Of a stretch of 47,928 bases of DNA, positions 1 to 47,928 are shown piece by piece (position 1 is the stretch's first letter; every line of letters begins with the position of its first letter). The notes under the pieces were generated by a model. The model ran no database searches, had not been told where the DNA came from, and saw only the letters and a list, made by a program, of their open reading frames with translations. The stretch comes from Methylacidiphilum sp. Yel (lineage in GTDB: Bacteria; Verrucomicrobiota; Verrucomicrobiia; Methylacidiphilales; Methylacidiphilaceae): NCBI RefSeq assembly GCF_004421185.1, contig NZ_LXQB01000013.1, positions 1-47,928 on the forward strand, read 5' to 3'. The position numbers and the translations under genes are program-made.

Positions 1-99
1 GATGAGAGTGTCAGGGTCTATCAAAACCTCAACACCCTCATCGGAGAGCTTGCCCTGGCTAAATCTGGTCAGTTATCTCCAGGAATCCCCTGCCTTTAG
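1..99 (+). CDS. Possible 3' end of an IS200/IS605 tnpB-type gene (partial)
   Basis: An open frame enters from the left edge and runs 32 codons to a TAG at 97-99. The stop lies inside a strong hairpin, and the sequence after it matches the pattern usual just downstream of tnpB (OrfB) genes: a CCCC..GGGG stem followed by GAGGATGTCAA. The residues themselves are too few and too variable to prove the family, so the call rests on context. If correct, most of the gene lies outside the window and would encode an RNA-guided TnpB nuclease of an IS200/IS605 element. It could instead be chance open frame. Confidence 0.4.
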   Translation, partial: DESVRVYQNLNTLIGELALAKSGQLSPGIPCL

Positions 100-118
100 G
101 CATGGGGAGGATGTCAAT
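84..118 (+). mobile_element. IS200/IS605-type right-end hairpin
   Basis: An imperfect palindrome CCCCTGCC-TTTA-GGCATGGGG (88-108) is followed by AGGATGTCAA. This is the form of the right end of many IS200/IS605-group elements, whose ends carry subterminal hairpins rather than inverted repeats. It abuts the truncated 3' end of the DruA-like pseudogene, so the element end probably lies near 118. A near-identical palindrome occurs at 47827-47847 at the other edge of the window. Confidence 0.55.
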
Positions 119-725
119 TGCGCGTGTATACGAAACTGAAGAGAAGAATTTTGCCTACTCCCACTAATCAATGATCTTCTGCCCTTATATTTATTGCAGA
201 ACATTTCATAATTTGTCGCAGGATATAGAGCATTCTTGTTAGTTTTCTTCCCATCAAAAATGAACATAGCGGATGGCTCCAAGTACATAAGCTTCCATCA
301 TATATAAGCCTCCATAATATGATACAGGTAATATGCTTTATTTTCATTGTGCCTCCAATCCAGCGGTTTTGTGCTTGCATTGAATAAACTGGATTCCTAA
401 GCCAAATAAGCAGATTAACTTGTCATTGTTTTCATCAAACACAACAAACCAAAGCCTTTTGCCATATCCAGCAGAAAAACTCTAGGGAGACAGGTGTAAT
501 AAAAAAATAGCTCCTGCTTAAATTCCGAATTCACAACAACGAACTTCAGACGATTGCTGCTCCTCAGGGCTATTTCCATTCGATGGGGACATTTCAGAAA
601 ATGTACGCAACTTCCAGAAGTCAACCCCAAAGCCTGGACGGTGGACTTCAACATGAAGAATGAAAAGGATTGAGAAAGTGGTATTAGTAGAAAAGAGTAC
701 AGCAAAAACAATAAAACTCCACTTA
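118..725 (-). pseudogene. Frameshifted, truncated DruA-like (DUF4338) gene
   Basis: No single frame is open, but reading the minus strand across three frames gives an ordered series of segments that resemble the DUF4338 / Druantia DruA family. They are: FVVVNSEFKQELF (about 500-545), SAGYGKRLWFVVFDENNDKL (about 424-483), an RWIGG segment (about 350-380, the family's ARDxWIGW block), MMEAYVLGAI (about 270-300), and NKYKGRRSLISGS (about 155-215). The order and spacing match an intact member, so at least three frameshifts and internal stops have accumulated. The 3' end stops at the IS200/IS605-type hairpin, suggesting truncation by that insertion. DruA is a component of Druantia anti-phage systems. 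Lone DUF4338 genes also occur outside them, and no other Druantia gene is visible here. Confidence 0.65.
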
Positions 726-784
726 AGATTACTCCATGAGGTTTGATGTTAAAGAGGAACTGTCAAATTTGATCTTTTGAAATC

Positions 785-859
785 TGGCTCCGGAGGTAGG
801 ATTCGAACCTACGACCAAACGGTTAACAGCCGTCCGCTCTACCACTGAGCTACTCCGGA
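785..859 (-). tRNA. tRNA-Asn (anticodon GTT)
   Basis: The minus strand folds as a complete cloverleaf. The acceptor stem is TCCGGAG / CTCCGGA, the D arm contains AGCTCAGTGGTAGAGC, the anticodon loop is CTGTTAA giving GTT, and the T arm is GGTTCGAATCC. The 3' CCA is encoded in the DNA. The gene is 75 nt and sits alone, upstream of and divergent from tlyA. Confidence 0.97.
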
Positions 860-1132
860 ATTTCTCTTTTTTATTCTGCTTTCTTTTCTAATTTAGTAGA
901 CTTATGTCTAAATTTAAAATAGATCGGAAGCAAAAAAAATGTCTTATTTTTCAAACGCAATCAAGGATTTTCTGTTATAACTGCTTTCTTTGTTACTATA
1001 TACTATTAGAAAGGAGCATCATTTTTTGGACAGCTATCATCTTTTCTTTCGCCAATTTTTTTAATGGGTTTTTCATTAAATTAGTAAATAGAGAGAATTG
1101 CAATTTTAAATTAAAAGATTTTTTCTTGGTCT

Positions 1133-1885
1133 GTGAAAAAAGAAAGGCTTGATCAGTTACTAGTGCGCAAGGGGATGGTTTCTTCCAGAGAAGAGGCCCA
1201 AAGGCTCATTCTTGCAGGGCAAGTTTTGGTCTTGGATAAACCTGGAGCTATACTGAAGCCAAGTAAGCTTCTTGATCCCAACCAACCTTTAGAAATCTCC
1301 CAAAGGCAAAAGTACGTAAGTAGAGGTGGTTACAAACTGGAAGCCATTTTCCAAGCATCTCATTTGAATGTAGAAGGGAAAGTGTGCTTGGATGTTGGTT
1401 CTTCTACAGGAGGATTCACTGATTGCTTGCTTCAGCATGGAGCACAAACTGTGTATTGTATTGATGTAGGGAAAGGGCTTTTACATTGGAAAATAAGGTC
1501 TGATCCTAGAGTAAAAATTATGGAAGGGATAAATGCGCGGTATTTGAAAAGGGAAGATTTCGATCAACTTTTTGATGTGATCACGGTTGATGTCTCCTTT
1601 ATTTCACTAAAATTGATTCTTCCCGCTCTTATCCCTTTGCTCAAAGCCGATGGATTTATTTGTGCTTTGATTAAGCCGCAATTTGAAGCAGGGAAAAAGG
1701 AGGTTGGGAAAAAAGGAGTCGTTAGAGACAAGAACGTTAGGAATCGAATCATCAAAGATCTCGAGTTTTGGCTTGCCACTACCTTTCCCATGAAAACGTC
1801 TATAATTATTCCTTCTCCAGTTTTAGGACAGGAAGGGAATCAAGAGTATTTGTGGCTAATGAAAAAAGAAAGTGGTTTTGCTTGA
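1133..1885 (+). CDS. tlyA: TlyA-family rRNA 2'-O-ribose methyltransferase
   Basis: The protein (250 aa) has an N-terminal S4 RNA-binding domain (about residues 3-62, RLDQLLVRKG... and the RGGYKLE linker) followed by an FtsJ/RrmJ-type Rossmann methyltransferase domain. The SAM-binding motif I is CLDVGSSTGGFTD (about 85-97). The likely catalytic tetrad is K68, D153, K181 and E185. TlyA enzymes methylate cytidine riboses in 16S and 23S rRNA; some members have been annotated as hemolysins. The GTG start at 1133 is needed to keep the S4 domain whole, because the first ATG falls inside it. There is no clear Shine-Dalgarno site. The gene stands alone, 325 bases before uvrA. Confidence 0.9.
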   Translation: MKKERLDQLLVRKGMVSSREEAQRLILAGQVLVLDKPGAILKPSKLLDPNQPLEISQRQKYVSRGGYKLEAIFQASHLNVEGKVCLDVGSSTGGFTDCLLQHGAQTVYCIDVGKGLLHWKIRSDPRVKIMEGINARYLKREDFDQLFDVITVDVSFISLKLILPALIPLLKADGFICALIKPQFEAGKKEVGKKGVVRDKNVRNRIIKDLEFWLATTFPMKTSIIIPSPVLGQEGNQEYLWLMKKESGFA

Positions 1886-2210
1886 TTGAAACGGTGATTG
1901 GCTGAGAAGGTTGTATTTATCTCTGGTGGATTAGTTTAAACAATATAGAGCTGATTATTTGCCAAGAAGATAATTTTCAATGGGAATGTTCCTTCAGGTG
2001 GACTGAAGAACAATTAGTTTAGGAAACAAAAAGCAAATTGCTTGGATGTAAAATGGTTAAGAGAAGGGAGAGAGAGGGTTAGACAGCATTAGGAGCTGGT
2101 TTTAAAAGGGAGCTAGCAGGAGGGATGCTTTGAAAATAGATAGGAGGGGACGATTATTTCCTTCTATCTAATTGGAGCATTTTAGTTTTGGGCTCTAGGC
2201 TAGGAAGAAT
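1886..2210. other. Intergenic stretch between tlyA and uvrA
   Basis: No open frame of coding character was found. The stretch is purine-rich on the plus strand (runs such as GAAGGGAGAGAGAGGG near 2060) and has a small TTCAG..CTGAA palindrome near 1993-2007. It must hold the uvrA promoter, but I see no convincing -35/-10 pair. An AGGAAG ribosome-binding site lies just before the uvrA ATG. Confidence 0.5.
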
Positions 2211-5054
2211 ATGATAGAGAACTCTTTTATTAGGATCAAAGGAGCAAAGCAACATAATTTAAAAGACATTTCCTTAACTATTCCGAAAAACCGCCTTACG
2301 GTAATCACAGGGGTCAGCGGTTCGGGGAAATCCTCGCTTGCTTTTGATACTCTGTATGCCGAAGGGCAAAGGAGATATATGGAAAGCCTTTCGGTCTATT
2401 CGAGACAGTTTCTTGAACAGCTTGAAAAACCAGAAGTTGAGCATATAGAAGGATTAATTCCTGCTGTTGCAGTTGAACAGAAAACTTCGACAGCCTCTGC
2501 TCGTTCCACATTGGCTACTTCGACAAATATCTATGAATATTTGAAGTTACTTTTTGCACATCTTGGTCAGCCTCACCATCCGCTGACTGGGAAAAAACTA
2601 AAAAAATATACAATCGAAGAAATAGTTTCTCGTCTTATGGCATTGCCACAGGAGACACCGGTTATGCTTTTGGCTCCATTGATCAAAAAAGAAAAAGGCA
2701 ATTTTATTCCTCTTTTAGAGCAGATGCAAAAAGAAGGGTTTTTAAGGGCAAGAATCGATGGGCGCCTTCAAGAAATTGAAGAGGTGGTGAGTCTTTCCCC
2801 AGAGGAAGCCCATTCAATAGAAATACTGATTGACCGGATACGGATTGAGCCAGATATAACGAGCCGTCTTTATGATTCTGTAGAATTGGCTTTAAGGATA
2901 GGAAGAGGTGTATTATGTGCGGTCTTTCAAGATACTCAAGGTAAATCGATTGAATGGGTCATGAGTAATCTTCATTATGACCCAGAAACAGGTTTTCTTT
3001 TTCAGGAACTAAGTCCAAAACACTTTTCGTATAATTCTCCTTTAGGAGCTTGTCCTAAATGCCAGGGGTTAGGTAGTGAGCTTGATTTTGATCCTGCTTT
3101 GCTGATTCCCGATCCAACTGTCTCTTTGAAAGATAATCCTTTGGCTCCTTGGGAAAAAATCGGAGGAGGATTATCTAAAGTTTTCCTTAAAGAATTGCTC
3201 GAACAAGCAGCTTTGTTTGGAGAACCTATCGATAGGAGCTGGCAAGACTGTTCGGAGGAATTTAAGCAGACTATCTTGTTTGGCTCTTCGAGTATCTTAA
3301 CAAAAAAGAAAAGAAAAAGTTTTAAGCCTTTTGAAGGCGTTATTCCTGCTCTCAAAAGAATGTATGAGGAAAGCAAGTCTGCAATCATTAAGGCTAGGCT
3401 TAAAGAATTTATTCTTTCAGTTCCTTGTAAAGCCTGTAATGGGCAAAGACTTAATCCAGAAGCCTTAGCTGTGACTATTGACTTGAAAGGCTGGCCGGGG
3501 TTTAACATATCGAAGGTGCTGGGTCTTACTGTATCGGAGGCTTTGTGTTGGGCAAGACAACTCTTAGAGTATTATACGAGTGATAAGGCAGCTCAAGAAA
3601 TGCTCTCTGGATTAGCAGCTAGGCTCCAAAACCTCGAAGAACTTGGACTTGGGTATCTGACATTGAACAGAGAGATTGCCACTTTGTCTGGAGGAGAATC
3701 GCAGCGGGTAAGATTGGCCACACAACTTTCAGGAGAATTGACAGGCTTGCTCTATGTGTTGGATGAACCAAGCATTGGTCTTCACCCAAGGGATACAGAC
3801 AAATTGATGAATACAATAAAAAGGCTCAAAGACATGGGTAATACAGTCGTGGTTGTAGAACATGATGAAAAGACCATTAGAGAAGCTGATTATATCGTTG
3901 AACTTGGGCCTGGAGCTGGTTCGGCTGGCGGTCACATTGTTGCTTCTGGAACTTTAGAGGATATATTGAAATCCAAGGCTTCATTGACAGGAGCTTACTT
4001 ACGCGGGGATCTTTCTATTCCAATTCCTGAAAGACGAAGAAAACCATCAAGAAAGTTTATACGACTCTTTGGCGTCAGAAAGCATAACTTAAAAAACATC
4101 GATGTTACTTTTCCTATTGGACTTTTCTGCTGTGTCACTGGAGTAAGCGGATCAGGTAAAAGCACTCTTGTCAATGATGTCCTTGCAAAAATATTTTTGC
4201 AGCAAGGCAATGGTCCAAAGACTGAATTGGATCTATGTGATAGGGTGGAAGGATTGTCCTTGATAAAAAAAATTGTCATTGTAGATCAATCTCCCATTGG
4301 CAGATCCTCTCGATCAAATCCAGCAAGTTATTGTGGGGCTTTGTCTATCATTAGAGAACTTTTTGCAAAACTTCCCAAATCGAAGATCATGGGATTTTCA
4401 GCTGCGAGGTTTAGTTTTAATGTTCCTGGAGGTCGGTGTGAACGGTGTAGAGGGGAGGGGCTTATAGAAGTGGAAATGGCATTTCTTCCGCCAATTTTTG
4501 TTGTTTGTGAAGCATGCCAAGGGAAACGATTCAACCGGGAAACATTGGAAGTCACTTACCGGGGGAAGAATATTGCAGATGTCTTGGATATGACTATAGA
4601 AGAAGGCTGCGATTTTTTTAGGAATATCCCTTCTTTATTCGAAAAACTCGAAATGATCTCAAAAGTTGGTCTTGGCTATTTAAAACTTGGACAACCTGCT
4701 ATCACTCTTTCGGGAGGCGAAGCACAGAGACTGAAACTAGCTGTGGAATTGCTAAGAAAGACAGAAGGCAGAACACTTTATATTCTTGATGAACCAACAA
4801 CAGGTCTGCATTTTGCCGACATTGATTTGCTTCTCAAACTGCTCCATAATCTAGTGGAACTAGGCAATACGGTGATTGTGATCGAACATAATCTTGATGT
4901 TATTAAGTCGGCAGATTATGTTATAGACTTAGGACCGGAGGGGGGGGAGAAGGGGGGAGAAGTCGTTGCAACTGGTAGCCCGGAAGAAGTGGCCAGAGAA
5001 ACCATAAGCTGGACTGGGAGATACCTACGAGCCTTATTTGAGCGACAGAGATGA
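2211..5054 (+). CDS. uvrA: Excinuclease ABC subunit A
   Basis: UvrA is the damage-sensing ATPase of nucleotide excision repair; it scans DNA as a dimer and loads UvrB. At 947 aa it has the normal family length and a complete layout. The first ATPase half has Walker A GVSGSGKSS (about 34-42). Zinc-finger cysteine pairs occur in CPKCQG and CKACNGQR. The first ABC signature is LSGGESQRVRLA, with LLYVLDEPSIGLHPRD following. The second half has GVSGSGKST, the conserved DQSPIGRSSRSNP block, a zinc finger with CERC and CEAC pairs, and a second signature LSGGEAQRLKLA with LDEPTTGLH. The start follows an AGGAAG site. Its stop overlaps the next gene (ATGA), so the two are probably co-transcribed. Confidence 0.98.
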   Translation: MIENSFIRIKGAKQHNLKDISLTIPKNRLTVITGVSGSGKSSLAFDTLYAEGQRRYMESLSVYSRQFLEQLEKPEVEHIEGLIPAVAVEQKTSTASARSTLATSTNIYEYLKLLFAHLGQPHHPLTGKKLKKYTIEEIVSRLMALPQETPVMLLAPLIKKEKGNFIPLLEQMQKEGFLRARIDGRLQEIEEVVSLSPEEAHSIEILIDRIRIEPDITSRLYDSVELALRIGRGVLCAVFQDTQGKSIEWVMSNLHYDPETGFLFQELSPKHFSYNSPLGACPKCQGLGSELDFDPALLIPDPTVSLKDNPLAPWEKIGGGLSKVFLKELLEQAALFGEPIDRSWQDCSEEFKQTILFGSSSILTKKKRKSFKPFEGVIPALKRMYEESKSAIIKARLKEFILSVPCKACNGQRLNPEALAVTIDLKGWPGFNISKVLGLTVSEALCWARQLLEYYTSDKAAQEMLSGLAARLQNLEELGLGYLTLNREIATLSGGESQRVRLATQLSGELTGLLYVLDEPSIGLHPRDTDKLMNTIKRLKDMGNTVVVVEHDEKTIREADYIVELGPGAGSAGGHIVASGTLEDILKSKASLTGAYLRGDLSIPIPERRRKPSRKFIRLFGVRKHNLKNIDVTFPIGLFCCVTGVSGSGKSTLVNDVLAKIFLQQGNGPKTELDLCDRVEGLSLIKKIVIVDQSPIGRSSRSNPASYCGALSIIRELFAKLPKSKIMGFSAARFSFNVPGGRCERCRGEGLIEVEMAFLPPIFVVCEACQGKRFNRETLEVTYRGKNIADVLDMTIEEGCDFFRNIPSLFEKLEMISKVGLGYLKLGQPAITLSGGEAQRLKLAVELLRKTEGRTLYILDEPTTGLHFADIDLLLKLLHNLVELGNTVIVIEHNLDVIKSADYVIDLGPEGGEKGGEVVATGSPEEVARETISWTGRYLRALFERQR

Positions 5055-7585
5055 TTAAGCGGCTTTTGATCTTTTTTTTTCTTTTTCTGACTACTTACTC
5101 TAGCTTTTGGAACAGTTTTGCACTGAGTCTTGAAAAATATCTTTATGATCAGATCAATGAATCAATGGATGATAGCCTACTTAGTCGAGTGGTCGAATTA
5201 TCGAAAGAATTTGAAAAGAGTTATCCTCAATCCTCAGATCTTTCTGCCGTTTATCTCAAGCATGCAGAAGCCTTGTATTTCCTAGCCAAATACGAGGAGC
5301 TCATTACGCTTTTATCGCAAAAAGGACTACCGCCATTTTCCGTTGAAGATTCTGGGAAAATCGCTTTTTGGAAGGCCGAAGCTTACCGAGCTATGGAAAA
5401 ATGGGCAGAAGCGATTCGAGAATACGAGACGGCTGAAAAATATCTTCTGGATCCTGTACTACTTGAAAAGGTTTGGATTAGAAAAGGCTTTTCTTTATGG
5501 CAAGATGGGAGGACAAAGGAAGCTCAAGAAACGATTAGTAAAGTCTTACATTCTAAAAATGCGGCTAGTTGTGCTGAAGCCTTGTTAATCTTGGGAAAGA
5601 TTGCTTTAAGTAATGGCAATCAAAATGAAGCCAAAGAGTATTTCCATTCGGTCATAGCTAAAAGCCCTAATTCGCAAAGTGGTATTGAAGCCAAGTACTG
5701 GATAGGAAAGCTACTGGAACAAAACCATCCTCAAGAGGCTGTCCCCTATTTTCAGTCTGTTGTGGATCAAGCGGGCTTTTCTAGAGATATTAACGTGCTT
5801 GGTTTCTTTGAACTTGGAAAAACTTATCTGGCTTTAGAAGAAACGGGAAAAGCGATGCAGGCTTTTGAAAAAGGGCTTAGTTTGTGTAGAAAAGAAGATG
5901 TACAGCTTCTTTTTGTAAAATACTATTTGGATGCAGCTATCGCTTTGGGCCGGCTTAACGAGGCTAGACAGAAGCTTTTTTCTATGTTCCCTCTCGAAAA
6001 AGGATCAAAGATTGGAGCCTGGGTAAGATTTATTGAGGCTGAAGAAGAAGCCAAAAACGATCAATATGATTTTGCATTGCTTCTTTTGGAAAAGCTTTTG
6101 GATAGTCAATCCTTGTTAGGGACCGATAAACAGGTGGAATATACCCTAGGCAGAATTTATTATGAGATGGGTTCTAAGGAACCTGCTACAAAATACTTTT
6201 ATCAAGCACTGGCTTCGATGGATGCGCATGTAAGCGAACATGCATTGTTTTATCTGGGGCTAATTGACTATGATAAATCAAAATTTGAAGATAGCGCTAA
6301 TAAATTTGCGCAGGCTGTTCAAAAACAGGGGGAACTTGAAGAAGAGGCCCTTTATAATGTACTGCTTTCAAGGGCTCGGATGCATAATGTTGATGATTTT
6401 CTCAAAGCAAAAGAAGCTTTTTTATTGAAATATCCTACAAGCCACTTGCGCTTGGAAATTTATCTTACAGAAGCTAATCTTTGGGAAGAACTCGATCAAT
6501 TTGATAATGCCATTGGCATCCTCGAAAAAGCGCTATCGGATCCTTTAATAAAAAAAGGGAAAGCCATTTTACTTTTAAATCTCGGAAAACTCTTTTTAAA
6601 ACAGACAAAATATGCTGAGGCTACCGAAGAATTTATGAGGCTTTGTAATGATTACCCAACCGAAAAATTTGTGCCTGAGGCATTATATCTGGCTGTTTTT
6701 TCTGATTATCTCGCTGGCCATATAGGTGTGCATGCTGCCAGAGAGAGGATGGTAGAAATTTTAAGAAAGTATCCTTCCGACCCAATTGCCCCTAAAGCTT
6801 TGTTTTCGGCTGCTGAGTATGCCTATGATGAAGCGGATTTTTATGGGGCCCGATGGCTTTTTGAAGAAGTACCGAAAGACTATCCCAACAGTGAACTAGG
6901 AGATCAGGCTTATTATTGGGCATCAAAAGCAGCAATCGAGTGCAAAGATCTTTCGGGGGCCGTGCTGCTTTTGGAAAAAATTCCAGAAAATTCCCCTATA
7001 AAATCCGAAGCTAGATTATTGCAAGGCAAGATTTATTTTGATCAGAGCCAATACCCAGCCGCCGTTTCGCTTTTTGATGGAGTTTTGGATAAAGAGCCGA
7101 CAGGAAAACTGCACGTGATTGCGCTCTTAAGAAAGGCCGATTGCTTTTTTGCCATGGCGGCTAAGGAAAAAAAATATTATCAGGAAGCATCTTCTCTTTA
7201 TTCCAATGTCATAAAAGACCCATCAGCTGATATTGAGGAAAAAGACGAGGCTGCTTTCAAATTTGCAGTTTGCCTTCAAAAGCAAGGAAGAATTGAGGAT
7301 GCATTGGCTTCCTTTTTGGATGTTCTTAATGGGAGGACAGACCATATAAAATTTGACGCTGAGCGAGAGAATCCACAAGCATCGCAATCGACCCTTTTCC
7401 CCGAGTTTTATTGGAGAATTAAAGCTGGCGTAGAAGCAGCTTTAATAAAGGAAGAACAGAAAGATTGGATTGGAGCCCTCACCATTTACCGCAAACTAGA
7501 ATCCCTTGGTGGACCTACCCAACAGGAGTTTCATGAAACCCTCAATAGGCTTAAAAAAGAGCACTTTTTAACAGAAGGCTTCTAA
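5051..7585 (+). CDS. Large secreted tetratricopeptide-repeat protein
   Basis: The protein (844 aa) begins with a hydrophobic signal segment (residues about 4-25) and then consists almost entirely of degenerate TPR helices. Repeated elements include ALYFLAKYEE, GKTYLALEETGKAMQAF, GKIYFDQSQYPAAVSLF and FAVCLQKQGRIEDALASF. The pattern of 34-residue helical pairs with A/L/Y/F spacing is visible from about residue 35 to 830. No enzymatic motif is seen. Such proteins act as scaffolds in the periplasm or at the outer membrane (compare the BamD/YbgF type repeats), but the partner is unknown. The ATG overlaps the uvrA stop by four bases, suggesting translational coupling without an obvious functional link. 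An AT-rich 8-bp hairpin (7608-7630) follows, without a T-tract. Confidence 0.8.
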   Translation: MIKRLLIFFFLFLTTYSSFWNSFALSLEKYLYDQINESMDDSLLSRVVELSKEFEKSYPQSSDLSAVYLKHAEALYFLAKYEELITLLSQKGLPPFSVEDSGKIAFWKAEAYRAMEKWAEAIREYETAEKYLLDPVLLEKVWIRKGFSLWQDGRTKEAQETISKVLHSKNAASCAEALLILGKIALSNGNQNEAKEYFHSVIAKSPNSQSGIEAKYWIGKLLEQNHPQEAVPYFQSVVDQAGFSRDINVLGFFELGKTYLALEETGKAMQAFEKGLSLCRKEDVQLLFVKYYLDAAIALGRLNEARQKLFSMFPLEKGSKIGAWVRFIEAEEEAKNDQYDFALLLLEKLLDSQSLLGTDKQVEYTLGRIYYEMGSKEPATKYFYQALASMDAHVSEHALFYLGLIDYDKSKFEDSANKFAQAVQKQGELEEEALYNVLLSRARMHNVDDFLKAKEAFLLKYPTSHLRLEIYLTEANLWEELDQFDNAIGILEKALSDPLIKKGKAILLLNLGKLFLKQTKYAEATEEFMRLCNDYPTEKFVPEALYLAVFSDYLAGHIGVHAARERMVEILRKYPSDPIAPKALFSAAEYAYDEADFYGARWLFEEVPKDYPNSELGDQAYYWASKAAIECKDLSGAVLLLEKIPENSPIKSEARLLQGKIYFDQSQYPAAVSLFDGVLDKEPTGKLHVIALLRKADCFFAMAAKEKKYYQEASSLYSNVIKDPSADIEEKDEAAFKFAVCLQKQGRIEDALASFLDVLNGRTDHIKFDAERENPQASQSTLFPEFYWRIKAGVEAALIKEEQKDWIGALTIYRKLESLGGPTQQEFHETLNRLKKEHFLTEGF

Positions 7586-7685
7586 AAGCTTGGATCCATA
7601 ATAGAATTTCTTATTCTCTATTAATAAGAACTGTATTAGTAAGAATGCGGAGTCTATAGGGACAAAACGCTGTTGGTAAGAGTCA

Positions 7686-7957
7686 ACTCCCCCGCCCTAA
7701 AGGGCGGAGCTTGTGAAAGCAGGCTAGGTTGACCAGGGAAAGCGGTAGTCAGTCCGCTATGTTTGCAGGCGGCTCGTCGAGACGCACCGGCGAATGCTTT
7801 CTAGAGTTCGCCGCTCTGCAAAGTGAGGATCATGCTGGGCAAAGGAAAAGGCCCGAAGGTTCAGACCGCATCCGAAAGCCGGTTGCAAACCTTCCTGAGG
7901 GAAGATGGGCAGCGATGCTTGCGTTACAAGTCTTCGTAAGGACTGAGGTTAGAAAAT
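7686..7957 (+). ncRNA. HEARO / omega RNA of an IscB system
   Basis: The segment lies directly upstream of an IscB N-terminus, which is the defining position of HEARO RNA (Rfam HEARO, the omega guide RNA). It holds an ordered set of GC-rich helices: CCGCCCT/AGGGCGG at the 5' end (about 7690-7706), AGCGG..CCGCT (about 7740-7757), GGCGAA..TTCGCC (about 7789-7812) and further pairings toward 7940. The GTTGACCAGGG block and the large multi-helix core resemble IscB-associated RNAs. In working systems the guide is the genomic sequence just 5' of the scaffold, so here it would come from about 7665-7685. The RNA appears intact although its nuclease gene is destroyed. A covariance-model search would settle the limits. 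Confidence 0.78.
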
Positions 7958-7958
7958 A

Positions 7959-8455
7959 GCAGTATTTGTGTTGGACAAACGTCTGAAGCATCTGATGCCG
8001 TGTTCGGAGAAATGGGCGCGTCTTCTGTTGAGTTGTGGCCGGGCGCGGATCTACCGGATGGTGTCCTTTACCATCCGGCTGTGGATCGCGGGGTGGAGCA
8101 TTCCAGCGCACACGCCTAAGGAGGCAAGCATTTCTACGCGGATACCTGGCCCGTAGCAAAATCGGCTTTGGGTTCCAAACGGGCGATCTGGTGCGGGCCG
8201 TAGTCACGAACCGGTAAGAAGGTAGGCATCAACTGGGCCGTGTCGCCACTTGTGCCAGTGGCAATTTCGACATCCAGACTGGAAAGAGGCTAGTGCAAGG
8301 GCAGGCAAGTGCTGATTCTGCGCCTTGGTCGGGTGGGCCGATGGGTATGAGTATTCGTGGACCTTGATAGCATTGGACAAAGGAGACGGCGGGAACCGGG
8401 GCGGCTCGCACCGGCGCGCTATCCCTCCACGGCCTGAATGCCGGGGTTTCCCGCG
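7959..8455 (+). pseudogene. iscB: Internally deleted, frameshifted iscB
   Basis: IscB is the RNA-guided HNH/RuvC nuclease regarded as the ancestor of Cas9. The N-terminal PLMP-type domain is present as VFVLDKRLKHLMPCSEK followed by ARLLLSCGRARIYRMVSFTIRL (7962-8080). One base appears lost just after this; restoring it gives VDRGVEHSS. The sequence then jumps at about 8115 to the C-terminal domain: RRQAFLRGYLARSKIGFGFQ, then TGDLVRAVV, then in shifted frames GRVATCASGNFDIQTGK, ADGYEYS and IPPRPECRGF. The RuvC-I to RuvC-III regions, the bridge helix and the HNH domain (roughly 280 residues) are missing. At least three frameshifts are needed to read what remains, so no functional protein can be made. 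Confidence 0.85.
8430..8443 (+). repeat. Right-end hairpin of the ISC remnant
   Basis: A CGGC-CTGAAT-GCCG palindrome lies inside the final iscB codons (the IPPRPECRGF segment). A hairpin at this spot is usual for the right ends of IscB and TnpB elements. It places the outer limit of the element shortly downstream, near 8455-8475. Confidence 0.5.
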
Positions 8456-8477
8456 CAAATCGATGAATTCTTTTCGA

Positions 8478-10424
8478 TCAATGTATCCAAAGGAAATGTG
8501 GGAGACCAGAGAGAGAAGGAACGACAAGGATTTCTGGGGAAAAACCTGCGGCACGCAGAATATCTTTTCTAGTTAGTTTTAAGGGTAAACTCTCCTGTAG
8601 AGAGGAAAAGCCAACGGATTTTTTGTCTCTTATTGTGTCGCGAACAATTTCGTAGCAGGTTTGTTGGAGCTCCTCTTCATACGATGGGTTGATCAAAGGA
8701 TCTTGTTTGGAAATCAAATAGCGGGCTAAAGTTTCCATTTTTTCTTTTATGCCGGATTGTTCAAAAAGAGTGTCTTGGTAGGCAGTAATGAAAAGAAGAT
8801 AAAGGGCAGAGATTTCAGTGAACTGTTCGAAAGCAACTAGGTGGAATTGAACGGGTAGGTCTTTTGCTTGTTTAAGCTTTGAATGGAAGGTAGGAGGGAT
8901 CGTGGGAGGGAGGAAACAAATTAAAGAGAGGTTAGAGTCGATCTTCTTTTTATTTACTTCAGAGAGGAATGCTTCAGTCAAAAAATAAGGAAAAGGCTCA
9001 AGACTAAGCCAGTAAAGATGCGAGTGGACAGTCCAACAGAGATCAAAATAGGGCTGTTCTAGATTGGCAACTGTTATCCAGGAGATGGTTCTGGCTGCAG
9101 TTGTCAAGAACCAGATCATAGGCGCTTGGAAAGGGAGCAGTCGTGGATTTAATTCTATAGCCAGTTTAGCTTCGAGCAGAACTGTCTCGAAAAAAGGCAT
9201 TGCGGAGATTTGTGGATTTTTTAATTGAGATAAAATTTTGTTGTAACCGAATTCAAAGAATGCATGAAAGGCTGTTGCCCCTTCGTAATTCCGATATAGC
9301 TGTTCTATGGCCATTTTTTTCTCCTTTTTTAACCCTTTTATCATGGTCAACCTTGAGCATCCCACGGCCACAAGATCTTCTTTGGTAGGAGCTTCCATAC
9401 GGACTGTAAGTAAATGAGGACAAATTTGACTACTAGTTTGGAGAGCCTTTAGAAGAGGTTCAGTCCCAACAATCAATAGGAATCTGTTGGGAAAGGAAAG
9501 AAGTTCTGAAAGAAAGCAAAGAAATCTATCGAGCCAAGATTCGCTACTGAGGAGAGGGTCCCAATGATCGAAAACAACAAGAAAGGGTCGGACCTTTGAA
9601 GAAAGGTAAAATAAATCTTTAATTTTTAATTTTGCCTCTTCTTCTTTGTCTATCTGTAAAGGTTTAGAGGGGATATCAATAAAGGAAGGTTCGGGACTTA
9701 CGAAAGGCTCTCCAAAAAACCAATTTTTGCACATTTCCGTTATTCGTCTATCTTGTCTAAGGACAGAAAACCCATAGATGACTTTGATCCAATCTCTTGG
9801 GTCGTTAGCGAAAGCTCCCCATCTGGTCAGTTCTTTCTCCAAAAGGGGAAGGACAAAAGGAAAGTCTCTTTTCAGCCATTCCACCCATTCTGGAACGACT
9901 TCTTCGGGGAGAAGCGAGGTCGGATTTTTTTTTAAAAAAACAATAGCAGAACGAATTTTCCTGTATAAACTTTTATTCTTTTGGGCGGCTTCATTTACTA
10001 GCTCAAGAAGAATGCCATAGGTAAGAACATCGAGTTGATTTGCTTGGCCGGGCCAGCATCCTGTAGAGCCAGATTTTTCAGGGAAAAGTAGCTCATTGTA
10101 AATACATTGCCGAAGGTATTGAAAAAAACCGAATGGAGAGAAAAGGGGAGGAATCGAAACAAGAAAAAAGTTTGGCGAAAAATACTGGAATAATCTTCCT
10201 ACTAGATGGCTTTTCCCAACCCCACTAGTTGTCGAATAGAAAACAATGATTTTTTTCTCTACCTCTTTCTTTCGGCTTGAAAAAAGGTTAACGATTTGAG
10301 TAAAACTCTCTTTCCCAATCCCTTTTACTGTTGGGGATATTTTTCTTGGATCATAACTGTGCGATCCAAAAAAAATATTCCAATCAAGATTGTTTTCTTT
10401 TTTATTATTAAAAAAACCGATCAT
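8478..10424 (-). CDS. P-loop ATPase of unknown role
   Basis: The protein (648 aa) carries a clear Walker A motif STTSGVGKSHL (GKS at residues 70-72) and a probable Walker B strand FLVVFDHWD (281-289), followed by FLLIVGTEP, which fits a sensor-1 strand of an AAA+ or STAND-like fold. No signal peptide or membrane segment is evident, and no nuclease, TPR or HTH domain is recognisable in the long C-terminal half. I cannot assign a family beyond P-loop NTPase. Its last codons fall within a few bases of the right end of the ISC insertion, so the natural C-terminus may have been changed or lost. It has no operon partner: citrate synthase lies 391 bases upstream on the same strand. The ATG at 10424 lacks a good Shine-Dalgarno site. 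Confidence 0.7.
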   Translation of the reverse strand: MIGFFNNKKENNLDWNIFFGSHSYDPRKISPTVKGIGKESFTQIVNLFSSRKKEVEKKIIVFYSTTSGVGKSHLVGRLFQYFSPNFFLVSIPPLFSPFGFFQYLRQCIYNELLFPEKSGSTGCWPGQANQLDVLTYGILLELVNEAAQKNKSLYRKIRSAIVFLKKNPTSLLPEEVVPEWVEWLKRDFPFVLPLLEKELTRWGAFANDPRDWIKVIYGFSVLRQDRRITEMCKNWFFGEPFVSPEPSFIDIPSKPLQIDKEEEAKLKIKDLFYLSSKVRPFLVVFDHWDPLLSSESWLDRFLCFLSELLSFPNRFLLIVGTEPLLKALQTSSQICPHLLTVRMEAPTKEDLVAVGCSRLTMIKGLKKEKKMAIEQLYRNYEGATAFHAFFEFGYNKILSQLKNPQISAMPFFETVLLEAKLAIELNPRLLPFQAPMIWFLTTAARTISWITVANLEQPYFDLCWTVHSHLYWLSLEPFPYFLTEAFLSEVNKKKIDSNLSLICFLPPTIPPTFHSKLKQAKDLPVQFHLVAFEQFTEISALYLLFITAYQDTLFEQSGIKEKMETLARYLISKQDPLINPSYEEELQQTCYEIVRDTIRDKKSVGFSSLQESLPLKLTRKDILRAAGFSPEILVVPSLSGLPHFLWIH

Positions 10425-10815
10425 TTTTCATTTAGCTAAGCATTAGAGGCTTTTTCTGGATATTTTATAGAAGAAAGAAAAGAATAGTTTCCTATTTTTT
10501 ATAAATTTGCTCTTCTAGAAAGAAGAGTGACAATAGAGAGCTTTTTTTCATCACCCACTGCATCCCACTCAGAACATCCGTAGGCCCAGACTCTTGCCTA
10601 TCTTTAGGCCTGACCACATAGGGAGAAGACCAACAGGCAGCTTTATTAACTAATATTGCTCACCTTGTTTTCTAGTTGCCACTGAATCCCTTCAAGGCAT
10701 ACTTCAGGCACCGATCAAAGAGGTCGCATCGCATACGCTTTTATCTTTAGGCATGCGAGTGTTAAACTTAGACCTTTTGTTTCTTTTGAAAACTTGAACT
10801 ATACACTCTCAAGAT
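10425..10815. other. Non-coding stretch upstream of the ATPase
   Basis: No open frame of coding quality was found. It has small palindromes, including GCCTATCTTTAGGC (about 10596-10609) and a TTTAGGCATGCGAG segment (10746-10759) that recalls the IS200/IS605 end hairpins at the window edges. It may hold an old element remnant, but the similarity is short. The ATPase promoter and the citrate synthase 3' flank must lie here. I found no T-tract terminator. Confidence 0.35.
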
Positions 10816-11940
10816 TCAATTTCTTTCTTCAATGGGTATAAATGGCTTGGGAAGAGGACCGACATATTCGGCAATGGGTCTAATCAGCCGGTTATTAGCC
10901 CTTTGTTCAAAAATATGGGCACACCATCCAGAAGTTCTAGAAATCACAAAAAGAGGGGTAAAAAGAAAAGTAGGGATTCCAAGAAAATGATAAGTAAGAG
11001 CACTGTAGAAATCTACATTGGGGTACAGATGCTTTTCCCTGAACATGACTTCTTCAATTCTTTCTGCAATGGAAAAGAGGTTTTTCTTTGAGGGCTCATC
11101 GGAAAGCTTTTTAGCCCATTCTTTTATAATATCCGACCGAGGATCACCATATTTATAGACTCGATGTCCAAAGCCCATGATTTTCTCTTTTTTGGTAAGC
11201 ATGGATTTTATGCCAGCCTCGGCCTCCTCCGCTGATTGAAACTGACTGATTTGTTCCATGGCTGCTTCATCTGCTCCTCCATGCAACGGACCTCTTAAAG
11301 CACAGATTCCTCCAGTAATAGCAGAATAAAAGTCCGAAAGAGTCGAAGTAATCACTCTACAGGTAAAAGTCGAAGCATTGAATTCATGCTCGGCATGAAG
11401 GATTAGGGCGACATCCAGGGCGCGTATTTGAGAGGGACTAGCAGGATGACCATATAAAAGGTGCAAAATGTGAGCGGCTATTGTTTTTTCGCTTTCTGAG
11501 GAAGTCTCAATAGAGCCTTTGCCCATATGATATTGATACCAGAACAGTAGCATGGAAGGCATGATTGCCAGTAGCCTTTTAGCAATAGTCAGCTGAAGGT
11601 TGCTACTCTTTTCAGGTTCAAGGGTTCCAAGCATTGAACAGCCCGTCCGCAACACATCCATGGGATTGGTGTCTTTGGGGATGAGTTTTAAAACGGTTTG
11701 AAGTTCAGGGGGAAGAGAACGCAAGGAGATTAGCTGATCAATGAATTCGTTAAGCTGTGTTAAGGTGGGTAATTCTCCATGGAGTAAAAGAAAGATGACT
11801 TCTTCAAAGGTTGCCTTTTTTGCTAAATCATGAATGGAATATCCTCTATAAGTCAAGTCCAGTCCTTCTTTTCCTACGGTGCTAATAGAAGTTTTTCCTG
11901 CTACGATCCCTTCTAGTCCTGCTTTTGTTGCTTCAGTCAT
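10816..11940 (-). CDS. gltA: Citrate synthase (type II / short form)
   Basis: The enzyme condenses acetyl-CoA with oxaloacetate to citrate, entering the citrate cycle in the cytosol. The 374-aa length fits the shorter citrate/2-methylcitrate synthase group found in archaea and Gram-positives (about 370-385 aa), not the 430-aa NADH-regulated enterobacterial form. The N-terminus has GLEGIVAGKTSIS and LTYRGYSIHDLA. Active-site residues are H220 (GPLHGGADE), H259 (GFGHRVYKYGDPRSD) and D310 (PNVDFYSALTY). The arginine-containing ISRTSGWCAHIFEQ block is present near 334-346. The close 2-methylcitrate synthases cannot be excluded by sequence, but there is no prpB or prpD nearby. Monocistronic. Confidence 0.93.
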   Translation of the reverse strand: MTEATKAGLEGIVAGKTSISTVGKEGLDLTYRGYSIHDLAKKATFEEVIFLLLHGELPTLTQLNEFIDQLISLRSLPPELQTVLKLIPKDTNPMDVLRTGCSMLGTLEPEKSSNLQLTIAKRLLAIMPSMLLFWYQYHMGKGSIETSSESEKTIAAHILHLLYGHPASPSQIRALDVALILHAEHEFNASTFTCRVITSTLSDFYSAITGGICALRGPLHGGADEAAMEQISQFQSAEEAEAGIKSMLTKKEKIMGFGHRVYKYGDPRSDIIKEWAKKLSDEPSKKNLFSIAERIEEVMFREKHLYPNVDFYSALTYHFLGIPTFLFTPLFVISRTSGWCAHIFEQRANNRLIRPIAEYVGPLPKPFIPIEERN

Positions 11941-12141
11941 AAATTTAGTCCTTTCTAATAAGCTTTTTGTTTATTAAATAAATGTATTGTTCTGTCTCAT
12001 CGTTGATGAAAGGATGAATTTTTTAAGTATAAAACAAATGCAATGCGAATATTGTTCTTATTATAAAGTTATTCTTATTTCAAAGATTCAAAGAATAAGT
12101 TGATGATGTATCTTAAAAATGCTAAATAAAAGGATTTGTCA

Positions 12142-12921
12142 ATGAATAGAAGATTTTTTATCAAAAAAGTTTTTTTCTCATTCTTTGGTTTTAGCATTGG
12201 ATATTCTCTTAGGGATGTTTTTCCTCTGCAAAAGCCAATTGTCAACTCTCATGCGACTGCTCCAGCTCCAAGCCCTTCAAAAAACCCACTAGATATCGAA
12301 GTCCCCTTTGTTCATAGCGGTCCTGGTTTTGGCAGAAGGATTGCAATAACTTTTGATGATGGGCCTGTTCCCTATACCACTGAAATGGTTTTGCGCGCTT
12401 TAGAAAGCAGGAAAATCCCTGCAACTTTTTTCATGCTTGGAGAGCATGTGAAGGCTTATCCTTCTTTAGCTAGAGAAGTGCTTGCAGCGGGACATGAGAT
12501 TGGCAATCATACCTTCAATCATCCCCAACTTTCTAAGCTGTCCGATGCTCAAGTAGAAGACCAGATCCGACTTACTCAAGATTTGATTGTGGATGCTACA
12601 GGAACTCGTCCAGTATGGCTGAGACCTCCTTATGGATCATTCCGACGCTCTCAAGCGCATATAGCCTATAAATTTAAGCTGGGGGTGGCCCTATGGAATG
12701 TGGATACAAGAGATTGGACGAAGCCAGGGCTACAAAAAGTAATGAAGATTATTGAGGAGGAAACGAAGCCTGGTGCAATCATTCTTTTGCATGATATTCA
12801 TAAAGAAACCGCACAAATGACAGGGCAAATACTCGATTTTCTTCTGGAAAAAGAATATGAATTTTCGACCATTTCTGGATTTATTGGGAATCCCTATGCG
12901 CCTGTTCGAGTTCCTTCCTGA
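12142..12921 (+). CDS. Polysaccharide deacetylase (NodB family), exported
   Basis: It probably removes N-acetyl groups from peptidoglycan or another N-acetylglucosamine polymer outside the cytoplasm. The N-terminus, MNRRFFIKKVFFSFFGFSIG, has a twin-arginine-like RRFFIKK followed by a hydrophobic stretch. The NodB motifs are all present: TFDDGP (motif 1), HTFNHP (motif 2, metal histidines), RPPYGSFR (motif 3), DTRDW (motif 4) and LLHD (motif 5). The ATG at 12142 was chosen because AGGA (12131-12134) stands seven bases before it; a TTG six bases upstream would overlap that site. The product is 259 aa. Monocistronic, followed by tRNA-Phe. Confidence 0.9.
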   Translation: MNRRFFIKKVFFSFFGFSIGYSLRDVFPLQKPIVNSHATAPAPSPSKNPLDIEVPFVHSGPGFGRRIAITFDDGPVPYTTEMVLRALESRKIPATFFMLGEHVKAYPSLAREVLAAGHEIGNHTFNHPQLSKLSDAQVEDQIRLTQDLIVDATGTRPVWLRPPYGSFRRSQAHIAYKFKLGVALWNVDTRDWTKPGLQKVMKIIEEETKPGAIILLHDIHKETAQMTGQILDFLLEKEYEFSTISGFIGNPYAPVRVPS

Positions 12922-12989
12922 AAATATCCTTTGGAGTTGACTTTGGCTGCTTTTGCTTTTTTAATCATATAACTGTTTTTTTTCTTTCT

Positions 12990-13062
<73 letters not shown>

Positions 13063-13084
13063 TAGGGTTAGTGAGACTTTTTTT

Positions 13085-13603
13085 TCAAAAAGATTGGGTC
13101 GTCTTGGCTAAAAAAAGATAAGTGGCTCGATAGGATATTTTCGAACATTGATTCTTTTTAGAAGGTGCTTTTTTAGGTGGGAGACCTCCTAGGGTAGCAA
13201 CCCGAATGACATACTGGACATTACTTAAAAGACCTTTGCCTTCGTGAGATTTAACTTTTAGAAGCAGCCAGGGAATAGCAGTCTTTTGTTCCACCTTTGC
13301 TATGGGAGGAAGCATAGTGGTTATTTTACTCCCATCGTTTAGCTCCCAACTTGGCCCAGAATAATGCTTGCCTATTTGTTTCCCTGATTTATCAAACAGT
13401 AAGGCTTTTGGAGCTGTCAATTTCCATTCAAAGCTGCTTTTTTTCCCAATTTGAGGCTGACTGGAATAGATCTGAACCCCTTTTGCCTCGGCTACCAAAA
13501 CAACCATCGTATGGGAAGGAAGCACAAGCCCAGAGTTTTTTTGTGCGAATAAAAGGGAAAATTGGAATAAAAAGAAAAAAGTTGTAAATAAAAAATTCTT
13601 CAT
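13085..13603 (-). CDS. Secreted DUF3455-family protein
   Basis: The protein (172 aa) has a signal peptide (residues about 1-20, ending LLFAQ). The mature part matches the DUF3455 pattern: a strand with GVQIYSSQP, then FEWKLTAPKALLFDKSGKQ, GKHYSGPSWELNDGSK, AIPWLLLKVKSHEGKGLL and VQYVIRVATLGGLPP. The usual conserved cysteine near the C-terminal third may be the C in KKNQCSK. The family is widespread, extracytoplasmic and of unknown function. The gene is convergent with the tRNA-Phe and divergent from the methyltransferase at 13658. Confidence 0.75.
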   Translation of the reverse strand: MKNFLFTTFFFLFQFSLLFAQKNSGLVLPSHTMVVLVAEAKGVQIYSSQPQIGKKSSFEWKLTAPKALLFDKSGKQIGKHYSGPSWELNDGSKITTMLPPIAKVEQKTAIPWLLLKVKSHEGKGLLSNVQYVIRVATLGGLPPKKAPSKKNQCSKISYRATYLFLAKTTQSF

Positions 13604-13657
13604 ATTGAGTTATCACAGTCATTTTTAGCAAAGAGTTTTTAATCTATTCAATAAAAA

Positions 13658-14623
13658 ATGCCGATGATACTCCCTAATATTACAAAATGCAGGATTTGTG
13701 GCTGTGAGGCTAGTCATCCTGTATATATAGCTCAAGAAACCATTATGGGTAGTTTTGAGCGCTTCGGTTATTTCAAATGTTTAGAGTGTGGCTGTTTGCA
13801 GATCGACCCTATTCCTACAGATCTAGCAAGACATTATTCAGCCAACTATCAGTCCAAAATTTTGGAATTTGGAACCTTGGCAAAAAAAAGCCTTTTTAAA
13901 AAATATCTAGCCTGGTTCCTTTTGTTTATGGGAAACAAAAAAGAAAGCTCTCTTGAGATTTTAAGAAAATTATTTCCTGGCTTTCTCTGGCAATTTAAAG
14001 AACTAGGCATCCATCAACACTCAAAAATTCTTGATTATGGTTGTGGAAAGGCTCAATTTCTCTTCAGGCTGTATAGTTGGGGATTTGAAAATCTTTATGG
14101 ATTAGATCCTTATTGGCAAGGTCCAGAAATTGAGACAAAAGGAATGGTCATAAAAAAAGGGGATTATTCTCAACTAAGGGACCAATTTGATCTAATCGTT
14201 TTAAACCACGTGATAGAGCATCTGGAAAAGCCTCTTGATGTTTTAAAAATTCTAAGAGATCATCTCAAGGAAAATGGGGTGATCTTAGTTAACACTCCCC
14301 TTGTGGATAGTTACGGATGGAGAAAGTTTGGAAATGCTTGGGCGATGTGGGACCCGCCTCGACACCTTCATATATTTAGTGTCAAATCGATGGCGTTGGC
14401 TGCTAAAAAATGTGGATTGAAAGTTGAAAAAGTTAAATACGATTCTGGTAAAAATCTTTGGACGACATCCCAACTCTTTTCTATGAATCCCGAATCGCAA
14501 TCTGGCTTGGCTATTTCCCAAAAAGAATTGACAAAACGACAAAAGCCTATGAACAAATTTTTAAGGATGATTGAAGCGATAGGGGATAGTGATATGGCTT
14601 CTTTTTATTTACGAATCAACTGA
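13658..14623 (+). CDS. SAM-dependent methyltransferase with N-terminal zinc ribbon
   Basis: The protein (321 aa) begins with a four-cysteine knuckle pair (CRICGC near residue 11 and CLECGC near residue 44), then a class I Rossmann methyltransferase domain of the Methyltransf_23 type. Motif I is ILDYGCGKAQFLF (about 124-136), motif II is near GLDPYW, and the post-I strand is FDLIVLNHVIEHLEKP. The PPRHLHIFS segment is common to methyltransferases of surface-polysaccharide clusters. The substrate is unknown. It sits seven bases before a TTG-initiated reading of folK and may be co-transcribed with folK-panB. Confidence 0.75.
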   Translation: MPMILPNITKCRICGCEASHPVYIAQETIMGSFERFGYFKCLECGCLQIDPIPTDLARHYSANYQSKILEFGTLAKKSLFKKYLAWFLLFMGNKKESSLEILRKLFPGFLWQFKELGIHQHSKILDYGCGKAQFLFRLYSWGFENLYGLDPYWQGPEIETKGMVIKKGDYSQLRDQFDLIVLNHVIEHLEKPLDVLKILRDHLKENGVILVNTPLVDSYGWRKFGNAWAMWDPPRHLHIFSVKSMALAAKKCGLKVEKVKYDSGKNLWTTSQLFSMNPESQSGLAISQKELTKRQKPMNKFLRMIEAIGDSDMASFYLRIN

Positions 14624-14674
14624 ATAGACTTGCCGTTATATTACAATACCGATTCAAAACCGTTATTTTTTTCT

Positions 14675-15178
14675 ATGAAAGTAGGCATAGGAGTGGGGAC
14701 CAATCAGGGGAAAAGAGAAGAGCAAATCAGAGAAGCTTTAGCCTTTTTAAAACGATTAACCGAAGGAGAACATTTTCTTTGCTCTTCTATTTGGGAAACT
14801 GAGCCAGTGGATTGTCCCATAGGCTCGCAATGTTTTCTGAATTGTGTTGTCGAAATTGACACCTCTCTCTCTTCCCGAAGCTTATTACAACGTCTTCAAG
14901 ATTTTGAACTTTCTCAAGGCAGATTGCCTCTCTTCGAACGAGAAAAAAATGGGCCTCGGCCGATAGATTTGGATATTTTATATTATGGTTCCAACATTAT
15001 CGTTGAACCTGATCTTCTCATTCCTCATCCGCGGATCAGTCAAAGGCGTTTTGTTCTAGGGCCCCTGGCCGAAATTCGACCAGAACTCATCCTTCCAGGA
15101 TACTCAAAAACCATTAAAAGCCTTCTTCATGAACTCGATAAAAATAACAGCAGATTGGATAAGACACCGGAAAAATAG
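14675..15178 (+). CDS. folK: HPPK, folate pyrophosphokinase
   Basis: FolK transfers pyrophosphate from ATP to 6-hydroxymethyl-7,8-dihydropterin in folate synthesis. Recognised motifs are GIGVGTNQGKREEQI at the start, SSIWETEPVDCP, FLNCVVEIDT, LQRLQDFELSQGR, the signature GPRPIDLDILYYG (Mg/ATP-binding aspartates) and IPHPRISQRRFVLGPLAEI. The frame is open back to a TTG at 14630, but family members begin directly with the first beta strand, so the ATG at 14675 is preferred (167 aa). No good Shine-Dalgarno site supports either start. The 3' end overlaps panB by 50 bases in another frame. Confidence 0.92.
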   Translation: MKVGIGVGTNQGKREEQIREALAFLKRLTEGEHFLCSSIWETEPVDCPIGSQCFLNCVVEIDTSLSSRSLLQRLQDFELSQGRLPLFEREKNGPRPIDLDILYYGSNIIVEPDLLIPHPRISQRRFVLGPLAEIRPELILPGYSKTIKSLLHELDKNNSRLDKTPEK

Positions 15179-15902
15179 TGGTGAAAAGATTGCGGCAATG
15201 ACTGTTGTCGATTATCCAACAGCGAAAATCCTTGACGAAGCGGGTTTGCCACTACTGTTGGTCGGAGATTCTCTGGGAATGGTGGTATTAGGTTATGAAG
15301 ATACGACAAAAGTTAGCTTGGATGATATGCTTCATCATGTTCGAGCGGTTGCTCGGGCAAAAGTCAAAGCTTTAGTTGTTGCCGATATGCCTTATGGCTG
15401 GAATCGTAACCCTCAGCAGGCCCTTTATTGTGCCCAAAGACTTTGTGATGCGGGAGCAGAAGCAGTGAAAGTGGAAGGTGGAACGGAAATTGCAGCTTCT
15501 ATAGAAATGATTCTTGCTAAAGGCATTCAGGTGATGGGACATATTGGATTGATGCCTCAATTCTTGGGAGAAACGCCAAGGTATAAAAAGCAGGGATTAA
15601 GGGAAGAGGAAAAAAAGAAGATTATTGATGATGCACTTTTTTTAAGCAAGGCAGGTGTCTTTTCTATTGTGCTTGAGGCTGTAGAAGATCAGCTGGCAGA
15701 AGAAATAACCAAAAGAGTGGATGTTCCAACAATTGGAATTGGCTCAGGCAAATTTTGCGATGGGCAGATCCTTGTTTTCCATGATCTTATGGGACTTTTC
15801 CCATGGTTTCGGCCAAAATTTGTTCAACCAAAATTAAACTTAGCTTTGCTCATCAAAGAAGCAGCAACGGCTTATAAAAAAGAGGTTCAAGATGCCACCT
15901 AA
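15129..15902 (+). CDS. panB: Ketopantoate hydroxymethyltransferase
   Basis: PanB makes ketopantoate from 2-oxoisovalerate and methylenetetrahydrofolate, the first committed step to pantothenate and CoA. At 257 aa it has the normal size. Motifs are KIAAMTVVDYPTAKILDEAG, LLLVGDSLGMVVLGYEDTT (metal-binding aspartate), ADMPYGW, VKVEGG, VMGHIGLMPQ and IVLEAV (catalytic glutamate region), IGIGSG, and VFHDLMGLF. Its first 50 bases lie inside the 3' end of folK, which suggests translational coupling. Both genes touch folate chemistry: folK makes the cofactor and panB uses its one-carbon form. Confidence 0.96.
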   Translation: MNSIKITADWIRHRKNSGEKIAAMTVVDYPTAKILDEAGLPLLLVGDSLGMVVLGYEDTTKVSLDDMLHHVRAVARAKVKALVVADMPYGWNRNPQQALYCAQRLCDAGAEAVKVEGGTEIAASIEMILAKGIQVMGHIGLMPQFLGETPRYKKQGLREEEKKKIIDDALFLSKAGVFSIVLEAVEDQLAEEITKRVDVPTIGIGSGKFCDGQILVFHDLMGLFPWFRPKFVQPKLNLALLIKEAATAYKKEVQDAT

Positions 15903-15906
15903 ATTA

Positions 15907-16953
15907 TTATTTAGAAGAAAATTCAGATAGAAAAGCTTGATCCGCGTTTTTTGTCCCCTGCAATAAGGCAAGTCCGTAGGCCATGCGATTGACATCTTCT
16001 AATAACCCACCAATTGGAACGGCAAGCATATGTGCCTTCCAAACCAAAGTCGTCATCTTGCCTTTTGACTCCAAAGGCCACATTTCTACTATTTCCATGC
16101 CGTTGTAGTAGATTGCACTCACATAAAATTCGAGGTTGATCTGTTGCCAGCTTTCTTGGGTTTTGAATCCGTAGCTGGTTCCAAGGGAGAGTGTGCCCAT
16201 GCCGTTAGCATCGAAAAAATTGCAGTAATAGTTTTGGGGAGGTTGCTGACTGGTCCAATTGCTGAGCAGAGAATCAAGAAGAGCTTGATAACGGGCATAA
16301 ATTTTAGGGCTTGCCTTTGCCAATTTGTCAATTTCTTCTATGGGTTTTACCGGGCTATTCCCGTTTTCATAGGGAGGAAGGTTGAGAAGTCCGGATTTTG
16401 AGTAATTAAGTAGTCTGGACTCTAAATCGTTCACAAAAAAAGCATGGAGGGCTTGTGCGGAATGTTCATCAATTTTCCCCTTAAAGTTAGAAAGCTCTGC
16501 TTGGAGTTGTTTGATTTCTTCTGTACTCAGGTTAATGGAGCTTCGGCCTGGTTTCACTCTGAATGCTTCCTGAAGCAGTTTTTTTATTGGAGCTTTCTTG
16601 ATATCGAAGGCTAAGGCATTAAATGGAAAAGCATCGGCGGTGGCATGCTCCAAATGACTAAAGACTTTCAGCGATGGGAATTTGCTTGGATCCCAGTGTA
16701 AAAAAGCATTGGAAACAGTCTGTGGATCAGTAGGCACTATGAAACAAGTTTCGATTAATATCACATGGCCTTTGCTGTTTTTATCATCAAAGTTTCCTAG
16801 AATTGTTCCTTCAGATAGACTGGCCTCTGAAATATTGGGAATAGAACTAAAAGAAGCAACTTCCTGGAAGGGAGAAGAAAAGAGGAATGTTGGCCTAAAT
16901 AGTAACCATAACAAAAGGAGCCAAAAACTTAGTTGCTTTTGAAAATTATTCAT
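15907..16953 (-). CDS. Secreted protein of unknown function
   Basis: The protein (348 aa) has a strong signal peptide (LSFWLLLLWLLFRPTFLFSS, residues about 8-27). The mature part is a mix of predicted strands and amphipathic helices with no enzymatic motif I can name. Notable segments are GHVILIETCFIVPTDPQTV, FFDANGMGTLSLGTSYGF and NGMEIVEMWPLESKGKMTTL. The strand-rich C-terminal half with paired aromatic residues could form a START-like or lipid-binding fold, but that is speculative. The gene is convergent with panB (four-base gap) and has no operon partner. Upstream (16954-17165) is AT-rich with no further gene. Confidence 0.6.
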   Translation of the reverse strand: MNNFQKQLSFWLLLLWLLFRPTFLFSSPFQEVASFSSIPNISEASLSEGTILGNFDDKNSKGHVILIETCFIVPTDPQTVSNAFLHWDPSKFPSLKVFSHLEHATADAFPFNALAFDIKKAPIKKLLQEAFRVKPGRSSINLSTEEIKQLQAELSNFKGKIDEHSAQALHAFFVNDLESRLLNYSKSGLLNLPPYENGNSPVKPIEEIDKLAKASPKIYARYQALLDSLLSNWTSQQPPQNYYCNFFDANGMGTLSLGTSYGFKTQESWQQINLEFYVSAIYYNGMEIVEMWPLESKGKMTTLVWKAHMLAVPIGGLLEDVNRMAYGLALLQGTKNADQAFLSEFSSK

Positions 16954-17165
16954 TTAAAAAAATCTTTATAGTTTATTGATTAGCAATAAATTACAAAGTT
17001 GAGAGTAAACGTATACTTCTTTTTACTCAATGAGCAAACCCTCCTACTATATGTTCTATCAAGTTTTTTCATCTTATCCAAGTAGAATGGAGGACTTTTT
17101 ATGCCTTAGAATTTTAAATCAATCCTATTATGCTTCTTCCTTTTATTCGGAAGGAAAGTTAACAC

Positions 17166-18305
17166 CTATAGCGTATCATATAGCTTTAACATGTTTTTTG
17201 CCATAATGTTGTAGGAATAAGAAGAGGCAATTTTTTTATGATATTCCCACCGTTTTTCTTCTGGAAGCGGCGGCCAATTTCCGATATCAACCATTGCTTG
17301 AGATAATTCTTGTATGGACCATGGGGGGATTAGCCTGCCAAACTGACAGGCCTCAAAAGCTTCAGGGATGCCGTCTAAAAAAGTGGCAATGACTGGCTTG
17401 CCGCAGGCAAATGCTTCTAAGATAACTAGGCCAAAGGCTTCAGTGGCGATGGCTGGATGAACCAGACAGTCAAGTGCATTGATCCAGTTTTCTATTTCAG
17501 AGTTATGAGGGATGAGAAAGAAGTGGTCTTGCAAAAAATAACTTTTTATTTTTTCTTCAAGCAACTGTTGCATGTTCCCTCTTCCGATAAGGAGAAATCG
17601 GCTCTTTGGAAGCAGCTTTCGAACATGGTATGCTGCTTCGATAAATTCCACCTGACCTTTCCCCACAGGAAAATCATAACTGCCAATCATTCCGAAAAGA
17701 AAATGATCGTCTTCAATCCCCAATTTATTCCTTAACTGGATTGCTTTTTTGGGGTAAAACCGTTGGGTGTCAATGCCCCCATAGATGACTTTAATTTTTC
17801 TGTAGTCTCCCAAAAGCGGATCCCTTTGGTGCCGTTCTTTTATGGGGCACAGTGGATCGTAATCTCCCTGGATGAGAACTTTTTTTGTAAATTGAGAGAC
17901 TGCAACCAAACAGTCGCAAAACTCTAAAAGATAATGTTTACTGATCCAAGAACCAGGACTTTTAGCCATATGACGCGAGAGAACAATCTTTGGCTTAGAT
18001 GCGGCTAAGGAACCAGCGACAATGGTTGGCCAATAGTCTCTCCCATGATGCGCATGCAAAATGGAAATTTCTCGACTGGTAATTATTTTCGATAGCTGGA
18101 TAATCCCAGAAAGATTTTTTTCCCAATGGACTGTTTCTATCCCATAGTCTACTATTAGAGAGGAAAGTTCCGCTCTTTGTGGACAAGCAACGATGACAGG
18201 AATCCCTAATTCTTTGAGGCCCCTTGCAAGCAAGAGGCATTGATTGTCTGTCCCTCCCCCCTTCAACAGGGAATTGATCAATAGCACCTTAAGCTTGTTT
18301 TGCAT
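17166..18305 (-). CDS. Glycosyltransferase, GT4-like (GT-B fold)
   Basis: The protein (379 aa) starts MQNKLKVLLINSLLKGGG, typical of GT-B glycosyltransferases with an N-terminal glycine-rich nucleotide-sugar loop. The C-terminal domain has GMIGSYDFPVGKGQVEFIEA, LIGRGNMQQLL and the retaining-enzyme motif E-x7-E in TEAFGLVILEAFACGKPVIA. It probably adds a sugar to a surface polysaccharide or lipid-linked precursor at the inner membrane. The reading frame is open for 23 codons further upstream, but that part overlaps the preceding gene; the ATG at 18305 follows that gene's TAA with one base between, so it is the likelier start. Co-transcribed with the GT2 gene upstream. Confidence 0.85.
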   Translation of the reverse strand: MQNKLKVLLINSLLKGGGTDNQCLLLARGLKELGIPVIVACPQRAELSSLIVDYGIETVHWEKNLSGIIQLSKIITSREISILHAHHGRDYWPTIVAGSLAASKPKIVLSRHMAKSPGSWISKHYLLEFCDCLVAVSQFTKKVLIQGDYDPLCPIKERHQRDPLLGDYRKIKVIYGGIDTQRFYPKKAIQLRNKLGIEDDHFLFGMIGSYDFPVGKGQVEFIEAAYHVRKLLPKSRFLLIGRGNMQQLLEEKIKSYFLQDHFFLIPHNSEIENWINALDCLVHPAIATEAFGLVILEAFACGKPVIATFLDGIPEAFEACQFGRLIPPWSIQELSQAMVDIGNWPPLPEEKRWEYHKKIASSYSYNIMAKNMLKLYDTL

Positions 18306-18306
18306 T

Positions 18307-19248
18307 TTAACTCTTAGATAGCCCCATGCTCTCAGGCATTCCTTTGAGATGCCAAAGGGCGATTTGATAGCCAATCCTTAAGCGTTCGGAATTACGTCTG
18401 CCTAAAGTTAAAAGATAAAGGAGGCTTTCAAAAATCAAAGAGAAGCTAAGCCGTAACAACAAACCAACTTTTAAGAGCAGAAATTCAGGATATGGACGGT
18501 GGATTTTAAAGTACCTGTATCGAGATTTCCAATACTCGATTCGAGCTTCGACTAGAACCGTTTTAGCTGTTTTCCCTTGCCCATGCCACACTTTGACTTG
18601 CGGCAAATAATACACTTGATAGCCCTTTTGTATGACCCTAAAACAGAAATCAGTTTCTTCAAAAAAGAAAAAAAATCGTTCGTCTAATCCTCCCAATTCG
18701 TCCCAAATTTTCTTTCGAACGAGGAAAAAGGCACCAATAACTGATTCAACGGCTTGGGGGTTTTTAGGTTTATTTTCTTTACCTGGGAATTTTTTCGGGA
18801 AAAGCTTTCGAAGCAGCGACTTATTCCCTAACTCAGTTAAAAGCGTAGGAAAATTGGCGATCGAATTTTGAAGTGTCCCATCTTCATTAAGAAGTTGTGC
18901 ACCGCATACCGCACACTCTTTGTGTGTTTCCATCCAACTAATAGCTTGTTGGATGGAGTCAGCTTCTAACCTAGCATCAGAATTAAGCAATAAAAGATAG
19001 TCGCCTTGAGCATATACGGCTGCAGAGTTGACTGCTTTTGCAAACCCAAGGTTAGTTTCGGAACGAAGATAGAGGACCCAAGGAAAAAATTTTTTTATCA
19101 TTTCTTCTGTCCCATCTTTTGATCCGTTGTCGAAGACGATGACTAGCTTTGGAAAAGAGTCTTGGCTTTTTTCAATAGAAAGGAGAGCTTCTTGAAGCAA
19201 CAGTTGGGTATTGCAACTGACTATAATTATCGATAAATTCGCATTCAT
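18307..19248 (-). CDS. Family 2 glycosyltransferase (rhamnosyltransferase-like)
   Basis: A GT-A fold enzyme of 313 aa from the ATG at 19248 (MNANLSIIIVSCN). The nucleotide-sugar site is seen in VIVFDNGSKDGTEEM and NLGFAKAVNSAA, the metal-binding DxD-like motif in LLLLNSDARLE, and the acceptor region in GAFFLVRKKIWDELGGLDERFFFFFEETDFC. This pattern is close to WbbL-like rhamnosyltransferases. A hydrophobic C-terminal stretch (LLLKVGLLLRLSFSLIFESLL) may bind the membrane. The frame extends nine codons further, but family members begin at MNANL. This start codon overlaps the start codon of the opposite-strand deacetylase by two bases. Confidence 0.85.
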   Translation of the reverse strand: MNANLSIIIVSCNTQLLLQEALLSIEKSQDSFPKLVIVFDNGSKDGTEEMIKKFFPWVLYLRSETNLGFAKAVNSAAVYAQGDYLLLLNSDARLEADSIQQAISWMETHKECAVCGAQLLNEDGTLQNSIANFPTLLTELGNKSLLRKLFPKKFPGKENKPKNPQAVESVIGAFFLVRKKIWDELGGLDERFFFFFEETDFCFRVIQKGYQVYYLPQVKVWHGQGKTAKTVLVEARIEYWKSRYRYFKIHRPYPEFLLLKVGLLLRLSFSLIFESLLYLLTLGRRNSERLRIGYQIALWHLKGMPESMGLSKS

Positions 19249-20032
19249 GGCTGGCTTACCTAAAATCTCTTCCAAACTCGATGAATCCTTTACCCATCTG
19301 TCCCATTACCGAAGAGTGTATGGAGATAAGACCCCCATACTCATGTACCATCATATTGGAAAAAGTCCAAAAGAATCAAAATTCCCTTCATTGTGGGTTT
19401 CCAATTTGCTCTTTGAAAGACAATTAGGAGAATTCTGGTCAATGGATTGGCCTTCCATAACACTTGGAGAATTTGTTGCAGCAAGTTGTTCGGTCTGTCG
19501 TGGTGTTATTATCAGTTTTGATGATGCTTATCAATCTGTTTTTACTCGAGCCTTGCCGCTTTTAAATCGGTTTCGCATGCGAGCCATTCTGTTTGTGGTT
19601 GCTGGATACATTGGGAAAACGAATGAATGGGATAGACCTTTAGGAGAGCCGGCCCATAAGCTAATGACGGAAGAGGAGATTAAGGAGTGGATTGCTTCTG
19701 GTCAGGAAATTGGCAGTCATACTTTTTCGCATCCGCATTTGCCTCTTCTTTCTAGCAAAGAACTGAAAAAGGAAATAGAGGATTCAAAAAAGTATCTGGA
19801 GGATACTTTCTCGGTACCCATCCGCCATTTTTCGTTTCCTTATGGGCAATACACTAAACAATGCTTGGATATCGTTGAGCAAGCTGGATATGAATCTGCT
19901 TGTCAAATTGGAGAAGGAGTGAATTTGCCAGGAGAAAATCCTTTTGCTCTTAAAAGACTGACTGCCCGAAGGCCCAAAAGGAACTTAAGAACTTTCTTGC
20001 ATATGCTGCTGCCTTTTAGACATACCGCCTGA
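19247..20032 (+). CDS. Polysaccharide deacetylase (NodB family)
   Basis: The protein (261 aa from the ATG at 19247) has the deacetylase layout ILMYHHIG, then IISFDDAYQSVF (motif 1), SHTFSHPHLPLLS (motif 2 with metal histidines), FSFPYGQY (motif 3), and a C-terminal region ending AFALKRL-like. No signal peptide is evident, so it may act on a cytoplasmic or membrane-linked sugar. The ATG at 19247 overlaps the divergent GT2 start (CATG shared); a GTG at 19317 is a possible later start just before the conserved core. It precedes a glycosyltransferase by eight bases and is probably co-transcribed with it. The neighbouring genes point to surface glycan assembly or modification. Confidence 0.83.
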   Translation: MAGLPKISSKLDESFTHLSHYRRVYGDKTPILMYHHIGKSPKESKFPSLWVSNLLFERQLGEFWSMDWPSITLGEFVAASCSVCRGVIISFDDAYQSVFTRALPLLNRFRMRAILFVVAGYIGKTNEWDRPLGEPAHKLMTEEEIKEWIASGQEIGSHTFSHPHLPLLSSKELKKEIEDSKKYLEDTFSVPIRHFSFPYGQYTKQCLDIVEQAGYESACQIGEGVNLPGENPFALKRLTARRPKRNLRTFLHMLLPFRHTA

Positions 20033-20040
20033 TTGCTCTC

Positions 20041-20844
20041 ATGGATAAACTGCCGATAAGTCTAACGATGATAGCGAAGAACCAGGCGCATAATTTGCCT
20101 AGAAGTTTAGGCAGTGTGGCCTCATGGGTCAGCGAAATTATCCTCGTCATTAATGATTGTACCGATGAAACGGAATCTGTGGCAAAGCGCTATGGGGCAC
20201 GTGTGGAACAAAGACCGTGGAGTTGTCGTAGAGATCAAAAAAATATAGCCCTTGATTTGGCTTCGTATCCGTGGGTTTTAGGATTGGATGCAGATGAGGT
20301 TGTCTCGGATGCTTTACGGCAAGATATCCATGACTTTTTTAGAGAGGATCATCTACAGTACGCTGGGGCTTATTTTCCAAGGAAAACATGGTTCATCGAT
20401 CGGTGGATTACCCATGGGGATTTTTATCCTGATTACAGTTTGAGGCTTTTTCGAAAAGATTGTGGACGGTGGGGAGGCAGTAGAGAACATGATAAAGTTA
20501 TCGTTGAAGGAAAGGTTAAAAAATTGAAAGGCGAGCTCCTCCATTATTCGTTTCCTACAATCGATTTTACGATTACTAAACTTCCAGAGTACGCTAGTTC
20601 TTTTGCCAAAGAAGCATTGGAAAAAGGAAGGGGGTGGAGTTGGCTCGATGTACTCTTTAGACCTCCCTGGAGATTTTTTAGAAGCTACATTTTGAAATTA
20701 GGTTTTCTTGATGGGTTCCCAGGATTTTATGTGGCCTACATGGCAGCCTTTTCTAATTTTTTTCGGTATAGCAAACTTTTTGAATTGTCAAAAAGCTGCG
20801 ATCATAGCAACCCTGCTCAAAGGGATCACAATCAAAGAAAATAG
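20041..20844 (+). CDS. Family 2 glycosyltransferase, WaaE/KdtX-like
   Basis: The protein (267 aa) follows the lipopolysaccharide-core glucosyltransferase pattern: ISLTMIAKNQAHNLPRSLGS at the start, IILVINDCTDETESVAKRYG, the WSCRRDQKNIALDLA block, and VLGLDADEVVS, which holds the DxD metal site. Later segments GAYFPRKTWFIDRWITHGDF and YPDYSLRLFRKD match WaaE-type enzymes that extend the LPS inner core. The C-terminus is hydrophobic and aromatic, suggesting contact with the membrane. Together with the upstream deacetylase it probably modifies LPS or another envelope glycan. It is convergent with the next gene, 20 bases away. Confidence 0.85.
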   Translation: MDKLPISLTMIAKNQAHNLPRSLGSVASWVSEIILVINDCTDETESVAKRYGARVEQRPWSCRRDQKNIALDLASYPWVLGLDADEVVSDALRQDIHDFFREDHLQYAGAYFPRKTWFIDRWITHGDFYPDYSLRLFRKDCGRWGGSREHDKVIVEGKVKKLKGELLHYSFPTIDFTITKLPEYASSFAKEALEKGRGWSWLDVLFRPPWRFFRSYILKLGFLDGFPGFYVAYMAAFSNFFRYSKLFELSKSCDHSNPAQRDHNQRK

Positions 20845-20864
20845 GGAACGATCACAGCTGGCCT

Positions 20865-21818
20865 TTATCTTTCTTTAAAGAAAGGCAAGAGACGTCTGCT
20901 CATGTATTTGATTTTGTTCATATCTGAAAAGGAAAGCCCTAAAGAAAGACCAAAGCGATAACGGAAAGGCAATTTTTGTTCCAATAGTTCCTTATGTTTT
21001 TTGAAATAGGCATCAGCAATAGAGAGATCCACGGATTTATAGGCTAGAAACTTTTGAAATCGGTTTTTTAGAATGGCTGCTTGTCTTGTTTCAGTGAGCA
21101 TCTTTTCTTTTTTCAAATATTCAATCATTTCCTCAAGGAGCGCATCATGATCCTTAAGAATTTCTATAAAATGGCTAACTGCTCGGCTGTGCCTATGACC
21201 TACACGGTACACAGCCCCAGGAGTAGGACAATAAACAAACTTCAATTTATTTGTAATAGCGCGCATATAAAGGCTATAATCTTCGCAAAGATGTAAGTTG
21301 TCCCATCCGCCAATTTTGAGCAGTGATTGTTTTCGCCAAATATAGGATCCTATTTGTGGCATATCCCAGGAAAGCCATAAAATTAAAGGATCTTGGTAGG
21401 AGTCAGCACCTAGCAAATTATTTTGATGGATGGATGCCCCATTTTTCCAGATTTCAACATAAGTTGGAGAGTATAAGACATCGGCAGAATCGATCTGTTC
21501 TTTTGCTTCCTCAAATTGTGTTTTTATTTTTCCTTCCACTAAATAATCGTCATGATCTAGGTACTGAATCCATTCGCCAGTCGCTTCCAGAAGGATTAAA
21601 TTTCTACTTTCAGAGGTATCCAATGTCTTTTTTAGACTGATAAGCTTAATTTTATCCTTGTATTTATTTAAAATAGAAGGAGTTTCATCAGTGGAACCTG
21701 AGTCAATCACTATTATTTCTTTTTTTTCCCAATCCTGGGATAGAGCACTTTCTAAAGTTTGGATAATCCATTTCCCCGGATTATATGCAGGAATGCCAAT
21801 GGTGACTGTTGGATCCAT
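20865..21818 (-). CDS. Family 2 glycosyltransferase A of a tandem pair
   Basis: A GT-A enzyme of 317 aa: TVTIGIPAYNPGKWIIQTLE, IIVIDSGSTDETPSIL, ESRNLILLEATGEWIQYLDHDDYL (metal-binding D residues) and IGGWDNLHLCEDYSLYMRAI (acceptor-site ED). It is plainly homologous to the next gene upstream on the same strand, sharing WIQ-LDHDDYL, DVLYSP/DVFYSP and the PQIGSYIWRK / PQTGGYLWKK segment. The pair looks like a tandem duplication that has diverged. The sugar and acceptor are unknown; a role in envelope or exported polysaccharide is inferred from the neighbours. Confidence 0.83.
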   Translation of the reverse strand: MDPTVTIGIPAYNPGKWIIQTLESALSQDWEKKEIIVIDSGSTDETPSILNKYKDKIKLISLKKTLDTSESRNLILLEATGEWIQYLDHDDYLVEGKIKTQFEEAKEQIDSADVLYSPTYVEIWKNGASIHQNNLLGADSYQDPLILWLSWDMPQIGSYIWRKQSLLKIGGWDNLHLCEDYSLYMRAITNKLKFVYCPTPGAVYRVGHRHSRAVSHFIEILKDHDALLEEMIEYLKKEKMLTETRQAAILKNRFQKFLAYKSVDLSIADAYFKKHKELLEQKLPFRYRFGLSLGLSFSDMNKIKYMSRRLLPFFKER

Positions 21819-21897
21819 TCTTGTAAAAGATATAGAATCCTTTTTATTTTATATTTTTTCGATTCTCAATAATTTTCGGCTGGACAACACCATTTTT

Positions 21898-22827
21898 TCA
21901 TCTGAGCCTAAAAAGGCTTTGAATTTTTTCAGTAGCAAAGAATCCAAAAAGAGAATACGAAACATTGTATCTCCAAGACCCATCGACATAAAAAAGACCC
22001 ACTGCTTTTTGCTTTCTTTCTAAAGCTACTGCTTCCTCTATTTTTCCTTCTTTTGCAAGCCATCTGGCAATTAAAAAATAGGCTTTACCAATTTCTATTT
22101 GAAGCTCAGGATCCATGCGGCCAGTTTGAATCAACCATTGTACCATCCTATCCATGCATTTCTTTTTTTGGTTAATGAAATCTAAAGCTTGTGCATGCGG
22201 CATAGGCTTGTTTCTATAATTCCAATAAGCCCCAGGAATCGGCGTCAAAGAAAATCTTAAATTCGATTGAATGGCTCTTCCTACAAGTTCATAATCATCA
22301 AACAGTGGGGCATCATCTCTCCAGCCACCAATTTTTATAGCCGATTCTTTTTTCCAAAGATACCCACCCGTTTGCGGCAGTTCGGAGGAAAACCAGAGAG
22401 AAAGCAAAGGTTTGTGCATTGTTTTGGCCGAGGGGACATATTTCTCTTTTCCTTCCGGAGAAACAGCAATGATAGGGGAATAGAAGACATCGATAGCATC
22501 TAATTGGGTTGTTAGAGAAAAGTGATTTTTAATTTTATTTGGCTCTAAGTAATCGTCGTGATCGAGCCACTGTATCCAGTGGCCATTGGCTCTTTGCAAT
22601 GCTTCGTTTCTGGCTTTGGCTCTACCTATTTTTTCTTTGAAAAAAACATGCAAAACCGCTCCTCTAAACCTTTCAATAATTTCAGCTGTTTTATCCGTAG
22701 ACCCATTGTTAATGACGAGGATCTCTTTGTTCGGCCATGACTGATTGAGAGCGCTAAGAATGGCCTTTTCGATTGTTTTTTCGCCATTATAGGTAGGAAT
22801 GGCGACAGTCACAGTCGGTGGGTTCAT
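21898..22827 (-). CDS. Family 2 glycosyltransferase B of a tandem pair
   Basis: The protein (309 aa) has TVTVAIPTYNGEKTIEKAIL, ILVINNGSTDKTAEII, the motif WIQWLDHDDYLEPNK and the acceptor-site IGGWRDDAPLFDDYELVGRA. It aligns with its downstream neighbour along most of its length, differing mainly after residue 230, where this copy ends in a helix-rich tail (IEEAVALERKQ). The 79-base gap between them has no terminator, so they are probably co-transcribed with this gene first. Confidence 0.83.
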   Translation of the reverse strand: MNPPTVTVAIPTYNGEKTIEKAILSALNQSWPNKEILVINNGSTDKTAEIIERFRGAVLHVFFKEKIGRAKARNEALQRANGHWIQWLDHDDYLEPNKIKNHFSLTTQLDAIDVFYSPIIAVSPEGKEKYVPSAKTMHKPLLSLWFSSELPQTGGYLWKKESAIKIGGWRDDAPLFDDYELVGRAIQSNLRFSLTPIPGAYWNYRNKPMPHAQALDFINQKKKCMDRMVQWLIQTGRMDPELQIEIGKAYFLIARWLAKEGKIEEAVALERKQKAVGLFYVDGSWRYNVSYSLFGFFATEKIQSLFRLR

Positions 22828-22869
22828 TTATTAATACTCTTGGCGATACTGGAAAAAAAGAAAAGGGAT

Positions 22870-23418
22870 TTAATGGGCTGTTTCGTTGTCTTGAGAATCT
22901 TGATTGGGTTGAGCAGAAGAGGACGAAGAGGAAGCATTGGCAGGAAGAGCGGCCGGAGGTTCAAAGGCATTTGGAAGGTTGGATGACTGGGAAAGAGATT
23001 TTAGCTCACGCATTCGAGAACGCATCGCATCCATTTCCTGATGCATCTCTTTTCTTTGTTCGATCAAACGAGTAACGATCGTGGTCAAACAATCGACTTT
23101 TTTTTCTTTGGGAGCCTTTTTCAGTTCTTTGAGAAGGCCGTCAAGCTCTTTGTCCTGTTTATCAAGTAGTCTGCGGAAGCTTTCCTGCATTTCTGATACG
23201 ATGGCCCGCTGATTAGCATCCAACAGTTGATCCTCAGAGCCTCTTTTAAGGTTATGAGGTTGAGGAGGTGCTTGGGCTATAAGCCTGTAGGTTCCCGTTC
23301 CTATCAGGAAGAAAAAAAGAAAGGAAGCAATCCAGTGATTATGCCCAATAGAAAACCTTTTGGAAAAGTGGAAAAAACATGGAAAGGAATTCTTCTTTGA
23401 AGTGACCCTTTTATTCAT
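22870..23418 (-). CDS. Membrane-anchored coiled-coil protein, paralogue of its neighbour
   Basis: The protein (182 aa) has an uncleaved-looking hydrophobic anchor (HWIASFLFFFLIGTGTYRLIAQ, about residues 28-49) and a helical, charged domain. The core LLDKQDKELDGLLKELKKAP through IEQRKEMHQEM aligns directly with the upstream gene's LMDKQDEELKKLANEMNKAP through VNQRIQMHEEM. The C-terminus is a low-complexity Ser/Ala/Pro/Asn tail (ANASSSSSSAQPN). No enzyme motif is seen. The ATG overlaps the upstream stop by eight bases (ATGAATAA), so translation is probably coupled. Small periplasmic Met/His/charge-rich helical proteins of the Spy/CpxP type are a loose analogy only. Confidence 0.65.
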   Translation of the reverse strand: MNKRVTSKKNSFPCFFHFSKRFSIGHNHWIASFLFFFLIGTGTYRLIAQAPPQPHNLKRGSEDQLLDANQRAIVSEMQESFRRLLDKQDKELDGLLKELKKAPKEKKVDCLTTIVTRLIEQRKEMHQEMDAMRSRMRELKSLSQSSNLPNAFEPPAALPANASSSSSSAQPNQDSQDNETAH

Positions 23419-23797
23419 GATGTTCTTTATGATTTCCCATCATTTTATGATGCATCGCTTTCATTTCCTCATGCATCTGAATCCGTTGATTGACCAGGGT
23501 ATTTAAAAGGCTAACAACTTTATCCAATTTTTGGTCTTTAGGAGCCTTGTTCATTTCGTTAGCCAGTTTCTTTAATTCCTCATCCTGTTTATCCATCAAT
23601 CGCTGCATTTTTTCATGCATCTCTCTAGCCATTTTATGCCTATAGGCTTTACCATGAGGATGGGAGTTTTCAGAAGAAGAGGATTGTGCTTGGGGATCAG
23701 CTTGAGACTCGGTAGGATTTTGAGCAAAAAGTGGAGACAATAATAGGCTTCCAAAAACAAAACAACAGCTAATATACTTTAACTTTTTCATTTTCAT
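23411..23797 (-). CDS. Secreted His/Met-rich helical protein
   Basis: The protein (128 aa) has a signal peptide (KLKYISCCFVFGSLLLSPLFAQ). The mature helical part is rich in His and Met: SHPHGKAYRHKMAREMHEKM, then MHEEMKAMHHKMMGNHKEHHE at the C-terminus, which suggests metal (copper or similar) binding, though that is only inference. It is homologous to the downstream gene. The frame opens at 23809, but the third in-frame choice, the ATG at 23797, has a GAGG site six bases before it, while the first ATG directly abuts its purine run; I prefer 23797. It lies 115 bases downstream of a thioredoxin-like gene on the same strand. Confidence 0.65.
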   Translation of the reverse strand: MKMKKLKYISCCFVFGSLLLSPLFAQNPTESQADPQAQSSSSENSHPHGKAYRHKMAREMHEKMQRLMDKQDEELKKLANEMNKAPKDQKLDKVVSLLNTLVNQRIQMHEEMKAMHHKMMGNHKEHHE

Positions 23798-23912
23798 TGT
23801 ATTCCTCATCCTTTTTTAAACCATGAATAGAAATTGTGTTTCTTTTTTTAGAAAAAAAATTAGAAGGCTGTCAAGCTCGTCACAAGCAAAAAGAAATGCA
23901 TGAACACAAGCG

Positions 23913-24410
23913 TTAGTTCTTGGAAATGATTTTTTGACGTAATTTCTCAATTTTATCAATGAATGGTTCTGGTCCCCCAGGCATATAGCCAAAGGTGGAA
24001 AGCTCTTCACCGCTTGGAGACAAAAGGATCAATGTTGGAAAAGAATCCACGTTGTATTGGTTCGCTAAATCCTCATTCTGTTTTTTTAATTCTGCCGATT
24101 GAGTTTTATGCTGAGGGAAATCAACTTCGAGTAAGACAAGATTTTTTTGAGCATAGTTTTTGAACTCCTGGGTTGAAAAAACTTCTTTGTCAAGTTTTTG
24201 GCACCAAGGACACCAATCAGAACCGGTAAAGTTCATTAACAGCATTTTGTTTTCTTTCTTAGCTTCGGAAAGGGCTTGTGCATAATTGGTTAGCCATTTG
24301 GGATTTTCAGAAGCTAAAAGAAAGGGCAGTGGTAAAAAATAAAAAAAAAGTGTTATTATATAGAAGCTATTCTTGGTCTTAAGGAGAGGAATAAATTTAT
24401 TATTGGTCAT
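23913..24410 (-). CDS. Exported thioredoxin-like protein
   Basis: The protein (165 aa) has a hydrophobic export segment (about residues 13-33) and a thioredoxin fold of the Thioredoxin_7 / DsbD-C-terminal kind. The redox site is SDWCPWCQ with C67 and C70 (CPWC); the cis-proline is in SFPTLI. It probably reduces or oxidises disulfides outside the cytoplasm. It is followed on the same strand by the two Met/His-rich secreted proteins, an arrangement that could mean a shared role in envelope redox or metal handling, but they have no shared overlap. The gene is divergent from the NtrC-type regulator at 24528. Confidence 0.83.
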   Translation of the reverse strand: MTNNKFIPLLKTKNSFYIITLFFYFLPLPFLLASENPKWLTNYAQALSEAKKENKMLLMNFTGSDWCPWCQKLDKEVFSTQEFKNYAQKNLVLLEVDFPQHKTQSAELKKQNEDLANQYNVDSFPTLILLSPSGEELSTFGYMPGGPEPFIDKIEKLRQKIISKN

Positions 24411-24527
24411 ATAGGTATGATTTTAAAAGCCTTATGGTAAAAATCAACCGCTCTTTCTTTCTAAATTGTCATTGGGATATAAATTACTTTAAAACTATCT
24501 TACAATAAAAGAACTGTAGTTAGCATT

Positions 24528-25982
24528 ATGATGAAAGAAAAAGTCACTAGTTTACGTTCCACCCCAGCAGAAAATTCCTTTGTCCAGTCGATACTCATTG
24601 TAGATGACGAAGAAGACGTGTTTTATTCTTTTCAAAGGTTTCTTGAGGCATTTCCTCTAAAGGCATATAACGCCAAATCAGGTGAAGAGGCATTGAAGTT
24701 TCTAAGATCGAATGCTGTCGATATCGTCCTTATGGATATTAGAATGGGCGGAAAGAATGGGTTGGAAACATTAAAGGAAATAAGAAAACTTTCTCCCCAA
24801 CAAATCGTTATCATAATGACCGCCTATGGTACCTGTCAGACCGCCATTGAAGCCATGAAATTAGGAGCTTATGATTATATTCTAAAACCTTTTAACATTC
24901 TAGAGCTTAAATCGATCCTGATGAAGGCGATGGAAGCTTCTAAACTGACTAAAGAGGCTTCTAAAGAAAGTCCCCATTCTTCTGTCGATAGACATGGCCT
25001 TCAAATCATTGGCAACAGCCCGGCCATGCAGAAAGTTTACAAATTGATTGGGCAGGTGGCTCCAACGAATGCAACCGTTTTGATAGTAGGAGAAAGCGGC
25101 TCAGGTAAAGAACTTGTAGCAAGAGCCATTTATCAGTATAGCCTTCGATCTAATAGACCATTTATTGCTATAAACTGTGCCGCGATCCCAGAGAATCTTC
25201 TTGAAAGCGAGCTTTTTGGTCATGAAAGAGGCTCCTTTACAGGTGCCATGGCACAACGGATTGGAAAGTTTGAACAAGGGGATGGAGGCACTGTATTTTT
25301 GGATGAAATAGGGGAGATGCCTATTACTACTCAGGCAAAAATTCTAAGAGTGCTTCAAGAAGGGGAATTTTGTAGATTGGGCAGTAATGAGCCGATCAAA
25401 ACAGATGTGCGTATTATTGCAGCTACTAATAAAGATCTAGCTGCCGCTGTGGCTAAAAGGGAGTTTCGAGCCGATCTCTATTATCGACTCAATGTTGTTA
25501 AGCTAACACTTCCTCCGCTAAGAGAAAGGGTGGAGGACATTCCAGCTCTTGTGGATCATTTTTTAGCAAAACATCGTCGGTATCTTCCCAATGCGGCTTC
25601 GCGGGTTTCACAGGATGCCATAAAACATCTCATGGCCTATCATTGGCCTGGGAATATTAGAGAATTAGAAAATGTCATTCAAAGAGCGATGGTTCTGGCA
25701 ACAAGCGCTACAATCCAGAGTTGCCATCTACCAGAAGAAATTCGGTTCTATGAAAAGATAAAAGAGTCAAAAAAGACAAGCTCGGTAGAGCATTTTAGCA
25801 AAGAGTTGAATGCCCTTATAGAAGAAATTGTGGCTGCAGAGCGTAAAGAAAATCGTATAGAAAATCTGAAAACGCTATTCCATTGGATTTATAATCACGT
25901 TCTTGAGGAATGTGGAGGAAATGAATCAAAGGCAAAAGAAATTTTAGGCTTTCATCCTTCTAGCGTTGATGCCATAAAGTAA
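24528..25982 (+). CDS. NtrC-family sigma-54-dependent response regulator
   Basis: A transcription activator of 484 aa. The N-terminal receiver domain has the acidic pocket DDE (26-28), phospho-acceptor D70 (VLMDIRMGG), T98 and K120. The AAA+ domain (about 168-400) has Walker A GESGSGKE, the sigma-54 contact loop GSFTGA (the usual form is GAFTGA) and a Walker B region GTVFLDEIGEMP. The C-terminal Fis-type HTH begins (VLEECGGNESKAKEILGF) but stops about ten residues early (HPSSVDAIK), so the recognition helix is altered. No histidine kinase is adjacent, so it is an orphan. A strong terminator follows at 26086-26133. Confidence 0.9.
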   Translation: MMKEKVTSLRSTPAENSFVQSILIVDDEEDVFYSFQRFLEAFPLKAYNAKSGEEALKFLRSNAVDIVLMDIRMGGKNGLETLKEIRKLSPQQIVIIMTAYGTCQTAIEAMKLGAYDYILKPFNILELKSILMKAMEASKLTKEASKESPHSSVDRHGLQIIGNSPAMQKVYKLIGQVAPTNATVLIVGESGSGKELVARAIYQYSLRSNRPFIAINCAAIPENLLESELFGHERGSFTGAMAQRIGKFEQGDGGTVFLDEIGEMPITTQAKILRVLQEGEFCRLGSNEPIKTDVRIIAATNKDLAAAVAKREFRADLYYRLNVVKLTLPPLRERVEDIPALVDHFLAKHRRYLPNAASRVSQDAIKHLMAYHWPGNIRELENVIQRAMVLATSATIQSCHLPEEIRFYEKIKESKKTSSVEHFSKELNALIEEIVAAERKENRIENLKTLFHWIYNHVLEECGGNESKAKEILGFHPSSVDAIK

Positions 25983-26085
25983 CAACACGCTTCTACCCGT
26001 TAGAATGGGTGCGCTACTCTTTAGCTAGGGCTTGGAGGTTCTAGAGAGTTTCTAAGGGGGAAGTATCCACGAAAAAAGTACGGGG

Positions 26086-26133
26086 AAAGAGAAAGTCTTA
26101 TAGTGGAATAAGACCGCACTTTCTCTTTTTTTT
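26086..26133 (+). terminator. Rho-independent terminator, nested stem
   Basis: An outer stem AAAGAGAAA / TTTCTCTTT encloses an inner stem GTCTTAT / ATAAGAC with the loop AGTGGA. Eight T residues close the 3' side on the plus strand. It ends the regulator gene that stops at 25982. The reverse strand has a weaker T run, so it could partly serve the convergent Fur-family gene. Confidence 0.8.
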
Positions 26134-26151
26134 CTTAGATAGCTCTTCTTC

Positions 26152-26523
26152 TTATTTTGCACAAGAAGGACAACGGCCATAGAGAATAATCTCATGTTCC
26201 TGAACAAGAAATCCTTTGGGAACAAGTTCTTCGATCTTGTCAGTGCATTTCCCAAATTCGAAAATTTGGTGGCAGTCTCGACAATAGAAATGATGATGGT
26301 GAGCCCTTCCAGAAATTTCATATCGTGGAGACTCTCCTGGAATTTCAACAGTTACGACTTTTTTATTTTCTTTTAGGATTCGTAGTAATCGATAAACCGT
26401 TGCAATACCAACAGAGGGGACAAGTAAAGAAGCTCTAGTTTGAATTTCAGCAGGGGACAAAGGACTTTCCGCGCTACTCAATACACTGACAATGGCTTCC
26501 TTTTGCTTAGTTTTCCGTGCCAT
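26152..26523 (-). CDS. Fur-family metalloregulator
   Basis: A 123-aa DNA-binding repressor of the Fur/PerR/Zur superfamily. The winged-helix part is TKQKEAIVSVLSSAESPLSP through SVGIATVYRLLRIL (the family's ATVYRxL recognition helix). The metal-sensing region has GRAHHHHFYCRDCHQIFEF. The structural zinc site is formed by CRDC and the C-terminal CPSC pairs. Fur, PerR and Zur cannot be told apart safely from sequence alone. No iron uptake or peroxide gene is next to it. Slightly short for the family (usually 130-150 aa). Confidence 0.88.
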   Translation of the reverse strand: MARKTKQKEAIVSVLSSAESPLSPAEIQTRASLLVPSVGIATVYRLLRILKENKKVVTVEIPGESPRYEISGRAHHHHFYCRDCHQIFEFGKCTDKIEELVPKGFLVQEHEIILYGRCPSCAK

Positions 26524-26600
26524 AAGCTTAACTCACTATGAATAAAGAGGATAGGATAGTCAAGAATAGAGATAGGAAAAGCAATTAATAAGTGTGGAGG

Positions 26601-27149
26601 TTAATCCATCTTCCAATTCACTGCTATTGGTTCCTTAATGCCATTTTCATTAAAATAATACACTTTGCCGTTTTTTACTCCATATTCATGGAGAAGTTTT
26701 GTAATCTTCACGTCATAGCAGCAATATTCTGCAATATCCAATAATTTTCCTTCTTTCCACCATCTTAAAGCCTGTAGACCGTGAGCGGTTTTCCCTATTC
26801 CTAGAGTTGCTCGGGCTAACTGCTCGAGCTTGATGCGTCTAGAAATTCTTTTTTCGATATCTAAGAGCAGATCGATACAGGGAAGAGTGGATAAACTGAA
26901 AACAGAATATGAATCAAGAACTGGTATATCAAATCCCAAGATATTGAAACCGATAATACAATCCGATTCTCTCAGCATGGCTAGCAGATGATCTACTTCT
27001 TCTTCTCTAAAAATGAAATATTTGTTATGCAGGCTGCTATAGATGACAGCAATGGAAATCCGCATTAAATGTTTTTTTTGCCAACCTCCGACCTCAGAAG
27101 CACTATTTTGGGTTTCTATGTCTAAGTAAATGATATGCTTGGTAGCCAC
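26601..27149 (-). CDS. RNase H-like DEDD exonuclease-domain protein
   Basis: The protein (182 aa) fits the predicted 3'-5' exonuclease group with an RNase H fold: YLDIETQN (ExoI, D and E), IIGFNILGFDIPVL (ExoII, D) and AEYCCYDVKITKLL (ExoIII, with a D and a preceding tyrosine). The LEQLARATLGIGK block is typical of this family's middle part. It is probably a small DNA- or RNA-processing nuclease; no polymerase or helicase domain is attached. It lies 77 bases upstream of the Fur-family gene on the same strand. Confidence 0.75.
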   Translation of the reverse strand: MATKHIIYLDIETQNSASEVGGWQKKHLMRISIAVIYSSLHNKYFIFREEEVDHLLAMLRESDCIIGFNILGFDIPVLDSYSVFSLSTLPCIDLLLDIEKRISRRIKLEQLARATLGIGKTAHGLQALRWWKEGKLLDIAEYCCYDVKITKLLHEYGVKNGKVYYFNENGIKEPIAVNWKMD

Positions 27150-27412
27150 TCTTAAAATATATTTCCTAACATGATTTTCTTGCCAGGATCAACCCAGAAA
27201 TTGTCAAGAAATGGAAGCTGAAATAGCTTCAGCTGAGCTTTGTCTAGTTCATGATCTTTTAAGCAATATCCACTTCATTCCCCAAGAAGCATAAAATCCT
27301 TTTTGTTTGGAATGGATTCAGTCCTAATGCTTGTAAAGGCCTATAGCCTTTCATAAGCCAACAAACTGCTTGCACCTTAGCTTTTGGGTTTCCTAGAGCA
27401 AACTTTTTCTGA

Positions 27413-28174
27413 TTATTGAAAAGAAGCAGGTCTCCATTGGGAAGAGGCTTCTTTTTCTCTAGCTTTTATTGCCGAATAGATGATAGCTTGTTCCCCATAT
27501 TTTATCCACGGTCCAGGGGGTACAAGACAATCATCGACAATTCTCCAATCCGTTAAATTCATACCGCTTAATCCTAAATAATCTCTAACGGCGGGTGATA
27601 CATCCAATCCAGCTTGGTTATGATCACGCGGTCTGTCTGGACCAAAGACATAGGAAGCAAAATCACTTCTTAGTGGGCCTACATCTTCCCACTGGGCATA
27701 GGCGACTTTTCCGCTTTTTGATCTAATTTCTACCCAACGCCCCTTACACTGAGAGACGAAGCGGTTTTCAGGGGAGGGAATTTTGTACCATGGCACCCAT
27801 TTTCTAGCTAAATCTGGATAGGCAACATCGTTGAATGGAAGAGCCACATAAAAGGGGTTTAAAGTAGCTGCGAAATGACGCGGCAGAAAACCAACTCGTT
27901 TAATAGGGTCATCAAGTCCCCCGTAATTTTTTCTCCAGTGAACATCCCAAGCACTGGTAGAGCAAGCAGCTCCGCTGAGTGGAGTTCTTCCTTCTCCAAT
28001 CCAAAAAACAGTCGTAACGATATTCCGATGCCAAGGATAGGCATGGTCACGATTTTCAGTTTTTAGATAGTCTTTATACGAATATCCGAAAAGAGAATGG
28101 GTTAAAAATAATAGGAAAGTTGAAAGTAGCAATTTAGACTGTATCGCTTCTCTCCCAAAAGCCAGCACTCTCAC
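27413..28174 (-). CDS. Secreted protein with RlpA-like barrel features
   Basis: The protein (253 aa) has an N-terminal signal region (LLLSTFLLFLTHSLFGYS, about 15-32). The mature part begins YPWHRNIVTTVFWIGEG and contains AYAQWEDVGPLRSDFASYVFG, then AGLDVSPAVRDYLGLSG and TDWRIVD. Segments like D-V-G-P ... G-L-D-V-S-P recall the double-psi barrel core of RlpA/expansin-type proteins, where a G-L-D-L-S strand holds the catalytic or binding Asp. The family assignment is an inference. The gene is preceded by a 566-base gap with no intact gene. Confidence 0.6.
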   Translation of the reverse strand: MRVLAFGREAIQSKLLLSTFLLFLTHSLFGYSYKDYLKTENRDHAYPWHRNIVTTVFWIGEGRTPLSGAACSTSAWDVHWRKNYGGLDDPIKRVGFLPRHFAATLNPFYVALPFNDVAYPDLARKWVPWYKIPSPENRFVSQCKGRWVEIRSKSGKVAYAQWEDVGPLRSDFASYVFGPDRPRDHNQAGLDVSPAVRDYLGLSGMNLTDWRIVDDCLVPPGPWIKYGEQAIIYSAIKAREKEASSQWRPASFQ

Positions 28175-28740
28175 CTCCTTTCGAATATTTAATTTCGTGC
28201 TTTTTTTCTAGAAATTTTGGAGTAGCGAGTCAATAACTTTTTTTCTCTATAGATAAAAAAGTTTTTAATAGCGAAAATGATAGGTGACTTGGCTACTTAA
28301 GCTTGTCGAAATATCTTTTTTATGCAAGCAAGCTATTTAGTAGGGCTAGTCTCTCACCAAGGTTAATTCTAAAATCGATTCGGGACTTCACAGTTGCAAG
28401 GCCAAGCTCCTGGGCAGTAGCTCTTTTTTCCCAGCAGGAGTCCCATGGCAAATAAATGAGGCTGTAAAGCGGGAGGAAATTTTATTGATAGCAATCAAAG
28501 CTTTGGCAAATTCCTTGACATCAGTTTTGACTACCAGTACCGTATCAATTGCCAGAGGAATAAGAGGAGTAGGGATCGAAACAATCCCTGTCGACTACGG
28601 GTAATGAAATCCTCCAGGATATCAGAAATAAAGCCCGGGTAGCCTCTTTTTTTAGTTCTATCATTAGCCATAAAATTAATTGTTGCTAATGAAGAAGGAT
28701 AAAAGTAAAATAAAAAATTTAATCATAACGATAAATAAAA
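28175..28740. other. Gap upstream of rpsB with a possible decayed coding remnant
   Basis: No intact gene. On the minus strand at about 28390-28660 the frames give broken stretches such as FAKALIAINKISSRFTAS and ISDILEDFIT, with stops and shifts between. The base composition there is close to coding DNA, so this may be an old pseudogene; I cannot name a family. The final 80 bases before rpsB are very AT-rich and probably hold its promoter and leader. No Shine-Dalgarno site of good quality precedes the rpsB ATG. Confidence 0.35.
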
Positions 28741-29487
28741 ATGGTAGAATTAGAAGATCTTATAAAGTCTGGAACATATTTTGGTCATAGGAAAGACCGT
28801 TGGAATCCCAAAATGGCTCCCTTTTTACTCGGACTGAAAGGGGGCATTCATTTGATAAACCCCAATAAAACAATGGAATGTTTAAAGAGAGCTGCAGATT
28901 TTTTGAAAAAAACATCCATTGAAGGGGGAAAGGTTTTGTTTGTTGGATGTAAACGCCAAGCCCAAGGTCTTATTGAGGAGATAGCTAAGAAAAGCGGTTC
29001 TTTTTATGTGAATTATCGATGGCTTGGAGGAACATTGACAAATATGGTAACTATCCGCAAATCGATTGCACGTATGAAGTGGATAGATCAACTGGAAGCC
29101 AGTGGCACAATGGAAAGGCTCCCCAAAAAAGAAGCAGCCAAATTGAGAAGGGAGAATGCTAAGCTTCATCGAAGCTTGGATGGAATCAAAGATATGGAAA
29201 GGCTTCCTGCGGCAATCGTGATTGTCGATGTTGTAAAAGAAGAGATTGCGGTATCCGAGGCAAGAAAATTGGATATACCTATAGTTGCTATTGTTGATAC
29301 CAATGGAAACCCTGAAAAAATCGATTATCCAATTCCTGCCAATGATGATTCTATCCGTTCTATTCGAACAATTTTGGAAGAAATTGGTAATGCCATAATG
29401 GAGGGGAAAAAGGAAGGGGGATTTTCTCTTCCTGCAGAGAATGCCGGCAATATGGCTTCGGATGCGACGCTTTTGTCAACTAATTAA
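28741..29487 (+). CDS. rpsB: 30S ribosomal protein S2
   Basis: S2 binds late to the 30S subunit and is needed for S1 attachment. The 248-aa sequence shows the family pattern: DLIKSGTYFGHRKDRWNPKM at the start, LIKSGT, GIHLINPNKTMECL, VLFVGCKRQAQ, VNYRWLGGTLTNM, and the C-terminal AIVIVDVVKEEIAVSEARKL with IVAIVDTNGNP and IPANDDSIRSI. Next is tsf, the usual partner, 104 bases downstream of the stop. pyrH and frr, which often follow in this cluster, are absent. Confidence 0.97.
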   Translation: MVELEDLIKSGTYFGHRKDRWNPKMAPFLLGLKGGIHLINPNKTMECLKRAADFLKKTSIEGGKVLFVGCKRQAQGLIEEIAKKSGSFYVNYRWLGGTLTNMVTIRKSIARMKWIDQLEASGTMERLPKKEAAKLRRENAKLHRSLDGIKDMERLPAAIVIVDVVKEEIAVSEARKLDIPIVAIVDTNGNPEKIDYPIPANDDSIRSIRTILEEIGNAIMEGKKEGGFSLPAENAGNMASDATLLSTN

Positions 29488-29510
29488 GTTCCAAATGATT
29501 TAATAATAAG

Positions 29511-29551
29511 AACAACAAGAGTAAATAAAGCTTTCTCCAATTCTTGTTGTT
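29511..29551. promoter_or_regulatory. Perfect 10-bp inverted repeat between rpsB and tsf
   Basis: AACAACAAGA and its exact reverse complement TCTTGTTGTT are separated by 21 bases. No T-tract follows, so it is not a simple terminator. It may act as an attenuator or RNA-stability element that lowers tsf expression relative to rpsB. The tsf ribosome-binding site (AGGAG at about 29582-29586) lies 31 bases beyond. Confidence 0.45.
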
Positions 29552-29591
29552 TGAATTCAATTTTTTGGGGGGTGTTAATGGAAGGAGATAT

Positions 29592-30203
29592 ATGAGCAAT
29601 GCGATTTCTGCCCATTTAGTCAAAGAGCTTCGCCAAAAAACTGGAGCTGGTATAATGGAGTGTAAAAAGGCTTTAGAAGCTTCGGGAGGGAGCATCGAAG
29701 AGGCTGAAAAATGGCTTCGTCAACAAGGGATGGCCAAAGCAAGGAAGAAATCTGAAAGACAGACCCCTGAGGGGGTAATTGCTTCCTATATTCATGCTGG
29801 CGATAAAATAGGAGTCTTAGTAGAAGTAAACTGTGAAACTGATTTTGTTGCTCGCACTCCAGCTTTCAAAGAATTTGTTAAAGAGATAGCTATTCAAATT
29901 GCGGCAGCCAATCCCAAGTTCATCTCCAAGAACGATGTTCCTAAAGCGATCCTAGATTCTGAAAAAAACAAAATTATCAGCACTTTGAAACTTGAGAATG
30001 ATGAAAATTTGGATCGGATTGTCCAAGAAAAGCTGGAAAAGTTTTTTATTGATAACTGTCTGCTGGAGCAACCGTTCGTTAAGGATCCTAGCATCACTAT
30101 TAATGATTTACTCTGTCAGCGCATTGCTCAGATTGGGGAAAACATTGTCATCCGCCGTTTTGTTCGATTCCAGGTAGGTGAAGAATTGGAAGAGCTTTCC
30201 TAG
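29592..30203 (+). CDS. tsf: Elongation factor Ts
   Basis: EF-Ts is the nucleotide-exchange factor for EF-Tu. It begins MSNAISAHLVKELRQKTGAG with the UBA-like domain and the signature MECKKALEASGGSIEEAEKWLRQ-type block (split across residues 24-45). It continues with GVLVEVNCETDFVART, the loop that contacts EF-Tu. At 203 aa it is the short form with a single core domain. The ATG at 29592 is preceded by AAGGAG five bases upstream; the frame is open for 16 codons before it, but that part is not conserved. Confidence 0.96.
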   Translation: MSNAISAHLVKELRQKTGAGIMECKKALEASGGSIEEAEKWLRQQGMAKARKKSERQTPEGVIASYIHAGDKIGVLVEVNCETDFVARTPAFKEFVKEIAIQIAAANPKFISKNDVPKAILDSEKNKIISTLKLENDENLDRIVQEKLEKFFIDNCLLEQPFVKDPSITINDLLCQRIAQIGENIVIRRFVRFQVGEELEELS

Positions 30204-30469
30204 TTAAAAAAATATTGTAAGGGAGCAAGCCCGATTTTGATTGTAGCCTTAAGAAAAGCCTAGCTTAGAGAAACGCAGTATACAGAGATTTGAGTGTCTT
30301 AAAGTATTTTAGTTTTATTATCACTAGGAAATAACTCGCTAAAAATATAAAAAAAATTCTTTTGAATCTTGATCTTGTTTTTTTCTTTTATTAGCATTGG
30401 TTTTTGCTCGAAAGAAACATTTCAGATAAATTTAATCTGCTCCTTTTCCTATAGAGATAGGACCCAACA

Positions 30470-31834
30470 ATGTTCAACAAGATCTTAATTGCCAACCGCG
30501 GTGAAATAGCATTAAGAATCATCCGAGCTTGTCGTGATCTGGGTATAAAAACTCTAGCCGTCTATTCAGAAGCTGATGAGAAGTCCCTGCATGTTCAACA
30601 GGCAGATGAAGCGATATGTATCGGCAGTGGGCCTGCAACGGAAAGTTATTTGAGGATGGATAGGATTATCAGTGCTGCAGAAATAGGGGATGTCGATGCG
30701 ATTCATCCAGGATACGGTTTTTTAGCTGAAAATCCTCATTTTGCTGAAATTTGTGCCAACTGTAATATCAAATTCATTGGTCCAAAGGCAACGATCCTGA
30801 AGAAGATGGGAAATAAGGCCATGGCTCGGTTTCATGCGAGAAAAGTGGGCGTGCCCGTGGCACCGGGAAGTGACGGCATTGTGGAGTCAGAAAAGGAAGC
30901 TTTGAAAATTAGCCATCAGATTGGCTATCCAGTTATTATTAAAGCGGTTGCAGGAGGAGGGGGAAGAGGCATGCGGATAGCTCATAACGATGTAAGTTTG
31001 GTTCAGGGGTTTGTCGCTGCGAAGCTTGAGGCGGAGAAATCTTTTGGAGATGGCAGCTTGTACATCGAAAAGTTGATCGAAGATCCACGACATGTCGAAT
31101 TTCAAATCTTAGCTGATACCAAAGGAAAAATTGTTCATGTTGGTGAACGGGATTGTTCCATTCAGCGAAGAAATCAAAAGCTTGTCGAAGAATCTCCATC
31201 CCCTATTGTGGATCCAGCCTTAAGAAAAAGAATGGGCAAGACAAGCATCCGACTTGCTGAATCAGTCGATTATGAAGGGGTGGGAACAGTAGAGTATCTG
31301 GTAGATAAAGCCGGTAATTTTTATTTCATCGAAATGAATTGCAGGATTCAGGTGGAACATCCAGTGACCGAAGAAGTCTATGGTGTCGATCTAGTCAAAG
31401 AGCAGATCCTTGTAGCTGCTGGTTATTCTATAGGCAAAGAATGGGAAGAACTCGAACCTAAAAAACATGCCATAGAGTTTCGGGTTAATTCAGAGGATGG
31501 TTTGCAAGACTTTCGCCCAAGTGCCGGCAAAATAGATTTCCTACATCTTCCTGGTGGACCTGGCATCCGTGTCGATTCTCACCTTTATCAAGGAATTGAA
31601 ATTTCTCCCTATTACGACTCTATGCTCGCCAAAATTATAGCTATTGGCAATTCCAGGGATGAAGCAATCGCTCGGATGAACAGAGCATTAAATGAAACAA
31701 TTATTGAAGGGGTTAAAACCACCATTCCAATAGGCAAGTCCGTTTTTCAAAATACAGATTTCAAAACGGGCGATTATACGACCAATCTTATAAACAAAAT
31801 TCTGGCTGCAAAAAAATCTCTGGATGAGCATTGA
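30470..31834 (+). CDS. accC: Biotin carboxylase subunit of acetyl-CoA carboxylase
   Basis: AccC carboxylates biotin on AccB, the first half-reaction to malonyl-CoA. At 454 aa it has the normal length. The N-terminus is FNKILIANRGEIALRIIRAC; the ATP-grasp region has IIKAVAGGGGRGMRI, HVEFQILAD, GERDCSIQRRNQKLVEESPS, and the metal-binding FIEMNCRIQVEHPVTEEV. Similar carboxylases (pyruvate or propionyl-CoA) are longer or fused, so AccC is favoured. No accB is adjacent, unlike the common accB-accC pair. thiE follows after eight bases. Confidence 0.92.
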   Translation: MFNKILIANRGEIALRIIRACRDLGIKTLAVYSEADEKSLHVQQADEAICIGSGPATESYLRMDRIISAAEIGDVDAIHPGYGFLAENPHFAEICANCNIKFIGPKATILKKMGNKAMARFHARKVGVPVAPGSDGIVESEKEALKISHQIGYPVIIKAVAGGGGRGMRIAHNDVSLVQGFVAAKLEAEKSFGDGSLYIEKLIEDPRHVEFQILADTKGKIVHVGERDCSIQRRNQKLVEESPSPIVDPALRKRMGKTSIRLAESVDYEGVGTVEYLVDKAGNFYFIEMNCRIQVEHPVTEEVYGVDLVKEQILVAAGYSIGKEWEELEPKKHAIEFRVNSEDGLQDFRPSAGKIDFLHLPGGPGIRVDSHLYQGIEISPYYDSMLAKIIAIGNSRDEAIARMNRALNETIIEGVKTTIPIGKSVFQNTDFKTGDYTTNLINKILAAKKSLDEH

Positions 31835-31842
31835 AGGATTGA

Positions 31843-32511
31843 ATGAAACGGGACATTTTAAAAAAAAAATTTCTGTTAAGTCAGGGGCGATTGTATGGGA
31901 TTTTGGATCTGGGATATGTTCCTGCTGAAAAGCTAAAAGCTTATAGTGAACAACTTGCCGAAGGCAGAGTGGATATTTTACAACTTCGAGCAAAAAATCT
32001 AGAAAAAAAGAAAATCGCAGACCTTGCCCGGGAAATACAATCGAGCTTAGTGGAGAAAGAGATTCTTTTTATAATCAACGACTATCCGGATATAGCTTTG
32101 GAAATAGAGGCTGATGGAGTACATTTGGGTCAAGAGGATATGCCTATTGAGCAGGCAAGAAAATACTTAGGCGAGGAGTTCTTAATCGGGAAATCGACTC
32201 ATACTCTCTCTCAAGCTCTAACTGCTTCCCAGGAGCCAGTGGATTATATAGCTTTTGGACCTATTTTCAAAACACCAACCAAGCCTGATTATCTTCCTGT
32301 TGGGATTGAATCAATAGCTGCTGTCAAAGAGAGGATTAAAAAACCGGTCTTTTTCATCGGAGGGATAAATAAAGAAAATATTTCTTTGGTTTTGTCTGCT
32401 GGAGCTGATCGAATAGTCATGGTTTCTGCTCTTTTAGGCGCTAAGGATATTCCAGAATTTTGTCGGCAAATGAGAAATCTTTTGTCTTTAAAAGGTCTTC
32501 TAGCCAATTAG
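31843..32511 (+). CDS. thiE: Thiamine-phosphate synthase
   Basis: ThiE joins HMP-pyrophosphate and thiazole phosphate into thiamine phosphate. The protein (222 aa) is a TIM barrel with DILQLRAKNLEKKKIADLA, INDYPDIALEIEADGVHLGQ, GKSTHTLSQA, DYIAFGPIFKTPTK (pyrophosphate and thiazole site), FFIGGINKENI and AGADRIVMVSALL. It starts eight bases after accC with a GAAGGA site, and is probably in one transcript with accC and the reductase after it; the three share no pathway. Confidence 0.93.
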   Translation: MKRDILKKKFLLSQGRLYGILDLGYVPAEKLKAYSEQLAEGRVDILQLRAKNLEKKKIADLAREIQSSLVEKEILFIINDYPDIALEIEADGVHLGQEDMPIEQARKYLGEEFLIGKSTHTLSQALTASQEPVDYIAFGPIFKTPTKPDYLPVGIESIAAVKERIKKPVFFIGGINKENISLVLSAGADRIVMVSALLGAKDIPEFCRQMRNLLSLKGLLAN

Positions 32512-32551
32512 AAATAGGGGTTTTGGCCATTATTTTTGCAGTGGATAAATC

Positions 32552-33511
32552 ATGAAAGTCATCCTTGTCTCACGTTTTGGGGGGCCTGAAGTTCTTGAAT
32601 TGAAAGAAACTCCCCTTCCTCAGCTACGCCCGGCCTCGGTCCTGATAGCAGTTAAAGCAGCTGGGGTCAATCCAGTAGATACCTATTTAAGGGCAGGTAG
32701 TTTTGGTTACCAACCAAATCTTCCTTTTATACCAGGTATCGATGGAGCCGGTATTATTGAAGAAGTCGGCGAAGGAGTATCAAAGTTTCATAAAGGTCAA
32801 GCCGTTTTCTTTCAAGGAGTCTTAGGCAGTTATGCACAATACATTGTTTGTCCTGAAGATCGGGTCTTTGAACTTCCTCAAGGTTTTTCTTTTTCACAAG
32901 GCGCTGCCATTGGAAGTCCTTATGCGACTGCCTATCATGCATTGTTCCAATGCGCTGGTGCTGAAGCAGGGCAAACAGTTCTTGTTCATGGGGCTAGTGG
33001 TGGGGTTGGGATAGCGGCTGTACAGTGGGCCAAGAGTCGTGGGCTTCGAGTTTTGGCTACAGCAGGAACAGCAAAAGGCAAAGAACTAGTGCTCGATGTG
33101 GGGGCTGAGATGGTCTTTAATCATGGAGAAGAAGGGTATGTTAACAAAATTTTAGAATATACTCAAAATCAAGGAATCGATATCATTCTAGAGATGCTTG
33201 CGAATAAAAACCTTGAGAACGATTTTTCTCTTTTAGCGAACTATGGCAAAATTCTTGTTATTGGAAATCGGGGCAAAATTGAAATCGATCCACGAAACAT
33301 CTTAAGAAAAGAGATTTCTGTCATTGGAGTAAATCTTTTTCTTGCAAGCTCTTCTCAAAGAAAAGCCATATTCGCTGCTATAGAAGCAGGCTTGAAAAAT
33401 AAGAGCTTATGGCCAATCATTCGTGCAGAAATTCCATTAGAGCAGGCAGCGTTGGCCCATAAAATGATTATGGAAGGGGGAGCGACTGGCAAAATTGTTC
33501 TTATCATTTAA
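32552..33511 (+). CDS. Quinone-oxidoreductase-type MDR protein (zinc-free)
   Basis: A medium-chain dehydrogenase/reductase of 319 aa in the NADPH:quinone reductase (zeta-crystallin) branch. It has a GroES-like N-domain (AAGVNPVDTYLRAG, PFIPGIDGAGIIEEVGEGVS) and a nucleotide-binding domain with VLVHGASGGVGIAAVQWAK (GxxGGVG). The catalytic and structural zinc cysteines of alcohol dehydrogenases are missing, as expected in this branch. The substrate is not predictable. It is 40 bases after thiE and ends the operon. Confidence 0.85.
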   Translation: MKVILVSRFGGPEVLELKETPLPQLRPASVLIAVKAAGVNPVDTYLRAGSFGYQPNLPFIPGIDGAGIIEEVGEGVSKFHKGQAVFFQGVLGSYAQYIVCPEDRVFELPQGFSFSQGAAIGSPYATAYHALFQCAGAEAGQTVLVHGASGGVGIAAVQWAKSRGLRVLATAGTAKGKELVLDVGAEMVFNHGEEGYVNKILEYTQNQGIDIILEMLANKNLENDFSLLANYGKILVIGNRGKIEIDPRNILRKEISVIGVNLFLASSSQRKAIFAAIEAGLKNKSLWPIIRAEIPLEQAALAHKMIMEGGATGKIVLII

Positions 33512-33591
33512 CCAGTCTTTTTTTCCTATTAGAGATTTAGAACCTCATCACTCCAGTGTAGTTTAGGCTTTGCCAATTCTGTATTAATAAT

Positions 33592-33620
33592 AAAAAAAGG
33601 GCTTCCAGTTTGGAAGCCCT
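33592..33620 (-). terminator. Rho-independent terminator of the beta-barrel gene
   Basis: A perfect 10-bp stem AGGGCTTCCA / TGGAAGCCCT with a three-base loop is followed on the minus strand by seven T residues. It lies 26 bases past the stop of the outer-membrane protein. The stem could also stop plus-strand transcription from the reductase, but that side has no T-tract. Confidence 0.88.
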
Positions 33621-33645
33621 ATAATTAATTATAACTCCTAACTTT

Positions 33646-34539
33646 TTACCAAAACACATATTTAGCACCAAGCACTCCAATATAGTTCAGCATTTCCCCA
33701 AAGTGCATGGACTCATTACCTACTGCAGTCCCGTAATTAAGAATCGGATTGTTCATGTAGAGGAACTTAAATTCCACAAACAAACTGAGTTCTCTTGTAA
33801 AATAATATTCAGTACCAGCAATTGGAGTAAATACGAATCCACCGTCGGTAGTGCTTGCCCCATTAACAATCCCGTGACCTAAAATACTCTGACTAATATT
33901 ACTTGCAGACAGGTAATAACCACCAACACCCATACCGATATATGGAACAAGCTTCCAAGGCGTCACCAACTTTAATAATCCATTAATAGTCAATATCCCC
34001 ATGTTTAACTGCATGCCCGTATTAGTCCCGAAGCCTGTAAAAACTCCAGCATGACCAAAACCCGTGACTCCTGTACCTGACTGAGAATTCCCAATATAAA
34101 ATCCATCAAATTCTGCGGCAGGCATTAAATACCACCCTTTACCAGCCAGGTTATCTCCAAGTTCCCATCCTTTCCACTGATAACCAACTTTGACACCACC
34201 AACCCACTGCCAATTACCTCCTAAATTTCCATTGCCAATCAACCCAGAACTGAAATTTGAGGTATAATGGTTGGTATCCATGTAGCCAGCGCCCCCATAA
34301 AGGCCTGCATATAATCCTTCTTTGGGACGAAACGCTTCTTCTTTGGATAATTCTTTCTGTTCCTTCATCTCCTTGCTGGCTTCCTTCATTTCTTTATCCC
34401 CGCCTGCACTGGATAAGTCCGTCGATGTGGAAGCCGCACTATCTCCTTCTTCAATTCCCGCTCTCAAAGGTTGTATCACTGCAAGTGTAAACAAACCAAT
34501 TGCAGGTACCAAATAACGGAGTGTTTTCCTCCTCTTCAT
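33646..34539 (-). CDS. Outer-membrane beta-barrel protein
   Basis: The protein (297 aa) has a signal peptide (KRRKTLRYLVPAIGLFTLAV to about residue 27), then a Lys/Glu-rich segment (DKEMKEASKEMKEQKELSKE). A run of amphipathic strands follows: GLYAGLYGGAGYM, WVGGVKVGYQWKGWE, LMPAAEFDGFY, VPYIGMGVGGYYLS and LSLFVEFKFLYM. The last residue is Trp (AKYVFW), the aromatic end expected for BAM-inserted barrels. OmpA/OMP_b-brl type, about eight to ten strands. A strong AAGGAGG site precedes the ATG, and the terminator is well formed, which together suggest high expression as a single-gene unit. Specific role unknown. Confidence 0.82.
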   Translation of the reverse strand: MKRRKTLRYLVPAIGLFTLAVIQPLRAGIEEGDSAASTSTDLSSAGGDKEMKEASKEMKEQKELSKEEAFRPKEGLYAGLYGGAGYMDTNHYTSNFSSGLIGNGNLGGNWQWVGGVKVGYQWKGWELGDNLAGKGWYLMPAAEFDGFYIGNSQSGTGVTGFGHAGVFTGFGTNTGMQLNMGILTINGLLKLVTPWKLVPYIGMGVGGYYLSASNISQSILGHGIVNGASTTDGGFVFTPIAGTEYYFTRELSLFVEFKFLYMNNPILNYGTAVGNESMHFGEMLNYIGVLGAKYVFW

Positions 34540-34830
34540 AGTATATCCTCCTTCTTTTTCATATTTGGAATAACATTTATGCTATTCTTTCTGTAAGTTT
34601 TCTTTTTTTCAAAATTTACAAGAAATGTCAAACAAATTTCTAAAATATTTTGGAAAAATAAGAATTTTTTTTATTTCCCTAACACTTTTACCTATTTTTT
34701 TCTTATTCTTCCTTTCCATTTCTCCAAAATCTTATTTAAAGCAAATACTTACTTACATTAAGGTTCATAGATTGATCAACACTTTTTTTATAAAAGTTTT
34801 CATTTTTTTTAGTATTTTTTACAAACCTAG
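34540..34830. other. AT-rich gap upstream of the beta-barrel gene
   Basis: Very AT-rich; contains the promoter of the barrel gene. A plus-strand frame at 34625-34834 would encode a hydrophobic peptide, but it looks like chance in low-complexity DNA. No terminator for ileS was recognised. Confidence 0.4.
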
Positions 34831-37536
34831 CTAGCGACTATACGCCTTTTCTTGTAGCACTTTTAAGCATCTCTCACATACATGTGGAAATTCAGGATCT
34901 TCATTCCTCTGGGCAAAAAGACTGAATTTCCAGCACCGTGGGCATTTTCCTCCTGGAGCTTTTATCACTTCGATTTCCGTTTTTTCTGCTCGGCAAAGTT
35001 CCAACTGCGATACCAGCAATACTTCTGTTAAAAGAGGAATGTCTTTTTCTTCAAATTCATGCGTATGAAGGATTACCTTCGCTTCTAAGTTCTTCCCAAT
35101 TCGCTTCTCTCTTCTAGCTTGCTCCAGTTCAATATTGGCTAGATCCCTTAATCGCAATATTTTTTGCCACCGTTGCTCGAGCTGTGTTCCCTCCTGTTTG
35201 TCTTTTTCTGTAGGAAAAAGCTCAAGATGGATTGAATTCTTTTTCCCAAAACCTCGCCATGCTTCTTCTGCGGTAAAAGGGATAATTGGAGCAAGGAGTT
35301 TAACAAGAGATTCAAAGGCTCGGTGCAAGACGGTTTGTGCTGACCTCCTAGAAAGCCAGTTTTTCCCATCGCAGTACAACCTGTCTTTTAGGATATCGAT
35401 GTAAAAACTCGATAGCTCAACAGAACAAAATCGGACTAAAGATTGATAGACCTGTGGAAATTCATAGTTGGCATAGGATGCTTTTGTTTTTTTAATTAGT
35501 TGATCGATGCAAAAATCAAAATACCTATCGATTTCCAAGAGCTCATTTTCGGGGACGGAATGGATGGTAGGATCGAAATCAAAGAGATTGCCTAAAAGGA
35601 TCCTTAAGCTATTCCTAATCAATCGATAAGAATCAGAAAGCCTAGAAAATATTTCCTTGGAAAATGGAACATCTTCAGAAAATTCTTCACTGGCCACCCA
35701 AAGCCGAAGAAGATCAGCTCCATATTCTTTAATCTGTTCAGATAAGTCTTTGGCACCTGAGGATTTGGAAAGTTTTTTGCCATCAAGATCGACCACAAAT
35801 CCATGAGTAAGTACGGATTTAAAGGGTGCCTTTCCTTTTGATGCCACCCCAAGCAGCAGGGAGGATTGAAACCAACCGCGATGTTGATCGCTTCCTTCAA
35901 GATAAAGATCGGCAGGATTTTCTCCCCTAGGTACAAGCACTGCAAAATGGCTGGAACCTGAATCTATCCAGACATCGAGCGTATCCATTCCTTTTTCATA
36001 GCCAGATGGAACATCAAACTTTTTTCTTAGCTCTTCTGAATCTAGTTGGAACCACAAATCGGTCCCTTGCTCTTCAACCATGTCGGCAAAGCGTCTGATA
36101 ATTTTTGGATCGAGGAGCGGCTCGCCATCTTTTCTGTAAAAAACCGGGATGGGGATCCCCCAGTATCTTTGCCGAGAAATACACCAATCTTTGCGGCTTT
36201 CAACAGCTCCTTTGATCCTGTTTTCTCCTCGCTTAGGGATCCATTGAACCTTTTCAATTTCATGGAGAGCTTGGATTTTGAACGCTTCAATATTGATGAA
36301 CCATTGGGGCACAGACCGAAAAATAATAGGGGTTTTTGAGCGCCAACAAAAAGGATAATCATGAACATAAAGTTTTTTTGCCCATAAAAGCCCTCTTTCT
36401 TCGAGTATGTCACAAAGGAGAGGATTGGCATCGAAAACATTCATCCCAACGATCTTTTCTATGCCGCATTCTTTTGTGAATCTTCCCAAATCATCCACCG
36501 GAGAAAATACTGCTAATCCTTTTTCTACCCCCAGTTGATAATCTTCCATTCCATGGCCTGGAGCAATATGGACAATCCCACTGCCCGTTTCTTCACTGAC
36601 AAAATCAGCTGCGTAGACTTCCCCATACCTAGGGAGAAGGGGATGAACATATTGTAACCCTTCCAGTTTCTTACCCCTAGAAAAAGAAAGGATTAGAGTC
36701 GATTCAGAGAGTTTAGGAATTGTTGGTGCAAGCTTGGAGGAGACGATAATATATTTACTGCCTACACTTCTTAACTCATAAGAGAGATCAGGATTTACTG
36801 CTAAAGCTAAGTTTGCAGGCAAGGTCCATGGAGTCGTTGTCCAAACAAGAAAAGAGGAGCCTTGAGGCAACCCTCCTTCTTTGCAGCTCATCTCTGAAAC
36901 AGGAAATTCCACATAGATGGAGATGTCTTCCTTTTTCTGATATTCTACTTCGGCTTCGGCAAGGGCCGTTTTACAGCCAATACTCCAAAAGACAGGACGC
37001 AGTCCTCGGTAGACTAATTTTTTTTCGACTAGTTCAGCGAAAAGTCTTAGCTCGTTGGCTTCGTAATGAGGATCCATGGTGATATAAGGATTATCCCATG
37101 CTCCGAATACACCAAGCCGCTTGAACTGTTCTTTTTGCACTTCAATCCATCGCTTAGCATATTCCTTACACTTTTCCCGGATGGTAGGAGGATCATTGGA
37201 GAAGGAGGGGGTCTCGCTCATCACCTTATGTTCAATTGGTAGTCCATGACAATCCCACCCAGGAATATAAGGACATTGAAAGCCAAACATATTTTTGGAT
37301 TTAAGAACAATGTCTTTAAGTATTTTGTTCAGCCCACTGCCCATATGAGCTTTGCCGTTGGCAAAAGGAGGCCCATCATGAAGAATGAACTTAGGACTGT
37401 TTTTTCTCAGTTCCAAAAGGGTTGCATAGACCTTTTCTTTTTCCCATACTTCGATCCATTGAGGCTCCCTTTTGGGAAGGTCAGCTTTCATTGGAAACTC
37501 TGTTTTGGGTAATAAGACAGTAAGACTGTAATCCAT
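34831..37536 (-). CDS. ileS: Isoleucyl-tRNA synthetase
   Basis: IleRS charges tRNA-Ile. The 901-aa enzyme is class Ia. The ATP motif normally HIGH reads HMGS (residues 64-67, in PPFANGKAHMGSGLNKILKD); the second signature is KLSKS (in LDGKKLSKSSGAKDLSEQ). The editing domain lies between, with WTTTPWTLPANLALAVNP. The C-terminus has a zinc-ribbon with CPRCW and CERC cysteine pairs, as in the bacterial IleS1 form. It is the last gene of the resB-pheS-ileS run, 43 bases after pheS. Confidence 0.97.
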   Translation of the reverse strand: MDYSLTVLLPKTEFPMKADLPKREPQWIEVWEKEKVYATLLELRKNSPKFILHDGPPFANGKAHMGSGLNKILKDIVLKSKNMFGFQCPYIPGWDCHGLPIEHKVMSETPSFSNDPPTIREKCKEYAKRWIEVQKEQFKRLGVFGAWDNPYITMDPHYEANELRLFAELVEKKLVYRGLRPVFWSIGCKTALAEAEVEYQKKEDISIYVEFPVSEMSCKEGGLPQGSSFLVWTTTPWTLPANLALAVNPDLSYELRSVGSKYIIVSSKLAPTIPKLSESTLILSFSRGKKLEGLQYVHPLLPRYGEVYAADFVSEETGSGIVHIAPGHGMEDYQLGVEKGLAVFSPVDDLGRFTKECGIEKIVGMNVFDANPLLCDILEERGLLWAKKLYVHDYPFCWRSKTPIIFRSVPQWFINIEAFKIQALHEIEKVQWIPKRGENRIKGAVESRKDWCISRQRYWGIPIPVFYRKDGEPLLDPKIIRRFADMVEEQGTDLWFQLDSEELRKKFDVPSGYEKGMDTLDVWIDSGSSHFAVLVPRGENPADLYLEGSDQHRGWFQSSLLLGVASKGKAPFKSVLTHGFVVDLDGKKLSKSSGAKDLSEQIKEYGADLLRLWVASEEFSEDVPFSKEIFSRLSDSYRLIRNSLRILLGNLFDFDPTIHSVPENELLEIDRYFDFCIDQLIKKTKASYANYEFPQVYQSLVRFCSVELSSFYIDILKDRLYCDGKNWLSRRSAQTVLHRAFESLVKLLAPIIPFTAEEAWRGFGKKNSIHLELFPTEKDKQEGTQLEQRWQKILRLRDLANIELEQARREKRIGKNLEAKVILHTHEFEEKDIPLLTEVLLVSQLELCRAEKTEIEVIKAPGGKCPRCWKFSLFAQRNEDPEFPHVCERCLKVLQEKAYSR

Positions 37537-37579
37537 GAAAAATCCTCTTTAAAAAATGGTTCTAAAAGTTTCCATTCCT

Positions 37580-38653
37580 TCAAAAGGAAGGGCTTAAATT
37601 CTTTAAAAACCGAAAATCATTTTCGGAGAACAATCTCAGATCCGGCACCTGATGGACAACCATCAAGTATCTTTCAATGCCGAAGCCAAAAGCAAATCCA
37701 GAATATACTTCTGGATCTATTCCCATATTTAAAAATACTTTTGGATGAACCATCCCACAACCACACAGCTCCAGCCATCTGGGTGCTTCTCCCTCCTGCG
37801 TAGCGATGGCCCCATCTACTTCAAAACTTGGTTCAGTAAATGGAAAATAATGAGGCCTAAACCGAAATTGCAACTGATTTCCTAAAAGCTCTCTAAAAAA
37901 ATATTCAAGGGTTCCTTTGAGATCGGCAAGACTAATTCCTTTATCAACAACTAACCCTTCGACCTGCCAGAAAACGATCGAATGAGTGGCATCGATTTCG
38001 TCTCGTCTGTAACATCTTCCAGGAGCAATCATACGGATCGGCAGTTGGTTTTTTTTCATGACCCGTATCTGGACTGGAGAAGTTTGTGGACGCAAAAGCA
38101 GCCTACCAGGAGAATTGTCTTCAAGGCTTAGGTTTTCTTTGATATAAAAAGTGTCTTGTTCATTGCGGGCAGGATGCCCTAAGGGAATATTCAATGCATC
38201 AAAATTGTTGTATTCGCTTTCAATTTCAGGGCCACATTCGATTGTAAAGCCGATTCTTTGGAAAATCTCGATAATTTTTTTTAGAGCGATAGAAATTGGA
38301 TGAAGCGTGCCAGAAAGAAAGGGTCTACCGGGCAGGGTACTGTCAGCTAAGGAGGGTGATGGAAAAGCAGACTGCGAAAAGGAATCAGCCGCAGATAAAG
38401 AAATTTCCTTCTTGTGTAGACTTTCCTGTAGCTTCGATTTGAGCTCGTTGAGTTTTTTGCCTACTATTGGTCTACTTTCTTTGGGTAGTTGGCCTATTTT
38501 TTCCAGTAAAGTGGAAACTATCCCCCTGCGTCCAAAATACTTGATCCGCAGGGACTCGATCGCTTCCTTGGTTGTGATGGCTGAAAGCTCTTCGGAAAAA
38601 CGTTTTTCTAAAATTTCTAATTCTTTATCCATAGGAGGGTCCCAAACATTCAT
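37580..38653 (-). CDS. pheS: Phenylalanyl-tRNA synthetase alpha subunit
   Basis: PheS is the catalytic subunit of the heterotetrameric PheRS. The 357-aa protein has an N-terminal coiled-coil (residues about 8-95) that binds tRNA, then class II motif 1 near GPEIESEYNNFDALNIP, motif 2 in RCYRRDEIDATHS, and motif 3 in FGFGIERYLMV. The block HPARNEQDTFYI is typical. The first ATG (38653) was kept; the ATG seven codons later is equally possible and closer to the family start. Unusually, pheT is not next to it: ileS follows instead. Confidence 0.95.
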   Translation of the reverse strand: MNVWDPPMDKELEILEKRFSEELSAITTKEAIESLRIKYFGRRGIVSTLLEKIGQLPKESRPIVGKKLNELKSKLQESLHKKEISLSAADSFSQSAFPSPSLADSTLPGRPFLSGTLHPISIALKKIIEIFQRIGFTIECGPEIESEYNNFDALNIPLGHPARNEQDTFYIKENLSLEDNSPGRLLLRPQTSPVQIRVMKKNQLPIRMIAPGRCYRRDEIDATHSIVFWQVEGLVVDKGISLADLKGTLEYFFRELLGNQLQFRFRPHYFPFTEPSFEVDGAIATQEGEAPRWLELCGCGMVHPKVFLNMGIDPEVYSGFAFGFGIERYLMVVHQVPDLRLFSENDFRFLKNLSPSF

Positions 38654-38679
38654 GGCAATATTTTGCTATGAAAAGACAT

Positions 38680-40596
38680 CTAAGAGAGGGAACGAGAATT
38701 AAGCGTTGAACAAGCCGCCTTTTCATCCGTTTTTGCTCCTGCACTCTCTTCTTTGTCTAGCACCACGGGAGGTTTCGGACTAATAAAAAACATGGTTAAA
38801 ATACCAATGCAGATCATAAGAGAGCCTATCCATTTGAAAGGCCAGCCTGGATCATAAAGAACCTGCAAAGTACTTTCGTTCAAATCTTGTGGGTTCCACG
38901 AGGATTGGGAAAACTTGTAGTTAAGCCCTAAGACTGATCTCCAAAATCCTCCAGGATAGGAAGCGGGATAATTCATATGAGCCTTCCCAATGACAATTTT
39001 TTTAGTTTTTGGGTCTTCAAACTTAAGGGTGCTGATAAAATCTGAAGGAGCATCAGAACCTTCATTTCTAGGAACTTCAAATTTTTCCAGGGATACAAAA
39101 AAGGGTAAGGAGAGGATCTTAAAACCATAACTAATTTGTAGTGGAATATTATTTAGTACAAAGCTTTGTGGATATCCAGAGAGGATCCAAAGGGCTTGGG
39201 ACTTTTCCTTAGTTTGTTTGTCTTCTATCCAACCATGAATTCCCGGAGGGAGGACCTGAGCAATATTGGCTTGAGAAAGTCTTTGCTTTTGAATTTCACT
39301 GGTAATAGTGGCCGAAGGTTCATAGCGCAGTAGAGTGGCTGACCAGTCTGCCCATCCTAAAAGAAAGGTTTTACCGATAGCCATTTGTCCTTCCTGATAG
39401 GGTTTTCCATTGCGAAGGAGCTGATAGTTGATCGTTCCATTAGGAGCATCCCACATCCTAAAAACCAATTTTTGTGTGCGATTCTGTTGCCAGTACACAT
39501 GCACAAGGATGGCTGGATTAAGAGGTTCTCCAGATAAGGAGGTGGGTTTACCCTCTTTTATCGAAAAATTTGGCCAATACTCAGCAACTTCCATTTTTCC
39601 CTCCGCTGGAAGATCGACCACCTTCTGCATGATTTCATTCAATGGCCAAGCCCTTTTTTCTCCATCCTGGCTGATAACCACAACATAGAGAGATCTGTTC
39701 GATGGGGAAGGGTTGTCCCATAAAAGAAAATATTTGTAAATAGAATTGACCCCTTCATGGGCATGAATGACAGATTGATCGGGCGCATTGGCAAAAAGGA
39801 CAGCTGATTCATGGAAAGTCTCTCCATCTGAGTCGGATGGCTCTTTCATTTCAATTCTTGCCATTCCAAAAAAATCTTCATACCACCTAGAAGGATCATT
39901 CTTCAATAGCACATAGGTGAACTTTTGATTAGCCATTTTGCTTTTCAATTCAATAAGGACTCCTGGGCTTCCAGAATTTTGTTGAGGAGATAAGTTTTCA
40001 CTGAGAAACAGTTCTTTGGCATAATCATCGGTATAAAACTTTAGTCCTGTTCCAGGAATGTCAATGGATCGTGGAGCCTTGGATGAAGGCCTCCAGAGTT
40101 CAGCAGGAAATCTGTATTCTTCGATTTCCTTCAGAATGGGATTCTGCACTAAAAGGACCGTCTCTTTAGTGGTTAATCTGTTTTTTGGTATCCCACCAGC
40201 TTCTAAGGTTATAAATCCCTCAAAGCCTTTTTGCAATCCAATCAAAGCACCAATCAAAAGGATGATAATCCCATAGTGGGTGACAATAAACCCAATATGT
40301 CTTTTTTTCCATGGAATCCGTGTCAATGTCACCGCAAAAAGATTAATGCACAGTAAAATAAGCCAGCCAAAAAACCAGGGAGATTTGTAGATATAAAACT
40401 GAGCAACCTGAGTATCTAACCTAGATTCTACAATTGTTGCTATTGCACAGCCCAAAGCTATCGATAAAAGAAGAAAAATCGCTAACCGAAGGGAGCCTAA
40501 CAGATGGATGATTTTCCAATAGAACGAATTCTTTTTCCTTTCTTCTATGAGCTTTTTTCGTTCGATTTCTGATAAATTACTAAAAAATAATCTCAC
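38680..40596 (-). CDS. resB: ResB-like cytochrome c biogenesis protein
   Basis: The protein (638 aa) shows ResB/Ccs1 topology: three N-terminal membrane helices (LRLAIFLLLSIALGCAIATI about 34-53, WFFGWLILLCINLFAVTL about 73-90, and GFIVTHYGIIILLIGALIGL about 102-121), a large periplasmic domain, and a last helix (WIGSLMICIGILTMFFI near 593-609). The HYG histidine near 107 is in the position linked to heme. ResB with ResC (CcsA) transfers heme to apocytochrome c in system II. No resC is adjacent here. It heads the run with pheS and ileS, 26 bases before pheS. Confidence 0.83.
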   Translation of the reverse strand: MRLFFSNLSEIERKKLIEERKKNSFYWKIIHLLGSLRLAIFLLLSIALGCAIATIVESRLDTQVAQFYIYKSPWFFGWLILLCINLFAVTLTRIPWKKRHIGFIVTHYGIIILLIGALIGLQKGFEGFITLEAGGIPKNRLTTKETVLLVQNPILKEIEEYRFPAELWRPSSKAPRSIDIPGTGLKFYTDDYAKELFLSENLSPQQNSGSPGVLIELKSKMANQKFTYVLLKNDPSRWYEDFFGMARIEMKEPSDSDGETFHESAVLFANAPDQSVIHAHEGVNSIYKYFLLWDNPSPSNRSLYVVVISQDGEKRAWPLNEIMQKVVDLPAEGKMEVAEYWPNFSIKEGKPTSLSGEPLNPAILVHVYWQQNRTQKLVFRMWDAPNGTINYQLLRNGKPYQEGQMAIGKTFLLGWADWSATLLRYEPSATITSEIQKQRLSQANIAQVLPPGIHGWIEDKQTKEKSQALWILSGYPQSFVLNNIPLQISYGFKILSLPFFVSLEKFEVPRNEGSDAPSDFISTLKFEDPKTKKIVIGKAHMNYPASYPGGFWRSVLGLNYKFSQSSWNPQDLNESTLQVLYDPGWPFKWIGSLMICIGILTMFFISPKPPVVLDKEESAGAKTDEKAACSTLNSRSLS

Positions 40597-40891
40597 TTTT
40601 TTTTACTTGCTTAAAATAAAAGTATATAAAAAAACTTCTTAGATTCTAGGCGCATTAGATTCTCTTCTCAAGTATAAAATGGATCCCTTAAGAGTGTATT
40701 TTCGTTCACCCAATAGGTGCGTAGAAGCCGCTTTAGCTTTCGTAGGAAGATAGCCTTGGGTACCGAAAGAATTATATTTTCTTGAAAATAACTGGGCTAC
40801 AATGAAAGAATAATGGCAAAGGATTAAGTAAAAAAAAAAGAGATTTTTTTTCAAGCATGGCATGGTTTGAGGAAATCCAGAATCAATAATT

Positions 40892-42580
40892 GTGAAAGAG
40901 TTACGTTTTTCTCCAGATTTAAAGATAGCGCGCGAAAAAAAACTTTTACCAATTGAAGAAATAGCAAAAAGCATTGCTATTCCCTCAAGATCCCTTGAAT
41001 GTTACGGACATTTTATTGCCAAAATATCATGGCAATATTTAAAAGAGCTTTTTTCTCAGCCTAAGCGAGGCAAGCTCGTTTTGGTGACGGCTACAACTCC
41101 TACCCCTGCTGGGGAAGGAAAAACGACAACAGCGATTGGTCTCACTGATGGATTCAATCGATTAGGGCACAAAGCCATTCTTTGTTTGAGAGAGCCATCG
41201 ATGGGCCCCATTTTTGGGGTGAAAGGTGCGGCCACCGGAGCGGGTCTTGCGCAAGTTGTTCCAAGAGAAGAGATAAACCTTCATTTTACTGGTGATTTTG
41301 CTGCAGTGGCGGCCGCACATAATCTTTTGGCTGCCTTGATAGACAACCATCTTTATCAGGGTAATGCCTTAGGTATTGATCCAAGAAAGGTAAGCTGGGG
41401 AAGGGTATTGGATTTAAATGACAGGTCTTTGCGAAAAATCCTTCTGGGGTTAGAAAGCAGAAAATCTTTCCCCAGAGTCTCTTTTTTTGACATCGTAGCG
41501 GCCTCTGAATTGATGGCCATATTGTGCCTTTCGCAATCTTACATGGATTTGAGGCAAAGGATAGCCAACATCCAGGTTGGCCGCAGATGGAACGATACAA
41601 AAGTTACGGCCGAAGATCTTGAGGCTGCTGGGGCTATGTCGGCCCTTTTAGTGCATGCTCTTAAACCCAATCTTGTCCAAACTTTGGAAAATAATCCAGT
41701 TTTTGTGCATGGCGGACCTTTTGGCAATATTGCTCATGGATGCAGTTCGGTGATGTCATTGAATACGGCCTTGCGGCTTTCTGATTGGGTGGTTACTGAA
41801 GCAGGATTTGGCAGTGATCTAGGAGGAGAAAAATTCGTTAACATACTATGCCGGCAGAGTGGTTTAAGCCCAGACTGTGCGGTGATAGTCACGACTATTC
41901 GTGCTTTAAAGTATCATGGAGGGATGGAGTTGGGTTCCCTGGCAAAAAAAGACTTAGCCTTTTTAGAAAAGGGACTACCTAATCTTTTAAGGCATATTGA
42001 GATTGTTGAAGAAGGGTTTGGAGTTCCTGCAGTCATTGGACTGAACCGTTTTAGCGTTGATAGTGAAGAGGAACTCGATTGGCTTGGCAAAAAACTTGCC
42101 GACATGGGGCATTCCTTTGTCATATGCAATCATTGGCAGCAGGGAGGACTTGGGGCTATGGATCTTGCAAGGAAAGTGATCGAAAAAAGTAGTCTCCATA
42201 AAAGTTATTGTAAGTTTAGCTACGCAGAGTCGGAGACTGTTGTCGAAAAGATTCGGAAGATCGCATTTAATATTTATAAAGCTGGAGATCTTTCATTCCA
42301 TCCTACTGCATATGAAGAGATAAAAAGGATTGAAGATGAGGGACTAGCCCATTTCCCCCTATGTATGGCTAAAACGCAATATTCATTTTCTGTTGATCCC
42401 AATCTAAAAGGGGCGCCTCAAGGACACCATTTTTATGTTAGAGAAATCAGAGCGGCTACTGGGGCAAAATACATTCTTGTTTTGTGTGGGGAGATAAACA
42501 CGATGCCAGGCTTGCCTAAAGTCCCTTCTTCCAGTCATATTGACATTGATGCCGATGGCAATATCATCGGGACCATTTAA
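40892..42580 (+). CDS. fhs: Formate-tetrahydrofolate ligase
   Basis: Fhs uses ATP to join formate to tetrahydrofolate, making 10-formyl-THF. In methylotrophs it links formate from C1 oxidation to assimilation. The 562 aa match the bacterial family (about 555-560). The ATP loop is TPTPAGEGKTTTAIGL (69-84), and conserved blocks include LREPSMGPIFGVKGAATG, HFTGDFAAVAAAHNLLAA, VSFFDIVAASELMAI, FVHGGPFGNIAHGCSS and the final EINTMPGLPKVPSS. A GTG start at 40892 precedes the conserved MKEL-like N-terminus; there is no strong Shine-Dalgarno site. Divergent from resB by 295 bases. Confidence 0.97.
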   Translation: MKELRFSPDLKIAREKKLLPIEEIAKSIAIPSRSLECYGHFIAKISWQYLKELFSQPKRGKLVLVTATTPTPAGEGKTTTAIGLTDGFNRLGHKAILCLREPSMGPIFGVKGAATGAGLAQVVPREEINLHFTGDFAAVAAAHNLLAALIDNHLYQGNALGIDPRKVSWGRVLDLNDRSLRKILLGLESRKSFPRVSFFDIVAASELMAILCLSQSYMDLRQRIANIQVGRRWNDTKVTAEDLEAAGAMSALLVHALKPNLVQTLENNPVFVHGGPFGNIAHGCSSVMSLNTALRLSDWVVTEAGFGSDLGGEKFVNILCRQSGLSPDCAVIVTTIRALKYHGGMELGSLAKKDLAFLEKGLPNLLRHIEIVEEGFGVPAVIGLNRFSVDSEEELDWLGKKLADMGHSFVICNHWQQGGLGAMDLARKVIEKSSLHKSYCKFSYAESETVVEKIRKIAFNIYKAGDLSFHPTAYEEIKRIEDEGLAHFPLCMAKTQYSFSVDPNLKGAPQGHHFYVREIRAATGAKYILVLCGEINTMPGLPKVPSSSHIDIDADGNIIGTI

Positions 42581-42608
42581 AGTTTTTTCACCGGCTTTTT
42601 TTGCCGTT

Positions 42609-43073
42609 TTAGGATTCTTCTGAAGTCGAGCGAATCAATAAGATAGGAGCTTTTGCTTTCTTCCTTACAGGAATGGCTGTGGATCCCCAAAAAATTGATC
42701 CTACTAAGCCATGGCAATGGCTTCCCATAACTATCAAATCGACTTTTTTTTCTATAGAGACCTCAGCGATATGACTTGCGGCATCTCCATATTGGATGAT
42801 GATTTCGGTATCGATGCCTTTTTCTTGGAAGAGCCTGGCTACCGCAAGTAATTTTTCTTTGTTGATGGCCATTTCTTTAGCCATACTATTTTCGACCGTT
42901 TCGTTAGAAACCACAGTCCATGATTCATATCCAGGAAAAGGGAAGGCAAAACCCGACATTACATGGAGGAGAAAGACTTTGGCTTTAAGAAAGCAAGCTA
43001 GCTCTTTTACATGAGCAATGATTGGGAGATCTCTTTCATTATTTTCCAGGGCTAAAAGGATAGATTTGTACAT
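42609..43073 (-). CDS. Universal stress protein (UspA family)
   Basis: A 154-aa single Usp domain: YKSILLALENNERDLPII at the start, VFLLHVMSG, IIQYGDAASHIAEVSIEKKVDLIVMGSH (split here as two blocks), and the nucleotide-binding loop GSHCHGLVGSIFWGSTA, fitting the G-2x-G-9x-G-(S/T) ATP-binding pattern. ATP-binding UspA-type proteins dimerise and act in stress survival; a specific partner is unknown. It is convergent with fhs, with 28 bases between stops and a CGGC-T7-GCCG hairpin there. Confidence 0.9.
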   Translation of the reverse strand: MYKSILLALENNERDLPIIAHVKELACFLKAKVFLLHVMSGFAFPFPGYESWTVVSNETVENSMAKEMAINKEKLLAVARLFQEKGIDTEIIIQYGDAASHIAEVSIEKKVDLIVMGSHCHGLVGSIFWGSTAIPVRKKAKAPILLIRSTSEES

Positions 43074-43176
43074 GAAATTAAAAAATGGCTATATTTACAT
43101 TTAGAGAAATAATTTTTTTGTGCACGTCGTTAAAAAAAAATATACGATCTAAAAAAAAAACAGCTAATAGAATAGG

Positions 43177-43347
43177 ATGTTTTTGGGATTGAGTTCTGTT
43201 TGTATTGGAGCAGCAGCTGTGTCCTCTATAGCGATAGCTGGCCTTGGCTTTGCTGTATGGAGCTATTATAAAAAAAAGAAAAAGTTATCTTTTATAGTTT
43301 TCTTTTTTTCTGCTCTTCTAGCTTTGGTTGCCAATCTATTTTGTTAA
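43177..43347 (+). CDS. Small two-helix membrane protein
   Basis: A 56-aa frame from the ATG at 43177 to the TAA at 43345-43347. It has two hydrophobic segments: VCIGAAAVSSIAIAGLGFAV (residues 8-27) and LSFIVFFFSALLALVANLF (37-55). The hinge is WSYYKKKKK, which with the positive-inside rule predicts a helical hairpin with the loop in the cytoplasm. The last four bases overlap the lepB stop on the other strand. AGGATG forms a weak ribosome site. The frame is too short for many gene callers. No family is recognised. It could be a real small membrane protein or a fortuitous frame in an AT-rich gap. Confidence 0.5.
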   Translation: MFLGLSSVCIGAAAVSSIAIAGLGFAVWSYYKKKKKLSFIVFFFSALLALVANLFC

Positions 43348-44486
43348 CGGATTATTCCCCATCTTTTATTGAAAGGCCAGTAGACAATAAAGCCGCTGCC
43401 TACAAGATTTTGCATGGGCACAGGCCCCCAAAATCTACTATCGAGACTATCAGGACTGTTATCTCCCATCGCCCAAAGGCATAATGGTGGAACAGTATAG
43501 GTTTCGGTTGGATCGACTAAATATTGTTGGTTAGGTAAAATGACATAGCCTTGATAGCCATCTTTTTGCGATTCAATTTTTGCCATCATCTGATTAGGGG
43601 GAGTCGCTGATCCATTGATCAATAAAAATGGAGGGCGAATTTGGAGTGTATCACCCCAGATCCCTACGCATCTTTTGATATAGTATTGAGAGCCTTCGAT
43701 TCCTTGAAGTCGCAGATTAGCCTCAATTCCCTCTATTCCAGTTGTTTTAAATACAATAACCTCTCCCCGTTTGGGGGGACGAAAATGGTAGATCAATTTA
43801 TTGACGAGGACTTGATCCCCAGTATCTACTTCAAAATTCAAGACATGGTTCTTGGGCTCGAAGGACAAACCAGGACGAAGGCCAAGCTTATACTCTAAAA
43901 GATGAGGATTAGTCCAGAGGTAAGACTGTTCCCCACTATCGAAGGTAAGCTTAGAGTATTCAAAAAATATAAACTTCCCTCCTTCGATTTTTTCGAGTGT
44001 GCCTCCTTTTTTTAAAGAGAGGCTATGGTAGCTTTTGCCAAGAAGAACAAACTCCACAATCCTTTGGATAAAATTTGGAGGTTTTTCGTTTCTTTCGATA
44101 ACCTGGATTCCGTACAGTGTCGGTTTCATGGAGTCTGTAGGAATTTTAAAAGGTTGCAAAAAATAAGCCCTGATAGCTAAAGCTACCACTAGCGCTACAA
44201 AAAGAACTTCAATATTTTCTTTCCATCCAGCCCATTTTGATTCAGGAAAAAGAAGATGAAATAACTTTTCGCCATCCTCCACGAGTGCCTCTAGATTACT
44301 ATTCTTGGAAGAATTAATGGCAGATTGAAACCTTTGGAAATAGTCTAGAACTTGTTTGACTTGACTTTCATTGAGTAAGTCTTTGCGATAATTAAACTTT
44401 CTTCGAAAGTCTTTTAAAAATTGTAAAGCCATTTTTCTATTTTTTTTGGCTTGTGCTTCTTTCTTGTTAAGAAGTAGAAAATTCAT
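43344..44486 (-). CDS. lepB: Signal peptidase I
   Basis: LepB cleaves signal peptides at the outer face of the inner membrane. The 380-aa enzyme has one predicted membrane helix (VLFVALVVALAIRAYFL, 94-110) after an unusually long Lys-rich cytoplasmic region (1-90). The catalytic Ser is S119 in FKIPTDSMKPTL and the general-base Lys is K271 in YYIKRCVGIWGD. The final box is MGDNSPDSLDSRFWGPVP. A 100-residue insert lies between the Ser and Lys boxes. The ATG overlaps the lepA stop by four bases (ATGA), the usual lepA-lepB order. Confidence 0.95.
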   Translation of the reverse strand: MNFLLLNKKEAQAKKNRKMALQFLKDFRRKFNYRKDLLNESQVKQVLDYFQRFQSAINSSKNSNLEALVEDGEKLFHLLFPESKWAGWKENIEVLFVALVVALAIRAYFLQPFKIPTDSMKPTLYGIQVIERNEKPPNFIQRIVEFVLLGKSYHSLSLKKGGTLEKIEGGKFIFFEYSKLTFDSGEQSYLWTNPHLLEYKLGLRPGLSFEPKNHVLNFEVDTGDQVLVNKLIYHFRPPKRGEVIVFKTTGIEGIEANLRLQGIEGSQYYIKRCVGIWGDTLQIRPPFLLINGSATPPNQMMAKIESQKDGYQGYVILPNQQYLVDPTETYTVPPLCLWAMGDNSPDSLDSRFWGPVPMQNLVGSGFIVYWPFNKRWGIIR

Positions 44487-46303
44487 GATTGTTTTATATC
44501 TGTTTTAAGGATTTCCAGGAAAGCTTCTTGAGGAATATCGACTTTACCAAATGTCTTCATTCTTTTCTTGCCTTCCTTTTGTTTTTCTAACAGCTTTCTT
44601 TTTCTTGTAATATCTCCCCCATAGCATTTAGCCGTGACATTTTTTCCAATAGCTCCTATATCTTCTCTGGCTATGATTTTGCTTCCTATGGCAGCTTGAA
44701 GGGCAATCTTAAAGAGATGTCGTGGAATGCGTTCCTTGAGTTTTTGAATGATCGCTCTGCCTCTGGACTCCGCTTTGGATGCATGCACAATGCAGCTTAA
44801 AGCTTCAATCGGTTCCCCATTGACTAAAATATCAAGTTTTACCAAATCACTGATCCGGTAACCTGCTGGTTTATAATCCATTGACCCGTAGCCGTGGGTA
44901 ATGGATTTTAGCTTATCATTGAAATCCACAAGAATTTCGTTTAATGGAAAGATGCAGTGGAGAATCACCATATTTTGATCGATGGTTTCTGTAGTCTCAC
45001 AACTACCTCTTTTTTCAGAAATTAGCTGCATCAATTCCCCGATATTTTTAGAAGGAACAATTAAATAAGTCTTTACTAAGGGCTCTGCGATATGCTCTAT
45101 GGTGGAAGGATCAGGGAGTTTAGAAGGATTGTCCACTTCCAGGATTTCTCCGGAACGCAAATAGACTTTATACACAACACTAGGATAAGTGCTTAGTATG
45201 TCCACCCCATACTCTCTTCTTAGTCGTTCTTGGACTATCTCCATATGAAGCAGCCCTAAGAATCCACAACGGAACCCCGAACCAAGGGCAACCGAACTTT
45301 CTTGACTGATGGTAATTGCTGGGTCATTAATTTGCAGTTTTTGAATAGCATTCTTCAGTTTTTCAAATTCAGAGGAGTTTAGCGGATAGATCCCGCTGAA
45401 AACCATAGGTACAATTTCTTGGAAGCCAGGCAATGGAGAGGATGTCCCCCCAGTTTCCCAAGTTATGGTATCGCCGATTTTAATTTCGGTAGGATCTTTA
45501 ATATTTGCAATGACGTAGCCAGAATTGCCTTCATATAATTCCTCTTCTGGTACCATTTTGGGATTGAAAATGCCCACTTCTTTTACTTCATAAGACTTCT
45601 TTGTCGATAAAAGAAGAATTTTCTCTCCTTTTTTAATTTTTCCAGAAAAGAGGCGAACGTAGAGAATGACTCCTTTAAAAGGGTCGTAAACGGAGTCGAA
45701 AATTAAGGCTCTGAGAATTTGGTCAGGAAAGGGTCGCGGAGGAGGGATCTGGCGAATGATTGCTTGAAGAATTTCATCAATACCGATGCCTTCTTTCCCA
45801 CTTGCAAGGACGGCTGTGTCAGCTGGAATAGCAAGAATTTCTTCTAGTTGCTTTCTTACAAGCTCAGGATTTGCCGTTGGCAGGTCTATCTTATTAATAA
45901 CGGGGATAAGAACAAGGTTATGTTTTTCTGCTAAGAAAACATTAGAAACCGTTTGAGCCTGAATTCCTTGTGTCGCATCGATGACTAAAAGGGCTCCTTC
46001 GCAGGCTGAAAGACTTCGAGAAACTTCATAGGAAAAATCGACGTGTCCAGGAGTGTCGATCAGATTGAGCTGATAGTATTGTTTTTCTTTGGGATAGAAA
46101 TAGGTCATGGTGACGGGATGGGCTTTAATGGTGATGCCTCTTTCTCTTTCTAGGTCCATGGAATCAAGTATCTGATTTTGTAGTTTGCTTTCAATAACCG
46201 TTCCCGTAATCTGCAGAAGCCTATCCGAAAGCGTCGTCTTCCCATGGTCTACATGGGCGATAATGCAGAAATTTCTAATTCTTTCTCTTGGGATTTTTTC
46301 CAT
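44483..46303 (-). CDS. lepA: Elongation factor 4 (LepA)
   Basis: LepA is a ribosome-associated translational GTPase that is thought to help ribosome biogenesis or back-translocation. The 606 aa match the family. The G1 loop is AHVDHGKTTLSDRLL, the G3 motif DTPGHVDFS and the G4 motif NKIDLP. The C-terminal LepA-specific domain is present (GYRISDLVKLDILVNGEPIE, then AKCYGGDITRKRKLLEKQKE). It is the first gene of the lepA-lepB operon. Confidence 0.98.
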   Translation of the reverse strand: MEKIPRERIRNFCIIAHVDHGKTTLSDRLLQITGTVIESKLQNQILDSMDLERERGITIKAHPVTMTYFYPKEKQYYQLNLIDTPGHVDFSYEVSRSLSACEGALLVIDATQGIQAQTVSNVFLAEKHNLVLIPVINKIDLPTANPELVRKQLEEILAIPADTAVLASGKEGIGIDEILQAIIRQIPPPRPFPDQILRALIFDSVYDPFKGVILYVRLFSGKIKKGEKILLLSTKKSYEVKEVGIFNPKMVPEEELYEGNSGYVIANIKDPTEIKIGDTITWETGGTSSPLPGFQEIVPMVFSGIYPLNSSEFEKLKNAIQKLQINDPAITISQESSVALGSGFRCGFLGLLHMEIVQERLRREYGVDILSTYPSVVYKVYLRSGEILEVDNPSKLPDPSTIEHIAEPLVKTYLIVPSKNIGELMQLISEKRGSCETTETIDQNMVILHCIFPLNEILVDFNDKLKSITHGYGSMDYKPAGYRISDLVKLDILVNGEPIEALSCIVHASKAESRGRAIIQKLKERIPRHLFKIALQAAIGSKIIAREDIGAIGKNVTAKCYGGDITRKRKLLEKQKEGKKRMKTFGKVDIPQEAFLEILKTDIKQS

Positions 46304-46569
46304 TTTTCAATGTAAAGGTGAACCCACTTCCATGATCCAGTCGACAAGATAGAAGAGAAGCTAGTGTTTAACCAGCCATTGGGTAATTTTCAACAAAATC
46401 TTTTCTTTTTTTTTTGCCTTCGAAGAAGAAACTAACTACCAATACATCAATCCATTAAAACATTGCTTTTCAATATAGCGGTAGAGAAAAGACCATTCAA
46501 TTTGTTTTTATCTTTTCCTCACAGAGATAAGAGGCTGGATAAAAGCAACAAAGGGCAGCCATGGAGCAT

Positions 46570-47556
46570 TTAGCCTTCTATAGGAGCCATAAATTCAGGA
46601 CCTATAGGTTGAGGGATGGTTTCGGTAAGGATCTTGTCAATCATTCGCAGGTCTTCTTGAGCTAAACTCCATCCAGTGGCGCCAAAGGCTTCTTCTATCT
46701 GACTTGGACCTCTGGCTCCCCAAAGCACAACAGACACTCCAGGTTGCATCAGAGCCCAACAAGCAGCAAATTGTGCTAAAGATTTTCCGTAGCGGGCAGC
46801 AATTGGTCTAAATTTTTCCACAGCTTGAAGATAACGAAGAAAATTTTCGCCCTGAAACTTTGGATCTATTTTTCTCAGATCCCCATCGGGGAAAGTAGAA
46901 TCAGGACGAAATTTTCCTGTTAACAATCCCCTACAGAGTACACCATAGGTCAGGGTTGCTATACCCTCTTTGATACAATAGGCTAAAAGTTCTTTTTCAA
47001 TTTCTCTTTCGAACAGATTATAGGGTGGTTGATTAGTATGAATGGGAGCAGCCTTTTTGAAAAGTTCCATTTGCCTCGGTGAAAAATTACTGACCCCTAT
47101 AGCCCGAATTTTCCCTTGTTCCTTTAACTTCAAAAGACATTCTGCGGTCTGTTCAAAGGGCACCTTGGAGTCTGGCCAGTGGACTTGATAGATATCTATG
47201 ACAGAGAGGCCAAGGCGCCTTAGGCTATCCTCGATTTCCAGTTTGATTCTTGTAGGAGAAGAATTTCTCCTAATTTCCCCACGCTGATTCCATTCAAGAC
47301 CAAATTTAGTAGCGATGACAATAGGATGGGATTTTCCTATGAGCCGAAGGGCTTTGCCAACTATTTCTTCTGCTTTTCCAAAACCATAAATGGGAGCTGT
47401 ATCAATGATGTTGATTCCTCCATCGACAGCTTTGATTATTGCTTGGATAGCTTCTTTTTCATCGATTCCTCCCCACATCCATCCACCCATAACCCAGGTG
47501 CCAAGAGCGATTCTGGAGACTTTTTCGGCTATAGCAGGAATTTGAATGTAGTCCAT
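46570..47556 (-). CDS. Aldo/keto reductase
   Basis: A 328-aa NADPH-dependent reductase of the AKR superfamily, GTDxxD branch similar to YajO/YdhF-type and IolS-like proteins. The catalytic tetrad is D52 and Y57 (INIIDTAPIYGFGKAE), K84 (IATKFGLEW) and H126 (DIYQVHWPDS). The cofactor-binding segment is IRAIGVSNFSPRQME, and SVVLWGARGPSQIEEAFGA is near the C-terminus. The substrate cannot be told. It is the last intact gene, with the IS-type end about 270 bases upstream of it. Confidence 0.88.
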   Translation of the reverse strand: MDYIQIPAIAEKVSRIALGTWVMGGWMWGGIDEKEAIQAIIKAVDGGINIIDTAPIYGFGKAEEIVGKALRLIGKSHPIVIATKFGLEWNQRGEIRRNSSPTRIKLEIEDSLRRLGLSVIDIYQVHWPDSKVPFEQTAECLLKLKEQGKIRAIGVSNFSPRQMELFKKAAPIHTNQPPYNLFEREIEKELLAYCIKEGIATLTYGVLCRGLLTGKFRPDSTFPDGDLRKIDPKFQGENFLRYLQAVEKFRPIAARYGKSLAQFAACWALMQPGVSVVLWGARGPSQIEEAFGATGWSLAQEDLRMIDKILTETIPQPIGPEFMAPIEG

Positions 47557-47820
47557 AGGGTTTTTTCTATTCAGTTATTTATTTTTTAATTAATCGCGAA
47601 GACTAGTCATGGCTAGTGAAAAGCTTTTGGAATGTTTTAGTATTTAATTGCCTCCTTAACAAAAGGCTTCTCTTCCAATTCGTTTCTCCTTTTAGTCCAT
47701 ATACCGATAGACTGTTCTATCGCTTGCAGGATATTCGATTCATATAGGCCACAGCAGCTCTCTCAACTACCTGGTTTATTGACGGTATCAGCTTTCTTCC
47801 ATACTTTTACCATCCATCGC
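47557..47820. other. Non-coding stretch before the right-edge element
   Basis: No gene is recognised. It is AT-rich at 47570-47600 and more balanced from 47640 on. The stretch just before the hairpin (47690-47820) may be part of a decayed element or its flank. It holds the aldo/keto reductase promoter. Confidence 0.4.
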
Positions 47821-47824
47821 CGTA

Positions 47825-47852
47825 ATGCCCCTGCCTTCAGGCATGGGGATAT
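47825..47852 (+). mobile_element. IS200/IS605-type end hairpin at the right edge
   Basis: CCCCTGCC-TTCA-GGCATGGGG (47827-47847) followed by ATATAAGGCG. Sequences of this shape, a hairpin then GGATATAAGGCG, are common at the left ends of IS200/IS605-group elements in several bacteria. It differs by one base from the hairpin at 88-108. Downstream a -10-like TATAAT (47880-47885) is followed by a short frame, consistent with the start of the element's gene. Confidence 0.5.
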
Positions 47853-47890
47853 AAGGCGATAAATTATAGCTATGTGTAGTATAATTATGT

Positions 47891-47928
47891 ATGAACAGAA
47901 AAGAACAATTGAAATCCAATAAAAATAT
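47891..47928 (+). CDS. Possible start of an element-borne gene (partial)
   Basis: ATG at 47891 opens a frame reading MNRKEQLKSNKN that runs off the window. It lies five bases after a TATAAT box, so a transcript would begin at or next to the start codon (leaderless). The 12 residues do not identify the product; a transposase or associated nuclease gene is expected from the end hairpin upstream. Confidence 0.3.
   Translation, partial: MNRKEQLKSNKN

Follow-up and report, generated by a model that had tools for sequence, protein, structure and literature searches.

On the minus strand of the window (the whole stretch of DNA that was analysed, 47,928 nucleotides, corresponding to contig C13 of a genome of 2.25 Mb in 88 contigs, here G000), positions 139-475 hold what is, with a probability of roughly 90%, a pseudogene of the DruA family, left behind by a former occupant of a defence-island hotspot at a tRNA-Asn gene; by DNA homology the remnant extends over 132-539. 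A previous sequence-only reading had placed a decayed DruA-like gene at 118-725, of which the remnant itself stands and the extent does not, and its view that a defence gene was lost here is supported as the most likely one. The features of the window are collected in Table 1.

Table 1. Features at the two ends of the window
Feature	Position	Strand	Basis
IS right end, IS200/IS605-type	1..117	+	Hairpin CCCCTGCCTTTAGGCATGGGG then AGGATGTCAA; recurrent ends; Y1 transposase start in left end of same IS
Probable DruA (PF14236) pseudogene, core	139..475	-	Profile alignment 132.8 versus shuffle maximum 34.1; PF14236 E-values; several frameshifts and stops
Remnant as delimited by DNA homology with the DruA remnant of G003	132..539	-	74% identity
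Spacer from remnant to tRNA-Asn	540..784		DruA not recognisable; 592-780 homologous to the equivalent spacer of G004
tRNA-Asn (GTT), anchor of the variable interval	785..859	-	Also in G001-G004
tlyA-like rRNA methyltransferase gene, conserved flank	1133..1885	+	69-95% identical in G001-G004
IS left end, another copy of the same IS	47811..47928	-	Repeat comparison

Detection and extent of the DruA remnant

A profile search of the whole genome gave a single match to PF14236 (DruA, formerly DUF4338), on the minus strand at 481-260 (E = 2.5e-5); the other copies that had been expected were thus not found in the window's own genome. When the read-through minus frame was compared with PF14236 by hmmscan, we obtained E = 1.2e-5 and a score of 25.1 bits, just short of the curated gathering score of 27 bits, and a second minus-strand frame gave a weak match that is colinear with the first.

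As a test of ordered blocks across frames, the frameshift-aware search against DUF4338 that had been suggested was run as a frameshift-tolerant alignment of the minus strand to DruA profiles, and the DruA match is colinear and on one strand. With a profile of four proteins the score was 117, compared with 24.1 ± 2.6 (maximum 32.7) for 60 dinucleotide-preserving shuffles and 22.75 for the plus strand. With a profile of 18 proteins, for which 20 shuffles were scored, the aligned part runs from 475 to 139 across columns 119-226 of 400 in order (∼108 columns), which confirms that conserved DruA blocks lie in order (scores in Table 1). Neither the N-terminal nor the C-terminal part of DruA was detectable in the remnant by this alignment; for the N-terminal part, positions 480-785 scored 24.7, which is at the level of the shuffles (22.1 ± 2.3). 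The remnant therefore combines colinear conserved DruA blocks beyond chance with a score below the family cut-off, and its frameshifts and stops leave no open full-length frame of about 400 aa. Judged in this way from its letters, we would file it as a decayed relative of DruA rather than as a member gene of the family.

Homologous remnants in congeners

In G003, a genome of the same genus, the homologous stretch is better preserved than that of the window. It has a 91-aa open piece, followed by a frameshift, which matches PF14236 at 2.1e-26 (93 bits, above the cut-off) and the DruA of PADLOC at 3.7e-26, and over ∼75 aa this homologue shares 45-51% identity with DruA of Meiothermus and Nitrosococcus plasmids. 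With this piece at hand, the idea that the similarity arose by chance, or that it points to some other GNAT-like or transposase gene and not to DruA, is hardly conceivable: the Pfam score of the remnant, slightly below the gathering cut-off, would agree with it, but the profile alignment lies far above the shuffle maximum and is colinear over its whole length, the G003 piece is recognised by both PF14236 and PADLOC, and no other family in Pfam outscored DruA on the same stretch.

G004 is linked to the other remnants only by 66 bp of homologous DNA at the same position, since DruA itself scored 20.1 there, which is shuffle level. In G003 and G004 alike the homologous stretch sits between tRNA-Asn and sixA, as in the window genome. 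A search of phage records with the stretch gave no match, and none of the viral contigs searched for the G003 DruA piece carries it.

Assignment of the remnant to a DruA subtype was rejected, because the best matches of the 91-aa piece are nearly tied across context types. The genus has two differing DruA types, in that a fragment in G001 groups with the type of G002 and the G003 remnant does not. Beside the remnant, a short repeated motif around GTGTCCGTCGATAAGGTCTGTGCCAACATCGG was seen in G004 (L012, about 2350-2640) and on contig C69 of the window genome (L040:300-400).

The insertion sequence beside the remnant

The sequence-only reading had recognised an IS200/IS605-type right end next to the gene, and this proved right: it finishes at 117 and is found at about 33 other places, mostly contig ends. 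Contig C69 opens with 118 bases, the left end of the IS, and the same bases occur at 28 further places in the genome. We assign the element to the IS200/IS605 type because its ends are shared by many places, TTAC precedes the IS in 26 of the 26 left-end loci examined (those whose core matched exactly), each of the two ends folds into a hairpin, and in two copies (C50 and C5) a Y1 transposase match begins immediately inside the left end; no target-site duplication is seen. Since the left end of another copy closes the window, both window ends are IS copies. The near-identical ends of this one IS605-type element lie at about 30 sites and coincide with assembly breaks, and together with TTAC before all 26 left-end flanks they suggest a recent burst of the IS. 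The window genome also has 39 matches to PF07282 (such as G000:C43:17112-17315), which are TnpB/Cas12f-like zinc-ribbon fragments, several of them interrupted by stops.

The right end of the IS lies 21 bases past the last aligned DruA codon, and the gene had been read as breaking off because of the IS, i.e. the insertion itself would have killed and truncated a DruA gene that was intact until then. We consider this very improbable. Contig C69, which was placed beside the window through homology to G003 and G004 and not by assembly, picks up the G003 sequence exactly where the window flank ends (GCGCAA/GTAAG, the slash marking the junction); G003 has no IS at the corresponding site, and DNA homology between G000 and G003 is present on both sides of the insertion point. 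Moreover, the IS-free G003 is likewise frameshifted, and in frameshift-tolerant profile alignment the C-terminal part of DruA was near shuffle level both on C69 and in G003 past the site, where the best score, 28.0 on C69, was slightly over its 20 shuffles but rested on just five profile columns, and these were not in order. In the PF14236 search across the genome, no C-terminal part of DruA was seen joined to another left-end copy of the IS. Since homology to the IS-free G003 spans the insertion point and neither genome has a detectable C-terminal part past it, this part appears to be gone or unrecognisable independently of the IS. Judging from these alignments, the IS was not what truncated the gene; it landed in DNA that was already without a recognisable C-terminal part.

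In the history that we propose, the DruA gene would have arrived with an island; its partner genes and both of its terminal parts, N and C, would have disappeared by about the time at which G000, G003 and G004 diverged, or earlier, and the remnant would now have no protein function. The IS200/IS605 copy evidently inserted later into the flank of the remnant, immediately 3′ of TTAC and without target duplication; as one of many near-identical copies, it would have struck non-functional DNA and would not be the cause of the DruA loss. The island of G003 could have come separately from the DruA gene.

A variable defence interval next to tRNA-Asn

The remnant lies in an interval that extends from tlyA/tRNA-Asn to an MFS gene. 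The MFS flank is conserved in five of five genomes, sixA stands immediately before the MFS gene in G000, G003 and G004, and in the window genome this far flank is on contig C69. From reading of the translations, we take the genes beyond tRNA-Asn to be tlyA-like and uvrA-like, and those of the far flank to be sixA and an MFS transporter gene. tRNA-Asn and the MFS gene are separated by roughly 1.8 kb (G004), 1.6 kb plus the IS (window genome), 9.5 kb (G001), 14 kb (G003) and 27 kb (G002).

What the interval holds differs among the genomes. In G002 it holds the BREX genes BrxF, BrxC, PglX, PglZ and BrxHI and a Ppl-like gene, and in G003 a methyltransferase, a gene denoted X, two HerA-type ATPases and a SIR2 protein in addition to the DruA remnant; G004 and the window genome have remnants only. 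The interval of G001 carries a Hachiman-type HamB helicase beside tRNA-Asn that is split in two frames of 414 and 781 aa (L034:2253-5710) and is probably also decaying. With conserved flanks and defence cargo that varies among relatives, the interval is a defence hotspot adjoining tRNA-Asn, in which the tRNA gene is seen as the neighbour of the variable interval and has a putative role as attachment site. Taken alone, the remnant is an ordinary fossil, a trace of anti-phage gene turnover at the tRNA-Asn site in one genus; the interval is a place to seek new defence systems in this lineage.

Partners of DruA in this and other genomes

None of the genes of Druantia type I (DruB, DruC, DruD and DruE) adjoins the remnant, whose flanks are tRNA-Asn/tlyA and, by homology, sixA/MFS, and a Druantia type I DruE query had no match in G002, G003 and G004. 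A single DruE3-like helicase occurs in the window genome, within a cluster of its own on contig C16 that has no DruA among its listed ORFs. This cluster (L167:6600-18906) consists of the DruE3-like helicase (1797 aa), a DpdE-like helicase (947 aa) and a DrmMI-like methyltransferase (1366 aa), and a similar arrangement of three large genes is found in G001. A link to classical Druantia through DruE of Nitrosococcus pNWAT01 was rejected, the own-genome match on C16 being this separate cluster.

The suggestion that an intact Druantia-like locus exists in the lineage was half right: G002 has an intact DruA of 382 aa elsewhere in its genome (L033 9674-10822), but its neighbours are of NurA and HerA type and not DruB-E. 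This DruA is followed by NurA (PF09376, 2.7e-11) and then by a HerA-type ATPase, and the triad occupies L033:9674-13835. Among 80 DruA loci from public genomes, 10 others (L083 and L086-L094) have all three genes in a row or nearly so, with an extra gene within the triad in L083, and in L140 DruA-NurA stands at the end of a contig. The further taxa with the triad (Ferroglobus, Saprospiraceae, Wolfebacteria, Chloroflexota and Gloeomargarita) are unrelated and belong to several phyla. Most of the remaining DruA loci, judged by length only, resemble classical Druantia in gene lengths and order. In four loci (L099, L104, L113 and L127) DruA is followed by a gene of 387 aa and then by a HerA-type ATPase; the 387-aa product shares 35% identity with that of a gene in the G003 island, and no relation of it to the NurA of G002 was detectable. 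Within the G003 island, the homologues of the 387-aa gene and of HerA lie beside SIR2 and a second HerA (L030:7644-11011).

In the literature searched, DruA-NurA-HerA was not found as a described defence system; one paper names DruA, NurA and HerA, but to judge from its title its subject is not defence operons. It is an unlikely reading of these gene neighbourhoods that DruA-NurA-HerA is an apparently uncharacterised, horizontally spread defence operon, i.e. a nuclease/translocase pair plus DruA without DruB-E, and that the remnant might have its origin in a cassette of this kind and not in classical Druantia. A refinement that does not exclude the pseudogene reading is that DruA stood alone or came from a cassette of the DruA-NurA-HerA type and not from classical Druantia, which we hold to be a tentative possibility. 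The G003 interval points in this direction, because its X gene (35% identity with the X of L099) and its HerA (46%) have homologues that directly follow DruA in the four loci mentioned above; however, X and HerA of G003 are on the side of the remnant that faces the tRNA gene, with SIR2 and the second HerA in between, so that the order is not DruA-X-HerA, and in some of the genomes that hold the nearest DruA relatives of the G003 piece a DruE-type helicase adjoins DruA. Because of this gene order and these neighbours, the DruA pseudogene is not assignable to a cassette type. The recurrent DruA-NurA-HerA gene set is a more interesting lead than the fossil, and is a candidate for phage-defence testing.

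Comparison with known systems

The remnant resembles DruA of Druantia (PF14236; PADLOC DruA1 PDLC00002) in the order and content of its conserved blocks (SxGYGKRL..VVFDENN.KL..LFxLG), but differs in that it is a pseudogene with about a quarter of the profile left and no DruB-E adjoining. The insertion sequence shares with IS200/IS605-type sequences the subterminal hairpins at both ends, the insertion 3′ of TTAC without target duplication and the Y1 start inside the left end, although it is known here from its ends and not from one full assembled copy. Compared with the core defence hotspots of Pseudomonas aeruginosa (PMC10250203), the tRNA-Asn interval belongs to another lineage and has other anchor genes; it is like these and other chromosomal defence hotspots in its variable defence content between conserved flanks, here in five congeners.
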